Shown: piece by piece, positions 1-36,377 of the stretch
Layout of the letters: each line of letters starts with the position of its first letter
How positions within the stretch are numbered: the first letter of the stretch is position 1
Assembly: GCA_029245725.1 (NCBI GenBank)
Contig: JAQWOT010000383.1
Coordinates: 1 to 36,377 of the forward strand
Length of the DNA stretch: 36,377 bases
Direction of reading: 5' to 3'
Origin: SAR324 cluster bacterium
Lineage (GTDB): Bacteria > SAR324 > NAC60-12
Made by a program: the position numbers and the translations under genes
Notes under the pieces: model-generated
What the model saw: the letters and a program-made list of their open reading frames with translations, nothing else
Told to the model about the DNA's origin: nothing
Databases searched by the model: none

Positions 1-212
1 AGTGAGCAGAAACTAAAACCTTCTCTTTTGATCTTGAAGATGCTGCGAGTATACAATATTGGCAGCATCAACTTTACATACCCGCCCCGATCTTCCTCAG
101 CCAAACTACCGAAACTATCCATCGGTCTTGATCCGATAACCTCTCCACTAAATTGCCAGTTAGTATTTCGAATATGTATTCTCAAACTGGAGCGATCAGG
201 GGACTGCGCATA
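1..212 (-). CDS. possible partial CDS, unknown, runs off the left edge
   Basis: On the minus strand one frame is open from the window edge to a TGA at 213-215. Its translation has the mixed hydrophobic/charged composition of a real protein, whereas the overlapping plus-strand frame (28-228) reads like a shadow. The first ATG in this frame is at 122; the residues upstream of it (such as NTNWQFSGEVIG) also look protein-like but have no ATG or clear Shine-Dalgarno. It is either the 5' part of a gene continuing leftwards with a start I cannot fix, or a decayed fragment. No family is recognised. Confidence 0.25.
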
Positions 213-239
213 TCAACAATCGTCATAACTGCTTTATCA

Positions 240-880
240 AAGTTCTCATTCATCAATATTTGGATCTAGTATTTTAATTTTTTTTGAACAGAATTTGGTT
301 TTTATCTCACTCATAAAAAGAAGTTGACTTTAATCTTTAGTTGATACCTGAAAAGCTGAAAATATCAATATGCCAACAAAGATGACCATTTATTGTGATG
401 AAATTTGATCATTTTATTGGTGGTTATGAGATTTATTCAAACAAAGTTTGTGAACCTGTTTTTTTGAGGATGAAGTACCTGCTTATTGTTAGCACCTTAA
501 AGATTTATCTCCAAGCTTGGCAGTGTTAGTACTAAATGATTTGACTGACACCAAGAGGGCATAGTTGGGATGAGAACATTGAGAAAATTTTATTATTTAT
601 ATCTCTAAATATCAGAAATTATTTCATATTTTTCAAGAGATAAATCTGTATTGCTGGCTACTGAATTTAATATTATTTTAAGATAATTGGGTATATGTAA
701 TTTAAAATTATGAGTGCAAGCCAAGTGTATTTTTCAAAATATACTTGGCTTGCAGAATTTTTGATTCAGATTAATGTACTAGTGCAATATATTTTTATTT
801 ATTCATAAATTAATTTAATCTGTTGATTTATAAAATAAAAAAATATTTTGATATTTTTTAAGCTAATTCAATGAGGATTT
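240..880. other. AT-rich gene-free region
   Basis: About 640 bases of strongly AT-rich DNA with many stops in all frames and no credible coding frame. The only clear structure is the long hairpin at 715-754. The last 100 bases before the SPFH gene are rich in A/T runs and probably hold its promoter, but no single -35/-10 pair stands out. Confidence 0.6.
715..754. terminator. long hairpin, probable intrinsic terminator
   Basis: The arms TGCAAGCCAAGTGTATTTT (715-733) and AAAATATACTTGGCTTGCA (736-754) are complementary over 19 positions with one G-U pair and almost no loop. A short T run (GAATTTTTG) follows on the plus strand. The GC-rich base of the stem and the A/T apex fit a terminator readable in either direction. 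It could isolate the SPFH gene, 126 bases downstream, from whatever lies to the left. No coding gene is visible immediately before it on either strand, so a small RNA ending here is an alternative. Confidence 0.55.
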
Positions 881-1768
881 ATGAATAAGTTAAAAACTTC
901 ACTTGGAGTATTAGGGATTTTTGCACTTGTTTTGGTGTGGTTTGCATCTTCTCTGTACCAAAAAGTTCCAGCAGGATATGTTGGAGTGGCAACACTGTTT
1001 GGGGAAGTTCAGGAGAGTCCTTACGAAGAAGGATTGCACATCCCTGTGAATCCGTTCTACGAATGGTACTTCTATGATGTAAGGCAAAAATCTCACTTAG
1101 AAGAAGCCAATGTTCCAAGTCAAGATCAGCTTCAAACAAAGATACAGGTGAGTGTACAGTTTCAATTAAGTAGTAAAAATGCGCCCAAAATTTTACAGGA
1201 AACAGGCCAGGCTGCCGATGTTTTACGTGTCCATATTGTTCCAAAATTAAGATCACTTTTACGAGAGCAAGGAAAAACAATTAAGAGAGCTGAAGATTTT
1301 TTTCTGGAGGAAACTCAGCAAAATATGCAGATATCACTGCTGGAAGGCCTCAAAGATTACTTAATTCCAAAAGGAGTGAATGTTGGGGCAGTATTGATTC
1401 GCGATATATCATTGCCACCGTTCATTATTAAAGCGATTGAGTCTAAGAAAGAACGAGAGCAAGAAGTTGAGAAGCAAAAAGCTGAGTTAGAACGATTTAG
1501 AACGGAGCAGCAGCAAAAGGTTGCACTTGCAAAAGCAGAAAGTGAGGCCGCAGAAGAGCAAGCACTGAAAAAGAGGGTACTTGCAGACGCTCAGGCTTAT
1601 GAAATTGAAAAAATCAATAGTGCTATTGGCAGTAATCCCAATTATGTAAAGCTCCAAGCATTGGAAGCATTGAAGGCAATTTCCAAAGATCCAGCATCCA
1701 AAATATATTTTATGGATGGTGACAGTCCATCACCACTTCCGTTAATGAATTTTGGAAATGTTCGCTAA
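881..1768 (+). CDS. SPFH/prohibitin-family membrane protein
   Basis: A 295-residue protein of the SPFH (stomatin/prohibitin/flotillin/HflK-C) superfamily. Residues 5-27 form one N-terminal membrane anchor. The SPFH domain follows (about 28-190), beginning VPAGYVGVATLFG, typical of prohibitins. Residues 185-245 form a charged coiled coil rich in E, K, Q and A. Members form ring-like membrane scaffolds and often modulate proteases such as FtsH. The start is ATG with GAGG four bases upstream. The gene stands alone: no hflK or ftsH partner and no NfeD-like protease is adjacent, so the exact role cannot be assigned. Its codons are AT-richer than those of the housekeeping genes to the right, like its surroundings. 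Confidence 0.85.
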   Translation: MNKLKTSLGVLGIFALVLVWFASSLYQKVPAGYVGVATLFGEVQESPYEEGLHIPVNPFYEWYFYDVRQKSHLEEANVPSQDQLQTKIQVSVQFQLSSKNAPKILQETGQAADVLRVHIVPKLRSLLREQGKTIKRAEDFFLEETQQNMQISLLEGLKDYLIPKGVNVGAVLIRDISLPPFIIKAIESKKEREQEVEKQKAELERFRTEQQQKVALAKAESEAAEEQALKKRVLADAQAYEIEKINSAIGSNPNYVKLQALEALKAISKDPASKIYFMDGDSPSPLPLMNFGNVR

Positions 1769-2061
1769 TCAGAGAACTTGTTGATTCAGTGCTGCTTTAA
1801 TAATTGATTTTTCAAAAAATTTGATAAGTACTCGCAGTTCCTAAATCCTAGTTCATCATTTCAGATTTCTGACTTCTAGTGGTAAGAGACAGATTTAGAG
1901 TTGCAAAGAGTAAGAGTGTGGATGCAAGCGGAGATAAGAGATCTAAAAAATTATGAGATCTGATGACCAACTGATTTGATATGAGGATGAACTGTTTTGA
2001 CACGATTCAGAAAAGTGGTCATTTCGACTCAGAATAGTTTTTCGCTGATTTGTGCGTTGAG

Positions 2062-2274
2062 TCAGAACTTCTCGAACTTACTGAAATCAAAGAGATCTTT
2101 GATTTTAGTATCAATTGTATTGGTATAGTGACTCAGGAGATGCAGATCTAATTCAGTAACCCACGCGTTCTTGCCAGCGGTTTTCAGTTTGGTGAGAGAG
2201 CTAGCAGCGTCAAAGGTTTCGTAGACACACAATGGGATCTCAGGTTGCTTTTGGGTAAATACGGCAAAGAACAT
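2062..2274 (-). CDS. small hypothetical protein (70 aa)
   Basis: A 70-residue frame whose ATG at 2274 has GGAGG only three bases upstream; a longer version would start at 2301. The beginning (MFFAVFTQKQPEIP) and the middle (TAGKNAWVTELDLHLL) look like alternating strands and helices rather than random translation. No family is recognised. It stands between the SPFH gene and the b561 gene, with gaps on both sides, and could be a relic. The short Shine-Dalgarno spacing and lack of neighbours keep confidence low. Confidence 0.4.
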   Translation of the reverse strand: MFFAVFTQKQPEIPLCVYETFDAASSLTKLKTAGKNAWVTELDLHLLSHYTNTIDTKIKDLFDFSKFEKF

Positions 2275-2424
2275 AAACCTCCAAAGACAGAATTTATCCA
2301 TCGTAGTTCAGACACTTAGAGTCTGATGATCCACTAAATATACCCTCGGTAGCTTTTTCAACAAAAATGATTTTTGAGATTCAGTGAAGCAAAAGTTGGA
2401 AATCTGAATTGTGTTGGATAGGTC

Positions 2425-3054
2425 TTATAGCCTCACGTTCTTTTTCCCCCTTAAATGCAGAATTTTTTCTAAAGCACTAAATGTGAATGATTCTATTTTT
2501 ACAAACCTGTCAGGTATCTTGACTGTCCTTTCTTCGTTCCAAAAAGGAACCATTCCATGCCAAATCTTCTCTCCTTTTAGGCGTGAATAAACTGCAGCAA
2601 GAATATGAATCCCAATGAGCCAGTAACTCAGTGATGCAGAAAAATCATGTAATCCCATTGCTAAGGCTTGCAGGAGTCCATCTTTGAAACCGAGGGAGAA
2701 TAGAAAAGCAATCACCAGGCCCGAGACTGGGAGCATTATCAAACTGAAGTACATACCCACATGAATGGAACGCGCAAACAAGAGGTATACTTTTGAAATA
2801 TTCTCTGGGGCTCCAATTAAAGTAGGAAACCTTCTCATGTAGAAGTAGCGCAAAATCACAATTGCCAGAAAGACGATTGCAAAAATTACTTCAAATTCTA
2901 GCAGTGAAGCGTCTTCCAGTTGGGAAATGTCATTGACTTGCTTCACAATCCCATAGGCATACAGGAGAGTGAAGCCCCAATGCAGAAACTTTGAAGTGAG
3001 ACTGTGTGATGAAATAGAGGCTCGACTAGGATGATTGTTTTCCAAATTAAGCAT
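2425..3054 (-). CDS. cytochrome b561-family membrane protein
   Basis: A 209-residue integral membrane protein with four or five hydrophobic helices and the histidine pattern of diheme cytochrome b561/CybB proteins: LHW (H25) in helix 1, SIHVGMY (H98), LHD (H136) and GIH (H150). H25, H98, H136 and H150 are the likely heme ligands. The middle phrase MLPVSG and the ending LKGEKIWHGMVP are also typical. It would carry electrons across the cytoplasmic membrane; the partner is unknown. It begins 31 bases after the guaA stop on the same strand, so it may be co-transcribed with guaA, although the functions are unrelated. The family assignment is firm, the physiological role is not. Confidence 0.85.
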   Translation of the reverse strand: MLNLENNHPSRASISSHSLTSKFLHWGFTLLYAYGIVKQVNDISQLEDASLLEFEVIFAIVFLAIVILRYFYMRRFPTLIGAPENISKVYLLFARSIHVGMYFSLIMLPVSGLVIAFLFSLGFKDGLLQALAMGLHDFSASLSYWLIGIHILAAVYSRLKGEKIWHGMVPFWNEERTVKIPDRFVKIESFTFSALEKILHLRGKKNVRL

Positions 3055-3085
3055 TCTGGGGACTCTAAATTTTGGAAGTCAAATG

Positions 3086-4897
3086 CTACTCCCACCCAAA
3101 CGTAGCAGGAGGCTTGTGAGTGATATCGAAGAAGACGGAGTCAATTCCATCCAGAGCATAGAGTTGGGGCAAAAGTTCATGGAGAACTTGCCAGTCCACG
3201 GGGGCGAAGCGCGCAGTCATCACATCTTCAGATATGACGGGACGTAGCACGATGCTGTCTTGGTGACCATCCTGAGAAATTGGCAGCAGGATAACCAGCA
3301 ATTGAAAGATACGCTCCAGCCAGCCATGATTGGCGAAGGCTTCACTGACGTGAGCCTCAGCAGCACGTAGCAAGTTTAGGCGAGGCTTTTCACAGAAGGC
3401 ACGACGGACCCGCCAGTTGGGTAGCTGATCTATTGGTTGAGGGGGAAGATAGGCCACGACCCGATTGATCGCACGTACTTGGTTAGTCAGTCGAATCGAA
3501 GTGTTCTCGAACCACTCCCAGTCTGTTGGGCCGAGTAGCACAGCCGGCTCTGTGTAGGTTCGTTGATCTCCCTGTACACCTACGCTGCGTACTGGTAGTA
3601 GAGAAGCCTGAGTGGGTGACAGATGTTGGTGTAGTGTGTCCAGTGTACTGTTGTGTTCGGGCTGAAGGATTGTATCTTCATTGGAACAGAGGACGTTGAT
3701 TGAAAGACCCGGCCCAGGAAACGGATGGCGCCAGACGATTTCTTTGGGTAGTCCCATTAGTTCCCCGACGCGTCGCACCTCATCCTTGTAGAGTTCTTTG
3801 AGTGGCTCAACAACATGACCCTTGGCAATCAAATCCTGGATTGCATCGACTCGGTTATGATGGGACTTGATCACCTTGGCGTGTTTGGTGCCTCCAGATT
3901 CGATGATGTCTGGATAGAGCGTGCCCTGTCCGAGCAGCCATTCACCAGGGTTCAATTTTAATTCTTCCAGTAGTTTTTCCCGTACTGTCAAAAAGGTGTT
4001 GCCAACCTGGTGTCGTTTCCGTTGTGGGTCCACTTCACCGGCGATTGCCTCTAGAAAAGCCTCGCTGTAGTCTCTGCCAACCACATTGTCATAACCTAGC
4101 TGTTCGTAGCGTTGGAGAATTTGCTCGGCCTCATTCAGACGTAGAAAGCCATTATTGATGAAGAGTCCTAGCACCCTTTCCTTGCCTAGGGCTTCGTTTA
4201 ACAAAGCAAAGGCAACCGAAGAGTCCACACCACCACTGAGGAACATCAGCACATTGTGCTCACCAACTTGTTGTTGAAGTTCATCCTTTGTCTGCTCAAT
4301 GAACCGTTCCATGCTCCAGCTAGGGTGTGCCTTGCAGAGTTTCACGAAATTGCTGAGAATCTGAGTGCCTGCCAGTGTGTCAGTGACTTCTGGGTGAAAC
4401 TGCAGGGAAAACAACGGACGTTCCTCGTGCTGCAGAGCGGTCAGGCTACCTGAAATGGTTTCACCAATCACCTGGAAATCCTGTGGAAGCTCCGTGACGC
4501 TGTCCTGGTGGCTCATCCAGACTTGGGAGTTGTCGGCAACATCTTTCCATAAGGGAGAAGGGCTCAGTTGACGCAGAGAAGCTTTGCCGAACTCTCCCTG
4601 CCCCGTGTTGGCTACACATCCATCAAAGTGCTTGGCCATCAGTTGGTGGCCGTAGCAGAGGCCAAGAATGGGCTGAGAGAGGTTGAGGATTTCTGGATTG
4701 AAGGCTGGTACATCCTCAGCAAAGACAGAAGCAGGCCCTCCAGAAAGAATGATGCCCTTGGCAGCCTCAAGGCTATCTGTGTCAATAGAGGGTGGAAAGA
4801 TCTCGGTATAAACTCCTAGGTGTCGGATTCGCTTGGCAATCAGGTGGGCGTACTGGCTCCCAAAATCAAGAACTGCCAGAAAGTCGTCATTGGGCAT
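3086..4897 (-). CDS. guaA: GMP synthase (glutamine-hydrolysing), long eukaryote-like form
   Basis: Converts XMP to GMP using ATP and glutamine, the last step of guanine nucleotide synthesis. The N-terminal class I glutamine amidotransferase has the triad C81 (GLCYGHQ), H168 and E170 (FHPE). The ATP pyrophosphatase follows, with P-loop SGGVDSS (221-227) and the signatures HHNRV and RHPFPGPGL. At 603 residues it is about 80 longer than the common bacterial enzyme of about 520. The extra length lies in the C-terminal half, around VGVQGDQRTY and a later segment with LRPVISEDVMTARFAP. From memory these parts follow the human enzyme's extended dimerisation region. The C-terminus ends KPPATFGWE where most enzymes have KPPGTIEWE. 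It is divergent from tatB across a 67-base gap. Confidence 0.95.
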   Translation of the reverse strand: MPNDDFLAVLDFGSQYAHLIAKRIRHLGVYTEIFPPSIDTDSLEAAKGIILSGGPASVFAEDVPAFNPEILNLSQPILGLCYGHQLMAKHFDGCVANTGQGEFGKASLRQLSPSPLWKDVADNSQVWMSHQDSVTELPQDFQVIGETISGSLTALQHEERPLFSLQFHPEVTDTLAGTQILSNFVKLCKAHPSWSMERFIEQTKDELQQQVGEHNVLMFLSGGVDSSVAFALLNEALGKERVLGLFINNGFLRLNEAEQILQRYEQLGYDNVVGRDYSEAFLEAIAGEVDPQRKRHQVGNTFLTVREKLLEELKLNPGEWLLGQGTLYPDIIESGGTKHAKVIKSHHNRVDAIQDLIAKGHVVEPLKELYKDEVRRVGELMGLPKEIVWRHPFPGPGLSINVLCSNEDTILQPEHNSTLDTLHQHLSPTQASLLPVRSVGVQGDQRTYTEPAVLLGPTDWEWFENTSIRLTNQVRAINRVVAYLPPQPIDQLPNWRVRRAFCEKPRLNLLRAAEAHVSEAFANHGWLERIFQLLVILLPISQDGHQDSIVLRPVISEDVMTARFAPVDWQVLHELLPQLYALDGIDSVFFDITHKPPATFGWE

Positions 4898-4964
4898 TTG
4901 CCTTTCCTCGTTAAGCAGGATATAAGTTCACGTCTTGTTGATAAACGTTTAGGAGGAGAATCTC

Positions 4965-5405
4965 ATGTTTGGCATCGGTCTGCCAGAGTTAGTCATCATT
5001 GTTGTGATTGCGCTGATCTTCATTGGACCCAAGCAACTTCCTGGAGTCATGCGCTCCGTTGGCAAGGGGCTCGTTGAACTCAAACGGGCTACCAACGATA
5101 TTCGTCACACCGTACAGACTGAGATGGATACCATTGAGCGGGATCTCGAAGTGAAGGATATCAAGAAAGACTTTGAGAATGACTTCGGTGGAGTGGCCAA
5201 CAAGTTCGGTTCATTGAAGCTCTCTCAGATGAGTACTGGAGACAAGCTGGAAGCAGTGGCAAATGCGTTTGAAAAGGGGCAGGAGGACTTGGCCGCACGA
5301 AAGGAAAATGTAGCAGCTGCTGAAGCCAAGGAAGCTGAATCAACCGCTACTGCGAGCACAACAGATTCCACTGTTAGCAAAACGAACGGAACTGCCACAA
5401 CTTAA
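4965..5405 (+). CDS. tatB: Sec-independent translocase subunit TatB (TatA/B family)
   Basis: A 146-residue component of the twin-arginine pathway that exports folded proteins. It starts MFGIGLPEL with the conserved glutamate (E8) at the head of a single membrane helix (about 6-21). The hinge GPKQLP follows, then an amphipathic helix and a low-complexity A/T/E/S-rich tail. The GPKQLP hinge, length and charged helix resemble TatB more than TatA, but short relatives are hard to separate. A strong Shine-Dalgarno, AGGAGGAG, lies 6 bases before the ATG. No tatC or second tatA is in the window. Its stop is 6 bases from that of the convergent gene 5412-6440. Confidence 0.85.
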   Translation: MFGIGLPELVIIVVIALIFIGPKQLPGVMRSVGKGLVELKRATNDIRHTVQTEMDTIERDLEVKDIKKDFENDFGGVANKFGSLKLSQMSTGDKLEAVANAFEKGQEDLAARKENVAAAEAKEAESTATASTTDSTVSKTNGTATT

Positions 5406-5411
5406 GAGCTG

Positions 5412-6440
5412 TCAGGAATCCCCACTCGTGGGCGTCTTTGTATCCGCGGACAGCCCGACCTGTGGCACACCGTTGTGAGTCATTGTTTCCATCGGAAGGC
5501 TAACTTCCAACCCAACGACCTGATCTTCTTCCCGGCGTAAGCTGATCCTTCCTCCATGGGCGTAGATAATTTTGCGCCCGATCAACAATTCTGGACTCCC
5601 ATCCACCTCGCTCATTCGCTGCGCCAGATAGTCGCCCCAATTTTTTGCCTTCGACAAGTTGGAGCCGGAATCGATCTTAACAGTGATCTGGATGCGAGCA
5701 TCTCGTTGTTGGCGTGGATTGGAGGTTTGCAGAAGCAACTGGAGCGGTTCCGTATTTGCTTGGCGTCGTACTTCCTGAAGCATGGCCAGCAAGGCTCTCC
5801 GGAATCCTGCTGGGTCCAAGCGCATCTCATCGGGAAGCCGAGTCGAAGCAAAGAGCCGCAGTGGATGTCGACTCTGTTGCGTGTGCTGACGGGCAACTCC
5901 CCGAAAGAATTTCAATAGATTGACCGCTCTGCATTCAGGCTGATAATCCTGATGGATCTCTTCTAGTTCCTGTTGCTGGTTATCAGTGTCATGCAGCATT
6001 TGCTTGGCCAGCTGGCGACAGTGCTCTAAGGCTTTGCGGACCTCTGGGTCGGGAATTCTCTCCAGCAGTTGACCGACTCGTTCCTCCAACTGAGAGGCTG
6101 GTTTACGCAAAGCAGAAAAGGTCTGTGGGAGAGATCGTACATGGTAATTGACTGTTGCTCTTTCGGCCTGAAGATTTTGTAGTTGGGCTTCCTGTTTGGC
6201 CAGTTGGGCCCGTAATTGTCGTGGGCTGGGACCATTCGCTTGTTGACGTTGGCTTTCGTAATTGACCAGTTGCTGTCGCAGTGAGTTCAGCTTCTGATTC
6301 AACTCGTGGATGATCAGATCTGACTCGTCCGGCAAGGTCTGCGTAGACTCTTCGACTTGTAAAGCAAGCTGGGATCGAGGTATAACTTTGTTTTCTGTAC
6401 TCTTTTTAGTCTGCACCAGCGATGCACGTTCTGAGGTCAT
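5412..6440 (-). CDS. coiled-coil protein with degenerate histidine-kinase-like ATPase domain
   Basis: 342 residues, probably cytoplasmic. Residues 1-40 are polar and about 40-160 form a long coiled coil rich in Q, L, E and R. The C-terminal part is reminiscent of a HATPase_c fold. LPDEMRLDPAGFRRALLAML (about 205-224) resembles the strand and N-box helix of kinases (usually ...D..RL.QVL.NLL.NA). LLIGRKIIYAHGGRISL followed by a GLEVSLP strand matches the last helix and strands (LAIVKKIVEAHGG..., F.I.LP). The N-box asparagines are replaced (EVRRQA) and no DxGxG box is visible. I therefore infer a non-catalytic kinase-like protein. No phosphoacceptor histidine motif is evident. It is divergent from the gene at 6497 and convergent with tatB. 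Function unknown. Confidence 0.7.
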   Translation of the reverse strand: MTSERASLVQTKKSTENKVIPRSQLALQVEESTQTLPDESDLIIHELNQKLNSLRQQLVNYESQRQQANGPSPRQLRAQLAKQEAQLQNLQAERATVNYHVRSLPQTFSALRKPASQLEERVGQLLERIPDPEVRKALEHCRQLAKQMLHDTDNQQQELEEIHQDYQPECRAVNLLKFFRGVARQHTQQSRHPLRLFASTRLPDEMRLDPAGFRRALLAMLQEVRRQANTEPLQLLLQTSNPRQQRDARIQITVKIDSGSNLSKAKNWGDYLAQRMSEVDGSPELLIGRKIIYAHGGRISLRREEDQVVGLEVSLPMETMTHNGVPQVGLSADTKTPTSGDS

Positions 6441-6496
6441 GACCTCTCCTGTTGCTGCTTAACTGACAACGTATTGCTATCCGTAATGAATTGCGC

Positions 6497-7405
6497 ATGA
6501 GTCTCATACCTGCTGCCCCAACCCTTGGTTCGCTCTTTGTTCAGAGTTGGCAGATTTATCGTGCGCATCTCTTTCCTTTGTTGGGACTGACCCTGGTGTT
6601 ACTGGTTCCAGCGCTACTGCTCAGCCTGAGCGGAGTAGATCAGGGAGAGAGCGTGGTCTTTTTCCTGCTGATGAGACTGTTGGAAGCAGGAGCAACCCTG
6701 GGACTGCTCTCCCTACTGTTCACAGGAGTTTTTCCCACTGGGAAGATTTTACGCCGTTTGGGCGGTCGCGCTGTCTTGCGACCTCTGCATGTCGGAATCC
6801 TACAGTACTTGCTGACAATCCTCGGATTCTATGGATTGATGGCACCGACACCGTTGAACGTTGTATTGGTGACACTCTGGCTCAGTAGTTTTGTTTTTCT
6901 GACCATTGCTCAACCAGTTTGTGTGATAGAAGAGCTACGGGGACTTCCTGCCTTGGTGCGTAGCTTTCAACTGACTCGTAACCGGTTGAAACGAGCTTTT
7001 AGTGTCGTTGTTGTCGCCATGATCCTGCAGTTATTGCTCTTTATCGTGTTGCTCCAACTGTTCCTGCCGGAAATCAATTTCAGTGCCTTGTTGCAAACAG
7101 ATCCAATGGCAGCGGATGGAGAAGACCTCGTCAAGTTGTTGGGAAGTGCAGAAACCCAGGCTGCCTTGCGCTGGACACAGTACCTGACTGCATTGATTTT
7201 CTATCCCTATGCTTCGATTCTGACCGTACTGCTATACTTTGATTTGGCCCGAGATGAGGCGGTTTGTAGCCGGGACCGCTTACAAGCCCTGGCGGTCCAT
7301 CACTTTGAAATCCCAGCAGAATATTTTGAAGATCCGGAAAAGGAAGCAGAGGAGACTACCGACAAGGTGACAATCCGTGAGATCGGAACGGAAGACAAAC
7401 AGTGA
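6497..7405 (+). CDS. multi-pass membrane protein, unknown function
   Basis: A 302-residue protein with about six hydrophobic helices (from about residue 20 to 250) and an acidic cytoplasmic tail of about 55 residues (ending EIGTEDKQ). Its beginning, LGSLFVQSWQIYRAHLFPLL, and the later VIEELRGLPALVRSFQLTRN resemble the glycerophosphodiester-phosphodiesterase membrane-domain/YciC-like families, in which a loop of the form W.LV.G.....L....L precedes a helix. That link is only by impression. The ATG at 6497 is preferred to the in-frame TTG at 6491; neither has a good Shine-Dalgarno. The stop overlaps the engB start by four bases (GTGA), so translation is probably coupled. Confidence 0.8.
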   Translation: MSLIPAAPTLGSLFVQSWQIYRAHLFPLLGLTLVLLVPALLLSLSGVDQGESVVFFLLMRLLEAGATLGLLSLLFTGVFPTGKILRRLGGRAVLRPLHVGILQYLLTILGFYGLMAPTPLNVVLVTLWLSSFVFLTIAQPVCVIEELRGLPALVRSFQLTRNRLKRAFSVVVVAMILQLLLFIVLLQLFLPEINFSALLQTDPMAADGEDLVKLLGSAETQAALRWTQYLTALIFYPYASILTVLLYFDLARDEAVCSRDRLQALAVHHFEIPAEYFEDPEKEAEETTDKVTIREIGTEDKQ

Positions 7406-7977
7406 AGATTCATTCAGCAGAATTTCTTACCAGCGCAGCACAACCCAAGCAATTCCCAAATCCAAGCCTGCCTGAAATCGCCTTTGCTGGAAAATCCAAC
7501 GTGGGCAAATCCACGTTGATCAATTCATTGCTGCAGCGCAACCAACTGGTCAAGACCAGTTCCACGCCAGGTAAGACCCAGCTGATCAATTTTTTCTGTA
7601 TTAATGACCTGTTTCATCTGGTCGATCTACCTGGCTATGGCTACGCGAAGGTGCCTGAAGCAGTACGTCGTGGTTGGCAGACAACGATTGAGGCCTATCT
7701 TGGGGAGCGTTCCACTCTTCGAGGTGTCGTGCTGATCGTGGATGTCCGCCACAAACCGGGAGAGCATGACCGCCAGATGAAGACTTGGCTGGATCACTAC
7801 CAGCGGCCCGTCCTAGTTGTGGCCAACAAGATGGATAAGCTCAAGCGGAGCCAGTACCACAGTCAGCTTCAGCAAGTTCGAACTACTCTCCAATTAGAGC
7901 AGGACCCCTTGCCACATTCCTCCCTAGACAAGTCTGGGCGTGAACCCATCTGGTCTGCGCTCCGCCAATGGCTTTGA
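7402..7977 (+). CDS. engB: ribosome-biogenesis GTPase EngB/YsxC/YihA
   Basis: A 191-residue GTPase of the YihA family, needed for assembly of the large ribosomal subunit. G1 is GKSNVGKS, G2 SSTPGKTQLINFF, G3 DLPGYGYAKV and G4 NKMD, where many relatives have TKAD. The family tract RGVVLIVDVRHKP is present. The G5 region reads SSLDKSGRE, slightly different from the usual SSLKGTG. The start is GTG within the stop of the preceding membrane-protein gene. Length is normal. The stop lies one base from the stop of the convergent acyl-CoA synthetase gene. Confidence 0.95.
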   Translation: MKIHSAEFLTSAAQPKQFPNPSLPEIAFAGKSNVGKSTLINSLLQRNQLVKTSSTPGKTQLINFFCINDLFHLVDLPGYGYAKVPEAVRRGWQTTIEAYLGERSTLRGVVLIVDVRHKPGEHDRQMKTWLDHYQRPVLVVANKMDKLKRSQYHSQLQQVRTTLQLEQDPLPHSSLDKSGREPIWSALRQWL

Positions 7978-7978
7978 A

Positions 7979-9748
7979 TCAGTACATTCCTGTCAGTTCT
8001 TCCTGAAAGCGTTCCTCGACGCGATTGCGCTTCAACTTCAGAGTTGGGGTGATCAGGTTGTTGTCCACGGTCCACTCTTCAGTTAGTAGATGGAAGCGCT
8101 TGGGCCGCTCATAGTCCTGAAAGTCTGCTGCATATTTACGGAGTTCCTGCTTGTAGAGCTTGAGGATCTCTTCATCCTTGAGCCAGTCTTCCAGCGTGCC
8201 AGTGATGTTGTTGCGGGACGCATGGGTTTTCAGGGCATCGACTTCAACTACGATTAGCGCGACGTTGTAGAGTTTCTGGAAGCCGTAGATCATCACCTGA
8301 TTAATGAAAGGACTGAGCTTGAGTGATTCTTCCACTAGAGCTGGGACACAGTACTTGCCATTTTCCAGCTTATAAATCTCCTTGACTCGCCCAGTAATCC
8401 GAAGGAATCCATCCTCGTCAATATTACCCACATCTCCAGTGCGAAAGCCTCCTTCCGGTGTGAACACACTCGCGGTTTCTTCCGGCAGATTATGGTAGCC
8501 CAGCATCAGGGTTGGGCCATGGATAATGATCTCTCCATCTTGCTCGTTGGCCGTGGTCACAGAGCGATCAATCTCAACGCGCACTCCTGGTAAGGGCTTG
8601 CCAACGGCTCCAGTCTTCTGAACATCGGGTGCGTTGGCGGAGACAATTGCTTCGGTCAGTCCATATCCTTCGAGGAGAGTGATGCCGATGTTTTGGACAA
8701 ATTCAATGACCTCCGGATTCAGTGCACTTCCTCCGCTGTAAGCCATCCGCAATCGATTGCCAAAACGTGCCCGAACCTTCGAGAAGAAGAGCTTGTCGCA
8801 AAGTTTGAAGGACAGCGCTTCCTTGAGGGAGAGTTTCTCACCATGCCGTCGCTTGGCGGAACAGGTCAATCCGTATTGGAATAGGGAGTAGAGCTTGGGA
8901 GACTTGTTGTAGATCTGTAGATGAATCTTTTCATAAATTCGATTGTAAACACGTGGGACTGCAAAGAGAAGGGTTGGTTTGACCTGGCCCAGTTCATCGA
9001 CTAATTTAGCAAGATTTTCGTTCATGGCTGCAGACATTCCAAACATCATCAGCCCATGAATTTCGCAAATCTGGCCAAAAATATGAGCCCAAGGCAAGAA
9101 AGCCAGTGTGCGGTCACCTTTCTGAAAAGGGATGCTCGTCAAACCTGCCTGGACGGTAGAAAGTACTCCACGATGACTTAGCATCACACCCTTGGGGTTA
9201 CCAGTGGTTCCAGATGTGTACATGATTTCTAATAGTGCACTAGCTTCTGGGTATTGGGCAGGAACAGGGTGCTGCTGGCCCATCTTGCGCAATCCCTCAT
9301 AGGTATGAATTTTAGGATCTGCAGCTTCTCGCAGTAGGACAACGTGCTGCAATTCTGGGAGAATCTCCCCACGCCAGGTCAGTGCCTCATGATAGAGTTT
9401 TTCAGAGGCGACCAGGAGTACCTTGCAACCTGCATCGCGTAGAATGTATTGCCATTCTTCTGTGTGTTGCTGAGGGTACATTGGCACATAGACAGCCCCT
9501 GCGCTGAAGGTTGCGTAGGCCATCGTAACCCAAGGAATCATATTGCTTGCGATGACTCCAACACAGTCTCCCATCCCGATTCCAAGCCAGTCCAGTCCTC
9601 CCCGCAAATCGGCAACGGTCTCAGCAAAATCGCGAAATGTCATCCAATTGTAGTCACCATTGGCTGGGGCTCCATACATGGGCAGATCTGCGTATTCTTC
9701 GCAGCAGCGATCCATCATTTCCACAACGTTCTGATACATCAATTCCAT
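7979..9748 (-). CDS. long-chain acyl-CoA synthetase (AMP-forming)
   Basis: A 589-residue ANL-superfamily ligase that activates fatty acids to acyl-CoA via an acyl-AMP. The ATP loop YTSGTTGNPKGVMLSHRG sits at about 177-194. LLEGYGLTEA is the A5 motif, FRTGDVG is A7, and GRVKEIYKLENGKY is the A8/A10 region of the long-chain family. No membrane segment or signal peptide is seen. The start ATG has GGGAGGA 7 bases upstream. It lies 18 bases after the MurG-like gene and is probably the last gene of that operon. It resembles FadD15-type enzymes rather than E. coli FadD; the true chain-length preference cannot be read from sequence. Confidence 0.92.
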   Translation of the reverse strand: MELMYQNVVEMMDRCCEEYADLPMYGAPANGDYNWMTFRDFAETVADLRGGLDWLGIGMGDCVGVIASNMIPWVTMAYATFSAGAVYVPMYPQQHTEEWQYILRDAGCKVLLVASEKLYHEALTWRGEILPELQHVVLLREAADPKIHTYEGLRKMGQQHPVPAQYPEASALLEIMYTSGTTGNPKGVMLSHRGVLSTVQAGLTSIPFQKGDRTLAFLPWAHIFGQICEIHGLMMFGMSAAMNENLAKLVDELGQVKPTLLFAVPRVYNRIYEKIHLQIYNKSPKLYSLFQYGLTCSAKRRHGEKLSLKEALSFKLCDKLFFSKVRARFGNRLRMAYSGGSALNPEVIEFVQNIGITLLEGYGLTEAIVSANAPDVQKTGAVGKPLPGVRVEIDRSVTTANEQDGEIIIHGPTLMLGYHNLPEETASVFTPEGGFRTGDVGNIDEDGFLRITGRVKEIYKLENGKYCVPALVEESLKLSPFINQVMIYGFQKLYNVALIVVEVDALKTHASRNNITGTLEDWLKDEEILKLYKQELRKYAADFQDYERPKRFHLLTEEWTVDNNLITPTLKLKRNRVEERFQEELTGMY

Positions 9749-9766
9749 CTCTTATCCTCCCTAAGA

Positions 9767-10843
9767 TTAAGATATAAGCAGGCCTTGTTGGCGAATCAGA
9801 CTAGCAAACGCGTTAGCGCCTTGCGGTGGCCAGTAGGACTGCATTCGTTGTCCGGTGATACCTGGTTGATATGTAGACCAAAATTTGGACCACCATTGCG
9901 ATCCATTTTCAGCCAATTCCTGCTGGTTTAGCAGTGTGATAGCGCCAGCTTCAGCCAATGTGGAAGCATTTAATTCCTGGTGGCTGTTCGGTAGAGGAAC
10001 AAGGATCACATCCTTGCCTAGAATCGATAACTCACCGAGGGTGCCAAGGCCTGCGCGGGTAATTATAAGCTGACTACGGGCTAATAGATCACCCATGCCC
10101 TCGTTGATAAATTCATGGGTCTGATAGCGAGGACCATGCACCAGATCATTTTTACTACCCCGCCCAGTCAGGTGAATCACCTGGAAGTGTTTCTGCCAGG
10201 CCGGCAACAGCGGTTGAATGGCTCTGTTCAAGCCAACGGCACCTTGTCCTCCACCAGTGATTAGCAAAACCGGTAGGTCAGGATTCAGCTGAAAGCGCTG
10301 GTTGGCCCGTTCGGGATCTCCTTGATAAACAGAGCTGCGTACAACGGGACCGACGTGTTGTCGCTCCGGGATGCGTTGAAAGGCTCTCTCAGAGGCTGGA
10401 AAATAATAAGCCAGCGCTGAACTGGCTGGAGCCATCAACCGGTTAGCCAGTCCTGGCAAGACATCCATTTGTAGCAATACTTGAGGGATGCCTAATGCTC
10501 GAGCTGCATGGGCAACAGGCACGCTGACAAAGCTTCCAGCAGAGACCACAACGTGAGGCTTGAACTGCAGTAGGTGTTTTAAACCAATTATTCCACCAGC
10601 TAGAATACGAAAGGGATCTGTGAAGTTTTGCCAGCTGAAATAGCGGCGCAACTTGCCAGCTGGGATGGCATAGAAGGGTATGCCTGCCTCCTCTACCATG
10701 GCTTGCTCTGGGCCGTTTGTTGTGCCAAGAAACCGAGATTCGGTTGGTCCCAAGGCTCCTAAGGCCTCGTGCACTGCTAAGAGAGGAGTCGTTGGACCAC
10801 CCGATCCTCCTCCTGTAAATAAAACACGCAGGGTTGTTGTCAT
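9767..10843 (-). CDS. MurG-like GT28 glycosyltransferase with altered N-terminal loop
   Basis: 358 residues with the two-domain GT-B layout of MurG. MurG adds GlcNAc to lipid I on the inner face of the membrane. The N-terminal loop reads GGGSGGPTTP: the canonical family has GG(S/T)GGH, so the histidine is replaced by proline (P17). Later motifs fit the family: VVSAGSFVSVP (the G-loop of domain 1 region), ITGGGQGAVGLN, ITRAGLGTLGELSILGK and LVPLPNSHQELNA. The start is placed at the ATG at 10843 (MTTTLRVLFTGG); a longer version from 10882 would overlap the upstream gene. It sits between a binding-protein gene and an acyl-CoA synthetase, not in a dcw cluster, so it may be a paralogue with another acceptor rather than the housekeeping MurG. 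Confidence 0.8.
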   Translation of the reverse strand: MTTTLRVLFTGGGSGGPTTPLLAVHEALGALGPTESRFLGTTNGPEQAMVEEAGIPFYAIPAGKLRRYFSWQNFTDPFRILAGGIIGLKHLLQFKPHVVVSAGSFVSVPVAHAARALGIPQVLLQMDVLPGLANRLMAPASSALAYYFPASERAFQRIPERQHVGPVVRSSVYQGDPERANQRFQLNPDLPVLLITGGGQGAVGLNRAIQPLLPAWQKHFQVIHLTGRGSKNDLVHGPRYQTHEFINEGMGDLLARSQLIITRAGLGTLGELSILGKDVILVPLPNSHQELNASTLAEAGAITLLNQQELAENGSQWWSKFWSTYQPGITGQRMQSYWPPQGANAFASLIRQQGLLIS

Positions 10844-10851
10844 GAAGCGTT

Positions 10852-12144
10852 TCAGTCCATCACGGATTGGACAGTACGCCACTGACCTTGCTGCACTTCT
10901 GCTAGCAATGGTTGTTCAATCCCTTCGTGATCGCCTAGGCCAAATTGTAGAACTGGTCCACCTAGTTCATCCTGATAGTTGTTCATCGATTCAAGGGCTG
11001 AAGTCAGCTTTTCAGAATTCAGTTCTGGCCCAGCCAACTGCAGAGCGTGTGTTAGAATGCGGGCGTAAAAATAAGCCATCTGCACAGCGTTGTTTGGAGA
11101 TTCTCCATATTCAGCCTGATATTTTGTGAAGAAATCTTGTGCTGCAGAAGAAGTTAATGTTTCAGGATATAACATTTCAATAGATGCTGTTGCTAGAAGA
11201 CCTTCTGCTGCTGTTCCTGCACGATCAATTACGATTTGATCATAAGCGGAGACGTTACCAGCCATCGTTACATCCCATTGCAGTGATTTTCGGGTTTGCA
11301 GGATACGGATGGTATCACCCAGAATGGTTCCCAGTAGAACAACTTCACAGTCAACTTCCCTCAGGCGAAGTAGGGTGTTGAGAAAGTTTGTTTCTGTTGG
11401 GCTGTGTGTCTCCACAGCAGTCAGTGACATCCCCAATTCCTGCAATCCAGCTTCCACCCCATCAAGCATTTCACGGCCATAGTCCGTATTCTGGTGCATC
11501 AAGCAGAAACGCTGCAGTTTTTGTTGGTGAAAGTGGCGAACTAAGTATTGCGCCTGATCATAGTACGATACACTGGCTGTAAACTTGAGTGGATGAAACG
11601 GTTCTGACATCAGGCGGGCGCTAGTATATGGAAACAAGTTGGCCACATCGTGCTCTTCTTGTAGTGGCAAGGCAACTTGGTTCATGCTGGTTCCCAAGGC
11701 GGCTAGCATAACAAAGACCCGATCGTAAAGTACGAGCTTATTGGCAGCTTGACGAGCTCTCACAACTTGGTATTGATGATCCTCGGCGATCAGTCGTAGT
11801 TTGCGTCCATGAATGCCTCCTGCCGCATTGACTTCTGCAAAGTGAAAGCGTAAGGCTCTGACGGCTCCTAATCCCCAAGTGGCAGCGGGTCCACTCATTG
11901 CCGTATGAGTGCCAATGCGAATCTCGTTTGACGTCACACCTTGAGTCGCCCAAAGAGAGCTAGGCAGGCAGCAGAAGCATCCACAGAGCAGCACAACCAG
12001 ACGAAGCAGTCCGCTGTTTGCTCGCCTACTCTTTATTGAAATAGCGTTGGTAGACTGGTTGTCGATAGCGGAACTGCCACCATAAGATTGGCCACAGGAT
12101 CCATTCAAGCAGTCTGATAGGGGCATGGTACTCAATTGCATCAA
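10852..12144 (-). CDS. periplasmic substrate-binding protein, branched-chain amino acid (LivK) type
   Basis: A type I periplasmic binding fold (Peripla_BP_6). The mature part begins with TSNEIRIGTHTAMSGPAATWG, the usual first strand and ligand loop. FAEVNAAGGIHGRKLRLIAEDHQ follows, then a TNFLNTLLRLREVDCEVVLLG segment. Such proteins feed Liv-type ABC importers or sensory systems. The signal sequence (LLRLVVLLCGCFCCLPSSLWA) is clear but lacks a normal start. The nearest ATG codons (12126, 12144) lie more than 30 codons upstream, inside the preceding gene, and encode residues that look like a shadow of it. An ATT at 12042 or a CTG would give a normal signal peptide. No ABC permease or ATPase gene is adjacent. 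Confidence 0.85.
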   Translation of the reverse strand: MMQLSTMPLSDCLNGSCGQSYGGSSAIDNQSTNAISIKSRRANSGLLRLVVLLCGCFCCLPSSLWATQGVTSNEIRIGTHTAMSGPAATWGLGAVRALRFHFAEVNAAGGIHGRKLRLIAEDHQYQVVRARQAANKLVLYDRVFVMLAALGTSMNQVALPLQEEHDVANLFPYTSARLMSEPFHPLKFTASVSYYDQAQYLVRHFHQQKLQRFCLMHQNTDYGREMLDGVEAGLQELGMSLTAVETHSPTETNFLNTLLRLREVDCEVVLLGTILGDTIRILQTRKSLQWDVTMAGNVSAYDQIVIDRAGTAAEGLLATASIEMLYPETLTSSAAQDFFTKYQAEYGESPNNAVQMAYFYARILTHALQLAGPELNSEKLTSALESMNNYQDELGGPVLQFGLGDHEGIEQPLLAEVQQGQWRTVQSVMD

Positions 12145-12478
12145 TGATTATTGTGTGGTCTTTCTGCTGTTCCAGCCGGTGTTCATGACGCCAGGAGCGA
12201 AGAAAAAAGGGTAGCTGCTGACCTTCATCAACAAAGACGATTTTCTCTGTGCTTGTTTGTAGTGAGGTGATCAAGCTGACCCACGATTGCTGTAGAGGCC
12301 AGAACCCCAGCTCAAGGTGCACTTTGTCTCCTTGCCGACACCCATCGAAGCGCAGCAGGCGCACCGGCGGAAATGGAGGATTCAATGCCAGGAAGAGATC
12401 TTGGTCAAACCTCTCCCAGACCTCGTTGATGGAACAGGAAACCAGGGTAGAGAAATAGAGACGCATCACTCCGGTCAA
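12026..12478 (-). CDS. SRPBCC-like (START/Bet v 1 fold) protein
   Basis: 150 residues (146 if translation starts at the second ATG, 12466). The pattern fits the SRPBCC lipid/ligand-binding fold: a first strand (MRLYFSTLVS), a helix (SINEVWERFD), a cluster of strands ending in FVDEGQQLPFFLRSWRHEHRL, then strands with IIIDAIEYHAP and a C-terminal amphipathic helix with several tryptophans (WPILWWQFRYRQP). Close relatives are often annotated as ligand-binding or cyclase-like proteins of unknown role. The gene is first in the run to the acyl-CoA synthetase and its end overlaps the likely start of the binding-protein gene. A role in handling lipid is possible from context but is inference. Confidence 0.7.
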   Translation of the reverse strand: MTGVMRLYFSTLVSCSINEVWERFDQDLFLALNPPFPPVRLLRFDGCRQGDKVHLELGFWPLQQSWVSLITSLQTSTEKIVFVDEGQQLPFFLRSWRHEHRLEQQKDHTIIIDAIEYHAPIRLLEWILWPILWWQFRYRQPVYQRYFNKE

Positions 12479-12543
12479 TCAGGCGTAACGACAAACGAAT
12501 TACAGAATAGCTAGCCGTTGATGGAACACAAGGCTTAGTAAGA

Positions 12544-12918
12544 CTATCCCTGATTGAGAACGTAGTGCAGAGAAAGTCGTGATTGCTTGAAGAGCTGTTG
12601 CCGAAATTCTTGATTGGCCAGTCCTTGATTGCACAGTTCTTGTGCGCTTCCTTTCAGGCCTTCAAGATATTCGTGAACCGCAAAAGCTGGAACACGCCTG
12701 TTGAGCAATTGTTCTGTGCCTTCATACATGGCAATCAGCATCGACTGATGCTCTGAAGCTCCCAATACGGGTCGCAACGTCTCAGCTTCCCGCTCAAAGC
12801 CGTGCCGTAATGAACGGATATCTTGCAGGGAGATAGGAGCTACCTCAGCCGAGGATTTTTGGAAGTCTAGGGTTTCTGCAAAACTTGCAGGGTTCAAACC
12901 AGCCACTTTGAAGTCCAT
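12544..12918 (-). CDS. hypothetical protein (124 aa)
   Basis: I do not recognise this protein. It is mostly helical, with no signal peptide or membrane segment, and is rich in E, L, Q and R. Recognisable stretches are MDFKVAGLNPASFAETLDF at the start and LHYVLNQG at the end. The start is set at the ATG at 12918 because GGAGGAGG lies 4-5 bases upstream; a longer frame runs to 12957. It lies 65 bases upstream of the SRPBCC-like gene on the same strand and is divergent from rlmE. The N-terminal phrase is vaguely like small flagellar or secretion hook-adjacent proteins (short helical proteins of about 100-120 residues), but I cannot support that. Confidence 0.7.
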   Translation of the reverse strand: MDFKVAGLNPASFAETLDFQKSSAEVAPISLQDIRSLRHGFEREAETLRPVLGASEHQSMLIAMYEGTEQLLNRRVPAFAVHEYLEGLKGSAQELCNQGLANQEFRQQLFKQSRLSLHYVLNQG

Positions 12919-13022
12919 GGGGCCTCCTCCTGGATAGGACGGTCTTGTGACGAGCACAAAATTGTTACGTCAAGCGGACTCAAAAGGCAAACGCTAACCC
13001 GATCTGGTAGAACTAATCAATC

Positions 13023-13637
13023 ATGAAGAAGGTTCAGGACCATTATTTTCACAAGGCCCGCAAGGATGGTTATGTTGCCCGCTCAGCTTATAAACTAGAG
13101 GAAATTGACCAGCGTCACCAGTTGCTGAAACGTGGTCAGAAGGTTCTTGATTTAGGCTGTGCACCAGGATCTTGGTTACAGTACACGTCAAGGCGTATTG
13201 GTGAGAGTGGACGCTTGCTGGGGATTGATCTACAAGCTGTAGCGATCAGCCTGCCGCCACAGGTGGAAGTATTTCAGGCGGATATCTACAAGCTTGATTA
13301 CAGTGGTGCCTGGTGGGAGAACCCTTTCGATGTCATCCTAAGTGACATGGCTCCAAAGACCACAGGTGTTCGTTCTGCCGATGCAGATCGCTCTTATGCA
13401 CTCAATCAACACACTTTATGGTTGGCAGAACAACATCTGAGTAAAGGAGGATGCTTGCTGGTCAAGGCCTTTCAGGGAGCACCCTTCCAGCAGCTTCAAC
13501 AGGAGTTCCGACAAATGTTTACCGAAGTCAAAATCTGTAAGCCGAAAAGTTCTCGATCGGAGAGCGTAGAAATATTCTTATTGGGGAAGAAGAAGCAGAA
13601 AAGCCAGGGGGGGAAGGAGGGCATCTCCCAGAGCTAG
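13023..13637 (+). CDS. rlmE: 23S rRNA 2'-O-methyltransferase RlmE (FtsJ/RrmJ)
   Basis: 204 residues; methylates the 2'-OH of U2552 (E. coli numbering) in the A-loop of 23S rRNA late in 50S assembly. The start region YFHKARKDGYVARSAYKLEEI is diagnostic. The S-adenosylmethionine loop is DLGCAPGSW (43-51). The K-D-K-E tetrad is K24, D108 (SDMAP), K148 (LVKAFQG) and E183 (SVEIF). The C-terminus has a lysine-rich extension of about 15 residues. It stands alone, convergent with the atp operon; ftsH, its usual neighbour in enterobacteria, is not here. Confidence 0.95.
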   Translation: MKKVQDHYFHKARKDGYVARSAYKLEEIDQRHQLLKRGQKVLDLGCAPGSWLQYTSRRIGESGRLLGIDLQAVAISLPPQVEVFQADIYKLDYSGAWWENPFDVILSDMAPKTTGVRSADADRSYALNQHTLWLAEQHLSKGGCLLVKAFQGAPFQQLQQEFRQMFTEVKICKPKSSRSESVEIFLLGKKKQKSQGGKEGISQS

Positions 13638-13644
13638 GAGATGC
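13621..13644. terminator. hairpin between convergent rlmE and atpC
   Basis: GCATCTCC (13621-13628) pairs perfectly with GGAGATGC (13637-13644) across an 8-base loop. The stem overlaps the rlmE stop codon and lies 12 bases from the atpC stop. No real T run follows on either strand, so it is a weak or factor-assisted terminator, or a 3'-end stabiliser for both transcripts. Confidence 0.45.
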
Positions 13645-13655
13645 TTAAAGACGGA

Positions 13656-14099
13656 TTACTTGTGCTGAGAGGCGGATTGACGGGCAATGGCCCAGAGTAA
13701 CTGCGCTTCGTAAGCAGCAGCACGCTTGCGTTCTACTTCTTCCTCCTCTTCTGATGCTCGTGAGGAGGACTTGCTCAACAGTTGTTTGAGGTGCTCTGCT
13801 GCATCTTTTTCATCCTGTTCCGCTACCACTACGTCAATTTCTTCAGCGAAAGCAGCTCGTTCTACCAACACAGTGACGCGGTTATTGTCAACTTGAGCGT
13901 AGCCTCCTTGGACCGCTAAGTAGGTTTGTTTTTGTCCAACGAAGTAGCTCAGGACACCACCGTTGAGCATGGTGACGACAGGAATGTGTTGTGGAAGAAT
14001 CCCCATCTCTCCCATCGAACCGGGCAGAACGACATGGTCTACTTCGGTTTCGAGCAGGATTCGGCTGGGTGTGAGCACTTCCAGTTGCAGCTTATCCAT
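13656..14099 (-). CDS. atpC: F1Fo ATP synthase subunit epsilon
   Basis: 147 residues, slightly longer than usual. The beta-sandwich N-terminal domain starts MDKLQLEVLTPSRILLE and has the characteristic LPGSMGEMGILPQHIPVVTML and VQGGYAQV. The C-terminal helical pair begins at AEQDEKDAAEHLKQLL and contains a run of glutamates (SEEEEEVERKR), which accounts for the extra length. It is part of the central stalk and can inhibit ATP hydrolysis. It is the last gene of the operon, 27 bases after atpD. Confidence 0.95.
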   Translation of the reverse strand: MDKLQLEVLTPSRILLETEVDHVVLPGSMGEMGILPQHIPVVTMLNGGVLSYFVGQKQTYLAVQGGYAQVDNNRVTVLVERAAFAEEIDVVVAEQDEKDAAEHLKQLLSKSSSRASEEEEEVERKRAAAYEAQLLWAIARQSASQHK

Positions 14100-14126
14100 G
14101 AGGGTGCCTTTTCAAAGAAGTGATCA

Positions 14127-15536
<1,410 letters not shown>

Positions 15537-15576
15537 CTATCTCTGGCAAGAGGGTCTTCATTTTCAGTGGCTCAGC

Positions 15577-16431
15577 TTACAAGCTTTCAGCACCACTGAT
15601 GATTTCGATTAGTTCCTTCGTGATCGCGGCTTGACGACTACGGTTGTAATATAGATTCAACTGCTTGATCATTTCTCCAGCGTTCTTGGTGGCAGAGTCC
15701 ATCGCTGTCATTCGGGCTGCATGCTCTCCAGCCAAGGTTCCTAACCAAGCGGTATACATTTGATTTTGTATATACTGTTGGATCAAGGGGCCGATGAGTT
15801 CTTCGACGTAAGGCTCAAAGAGTACCTCCTGTTCCTCAGTTTCTTCAGCATCTTCGAGTGGTCGGATCGGCAGCAAGGTCTGAATAGTTGGTTCTTGAGT
15901 TAAGATGCTCTTATATTCATTGAAAACCAGACAGACTCTGTCTAACTCTTCAGCAGCGAATCGTACAGTCAATCCATCAAGTACTGTGAAGACAATATCT
16001 AAATAGTGTTCTGGTCTAGCATCAGGATAGTCTGCTGCAATCTGGTGGTTGGTACGGCGGAAAAAGTCTCGACCCTTTCTTCCAACGATATGCATCTCTG
16101 CGCTATCTATACCCTCTTCATGGAGAGTTCGGGCCAGCAGTTTACAAAGATTGGCATTGAAACCTCCACAGAGACCTCGGTCTGAGGTCATGAGCACTAC
16201 GGCAACACGTTGCCCCTCTTGATCTCGAAAAAGAGGATTGTCATCCGGCGTCAACTTGCCGGAGAGAGAAGAAACAACTGCCCTCAGTTTTGTTGCATAG
16301 GGCCGAGCACGTCGGATAGTGTCCTCAGCTCGGTTCAACTTGGCAGCAGAGACCATCTTCATTGCGCTGGTGGTCTTCTGCGTCTTTTTGACGCTAGTGA
16401 TTCGATTGCGGATTTCTTTGAGGCTGGGCAT
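15577..16431 (-). CDS. atpG: F1Fo ATP synthase subunit gamma
   Basis: The 284-residue rotor shaft. The N-terminal helix begins MPSLKEIRNRITSVKKTQK and has the signature MKMVSAAKLNRAE. The central domain contains TSDRGLCGGFNANL, and the C-terminal helix ends ITKELIEIISGAESL. All are textbook for bacterial gamma. The gap to atpA upstream is 56 bases. Confidence 0.97.
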   Translation of the reverse strand: MPSLKEIRNRITSVKKTQKTTSAMKMVSAAKLNRAEDTIRRARPYATKLRAVVSSLSGKLTPDDNPLFRDQEGQRVAVVLMTSDRGLCGGFNANLCKLLARTLHEEGIDSAEMHIVGRKGRDFFRRTNHQIAADYPDARPEHYLDIVFTVLDGLTVRFAAEELDRVCLVFNEYKSILTQEPTIQTLLPIRPLEDAEETEEQEVLFEPYVEELIGPLIQQYIQNQMYTAWLGTLAGEHAARMTAMDSATKNAGEMIKQLNLYYNRSRQAAITKELIEIISGAESL

Positions 16432-16487
16432 CAGATCTCACGTTGAAGTGTACCCAGCCGTAAGCCAGGTACAGGATGGCTTAGCAC

Positions 16488-18002
<1,515 letters not shown>

Positions 18003-18557
18003 TCAACCCCTGATGATCGATTCACGGACTTGGATAAGTTGGTTGCGGATGCTCCCGTCGATCACCATCGAACCGATGCGTGTGACGATACCGCCGATGA
18101 TGGAAGGATCCACTGAGACATGGATTTGTACGGTCTTGCCAGTACTGGCAGAGAGTTGTTCCTGCAGTTTCTGTAGCAGATCTTTGCTCTCTTTGCTGCG
18201 TGGTTCTTTGGCGACCGTGACTTCTGCGGGAAGAATTCCCATCGCCTCTTGGGTTAACAAGGCGAACGCCCGAGCAATGTCGTGAACAAGTGTCAGGCGG
18301 CGTTTACTGAGTAGGTAGCGGAGAAAAGTGCTGACTAATGGAGACAATTTCATCTTGGTCAGGATCTCTGTCAGGATACTATTGCGCACCACCATTGGGA
18401 CTTTGTTGTTGCTCAGACTCTCCTGCAATTCAACAGCTTCATGCAGAGTATCGCAGAAGTCCTCCAATTCAGTGCCAACTTGCTCCAGATTGTTTTCTTG
18501 CTTGGCAAGATTGGAAAGTGCCGAGGCATATCTGCGGGCAATCACCATTTGGCTCAT
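18003..18557 (-). CDS. atpH: F1Fo ATP synthase subunit delta
   Basis: 184 residues; the peripheral-stalk cap that binds alpha at the top of F1 (the OSCP homologue). The N-terminal helical bundle starts IARRYASALSNLA. The C-terminal part has VTVAKEP, then VDPSIIGGIVTRIGSMVIDGSIRNQL, the family signature. Its start overlaps the atpF stop by four bases, implying translational coupling. Confidence 0.96.
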   Translation of the reverse strand: MSQMVIARRYASALSNLAKQENNLEQVGTELEDFCDTLHEAVELQESLSNNKVPMVVRNSILTEILTKMKLSPLVSTFLRYLLSKRRLTLVHDIARAFALLTQEAMGILPAEVTVAKEPRSKESKDLLQKLQEQLSASTGKTVQIHVSVDPSIIGGIVTRIGSMVIDGSIRNQLIQVRESIIRG

Positions 18558-19126
18558 CGGCTTCCTCCACTCGGCAATTCATCAACAAAATCTTGAATCA
18601 GTTTTTTCTGCTGGTCTGCATTGACACGTTGCTGCAGCTTCTCTTCAGCTAGATCGATGGTCACTCCGGCAACCCAGCAACGCAGGTCGTATTCAGCTTT
18701 TTTGAATTCCTGCTCGATGGTAAAGCGCGCATAGTCGGTGATTCGCTTCACCTCAGCTTCACCTTCCTCCAAGATTCGCTGACGCTCAGCTTCTGCAGTG
18801 ACCTTGGCCTTTACAATCATCTCCGTTGCTTCATGCTCTACCTTCTCCAATTTTTCGCGTGCTTTGGTCAATTCTTCTTCGATGCGCTGTTCGGCCTGAC
18901 GTGCTTCCTCGATAGTAGCTTTGGCTTCTTCTGCAGACTTCCCCAAAGCGCTACTGATGGGTTTGCGAGCAAAGTAGTAGAGGATCGCAAGCAGAATGAT
19001 CGTATTCACCACTTTCCAGAAGAAGTCCAGCATTGAGGATTGTCCTTCTCCTCCAGCAGCCCAGAGTGGCGCTGACCAAAGTAGTCCAGTCAGCAACACG
19101 CTATACATGCCGGTTCTCTTCATCAT
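18554..19126 (-). CDS. atpF: F1Fo ATP synthase subunit b with signal-peptide-like N-terminus
   Basis: 190 residues. The first hydrophobic segment (TGMYSVLLTGLLWSAPLWA) resembles a cleavable signal peptide. It is followed by the true membrane anchor (about 31-50, VVNTIILLAILYYFARKPI) and a long charged helix that forms the peripheral stalk. The start is placed at the ATG at 19126 because AAGGA lies 7 bases upstream; an ATG follows at 19123, and the frame is open to 19171. An extra leader on subunit b is, to my knowledge, common in deltaproteobacteria. The C-terminal end carries YDLRCWVAGVTIDLAEEKL, typical of b. Confidence 0.92.
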   Translation of the reverse strand: MMKRTGMYSVLLTGLLWSAPLWAAGGEGQSSMLDFFWKVVNTIILLAILYYFARKPISSALGKSAEEAKATIEEARQAEQRIEEELTKAREKLEKVEHEATEMIVKAKVTAEAERQRILEEGEAEVKRITDYARFTIEQEFKKAEYDLRCWVAGVTIDLAEEKLQQRVNADQQKKLIQDFVDELPSGGSR

Positions 19127-19180
19127 TATGCAGTCCTTTCTCATCGTGAATCCCATAAAGGGGAGCGGCAAGGAGGGAAG

Positions 19181-19660
19181 TTAGTTGAGCAGGCGGTCAA
19201 CAGTCCGTTCTGACAATTCTTCCGTCAATTGTTGCAGAGTTGCTCGTGCCTGGTCCGTCTCGGAAATCAAGCGTTCATGAGCATTGTGAGCCTCTTTCTC
19301 CAGCAGATCTCGTTGCTTCAGAATGGTCTCTTCGCGGTGCTTGTGACTTTGCTCATAGGCTTCGTTCATCACATGTGCTACTTCTGCACGGGCAACATAG
19401 AGTTTCTGATCAAGCTGGTCTCCAAGGGTCTCAATCTCTTTAGCCAGAACAGCTACTCGGTCTCGTCGATCCTGGATGAATTTCTCACGCTGATCAATGG
19501 TACGCAAGACAGGTTGAAATAGGAAAGAATTTAGGGATTTGTAGACGATGAAAATGATCACCAGAGTTACGATTGGAGTTGCTAATTGGAAGTGCAGCAG
19601 ACCATAGTCTACCGCAACGCCACCCCAGGCGTTTTCAATGATCGCTTGTTTGTAATCCAT
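19181..19660 (-). CDS. atpF': F1Fo ATP synthase subunit b' (second peripheral-stalk b)
   Basis: 159 residues with one N-terminal membrane helix (about 25-48, FQLATPIVTLVIIFIVYKSLNSFLF). It is preceded by a short tail with MDYKQAIIENAWGG and followed by a coiled coil that starts PVLRTIDQREKFIQDRRD. In organisms with b/b', one copy of each forms a heterodimeric stalk. It is first in the operon, upstream of atpF. The a and c subunit genes (atpB, atpE) are not in this window, so the operon is split. Confidence 0.9.
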   Translation of the reverse strand: MDYKQAIIENAWGGVAVDYGLLHFQLATPIVTLVIIFIVYKSLNSFLFQPVLRTIDQREKFIQDRRDRVAVLAKEIETLGDQLDQKLYVARAEVAHVMNEAYEQSHKHREETILKQRDLLEKEAHNAHERLISETDQARATLQQLTEELSERTVDRLLN

Positions 19661-19746
19661 TCCCTTTGCCTTCAGTCTTATGAAATGTAAGCAGTTTCGA
19701 TTTGTCGGAGCCTTCTTGCAGGAAGCAGATTGAAGAGAAGCAAAAT

Positions 19747-19793
19747 TGTTAACATAAGATAAGGTTGACGGTCAAGCGTCTTTTCAGTAGTAG
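19747..19793. promoter_or_regulatory. divergent promoter region between atp operon and gph
   Basis: TTGACGGTCAA (19765-19775) is an 11-base palindrome that can serve as a -35 on both strands. Reading left, TTGACC (19775-19770) has a 17-base spacer and TTAACA (19752-19747), a fair sigma70 -10 for the atp operon 87 bases upstream of atpF'. Reading right, TTGACG (19765-19770) has a 17-base spacer and TAGTAG (19788-19793), a poor -10. The left promoter is the better supported. Shared -35 elements would make the two transcripts compete. Confidence 0.45.
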
Positions 19794-19852
19794 TGAGTTA
19801 ATCCTCGTTACCATTGGCAGTTGAACCAAGTTTATTTTTTGGTAAAAATCTG

Positions 19853-20539
19853 ATGAAGAACTCAACGCGTATTCAAGCAATTTGTTTTGACCTCGATGGT
19901 ACTCTACTCGATACATTGGCAGATATTGGCAATGCCGCAAATGCTGCGCTGCTACAATTTAATCTACCAACGCATCCACTGGAAAGTTATCGTTATTTTG
20001 TGGGGGAAGGTGCCAGTCGCTTGATGGAGAAGATACTCCCACAGGCATTCACCTCCGATGAATGGCGTGATCAGCTATTGGAGGCCTTTGAAGAAGAGTA
20101 TGCCCTAGGTTGGAAGCAGCAGACCTGCCTCTATGCTGGAATTGCGGATTTGCTGGATGAATTGACTCAAGCCACTTGGCCTTTGGCGGTTCTTTCAAAC
20201 AAGCCGGATGCCTTCACACAGCAATGCGTGCAACATTTCCTCGGATCTTGGCCTTTCCGAATTGTTCGAGGGCAACAAGCCGGTATTCCCCGAAAGCCAG
20301 ATCCAATTGGTATGCAACTGATTGCTCAAGAACTTAGCTTGCCAGTCGAAGCACTCTGCTTGGTTGGAGATACCAGTGTCGATATGCAGACCGCCGCGAA
20401 TGCGGGCAGTTGCCCGATTGGAGTTAGTTGGGGTTTCCGGAAAGTTGAAGAACTTCAGGAGCATGGAGCACGCTTGGTGGTTGATTCTCCAGCAGAATTG
20501 ATAACGTGGTTACGAAAGCAGCATGCTGAATTCAGCTAA
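19853..20539 (+). CDS. gph: HAD-family phosphatase, phosphoglycolate-phosphatase-like
   Basis: 228 residues. Motif I is FDLDGTLLDT with nucleophile D13 and acid/base D15. Motif II is AVLSNKPD, the lysine motif is in IPRKPDP, and motif III/IV is GDTSVDMQTAANAG. The helical cap sits between motif I and II. Gph removes phosphate from 2-phosphoglycolate, which arises during DNA repair; the close family also includes other small phosphatases, so the substrate is inferred. The ATG at 19853 is preferred to a TTG at 19814, but neither has a good Shine-Dalgarno. Divergent from the atp operon. Confidence 0.85.
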   Translation: MKNSTRIQAICFDLDGTLLDTLADIGNAANAALLQFNLPTHPLESYRYFVGEGASRLMEKILPQAFTSDEWRDQLLEAFEEEYALGWKQQTCLYAGIADLLDELTQATWPLAVLSNKPDAFTQQCVQHFLGSWPFRIVRGQQAGIPRKPDPIGMQLIAQELSLPVEALCLVGDTSVDMQTAANAGSCPIGVSWGFRKVEELQEHGARLVVDSPAELITWLRKQHAEFS

Positions 20540-20628
20540 AAAAAACTGGCATCTCTGAGGGACCTCCGATAGCTTGATTCCCTTCGAAAAGCTGACTCCC
20601 TTCCTGTATCCAATTCGTGCTGCCCGCC

Positions 20629-22158
20629 ATGTTGATCCAATGTCCGGAATGTCATCGACGTTACGAATTTGCTATTGAAGCTCTCCCGGATACTCATAGA
20701 TCGCAATGTGTTCATTGCAACTGTCTGATTCCTCTACCTGGTCCACCTGCTGTTAAGCATGAAACCAAAGCTAATACACCAGAACTGAGACCCAGTCCAG
20801 AGGGGGAAGTTGCTTATCGACGCTCAACCACTCTGACTAAGAGTGAGACTCGTCCGGCGCCACCACCTGTGGAACCTGTGCTGCCGCCCTCATCACCCCC
20901 GCCCGCTCAGGAAAAGCTGCAGATCCCTGATGAATTGGCTGGAATTACTGATTCAGAGCCTACTAATCCAGCAGACCTTCAAGAATTGCGTGGTCTGCTG
21001 GGAGTGCCACTGCCGCCAAGTCGTAAAACACAAGGGACAGAGTTTATTCCACCTCCCAAGCCTAGCATCTCGGAAGGTGCCTCGTTGCTGGATCAGGCCC
21101 CTCCGAAGAAAGAAGACACTGAATCTCTTTTGCACGATTCACCTCCTACAAAAGAAACAGAAGAAGCTCAAAGCCTCTTTGAACAGGCAATTCATGAATC
21201 ATTTCCTGAGAAATCAGAGCCAAAAGAGCAGAGGAGTGCACCATTGTTTGAGTACGATGGGGCAGTTCCAGAAATCCCAGCACCGAAGCCGCCTCCAAAA
21301 CCAAAACCTACTACTCAGCCTGAAACAACAGCAGCACCGAAGCCGCCTGCCAAGCCAGTAGCTGCAACTGTTCCAAAAGCGGAAGCAAACCCTGAAACAA
21401 AGCCAGAAATCAAATCTTTTCCAGAGCCGGAGGTACAACCGGAGTCGAAACCGAAGAAACCAATACTACCAAAACCAGAGATACCGTCCAAGCCACCACT
21501 GAAGCAATTGCCAGCTCCTGGTCCAGCATCAGAGCAAGCGAAGGTAAAAGAGGAAGTTCCTACGGTCAGCCAGGTTTTCGAGAAATCCACAGCAGAAGCT
21601 GGCATCCCTTGGGGACGACTAACTCTGGTAAGCACACTGGCAAGCTTGGGTCTTTTGTTGATCCTCTGGACAGGTGGTTACCTGCACATGGTCGATTCTC
21701 CCTTGCTCAGTCGTTTGGTTGGTGTGCAACTGCACCAGTTTGAGTTTGTTGGTAATCTTCGAGTAGAAAAATTTCGTAACAATTTTAGCCGCCAAGCGAT
21801 TCATGTGATGACTGGAACGGTGCGTTCAAATTTTTCAGATTTCTCCAATATCAGTTCGATCCGGCTCAAGGGTTTGGCCTTTGATGACGACCAGAAAATT
21901 CTGGAAAGCCAAGTAGTATATGCCGGCGTAGTGTTGTCTCATCAGGAACTAAGCGAGTGGAGTGTGAGCCGCATTCGAGAGCAGTACAAGGAACGCTACG
22001 GACGCAATGAGATCAACCGCAACCTGCGGGAAGGTGAAGAACTGCCGTTTCAGGTTGTGTTCTTCGAGGCTGGAGAACTGTTCAGCAAGGCTTCCGCCCA
22101 GATCATTAGTTACCAGCGGGATGGGCGAGATGTCTTCGTGAGGATCGCAGAAAACTGA
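20629..22158 (+). CDS. zinc-ribbon, proline-rich single-pass membrane protein with DUF3426-like end
   Basis: 509 residues. The N-terminus is a four-cysteine zinc ribbon of the MJ0042 type (C5, C8, C27, C30). It is followed by about 290 residues rich in P, K, E and A, with many PKP, PEP and KPE repeats. One membrane helix lies at about 329-350. The C-terminal domain (about 370-505) contains the phrase FVGNLRVEKFRNNFSRQAIHV and is like DUF3426. This three-part layout recurs in deltaproteobacteria, but its function is not known. The start codon at 20629 places the CxxC at residue 5. The hairpin at 22165 follows its stop closely. Confidence 0.8.
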   Translation: MLIQCPECHRRYEFAIEALPDTHRSQCVHCNCLIPLPGPPAVKHETKANTPELRPSPEGEVAYRRSTTLTKSETRPAPPPVEPVLPPSSPPPAQEKLQIPDELAGITDSEPTNPADLQELRGLLGVPLPPSRKTQGTEFIPPPKPSISEGASLLDQAPPKKEDTESLLHDSPPTKETEEAQSLFEQAIHESFPEKSEPKEQRSAPLFEYDGAVPEIPAPKPPPKPKPTTQPETTAAPKPPAKPVAATVPKAEANPETKPEIKSFPEPEVQPESKPKKPILPKPEIPSKPPLKQLPAPGPASEQAKVKEEVPTVSQVFEKSTAEAGIPWGRLTLVSTLASLGLLLILWTGGYLHMVDSPLLSRLVGVQLHQFEFVGNLRVEKFRNNFSRQAIHVMTGTVRSNFSDFSNISSIRLKGLAFDDDQKILESQVVYAGVVLSHQELSEWSVSRIREQYKERYGRNEINRNLREGEELPFQVVFFEAGELFSKASAQIISYQRDGRDVFVRIAEN

Positions 22159-22164
22159 GCCCAG

Positions 22165-22193
22165 AAAAAGCTTGTATTCAAAATAGCTTTTTT
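22165..22193 (+). terminator. intrinsic terminator after the zinc-ribbon gene
   Basis: AAAAAGCT (22165-22172) and AGCTTTTT (22185-22192) form an 8-bp stem with a 12-base loop, continuing into a T run. It lies 6 bases after the gene's stop and overlaps the proposed rplU promoter, so it would separate the two transcription units. Confidence 0.6.
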
Positions 22194-22200
22194 CTACATT
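22172..22200 (+). promoter_or_regulatory. candidate sigma70 promoter for rplU-rpmA-trpS-purB
   Basis: TTGTAT (22172-22177), a 17-base spacer and TACATT (22195-22200), 45 bases before the rplU ATG. TATAAA just downstream is an alternative -10. It sits within the AT-rich 86-base gap that also carries the preceding terminator. Shine-Dalgarno TAGGAG lies 6 bases before the rplU start. Confidence 0.45.
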
Positions 22201-22244
22201 ATAAAGTTTTGAAACTTTTAATCTCCAATTTCTAGGAGTGTCTG

Positions 22245-22559
22245 ATGTACGCAATCATTCAGGCCGGAGGCCGTCAGCATCGTGTCACGCCTGGTGAGGT
22301 AGTACGGCTGGACCGCATGCAGAGTGAGCAGGGCACAACCTTTGAGACAGATCAAGTGTTGCTGCTCCAAACAGATGATGGCGAGGTTCGTGTGGGAACG
22401 CCTGTGGTTTCTGGTGCCAAGGTGCAGGGTGAGGTGGTTGAGCACATGAAAGATCGCAAGGTCATTGTGTTCAAGCGCAAGCGCCGCAAAGGCTATCGTC
22501 GCAAGCAGGGCCATCGACAGCAATACACACTGGTGCGCATCTCTGAGATCAGCGCCTGA
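22245..22559 (+). CDS. rplU: 50S ribosomal protein L21
   Basis: 104 residues, starting MYAIIQAGGRQHRV, the family signature, and containing VGTPVVSGAKVQGEV and FKRKRRKGYRRKQGHRQ, the basic RNA-binding stretch. Normal length. It is the first gene of a unit with rpmA, trpS and purB; Shine-Dalgarno TAGGAG precedes the ATG. Confidence 0.97.
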   Translation: MYAIIQAGGRQHRVTPGEVVRLDRMQSEQGTTFETDQVLLLQTDDGEVRVGTPVVSGAKVQGEVVEHMKDRKVIVFKRKRRKGYRRKQGHRQQYTLVRISEISA

Positions 22560-22592
22560 TCTTCATCTCTGAACTTTCCTCTAGGAAGTATC

Positions 22593-22880
22593 ATGGCACA
22601 CAAGAAGGCTGGCGGCAGTAGCCGCAACGGACGCGATTCAATCGGCAAACGCCGTGGCGTTAAGCGCTTCGGCGGACAGATCGTTAAGGCAGGGAATATA
22701 CTAGTTCGCCAAGTAGGGACTACCTTCCATGCAGGTCAAAACGTGGGTGTTGGCAAGGATTATACACTCTTTGCCCTCAGTGACGGTGTGGTCAGCTTCA
22801 CTCGCAAGCGCAATGACCGTTGTTTCATCAATGTTCTCCCTGCGGTAGCAGAAGCTTCCCTGGCTGCTACGGAAGCATGA
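22593..22880 (+). CDS. rpmA: 50S ribosomal protein L27
   Basis: 95 residues. The N-terminus is [15 protein letters not shown] after the initiator, the tail that reaches the peptidyl-transferase centre, without the cleaved leader seen in Firmicutes. [21 protein letters not shown] is typical. The C-terminal tail is slightly longer than usual. The stop (TGA 22878-22880) overlaps the trpS ATG. Confidence 0.97.
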
Positions 22881-23848
22881 GCCGTTTGCGTGCCCTGACA
22901 GGCATCAAGCCTTCGGGCACTCCCCATCTGGGCAACTACCTTGGTGCCCTGAGACCCGCGCTGCAATTGCAGCAAACGCACGATACCCTCTACTTCATTG
23001 CTGACTATCACGCTCTGACTACGGTTCGCGAACCCGCCCAACTGAAGGAACATACCTATGACTTGGTGGCGGTGTTCGCTGCCTTAGGTATGGACTTCGA
23101 CCAACATACCTTTTTCCGTCAGTCCGACATTCCAGAAGTTACAGAATTCAGTTGGATTCTCTCCTGCATCACCGCCAAGGGCTTGCTGGAACGAGCACAC
23201 GCCTTCAAAGATGCGGAGTCTAAGCAGCAGGAAGTCAATCTTGGTCTCTTCTGTTATCCAGTCCTCCAGGCTGCTGACATTCTGCTCTACGACTCGAACT
23301 TCGTACCTGTGGGTAAAGACCAGAAACAGCATCTGGAAATGACTCGTGATATCGCCCTACGCTTCAATCATCTCTATGGAGAGGATGTGCTGGTGGTGCC
23401 TGAGCCACTGATTGGGGAAGAGGTGGCGACGATCCCGGGACTAGATGGTCAGAAGATGAGCAAGTCCTACAACAATGTGATTCCCTTGTTCGCTCCTGCC
23501 AAGCAGGTTCGTAAATCAATCATGCGGATTCAGACCGACTCTCTTGGAGTGGAAGATCCCAAAGATCCTGACCAGTGCAACATCTTTCAACTCTATCGAC
23601 ATTTCACCACAGCAGAAGAACAAGCCACTTTGGCAGAGTGCTACCGAGCGGGTGGGATGGGCTACGGCGAAGCAAAGCAGCAACTGTTTGAAGCGGTAGA
23701 GCAAGAATTGGGAGAAGCTCGAGAAGCTTATTTCCAGTTGCGCGAGCAGCCCAAGACTCTGGAAGGAATCTTGGAAAAAGGTCGTGATAAAGCTCGACGA
23801 GTTGCTTTGGAAGTTCGCAAACGAGTGCGCAATAGCGTTGGTCTCTAA
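22877..23848 (+). CDS. trpS: tryptophanyl-tRNA synthetase
   Basis: 323 residues, a compact class I synthetase that charges tRNA-Trp. The HIGH-type motif is [10 protein letters not shown] and the KMSKS loop is present in [11 protein letters not shown]. Other family marks are [10 protein letters not shown] and [16 protein letters not shown]. The start at 22877 overlaps the rpmA stop as ATGA; upstream in-frame codons to 22820 lie inside rpmA and are shadow. In many bacteria obgE follows rpmA; here trpS takes that place. Confidence 0.96.
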
Positions 23849-23862
23849 GTAAACTCTCCCCG

Positions 23863-25287
23863 ATGAAACCTCCAATTCCTGACGTTCTGGCTCAGCGTTA
23901 TGCAAGCACTGCAATGTGTGAATTGTGGTCAGCAACAGGAAAGATTCGTCTGGAACGTGAGTTCTGGATTGCTGTGATGAAAGCACAGCAGGCTGTTGGT
24001 GTCGAAATTTCAGAAGCTGCGATTGAGGCTTATGAGCAAGTCAAAGATCAGATTGACCTAGAGCGAATCGCAGAACGTGAACGTGTGTTACGGCATGATG
24101 TCAAGGCCCGTATCGAAGAATTCTGTGAGCTCGCCGGAGAGCAGCAGATTCATAAGGGTCTGACCAGCCGAGATCTGACAGATAACGTTGAGCAGCTACA
24201 GATTCTCCGCTCACTATCCCTCCTTGAAGACAAGTACATCGCAGTCCTCTATCAGTTGGCCCGCTGGGCTGAGCGCACCCGAGATTGGCTGCTGGTGGCT
24301 CGCACACACAATGTTCCCGCCCAACCAACCACTCTTGGGAAACGTCTCGCCATGTTCGGTGAGGAGATGCTACAGGCTCTCCAGCGCTTACAAAGCTTGT
24401 GTGCTAATTATCCTTTGCGAGGTTTGCAAGGTGCAGTCGGAACCCAACTAGACCAGCATATCCTCTTACAGGATCCAAAAAAGGTTCGTGAACTGGAAGT
24501 GGCTGTCTGCCAGCACTTGGGTGGAACAGTACAGCTTCAGGCGGTAGGCCAGGTCTATCCTCGCAGCCTCGATACAGAAGTAGTGCATTGTTTGTTCGGG
24601 TTGAGTTCTGGCATCAGTAGCCTGGCCAAGACACTCCGACTGATGGCAGGGCAAGGATTGTTCACAGAGGGCTTCCAGTCTGGTCAGGTTGGTTCTTCGG
24701 CAATGCCCCACAAGGTCAACGCTCGCAATGCCGAACGTATTACTGGCTTGCATCAGGTGCTCAATGGATATGTGAACATGCTGATGGGACTCAGCGGGGA
24801 CCAGTGGAATGAGGGCGATGTTGCCTGCTCGGTTGTTCGGCGAGTGGCGCTACCCGGAGCCTTCTGGGCCTTTGATGGTCAGTTGGAGACCATGCTGACC
24901 GTTTTGCAGGAGATGGGATTTTATGAGGATCTGATTCGTCGTGAGGTAGATCAGCAGCTCCCTTTCCTGGCAACCACAACAATTTTGATGGCAGCTGTGT
25001 GCAAAGGAGGAGGTCGAGAGCAGTTGCATGACTGTATCAAGCAGCACGCTCTGCAAGTGGCAGAAGAGCTCCGCAGCGGAATTCGCTTGGAAAACAACCT
25101 GCTGCAGCGCTTGGCAGAAGATCCCGCACTGCCTTTGGACCTGCAGGAGCTACAGTTGTTGCTTACGGACTCTGAACGTTTGGTTGGTTCAGCTCCAGAG
25201 CAGGTGAACGCCTTCCTGAAAAGAGTGGCTCGCTTGGTCTTCGAGCACCCAAACGCCCAAGCAATCAAGCCAGAACCACTTCTCTAA
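23863..25287 (+). CDS. purB: adenylosuccinate lyase
   Basis: 474 residues; a fumarase/aspartase-superfamily lyase acting twice in purine synthesis (SAICAR to AICAR and adenylosuccinate to AMP). The signature loop is GQVGSSAMPHKVNARNAERI; GLTSRDLTDN and ARTHNVPAQPTTLGKR provide the active-site histidine region. The C-terminal part with SGDQWNEGDVACSVVRRVALP and FLATTTILMAAV matches, from memory, the long actinobacterial PurB more closely than the 430- or 456-residue forms. It starts 15 bases after the trpS stop, so is likely the end of the rplU unit. Confidence 0.95.
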   Translation: MKPPIPDVLAQRYASTAMCELWSATGKIRLEREFWIAVMKAQQAVGVEISEAAIEAYEQVKDQIDLERIAERERVLRHDVKARIEEFCELAGEQQIHKGLTSRDLTDNVEQLQILRSLSLLEDKYIAVLYQLARWAERTRDWLLVARTHNVPAQPTTLGKRLAMFGEEMLQALQRLQSLCANYPLRGLQGAVGTQLDQHILLQDPKKVRELEVAVCQHLGGTVQLQAVGQVYPRSLDTEVVHCLFGLSSGISSLAKTLRLMAGQGLFTEGFQSGQVGSSAMPHKVNARNAERITGLHQVLNGYVNMLMGLSGDQWNEGDVACSVVRRVALPGAFWAFDGQLETMLTVLQEMGFYEDLIRREVDQQLPFLATTTILMAAVCKGGGREQLHDCIKQHALQVAEELRSGIRLENNLLQRLAEDPALPLDLQELQLLLTDSERLVGSAPEQVNAFLKRVARLVFEHPNAQAIKPEPLL

Positions 25288-25358
25288 GGTGGATCGCTTA
25301 AACAGGTTTCCCTGTCTTGTTGACGATCTGCTCTTCTTCTGACAAATTCCTCTCTTTC

Positions 25359-25412
25359 TTTGCCGGCACGCGGCAAACGTTGGGGTTCATTCAGGTGGGC
25401 ACCCCAAATTTT
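25359..25412 (+). terminator. tandem hairpins after purB
   Basis: TTTGCCG (25359-25365) pairs with CGGCAAA (25371-25377) around a 5-base loop. Then TTGGGG (25380-25385) pairs with CCCCAA (25402-25407) around 16 bases that hold a nested GGTG/CACC, followed by ATTTT. Together they probably end the purB transcript. The rest of the 267-base gap 25288-25554 shows no gene; its last 60 bases are AT-rich and likely hold the promoter of the waaF-like gene. Confidence 0.5.
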
Positions 25413-25554
25413 GGCAGAATCCAACGTTGCAATACAACCCAGAAGATGACAAAACCAAGCAACCCAAGAAAGTCCATATCTTCCTCAAAATGAATATTAA
25501 TAAAACATCATAATATGCAAATAAACTTAATATTGCCAGTCTAAATCAAATCTC

Positions 25555-26547
25555 ATGACTGATCCAACAAGGATTCTGATTCGCATGCCGAACTGGTTAG
25601 GTGATCTGATGATGGCAACAGCTTTTTGTCGGGCAGTGTTAGAACGTTTTCCCAAAGCAACGGTGGACCTGATCGTCCGTAAGGGCTTTGAAGGGTTACC
25701 GCTGCCTCATCGGGGCACGCTCTTACCTTTTGACCGAGAACTAACCAAGGCAGGAGATTTTGGTGCTGAGCTTGCCAACCGAGGTTACCAACGGATCTAT
25801 GTGTTGCCACCCAGCTTTTCTTCCGCATGGATGGCTTGGCGCAGCCGCATTCCTGAACGCATCGGTTACTCTGGCGATGGCAGGCGATGGTTTTTGCGTC
25901 CGGCCATACAACCTGCTTGGCAACCGCGCACACGGCATCTTGTTGAAGAGTACCTTCATCTTCTCAGTCCACAGGATCCCAAGACCTTGTTGGTTTTTCC
26001 ACAGCTTGAGTTGAGCGAAGAGTGGGTCAGTGAACAGTTGCGAGGTCTACCTGCACTACCCAAAAGTTTTATCGCGTTGGCGCCTGGAGCGATCTATGGA
26101 CCAGCCAAGCAGTGGCCAGAAGTTTATTACCATGAGGTGGCTGCCCAGCTATCTCAGAGGTGGAATGAATCCATCCTGATTCTGGGTACTCCAGCGGATC
26201 ACGCCAGTGGTGAGAAGATCACCCAAGGGCTGTCTGGCGTTGAGAACTGGTGTGGTCGTTCTAACTTACCGCAGCTTGTGGCGATTTTGTCCAGAGCCCG
26301 ACTACTGCTGAGCAATGATTCTGGTAGTATGCACATCATGGCGGCGTTGCAGCGTCCTCAACTAGCGGTTTTTGGTTCTACCTCCCCAACGTGGACCCGT
26401 CCTCTCAATCCACATGCTCGTTTCCTATATCGAGCTGAGCCTTGCTCTCCCTGCTTCGATCGTACCTGCCAATTTAGCCACACAAACTGCTTGATCAGCA
26501 TTCAACCGGCAGATGTAGTCCAAGAGTTGGCAGACATGTTGGAGTGA
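25555..26547 (+). CDS. waaF: LPS heptosyltransferase II-like (GT9)
   Basis: 330 residues, GT-B fold of the ADP-heptose:LPS heptosyltransferase family, which adds heptose to the inner core of lipopolysaccharide on the cytoplasmic side. It begins ILIRMPNWLGDLMMATAF, the WaaF signature, with later LAPGAIYGPAKQWP (nucleotide-sugar loop), LLSNDSGSMHIMAAL and FGSTSPTWTRPLN. The four cysteines near the end (PCSPCFDRTCQFSHTNC) are common in WaaF. No other core LPS gene is beside it. Heptosyltransferase II versus another heptosyltransferase is inference from the start motif and cysteine cluster. Confidence 0.9.
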   Translation: MTDPTRILIRMPNWLGDLMMATAFCRAVLERFPKATVDLIVRKGFEGLPLPHRGTLLPFDRELTKAGDFGAELANRGYQRIYVLPPSFSSAWMAWRSRIPERIGYSGDGRRWFLRPAIQPAWQPRTRHLVEEYLHLLSPQDPKTLLVFPQLELSEEWVSEQLRGLPALPKSFIALAPGAIYGPAKQWPEVYYHEVAAQLSQRWNESILILGTPADHASGEKITQGLSGVENWCGRSNLPQLVAILSRARLLLSNDSGSMHIMAALQRPQLAVFGSTSPTWTRPLNPHARFLYRAEPCSPCFDRTCQFSHTNCLISIQPADVVQELADMLE

Positions 26548-26643
26548 TGGCTGAAAAATTTAAATCTAGCAATGTCGTTAGCTATTCAAATATAGTGTTT
26601 GCTTCTTTTTGTAGAGTTTTTGAAACAAAGCAATGGAGTTGAC

Positions 26644-27468
26644 ATGAAAAAGATAAGCTGTTTTTTGCTAATCCTACTACTTTGGCTGGCGAATGGGTCA
26701 GCTTGGGCGCAGACCTACACTATCGGAATTGTACCACAGCAGTCGGCAAGCCAACTGGCAAAGCTCTGGGTTCCAATTTTGGAGGAACTGGAGAAAGAGC
26801 TGGGATTCAAGTTGCAATTCAGCACAGCTAAGGACATACCAACTTTTGAACAGCGAGTGTTTGAGGGATATTATGATTTTTCATATATGAATCCATATCA
26901 CTACGTGGTGTTCTCACAGAAGCCCGGATATAGAGCTTTCGCAAGAGAAAAAGATAAACTCATTCAGGGGATTCTAGTGGTACAAGAGGATTCTCCGATT
27001 AAAGATATCGAAGACTTAAAGCAGCAGCAATTGGCCTTTCCGTCGCCTGCAGCCTTCGCGGCCAGTGTGCTTCCAAGAGCAAGCTTGACCAAGCAAGGCA
27101 TTCCATTCACGCCAAAGTATGTGAAATCTCACGATTCTGTCTATAGATCCGTGGCCAAGGGGATTTTTCCAGCTGGAGGGGGAATCAAGCGAACTTTCAA
27201 TAGTATGCCAGAAGACATTCGCTCAGAGTTGAAAGTATTTTGGACCACCTATGGCTTCACTCCCCATGCGTTTGCCACCCATCCCAGGATTCCAGAGGAG
27301 CATGTTCAACAGTTGCAGCAGGCGATGATTGGACTGATCAACAAACCACAGGGTGCTAGTTTACTATCAGGGCTGAACTTCAAAAAGGGCTTGCGACCAG
27401 CGGTCGATTCTGACTGGGATGACGTTCGTTCACTGAACATTACCCTCTTGGATAAGTATCTCAAGTAA
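26644..27468 (+). CDS. PhnD-like phosphate/phosphonate-type periplasmic binding protein
   Basis: 274 residues. The signal peptide is MKKISCFLLILLLWLANGSAWA, cleaved before QTYTIG. The mature part is a PhnD-family (type II) binding fold: GIVPQQSASQLAKLWVP with the usual beginning, DFSYMNPYHYVVF (ligand loop), LAFPSPAAFAASVLPR (the phosphate-contacting segment, S-P-x-A...S), and KSHDSVYRSVAKG. The start ATG has GGAG 5 bases upstream. No permease or ATPase gene follows. Instead the next gene, 25 bases on, is a chemoreceptor, so it more likely presents a ligand to that receptor than feeds a transporter. The ligand is unknown: phosphonate, phosphite, phosphate or another oxyanion. Confidence 0.85.
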   Translation: MKKISCFLLILLLWLANGSAWAQTYTIGIVPQQSASQLAKLWVPILEELEKELGFKLQFSTAKDIPTFEQRVFEGYYDFSYMNPYHYVVFSQKPGYRAFAREKDKLIQGILVVQEDSPIKDIEDLKQQQLAFPSPAAFAASVLPRASLTKQGIPFTPKYVKSHDSVYRSVAKGIFPAGGGIKRTFNSMPEDIRSELKVFWTTYGFTPHAFATHPRIPEEHVQQLQQAMIGLINKPQGASLLSGLNFKKGLRPAVDSDWDDVRSLNITLLDKYLK

Positions 27469-27493
27469 GACCCTGAGGAAAGTTCACTCGCAC

Positions 27494-29005
27494 ATGTCTT
27501 TTCGACTCAAAACTATTCTCGGAATTGCGCTGATCGAAGCACTGACGCTCTCTATTCTAATTTGGAGTAGCTTGCACTCACTGCGCACGTCTCATGAGCA
27601 GGAATTGCTACGCTCTAGTCATACTGCGGCAGAACTGTTTGCCAGCATGACCAAAGATGCAGCGATTGCCTACGACTTGGCAACGTTAGAGAGTTTTGTG
27701 GAAGACGTACTGCGCAATGAAGGTGTCGTGTATGCGCGGGTCATTGCTCAAGGGCAGGAGTTGGCAGCTGGTGGGGATTCTGCTTTGCTGCTACAAGAGT
27801 TCCAATCTGATGATGGACGTAGTGTGGATGACTTGGCTAACAGTGTCTTCAATGTGGATGCAGAGATTTTTGAAAGTGATGTTTCGTTGGTGCGTGTGGA
27901 ATTAGGTTTTTCCACTACCAAGATTGAGGCAGCAATCAGTGCGGCTCGGAATCGAACCCTAATAATTGCTGCTGTGGAATTATTGTTTGCAGCCATATTG
28001 TCCTTCTTTTTTGGTATTTATCTTTCTGGGCACCTTAAAAGATTTCAGGATGCCTCAGGGCGAATAGCTGCAGGAGACTGGAATCATCGCATTCCAGTAC
28101 GGGGTAGCGATGAATTGCAAGATACAGTGGTTGCTTTTAACCAGATGGCTGAGTCTATGTGCCAAATGGCTATTCAACTAAACAGAGTCCAGCAGCACCT
28201 GGAACATTCCTCACATCAGGTGCAGCAGGAGTCCAGCATACTGGAGAGTACAGGTCGACAGTTAGCAGATCGAGCTTCAGATCAAGCAGCCTCCCTGGAG
28301 GAAATTAGCTCCTCAACTCTGGAACTGAATGCACAGGCCAGTCAAAACTATGAGCTAGCTACTAGGGCCACTAAAGGGAGTGAGCAGATGAGCCGCCAGG
28401 CACAGGTGAGCAGTGAACAGATGCAGCGCTTTTCTACCACAATGGAAGGGCTTGGATCTTCGATAGAGAACGTGACACAGATTACCTCGTTGATCCGTGA
28501 GATTGCTGCACAGACTCGCATGCTGGCAATCAACGCTTCAATTGAAGCAGCACGAGCTGGCGTACATGGAGCTGGTTTTGCGGTAGTAGCACAGGAGGTT
28601 CAAGAGCTAGCAGTACAGACATCAGAGCTAGCTGTAGAGATCACCAAGGTGGTTTCTACAGCTGAAGAGAAAGTGAATTCAGGTCGCAGAGTACTTAGTG
28701 ATACCCGAGAATCATTGAAAGAGATTTTTAAGACAACACAGTCAGTAGCAGAGATGATGCAGATGATCTGTAAGGCTGCCGAGGAGCAGTCTCAGGGAAT
28801 CCGTCAAGTCAATCAATCCTTGGAAGCGTTGAATCAAGTAACGATAGAGAACGTGCGTTATTCAGACATAAATGCGAAGTCTAGCTCGCAGTTGTCTCAG
28901 CAGGCAGACGAGTTACTGGAAGCAACACGTCAACTCCGTTTGCGGGAAGGAGATTCAACCGAATTTAGCATCTCAGAATCATCTGCAACAGAAGAAGAAA
29001 GATGA
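27494..29005 (+). CDS. methyl-accepting chemotaxis protein
   Basis: 503 residues. TM1 is about 7-27. A periplasmic sensor of about 125 residues (28-153) follows, then TM2 about 154-177, HAMP about 178-231, and a cytoplasmic signalling coil. The hairpin tip at about 336-372 (IREIAAQTRMLAINASIEAARAG, then HGAGFAVVAQEVQELA) binds CheA/CheW. It reads QTRML where most have QTNLL. The tail ends SSATEEER, without a CheR-binding pentapeptide. The periplasmic domain fits no family I recognise. The preceding gene encodes a binding protein, suggesting indirect sensing. No che genes are in the window. Confidence 0.93.
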   Translation: MSFRLKTILGIALIEALTLSILIWSSLHSLRTSHEQELLRSSHTAAELFASMTKDAAIAYDLATLESFVEDVLRNEGVVYARVIAQGQELAAGGDSALLLQEFQSDDGRSVDDLANSVFNVDAEIFESDVSLVRVELGFSTTKIEAAISAARNRTLIIAAVELLFAAILSFFFGIYLSGHLKRFQDASGRIAAGDWNHRIPVRGSDELQDTVVAFNQMAESMCQMAIQLNRVQQHLEHSSHQVQQESSILESTGRQLADRASDQAASLEEISSSTLELNAQASQNYELATRATKGSEQMSRQAQVSSEQMQRFSTTMEGLGSSIENVTQITSLIREIAAQTRMLAINASIEAARAGVHGAGFAVVAQEVQELAVQTSELAVEITKVVSTAEEKVNSGRRVLSDTRESLKEIFKTTQSVAEMMQMICKAAEEQSQGIRQVNQSLEALNQVTIENVRYSDINAKSSSQLSQQADELLEATRQLRLREGDSTEFSISESSATEEER

Positions 29006-29010
29006 TTTTT

Positions 29011-29038
29011 TTCAAACAAGAAAACAGTAGTGTAGAAT
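29011..29038 (+). promoter_or_regulatory. candidate promoter before the H-NOX/kinase pair
   Basis: TTCAAA (29011-29016), a 16-base spacer and TAGAAT (29033-29038) preceded by TG. It lies in the 70-base gap after the chemoreceptor. The imperfect dyad AGAATTCTCTGTCAGCAGATTCT overlaps its -10 and could be an operator. The pair may thus have its own promoter as well as read-through from the receptor gene. Confidence 0.35.
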
Positions 29039-29075
29039 TCTCTGTCAGCAGATTCTTATCTTGGAGGAGACACAA

Positions 29076-29633
29076 ATGTACGGTTTAGTGAACAAGGCAG
29101 TGGAAAGCTTGGTTTTGAGTAAATTTGGCCAAGATACATGGGCCATCATCCGTGAGAAGGCGAATATTAGTGGACCCCTCATTTCGATGAAATCCTATGA
29201 TGATCAAGTGACTTATGATTTGGTCGGGGCTTGCGTTGAGGTCTTAGAACTGCCCCTTGAAGATGTACTCCACACGTTTGGTGAGTATTGGGTACTGGAT
29301 GTGGCTGTTGTCAATTATTCGAACCTAATGGATGCCAACGGTATGGGCTTTGTGGAATTTGTAAAAAATCTAGATCAAATGCATTCCCGAATTCAAATGA
29401 CCTTCAACAACCTGAATCCACCATCCTTTCAGTGCCAGGAACTCGACGCTGAAACCATCAAGATCTCCTACTTCTCAGAGCGACCAGGCCTCACTCATTT
29501 TGTAGTCGGGCTGCTTTCGGGACTTGGCAAGCACTTCCAGGAAGACATCAATATCGAAATCCTTGCTACCAAGGCAGATGGTGCAGCGAACGATGACTTC
29601 AAAGTAACCCATCATCCAATTAGCAACTCTTAA
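29076..29633 (+). CDS. H-NOX (heme-nitric oxide/oxygen binding) protein
   Basis: A 185-residue stand-alone heme sensor, homologous to the heme domain of animal soluble guanylate cyclase. It begins MYGLVNKAVE. The proximal heme ligand is H103 in LDQMHSRI and the heme-propionate motif YxSxR is Y132, S134 and R136 (YFSER). PPSFQC (115-120) and GLTHFVVGLLSGLG (138-151) also match guanylate-cyclase-type heme domains. Aligning through VVGLL places F142 where O2-binding relatives have a distal tyrosine, so an NO rather than O2 sensor is expected. Start ATG has GGAGGAG 6 bases upstream. The stop overlaps the kinase start by one base (TAATG), so the two are surely co-translated and probably partners. 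Confidence 0.93.
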   Translation: MYGLVNKAVESLVLSKFGQDTWAIIREKANISGPLISMKSYDDQVTYDLVGACVEVLELPLEDVLHTFGEYWVLDVAVVNYSNLMDANGMGFVEFVKNLDQMHSRIQMTFNNLNPPSFQCQELDAETIKISYFSERPGLTHFVVGLLSGLGKHFQEDINIEILATKADGAANDDFKVTHHPISNS

Positions 29634-32110
29634 TGCCTTCCACTTCCAGCGATCGTCAGATCAGCTTTGAGCAATTAGAAATCATCTGTCCATTTCATCT
29701 CCTGATTGGAGAAGATTTTCGCATTGCGCAGTTGTCGCATCTTCTCAAGAGACTCTGGCCCAAGTTGTCTGAGAATAGCTTGCTTCAGGATGTTATAGTT
29801 ATTGTTCGACCCTCAGGTGTCCAATCTGTAGCGCAGTTGGTTCAATTGACGGGGATGGTCATTCACCTCAGTATCCGCTCTCATCCTTCGCTGATCCTCC
29901 GCGGTCAAATCATCAAGCTCGATTCACAGTGGCTGTTTGTGGGGACTCCCAAGATTTCTTCTGTGAAAGAGATGACTGCTCTGGGGTTGGAACTCAGTGA
30001 TTTGCCGTTGCACGATAGCGGGGGTGATTTTCTGATGGCTATGGAAACCAGTCAGTCGCTTCTCAAAGAGTCGATGCAATTCGCAGAAGAACTTCAGGTT
30101 GCTCTTGAAAAAGAGAAAGAAACTCAGATGGAACTGCGCAAAGCCAAGGAAGCCGCTGAAGCCGCAAACGAAGCGAAAAATCAGATCATGGCGAACACTT
30201 CACATGAGTTGCGTACGCCACTGCATGGGATCATTAACCTTGCTGACTTGATTCGGATAGGAGCTTCAGGAGCGGTGTCTCCTCAGGCAGTCCAAGATTT
30301 GGAAGTGATCATCAGTAGTGCCCATCGGCTGACGTCGCTGGTCAACGATATCCTGGACTTCTCCAAGTTGCAGAAGCAACAGCTTGAACTGAAACTCAAA
30401 CCTGTAGATCTATTACAGCTTGGTGAGACCAGCCTGGCCTTACTGAAGCCACTCCTGGTAGATAAACCACTAAAGCTACACCACACCTTGCCCAAGGATC
30501 TACCACTTGTTGAAGGGGACGGAGATCGCCTTCAGCAGATCCTGCTCAACCTGTTGGGAAATGCTCTTAAGTTCACGGAGGGCGGAGAAGTCATACTGAG
30601 CGCAATAGTTCAAAATGGTTGGATTGAATTGGCTGTTGCCGATACAGGGATTGGTATACCCCAAGACAAGCAGGAAAGAATTTTTGATGCTTTTGAGCAA
30701 GGAGACGCCTCCACAGAGCGTACCCATGGAGGTACTGGCCTTGGGTTGAGCGTGGCGAAACAACTGATCGAACTCCATGGCGGACGCATCTGGCTGGAAT
30801 CAGTAGTTGGTCAGGGTTCTGTGTTTCGGTTCACCCTGCCATGTTCTTCGGCATCAGAAGTGGAGCGTAAAGAACCTGTTGCAGGAAAAAAAGCTAACAC
30901 CGCCAAAGCACTACCTGTTGCAGTGGCTGCACCCGTTGTCGAGGAAGAACTCGGATCAGAGCCAAATGTGGATCTCCTCGTCGATGATCCAAGTGAAGTT
31001 ACGATTTTGGTGGTAGATGATGAGCCGATCAACCGACAGGTGCTGCGGAACCAGCTAGAAATGGTTGGCTACCGGGTCGAGGTGGCAATTGATGGTCTGC
31101 AGGGCTTGGAACTTCTAGAAAAGTTAAGCCCACAGGTGATTTTATTGGATGTGATGATGCCACGTCTCTCTGGATACCAAACCTGCTATCGGATTCGTCA
31201 GAAATACAGCGCTAGTGAACTGCCGATCATCCTGCTGACAGCCAAGGATCAGCCAGAGGACACTGTAAGAGGCTTCCAGCATGGTGCTAACGACTACCTG
31301 ACCAAACCTTTTTCTAGGGAAGAATTGCTTATTCGTGTCCGATTCCACCTGAAGCTGAGCAAGGCAACTTCTGAGGTATACCGAATGATGGACGACCTGC
31401 GAGGCATGCAGAACCAGCTGATTCAGTCAGCTAAGTTAGCAGCTGTTGGTGAGATGACCTCAGGCATTGCCCATGAACTGAAGACACCCTTGGCAGGCAT
31501 CAGCACAATTCTCAGTGGAGTCGAACTAGCAAAGCAGCTTCACCAGGAGATTGATATGGATGCTACCTGTGGCCGAGTCAATCTGTTGGTGAAACGCTGT
31601 AGTGCCATCATTGAACACATGCGTAATTACAGCCGACGTACAGAAGAAACACATTCGCAAACCCAGATCATCAATCAGCTACTGAAGAATACCTTGCTGC
31701 TGGTAGAACCACAACTCAAACGAATTGGCGGCAAACTAGAGCTTAATCTTGGGCATGATCTTCCCTTTGTGGTGGGCAATGACATCCAGTTGGAGCAGGT
31801 CTTCATCAACCTCTGCAACAACGCTTGTGATGCAATGGAGCAGAGTGAAGAGCAGATTCTCACCATCCAGAGTATGGCAGTAGGAGATGAAGTAGTGGTT
31901 CGGGTGAGTGACACGGGAACTGGAATGCGACCAGAGGTGCAGGAACGAATCTTCGAGTCTTTCTTCACCACCAAGTCTTCAGCAAAGGGCACTGGCTTGG
32001 GGATGTCGATCAGCCAGAACATCGTGGAGCAGCACAAAGGACAGATCCGATTCAACAGTGAGCTTGGAAGGGGAACTACCTTCGAGATTTACTTGCCAGT
32101 AGCCAGTTGA
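29633..32110 (+). CDS. HNOBA-domain hybrid sensor kinase with two kinase cores
   Basis: 825 residues, no membrane segment. Residues 15-140 are an HNOBA domain (H-NOX-associated, as in soluble guanylate cyclase), ending in LRGQIIKL, LFVGTPKISS and LSDLPLHD; a signalling helix follows (145-185). The first HisKA has H191 (MANTSHELRTPLHG). The first HATPase has N-box N306/N310, G1 DTGIG from D337 and a GGTGLGL lid. After a linker comes a REC domain (456-575) with D462/D463, phosphoacceptor D506 and K558. A second HisKA has H614 (IAHELKTPLAG). A second HATPase has NLCNNA at 726-731, DTGTG from D760 and KGTGLGM, and ends at the C-terminus. Both cores look intact. No separate response regulator lies downstream. 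Expected input is the adjacent H-NOX protein. Confidence 0.93.
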   Translation: MPSTSSDRQISFEQLEIICPFHLLIGEDFRIAQLSHLLKRLWPKLSENSLLQDVIVIVRPSGVQSVAQLVQLTGMVIHLSIRSHPSLILRGQIIKLDSQWLFVGTPKISSVKEMTALGLELSDLPLHDSGGDFLMAMETSQSLLKESMQFAEELQVALEKEKETQMELRKAKEAAEAANEAKNQIMANTSHELRTPLHGIINLADLIRIGASGAVSPQAVQDLEVIISSAHRLTSLVNDILDFSKLQKQQLELKLKPVDLLQLGETSLALLKPLLVDKPLKLHHTLPKDLPLVEGDGDRLQQILLNLLGNALKFTEGGEVILSAIVQNGWIELAVADTGIGIPQDKQERIFDAFEQGDASTERTHGGTGLGLSVAKQLIELHGGRIWLESVVGQGSVFRFTLPCSSASEVERKEPVAGKKANTAKALPVAVAAPVVEEELGSEPNVDLLVDDPSEVTILVVDDEPINRQVLRNQLEMVGYRVEVAIDGLQGLELLEKLSPQVILLDVMMPRLSGYQTCYRIRQKYSASELPIILLTAKDQPEDTVRGFQHGANDYLTKPFSREELLIRVRFHLKLSKATSEVYRMMDDLRGMQNQLIQSAKLAAVGEMTSGIAHELKTPLAGISTILSGVELAKQLHQEIDMDATCGRVNLLVKRCSAIIEHMRNYSRRTEETHSQTQIINQLLKNTLLLVEPQLKRIGGKLELNLGHDLPFVVGNDIQLEQVFINLCNNACDAMEQSEEQILTIQSMAVGDEVVVRVSDTGTGMRPEVQERIFESFFTTKSSAKGTGLGMSISQNIVEQHKGQIRFNSELGRGTTFEIYLPVAS

Positions 32111-32133
32111 TAAGAATCACTTATAAAGTTTTT
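32110..32133 (+). terminator. weak hairpin with T run after the kinase gene
   Basis: ATAAG (32110-32114) and CTTAT (32120-32124) form a short AT-rich stem, followed by AAAG and TTTTT. The position, directly after the stop, fits a terminator, but the stem is weak. The 227 bases between the convergent kinase and PAS genes hold no other clear feature. Confidence 0.3.
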
Positions 32134-32337
32134 GAGCTGATGGTTAGATTGAAGGTACCAGCGTTCAGGGCAGTTTGTCCCAAAATCAGTTAGATAAAGA
32201 GATTGAGGGGTTTGCGTATCCGGTGTGTTTGATTAGGTAGGTTGCCTTGAGATTATTGTTGATTCAGTCTCTTCAGTTAGTTTGAATTCAGTACGGCATC
32301 TAGTCACTTTTTCTAAATTTTACGTACTCTTCATTTT

Positions 32338-32727
32338 TTATGCTGGACCACAGTCTGTCGTTGCCCCCCGTAATCCAATCAAATTATTCTCCCCATCTTC
32401 CACACGTTGCACAAGTACTCGTTGCTTGTGGACAATTCCAGTGTCTTGCTTGATGATTCGGAATTCTAGCAAGAATTTTTCAGGCCCTTGTGTCTGAAGA
32501 ATCTCCAGTCGCTTCTGCTCACAATACGGCTGATCGTCCAGAAGTACGTAATTGAACAGAAAGTCCTCGTAGCTTGGTGGTTTCTCTTTGCTAATTCCAT
32601 AAATCTCATAATTTTTCTCACTCATCTCCGTGAACGTCATGGCCTTCAGGTCAAGATACCAGGTTCCAGTAGCGGTTAGGTCCTCGAGTAGGTCAACGTG
32701 ATCTGGATTTTTTTTGACGTGCTCCAT
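32338..32727 (-). CDS. small stand-alone PAS-domain protein
   Basis: 129 residues, essentially a single PAS fold of the PAS_3 type. The first strand region TGTWYLDLKAMTFTEMSEKNYEIYG and the middle YEDFLFNYVLLDDQP correspond to the usual W-x-x-D and F-x-x-x-V-H-P-D-D segments (here VLLDDQP). The C-terminal strands include EFRIIKQDTG and a final LIGLRGATTD. There is no output domain. The start is at 32727 with GGAG 8 bases upstream; a longer frame reaches 32778. It is convergent with the H-NOX kinase and could be a third sensor module of that system, though there is no direct proof. The upstream region carries paired repeats. Confidence 0.75.
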   Translation of the reverse strand: MEHVKKNPDHVDLLEDLTATGTWYLDLKAMTFTEMSEKNYEIYGISKEKPPSYEDFLFNYVLLDDQPYCEQKRLEILQTQGPEKFLLEFRIIKQDTGIVHKQRVLVQRVEDGENNLIGLRGATTDCGPA

Positions 32728-32746
32728 CCTCTTTGCTCCAGTTTTT

Positions 32747-32858
32747 GTTTCAAGGTTGTGACTTAAAAAAGTGGTCAACTTAGTTTAAAAAAGTGGATTA
32801 AGTGAAGATTAAACTGTAAATTTGCAGTTTTTCTTTATTTTAGTTTCAAAGTTGTGAC
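32747..32858. repeat. two interleaved direct-repeat pairs upstream of the PAS gene
   Basis: GTTTCAAGGTTGTGAC (32747-32762) recurs as GTTTCAAAGTTGTGAC (32843-32858), one mismatch, 96 bases apart. Between them TTAAAAAAGTGG occurs at 32763-32774 and 32785-32796, exactly 22 bases apart, about two helical turns. They lie 20-130 bases upstream of the PAS start. They may be operator sites or the end of a decayed mobile element; AAAAGTGG repeats occur in some IS21-family ends. Confidence 0.5.
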
Positions 32859-33552
32859 AAAATCTGAATAAATCATACTTTATAAATAAGTAAATTTATC
32901 TAAATAGTTGAATTTTTATGAATTATTTTTTTAATCTGTCATAAAAATATTTGACATCAATATTTGGATTTGATAGTCATTTGTAGACTTTTACTGTGCA
33001 AAATAATTGCCTAAATGAGTAATATCGGAAATCTCATGGGATGAAGACAGCAGAAGCACAATTAACTAGTAGGATGGGATTTTTGGACTGATATAAGAAT
33101 TGTCGAAGGTGGTTGAAAGCCCCGCACCCGGAGAGTTTGGCGACGCAACGGATGCGAAGGCTCAGGACAACATGACATTCCACAGGAATGACAGTTGAAC
33201 ATATAATATATGAGAATCCTGCCGGTTTTTCCACCAATTTCTGTATACATTCCTGTCAGTTGCCTGGGTAGTTTTTAAAGCCCTCGTAAATTTCTTGGCA
33301 AGTATCCACTTTGATCATCCTCCTTTGCTTCAGTCTAACTATTCTGAGTAGTGAACAGCTTGGTGTTTCAGAAGAAAGACCGCTGATTTAAGTCTGAGAA
33401 GCCTCCGATTTTGATGCTGACGTTTTCACATTTTGTGGCCTAGATCTGCCCACGTGGTTGACTGCAGCCATTCTACTGCAGCTTTCTGAATTGCGTTAGC
33501 TGCTCAGAGAACATGGATGTTGGTTTTCTCCACCTATCCGAAAAAAGACACT
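32859..33552. other. gene-free stretch with a GC-richer island
   Basis: Very AT-rich to about 33050 with no ORF. From 33060 to 33250 the composition becomes more balanced (CCCCGCACCCGGAGAG). This part holds the hairpins CATTCC-ACA-GGAATG (33176-33190) and CGCA-ACGGA-TGCG (33145-33157), but only short frames with stops in every direction. From 33250 to 33552 there is nothing clear except the promoter region of the lipoprotein gene. The island may be a structured RNA or a decayed gene. Confidence 0.4.
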
Positions 33553-34980
33553 ATGACTTACGTTAAACTATTCTTCTCGACTAAACTAAAATCAATAGGA
33601 CTGCTCTTTACGATACTTGTTGGTGGGGCCTGGATACTTGGCTCCTGTTCTCCACCCTGTGGCGATGGTGATCCCTATGGAAACATGGAAGAGTGCTCAG
33701 TCACCACTGATACAACCTCCAGTGGGGGAGGCTCTGGTGGTAGTACTGGAGGAAGTTCTGGGGGTGCCCCAGCAACCAACTCTATTACAAATGTGAGTCG
33801 CCTTCAGACTAGCTACAATGCATCACAGAACGGTGTCTCTGGATATGTTCTGGATAATGGAAGTGTCGTGATTTGGGGGAGATATTCCCTTAGCAATATC
33901 GATGACTGGAAGATCGTTGATAATCTGACAAACGTTACCCAAATTTCAGTCGTTAGCTATGCCAACTTGGCTACTAGCGGTAATTCTTATCACCAATGTG
34001 CAGTGCGTGCTGATAAGACTTCTATCTGCTGGGGGAGAGGAACCAAAGGTGAACTAGGAGACAACCTAACAACAGATTGTGGACTTGGGAGCAACAGTGA
34101 CAACTACCAACCCACTGCCTGTGCAGTTCCTATCTTCGACACAGCAGGAGCCACGAGCAATCTGAAGAAGGTCCAAGTAGGACCCGGATACACGATCTGG
34201 CTGGATCATGATGGGAATGTATACTCTGCAGGAGAGTGTGAATCTGGAAAATTGGGAACAAACTGCAGCTCTAATCAAGCCTATGGAATCAAAGTGAATG
34301 GCATCAGTAACGTCTCGGATATAATGGTTGTTGAAAACAGAGTCTGTGCTCACAAGCAAGATGACACTCTCTGGTGCTGGGGAGAAAACAGCAGCAACGA
34401 AATCACTTCAGCCAACACTAATGATGTCCAAGCTCCGTTACAAATCGCAAGTAGTGTCAAAAGCTTTGCTATGGGTTCAAATAATATTGGAATGGTCTAT
34501 GACAACAATACTGTTTTCTGTACAGATAATTTTCGTCAGTCAGTAGACCAATGTACTACCAAATTTGCACCATACACTGCAATCAAGCAGATTTATTTTG
34601 CTTCCGGGGTAGTGGGATTACTACTAGACAATGGCAGTCAAGTTTCTTGGGGCTATGATTACCATGGGCACATGGCATACCGATCAGGAGGTTCTCCTCA
34701 AAATAACTACACGGTCACGCATGGGCAAATCTATGAAAACAGTGCTTTCTCATTAGCTGATAACATTTCCTTCATAACTAGCAGCTCGGGGGGGACTGTA
34801 CATGCTATCATGGATAACGGTAGCGTGATTGGTGTGGGGAATAACGAAGACAGACAACTAGGGCCAACCAACGCCAATGTTCAATGTTCTTGGAATGGAG
34901 GCACTATGGGAACGGTGGGCGATAACAGATCGACCTGTGATCACTTCACTTACATTGGACTCTCTCCCACAGGATTTTAA
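33553..34980 (+). CDS. RCC1-repeat lipoprotein
   Basis: 475 residues from the ATG at 33553 (an in-frame ATG at 33517 is less fitting for a signal peptide). The signal peptide ends in the lipobox LGSC with C32 as the lipidated residue. A GGGSGGSTGGSSGG linker follows at about 55-75, then a beta-propeller of RCC1-like repeats. Each blade carries phrases such as SGYVLDNGSVVIWGR, HQCAVRADKTSICWGRGTKGELGD, VCAHKQDDTLWCWGEN, GLLLDNGSQVSWGYD and HAIMDNGSVIGVGN. The blades are irregular and fewer than the canonical seven may be intact. Many cysteines suggest disulfides outside the cytoplasm. Such propellers are usually protein-binding; the target is unknown. No partner gene is evident. Confidence 0.85.
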   Translation: MTYVKLFFSTKLKSIGLLFTILVGGAWILGSCSPPCGDGDPYGNMEECSVTTDTTSSGGGSGGSTGGSSGGAPATNSITNVSRLQTSYNASQNGVSGYVLDNGSVVIWGRYSLSNIDDWKIVDNLTNVTQISVVSYANLATSGNSYHQCAVRADKTSICWGRGTKGELGDNLTTDCGLGSNSDNYQPTACAVPIFDTAGATSNLKKVQVGPGYTIWLDHDGNVYSAGECESGKLGTNCSSNQAYGIKVNGISNVSDIMVVENRVCAHKQDDTLWCWGENSSNEITSANTNDVQAPLQIASSVKSFAMGSNNIGMVYDNNTVFCTDNFRQSVDQCTTKFAPYTAIKQIYFASGVVGLLLDNGSQVSWGYDYHGHMAYRSGGSPQNNYTVTHGQIYENSAFSLADNISFITSSSGGTVHAIMDNGSVIGVGNNEDRQLGPTNANVQCSWNGGTMGTVGDNRSTCDHFTYIGLSPTGF

Positions 34981-35062
34981 TCATGTCTGTTAAGACTTTT
35001 TCTTGTAAGGGCAAAAAATTTACGAAAGAAGGATTAGGACGCAAACCATTAACCCATAGGTT

Positions 35063-35194
35063 ATGATGAACAAGCATGTTCCTACAAAGAAAACAGATAC
35101 ACTTCATGCAGAACTGCCACCTGTATTGGTTCTGGTTGCGGTTGGTACCGCAATGGCCATGTTCCTATTCTTTGCTCTCTTCGGACAGGTGTGA
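35063..35194 (+). CDS. 43-residue single-pass membrane protein
   Basis: A short frame from ATG 35063 (or 35066) to TGA 35192-35194. A charged N-terminal part (MMNKHVPTKKTDTLHAELPP) is followed by one strongly hydrophobic helix (VLVLVAVGTAMAMFLFFALFG). AGG lies just upstream. The clean split into polar head and membrane helix is unusual for chance. It lies 82 bases after the RCC1 lipoprotein stop. The function is not known; small single-helix subunits of membrane complexes have this form. Confidence 0.5.
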   Translation: MMNKHVPTKKTDTLHAELPPVLVLVAVGTAMAMFLFFALFGQV

Positions 35195-35453
35195 GTAACC
35201 ATGAAGCATAAGTTGACATAGATCATCGTAGGATGTCTGTGAGGGTAGGCCTGTTGAGGTTGATTGTGTTTGGGTGTGAATACAGTGCCAATGCGCTACT
35301 AGACAGCAGCATAGTGGCACACTTTGAGGCATAGAATTGCATCAGATGATGATCTGCAAGCAACAGCTAAAATTCTGGATATTGAAATAGTTGTGAAGCT
35401 AGTGATGGGGGACAACTTCTGAAGATGCCGCGTTGTGTGAGTATCAGACTCCC
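35195..35453. other. intergenic region with imperfect hairpin
   Basis: No credible ORF. GTGCCA (35285-35290) and TGGCAC (35315-35320) flank ATGC/GCAT (35291-35294 / 35309-35312), giving a nested stem with a two-base bulge and a 14-base apical loop. There is no T run after it. It could be an RNA structure between the small membrane gene and rnhA, but alone it is weak evidence. Confidence 0.3.
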
Positions 35454-35918
35454 TCAGTCTTCTTTCTCAACGAGTCCTTTCCGTGCCTCAACGGCGAGCT
35501 CATCAGCCCGTTCATTTTCAGGATGTCCAGCGTGAGCCTTGACCCAGTGCCACTGAACCTGATGGGTTTTTGTCAGGTGAATGAGTTCCTGCCAGAGATC
35601 CTGATTTAGTACCTTTCCTTTCCCTCCCTTGGTGCGCCAGCCGTTGCGCTGCCAATTCTCCAGCCATCCCTGTGCGAAGGCGTTTCGTAGATAACTGGAA
35701 TCAGTGTACAGCTCGACGGAGCAGGATCGTTTCAGGGCTTGCAGGGCCCGAATTGCAGCCAGCAGTTCCATTCGGTTGTTGGTGGTTTCCGTTTCGGCTC
35801 CTGATAATTCCCGCCGGTTTTCACCCATGATCAGAATTGCTCCCCAGCCCCCATTTCCTGGATTGGGAGAGCAGGCTCCGTCCGTATAAATTTCCACCTG
35901 TGTTCTGGAATCTTGCAA
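35454..35918 (-). CDS. rnhA: ribonuclease HI
   Basis: 154 residues; cleaves the RNA strand of RNA-DNA hybrids. The catalytic carboxylates are D13 ([11 protein letters not shown]), E51 (NNRMELLAA), D73 (LYTDSSY) and D139, with H129 in [16 protein letters not shown]. Standard length. The start is a TTG with AGGAGG three bases upstream. It is divergent from sbcD. Confidence 0.96.
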
Positions 35919-36031
35919 AATCCTCCTGAGGCTACTTGATTGTTCGCAGGTCCCGTAAGAACCTAGTTCCTGACCTTTGTTGCTACATCTTGCGATTCAG
36001 CGGTTGGACCTTGTTCAGGTGACAGTCTCTC

Positions 36032-36377
36032 ATGCGTATTCTCCACACCTCGGATTGGCACCTTGGTCAAAAGCTCTGCAACCTAGAGCGCTTTGCCGAA
36101 CACGATTTCTTTCTCGAACGTCTGCTGGGACTGATTCGAGAGCAGCAAGTCGATTGTCTGCTCCATGCCGGTGATATTTTCGATACAGCCAACCCACCAA
36201 ACCAGGCACTGCGCCAATACTTCAACTTCCTGCGCCGACTTCACGAAGAAACCAACTGCCGACAGGCGATTCTAGTCGGAGGAAATCATGACTCTGTGCT
36301 GACCCTCCAGGCACCACAACGCTTGTTGGAAGTCCTACAGGTGCACGTCGTTGGTGGACTTCCAGCTGACCCTGCAG
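36032..36377 (+). CDS. sbcD: exonuclease subunit SbcD, 5' part (cut by window edge)
   Basis: 115 residues are visible. It begins MRILHTSDWHLGQKL, the first metallophosphoesterase motif. LLHAGDIFDTANPP is the second, and LVGGNHDS the third. SbcD with SbcC forms an Mre11-Rad50-like nuclease that opens hairpins and palindromes. The gene continues beyond the right edge, so the length, the C-terminal domain and the expected sbcC neighbour cannot be checked. Confidence 0.93.
   Translation, partial: MRILHTSDWHLGQKLCNLERFAEHDFFLERLLGLIREQQVDCLLHAGDIFDTANPPNQALRQYFNFLRRLHEETNCRQAILVGGNHDSVLTLQAPQRLLEVLQVHVVGGLPADPA

Follow-up and report, generated by a model that had tools for sequence, protein, structure and literature searches.

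Does a bacterial locus that encodes a heme-based NO sensor, a hybrid kinase, a periplasmic binding protein and a chemoreceptor form one integrated sensor, or does it hold two sensory modules that merely share a neighbourhood? We examined this question in a 36,377-nucleotide stretch of DNA (the window) from a SAR324 cluster bacterium. An ORF check and the Pfam domains of all four proteins confirmed an earlier note on this DNA, which had described four signalling genes running in one direction. The features of the cluster are as follows.

26548..26643, + strand, putative shared regulatory region upstream of the PhnD-type gene, retained in relatives that lack this gene and the chemoreceptor
26644..27468, + strand, PhnD-type periplasmic binding protein of 274 aa with a signal peptide-like N-terminus (PF12974, 2e-57)
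27494..29005, + strand, chemoreceptor (MCP) with TM1, periplasmic domain, TM2, HAMP and signalling domain (Pfam HAMP and MCPsignal)
29076..29633, + strand, H-NOX protein of 185 aa, of the heme-NO sensor type known from Nostoc and soluble guanylate cyclase (sGC) (PF07700)
29633..32110, + strand, soluble hybrid histidine kinase of 825 aa (Pfam domains, motifs, collinearity with the LvrA model)
29660..30145, + strand, HNOBA domain (PAS plus coiled coil) of the kinase (two PF07701 stretches; alignment to sGC beta1)

The stop codon of the H-NOX gene shares one base with the start codon of the kinase gene (TAATG), as had been noted. The remaining gaps are short, with 96 bp between a heptosyltransferase gene and the PhnD-type gene, 25 bp between the latter and the MCP gene and 70 bp between the MCP and H-NOX genes, and no terminator-like sites were found in these three gaps. 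Scans of the locus region for promoters and terminators gave no excess over chance. The sole source for the host bacterium is a metagenome assembly. We considered a mis-assembly within the repetitive signalling domain of the MCP but rejected it, since relatives show both flanks, including an MCP tail before H-NOX; the presence of the same heptosyltransferase-PhnD gene order in two relatives (G024 and G025) also counters a mis-assembly of the locus.

An H-NOX protein paired with a two-core HNOBA kinase

The single H-NOX gene of the genome encodes a protein that scored 156.8 bits against the HNOB profile (E = 6e-46, cut-off 25.5 bits). Its closest solved relative is Alr2278 of Nostoc (1.5e-43), and sGC beta1 was matched at 1e-29. 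His103, which aligns with the heme-ligand histidine of Alr2278, is kept, as is the heme-propionate motif YxSxR (Y132-F-S-E-R136). The distal-pocket tyrosine, which we take to be Y140 in the O2-binding Thermoanaerobacter protein, is absent, and the fifth and sixth residues past the arginine of the motif are His141 and Phe142, as expected for the NO-selective type. The conserved cysteine cluster of a zinc/cysteine redox site was not found; Cys53 and Cys120 are the only cysteines in the protein.

The kinase has the domain order HNOBA-HisKA-HATPase-REC-HisKA-HATPase, with the HNOBA/PAS region at residues 11-165 (approximately), HisKA at 181-248, HATPase at 295-404, REC at 458-569 and the second HisKA/HATPase core at about 600-825. 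The HNOBA profile scored 63.8 bits (cut-off 23.4), and the region matched the PAS/coiled coil of sGC beta1 (1.2e-8) and the Nostoc kinase structures 2p04/2p08 (0.013). Both cores are intact in their histidine motifs (HELRTP at 191, HELKTP at 614) and ATP-domain motifs (DTGxG at 337 and 760, GTGLG at 367 and 786), and so are the REC motifs VVDDE, LLDVMMP, LLTAK and LTKPF. No Pfam profile of a class III cyclase catalytic domain matched the kinase, which has kinase cores in its place. The input pair of sGC is thus present as two separate proteins with a two-core kinase where the cyclase would be, as had been proposed. Kinases with an HNOBA domain were reportedly already noted by Iyer in 2003, when HNOBA was first described, and those of Nostoc are not known to have a second kinase core. 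We identified no cognate response regulator of the kinase, and a query of plasmids with the HNOBA domain gave no matches.

Control of a hybrid kinase by a neighbouring H-NOX protein is established (PMC6759604), in agreement with the earlier statement that such pairs are known in bacteria. For HqsK of Vibrio parahaemolyticus and HnoK of Caulobacter, as here, hnoX is co-operonic or overlapping with the gene for a REC-containing hybrid kinase (PMC6759604, PMC12329717), whereas the SAR324 kinase adds an HNOBA input and a second HisKA/HATPase core past the REC domain. An HNOBA-type PAS domain likewise serves as kinase input in the Nostoc H-NOXA/HNOBA histidine kinase represented by 2p04 and 2p08 (PMC2828450, PMC8196705). 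The two-core layout itself, PAS-DHp-CA-REC-DHp-CA, is that of the 832-aa LvrA of Leptospira (PMC5863495). Residues 142-822 of the SAR324 kinase are collinear with the LvrA model (NF047465) and show this layout, but the score of 282.6 bits falls below the family cut-off of 1200. LvrA has a PAS input of unknown signal and, in the passages considered, no H-NOX partner is mentioned (PMC5863495), whereas the SAR324 kinase combines HNOBA with H-NOX. The suggestion that an HNOBA kinase with two cores is undescribed does not hold for the two-core layout, of which LvrA is a described counterpart. The H-NOX gene beside a hybrid kinase gene, HNOBA kinases and the two-core layout are all known, and each half of the SAR324 locus resembles known systems.

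A PhnD-type binding protein and its chemoreceptor

The PhnD-type protein carries the sensory-subfamily motif FPSPAAFAASVLPRA. It reached 81 bits against the NCBIfam model of PhnD (TIGR03431), which is below the cut-off of 261 for the phosphonate transporter family, and its gene is flanked by those for the heptosyltransferase and the MCP rather than by transporter genes. The protein matches ArrX (5e-11). In this alignment, the histidine of the SHD motif is kept and PAAFAAS occupies the position of PMSFSGH, so that the oxyanion-binding serines appear to be replaced by alanines; the binding residues of AioX (Ser161, Ser163 and His192, by a putative mapping) are accordingly not all present. Queries of phage records and viral contigs with the PhnD-type protein gave no matches.

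The MCP was recognised by its HAMP (9e-11) and MCP signalling (1.5e-37) domains and by two TM segments at about 5-27 and 153-181; the signalling tip is intact, and CheA is encoded in all six members of the genus. The periplasmic domain of about 125 aa has a weak similarity to single-Cache domains, seen via the homologue in the sister genus. The N-terminal half is 48% identical to a receptor kinase of this sister genus (G022) and 35-37% identical to receptor kinases of Vibrio and Salinivibrio. A single-sequence AlphaFold2 model of this half had a mean pLDDT of 50 and was set aside.

Signalling of a binding protein via a chemoreceptor, to which it delivers its ligand, is known from PstS-CtpL (PMC4926252). 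AioX, ArxX and ArrX are, as here, PhnD-fold binding proteins that feed a membrane sensor (PMC5908839); their partner is a sensor kinase, whereas the SAR324 output is the MCP encoded next door.

Losses within the genus

The expectation that the binding protein and chemoreceptor co-occur with H-NOX and the kinase failed within the genus, where conservation of the neighbourhood stops at the H-NOX-kinase pair. The PhnD-type gene is not intact in any of five same-genus relatives, being deleted in three (G023, G026 and G027, with an MCP tail left as a scar) and a pseudogene in two (G024 and G025), and the MCP is shortened or decayed wherever the contig extends to it. The deletions are nested.

26649..28819, no strand, segment missing in G027 (locus L002), comprising the PhnD-type gene and most of the MCP gene; the blastn pieces 26481-26648 and 28820-29170 adjoin
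26654..28896, no strand, segment missing in G026 (locus L003); the blastn pieces join at 26653/28897

The junction in G023 (locus L004), 26644/28897 by blastn, is nearly that of G026. H-NOX persists in all three deleted relatives with 92-95% identity, and the kinase was seen in two of them; the adjacency of the two genes is conserved in G000, G026 and G027. Both genes evolve under purifying selection in the deleted lineages, with dN/dS values of 0.07-0.15 for H-NOX and 0.11 for the first 1878 nt of the kinase. In G025, H-NOX and the kinase are lost too. What looked like a frameshift in the kinase gene of G026 proved to be a scaffold gap of 10 Ns. A recent insertion of the PhnD-MCP pair was rejected since relatives hold, at this very site, either the 3' tail of an MCP gene or a PhnD pseudogene.

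The segment upstream of the PhnD-type gene, reaching to about 26644-26653, is retained at 81-94% identity in the three deleted loci (blastn), and the deletions place it ahead of the H-NOX-kinase pair. The DNA at 26548..26643 is thus a putative promoter region shared by the cluster.

Relatives outside the genus

The closest outside relatives of the PhnD-type protein are Vibrio plasmid proteins (61% identity, as compared to 53-57% for G022), encoded 2.2 kb from an H-NOX/kinase pair in a cluster of c-di-GMP regulators that includes a NosR-family regulator. The PhnD-type protein and its receptor are hence found together with H-NOX in two phyla. In the NO/c-di-GMP cluster of V. coralliilyticus p319 the N-terminal half of the receptor is homologous to the SAR324 MCP, but the receptor ends in a kinase, the H-NOX belongs to a different type, with 21% identity, and EAL, HD, Hpt, CheC and HDOD proteins are encoded, unlike in the SAR324 locus. 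A PhnD-receptor pair 2.2 kb from H-NOX and its kinase, with the NosR-family gene adjoining, was seen in seven Vibrio plasmid records of one lineage. No NosR-family regulator scored above the cut-off in the SAR324 family.

Salinivibrio and G022, a member of the same family, carry the PhnD-receptor pair with no H-NOX nearby. In Salinivibrio the pair adjoins homologues of the EAL and kinase genes of the Vibrio cluster. In G022, H-NOX and an HNOBA-HisKA-HATPase-REC protein are encoded on one contig and the PhnD-type protein and receptor kinase on another; in both G022 and G047, H-NOX is followed by other kinases. At the other plasmid H-NOX loci that we examined, the neighbouring genes were of GGDEF, EAL, kinase or other types and a PhnD-type gene was absent, and a scan of genome contigs matched only near relatives. 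The pair is kept in four lineages with either a kinase or an MCP as output, and the subfamily is marked by FPSPAAFAASV in the binding protein and MS[FL]RLKTILG at the receptor N-terminus.

Two proposed inputs to one decision

From the observed gene content, domains, catalytic motifs, losses, purifying selection on H-NOX and the kinase, and recurrence beside the Vibrio plasmid H-NOX, we favour a reading, with a probability of about 0.55, in which the sensors of cytoplasmic NO and of a periplasmic ligand, two inputs that can be separated, are encoded together and serve a single motility or surface decision. NO would bind the heme of cytoplasmic H-NOX, which would then dock on the HNOBA PAS/coiled coil of the kinase and most likely inhibit the first core. 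The sign of this regulation is uncertain since NO-bound H-NOX did not inhibit the kinase in Caulobacter (PMC12329717). Phosphate from the first core may pass to the internal REC domain, the state of which would control the second core, and the latter would phosphorylate a response regulator or Hpt protein encoded elsewhere; in LvrB, it is established that a REC domain controls the activation of the kinase (PMC13269768). In the second module, the liganded PhnD-type protein would load onto the periplasmic domain of the membrane receptor, the output of which is here the chemotaxis array. This module would be an accessory, co-encoded because both modules inform the same decision between motility and surface attachment. 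The evidence for functional coupling is gene position, joined from outside by essentially one plasmid lineage, and we infer the coupling from it. Against the favoured reading count the PhnD-receptor pairs of Salinivibrio and G022 that have no H-NOX nearby, the lack of an intact PhnD-type gene in five of the six genus members, the additional loss of H-NOX and the kinase in G025, and the failure to identify a cognate response regulator or, in the SAR324 family, a NosR-family regulator above the cut-off. Tentatively, in at least two phyla the PhnD-receptor subfamily, with its interchangeable kinase or chemoreceptor output, may be a recurrent periplasmic second input to H-NOX networks, so that ligand and NO are read together in the choice to swim or attach.

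If the association holds, NO sensing in bacteria would not act as a stand-alone switch but would be linked to its own dedicated binding protein in the periplasm, the ligand of which could be sought directly. With the soluble two-core HNOBA kinase, the sGC input pair could be studied through a simple kinase read-out. The sister species, by their nested deletions, provide natural knock-outs that show which half is dispensable.

The stronger form of the earlier proposal, that all four proteins form one pathway with direct cross-talk between kinase and receptor, is improbable. It would account for the single strand, the short gaps without terminators, the retention of upstream DNA ahead of the H-NOX-kinase pair, as predicted for one transcription unit, and the second co-location in Vibrio. 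An obligate integrated sensor is nevertheless argued against by the loss of the second module in a genus that keeps H-NOX and the kinase and by the unlinked modules of G022, and the kinase, being soluble with its own REC domain and second core, does not need the receptor. What survives of the proposal is the plausible convergence of two inputs on one behaviour, to which the Vibrio plasmids point.

The same losses, the separate loci in G022 and the plasmid H-NOX loci that lack PhnD would also be expected if two unrelated modules had become neighbours by chance. We consider this unlikely, because the nearest outside relatives of a rare PhnD subfamily lie so close to a different type of H-NOX/kinase pair in another phylum, which speaks against reading the second module as simply unrelated, and because the Salinivibrio pair still adjoins counterparts of the EAL and kinase genes found in Vibrio. 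It is very improbable that the binding protein and chemoreceptor are decaying remnants with reading frames open by accident: such decay is evident in the five relatives, but here both frames are full length, the TM segments and signalling tip are intact, and the PhnD-type sequence keeps the motifs of its intact homologues.

Domain content of the four signalling genes

Four signalling genes run in one direction, as the earlier note had read from the sequence, and their positions were confirmed by ORF and Pfam analysis. All domains listed scored over the Pfam cut-off.

26644-27468 (+), PhnD-type binding protein: Phosphonate-bd
27494-29005 (+), chemoreceptor (MCP): HAMP, MCPsignal
29076-29633 (+), H-NOX protein: HNOB
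29633-32110 (+), hybrid kinase: HNOBA, two HisKA, two HATPase_c, one REC

The H-NOX and kinase genes share a single base, between the stop of the first and the start of the second. Among solved structures, the nearest relative of the H-NOX protein is Nostoc Alr2278, followed by soluble guanylate cyclase (sGC) beta1; His103 and YxSxR are present in its sequence, and a zinc/redox-type cysteine cluster is absent from it. The N-terminal part of the kinase matches the PAS and coiled-coil region of sGC beta1 (1.2e-8), and there is a weak match to the Nostoc kinase domain 2p04/2p08. Motifs are intact in REC and both cores, which bears out the claim of an HNOBA kinase with two cores. No transmembrane segment was found in its sequence. 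Downstream of the kinase are a convergent ORF with a weak PAS_3 match (32341-32778, -) and an RCC1-type repeat protein with a lipoprotein-like N-terminus (33517-34980). In the same-genus genome G026, too, the kinase is followed by an ORF, similar in size to the first of these (L012, 1050-1439).

The H-NOX and kinase module in the phylum

H-NOX and HNOBA matches were each found in 6 of the phylum's 52 genomes, a set in which many assemblies are incomplete; the near relatives that have names come from metagenomes and bear the label Deltaproteobacteria or uncultured proteobacterium. In G022, from another genus of the family, H-NOX is followed by a single-core HNOBA-HisKA-HATPase-REC kinase, and in G047, from another family, it is followed by a PAS kinase, with the response regulator encoded separately. 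Within this small sample, the second core is an added feature found only in the window's genus. The two-core layout, PAS-DHp-CA-REC-DHp-CA, is that reported for Leptospira LvrA (PMC5863495). The NCBIfam match to LvrA is one collinear stretch, but it scores far under the cut-off. Since LvrB is a kinase under REC control (PMC13269768), we infer by analogy that core 1 would phosphorylate REC and thereby gate core 2.

Deletion and decay within the genus

All four genes are intact in only one of six genus members, the window genome. In three same-genus relatives the PhnD start region is fused to the MCP 3' end, with these junctions in window coordinates.

G027: 26648/28820
G026: 26653/28897
G023: 26644/28897

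All three retain the upstream DNA, the MCP scar and H-NOX. In G026 and G027 H-NOX is followed by the kinase, broken by a scaffold gap in the former and by the contig end in the latter, and the G023 contig stops within H-NOX. The dN/dS values were 0.07-0.15 for H-NOX and 0.11 for the kinase. PhnD pseudogenes occupy the same site in G024, visible until its contig stops within PhnD, and in G025, where remnants of the MCP, the H-NOX 3' end and the kinase 5' end show that the whole cluster has decayed. Junctions, scars and pseudogenes together point to the ancestral order heptosyltransferase-PhnD-MCP-H-NOX-kinase, and the deletions place the PhnD upstream region before H-NOX-kinase, which would fit one transcription unit. 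The H-NOX neighbourhood, which the earlier note proposed to check, is conserved for a kinase partner (G026, G027, G022 and G047) but not for PhnD and MCP, deleted apart from the MCP 3' end in G023, G026 and G027.

PhnD lesions, including a 34-bp deletion, are common to G025 (L050) and G024 (L051), and one deletion junction to G023 (L004) and G026 (L003). The neighbouring trpS-purB-heptosyltransferase block gives a tree that groups these genomes differently, which would reflect either local recombination or chimeric assemblies at this site. A different membrane-anchored MCP, 80% identical to the window MCP in the signalling domain, takes the place of the lost cluster in G025 (L050, 8509-9498). 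Four contigs end within MCP signalling domains 64-72% identical to that of the window (G000:C83:1-348 and G000:C226:8-283 of the window genome, G027:C135:2-562, G024:C9:28-861); chemoreceptor paralogues seem to break these assemblies.

The PhnD-type protein and its receptor

The subfamily of the PhnD-type protein carries the motif FPSPAAFAASV; in this stretch of the alignment ArrX reads PMSFSGH. Alanines appear to stand here in place of the oxyanion-binding serines of AioX and PhnD (PMC5908839), which makes a phosphonate an unlikely ligand. A relative of the protein in G022 precedes a receptor that ends in a kinase; over its first 195 residues this receptor shares 48% identity with the window MCP. 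In G022 and G021, an MCP or receptor kinase likewise adjoins more distant PhnD relatives. Judged from these arrangements, the two genes would form a binding-protein/receptor pair with interchangeable output, MCP or kinase.

Outside the phylum, the protein search covered plasmid records, of which only ten held the subfamily at at least about 55% identity; the next matches to the Vibrio PhnD protein dropped to 27% and were transporter proteins. In seven Vibrio records, essentially one lineage, PhnD and a receptor kinase lie 2.2 kb from H-NOX and a kinase and also adjoin Hpt, REC-HD, REC-GGDEF-EAL, PAS kinase, CheC and HDOD genes. The REC-HD protein exceeds the cut-off of the NosR-family model, named by NCBI for nitric oxide (466 versus 400 bits); no protein in the window's family does so. 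The V. coralliilyticus p319 cluster (L088, record 8000-34000) reads HDOD, RR, CheC, PAS kinase, REC-GGDEF-EAL, REC-HD, Hpt, PhnD, receptor kinase, H-NOX, kinase. Three Salinivibrio records have an EAL and a kinase gene beside PhnD and receptor kinase; in the one record compared, the EAL and kinase proteins share 43% and 50% identity with their Vibrio counterparts, and no H-NOX is annotated within 12 kb. Identity between the Vibrio H-NOX and that of the window is only 21%, and the Vibrio kinase, unlike the window kinase, lacks HNOBA, so simple inheritance of one cluster does not account for the co-location. Among other plasmid H-NOX loci (13 fetched, 10 annotated), a PhnD neighbour was found in 0 of 10. 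On a Rhodobacteraceae bacterium SC52 plasmid (L087, 6001-8297), a stand-alone H-NOX-like gene annotated guanylate cyclase, likely a misannotation, precedes a gene annotated response regulator.

Putative roles of the two modules

The proposal that the four genes integrate NO and a periplasmic ligand to control behaviour gains from the recurrence beside H-NOX in Vibrio plasmids but is weakened by the persistence of H-NOX, with the kinase in G026 and G027, after loss of PhnD and most of the MCP. We infer that both modules may serve the same swim-or-settle decision, a reading supported by the Vibrio co-location and limited by the loss pattern in the genus. Most likely, the HNOBA kinase would receive the NO signal from H-NOX and relay phosphate through its two cores and REC to a regulator. 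In Vibrio, NO-bound H-NOX inhibits the neighbouring hybrid kinase (PMC6759604), with Caulobacter as an exception (PMC12329717). Separately, the binding protein would signal its ligand to the chemotaxis array, which the window genome has, CheA being present in all six genus members.
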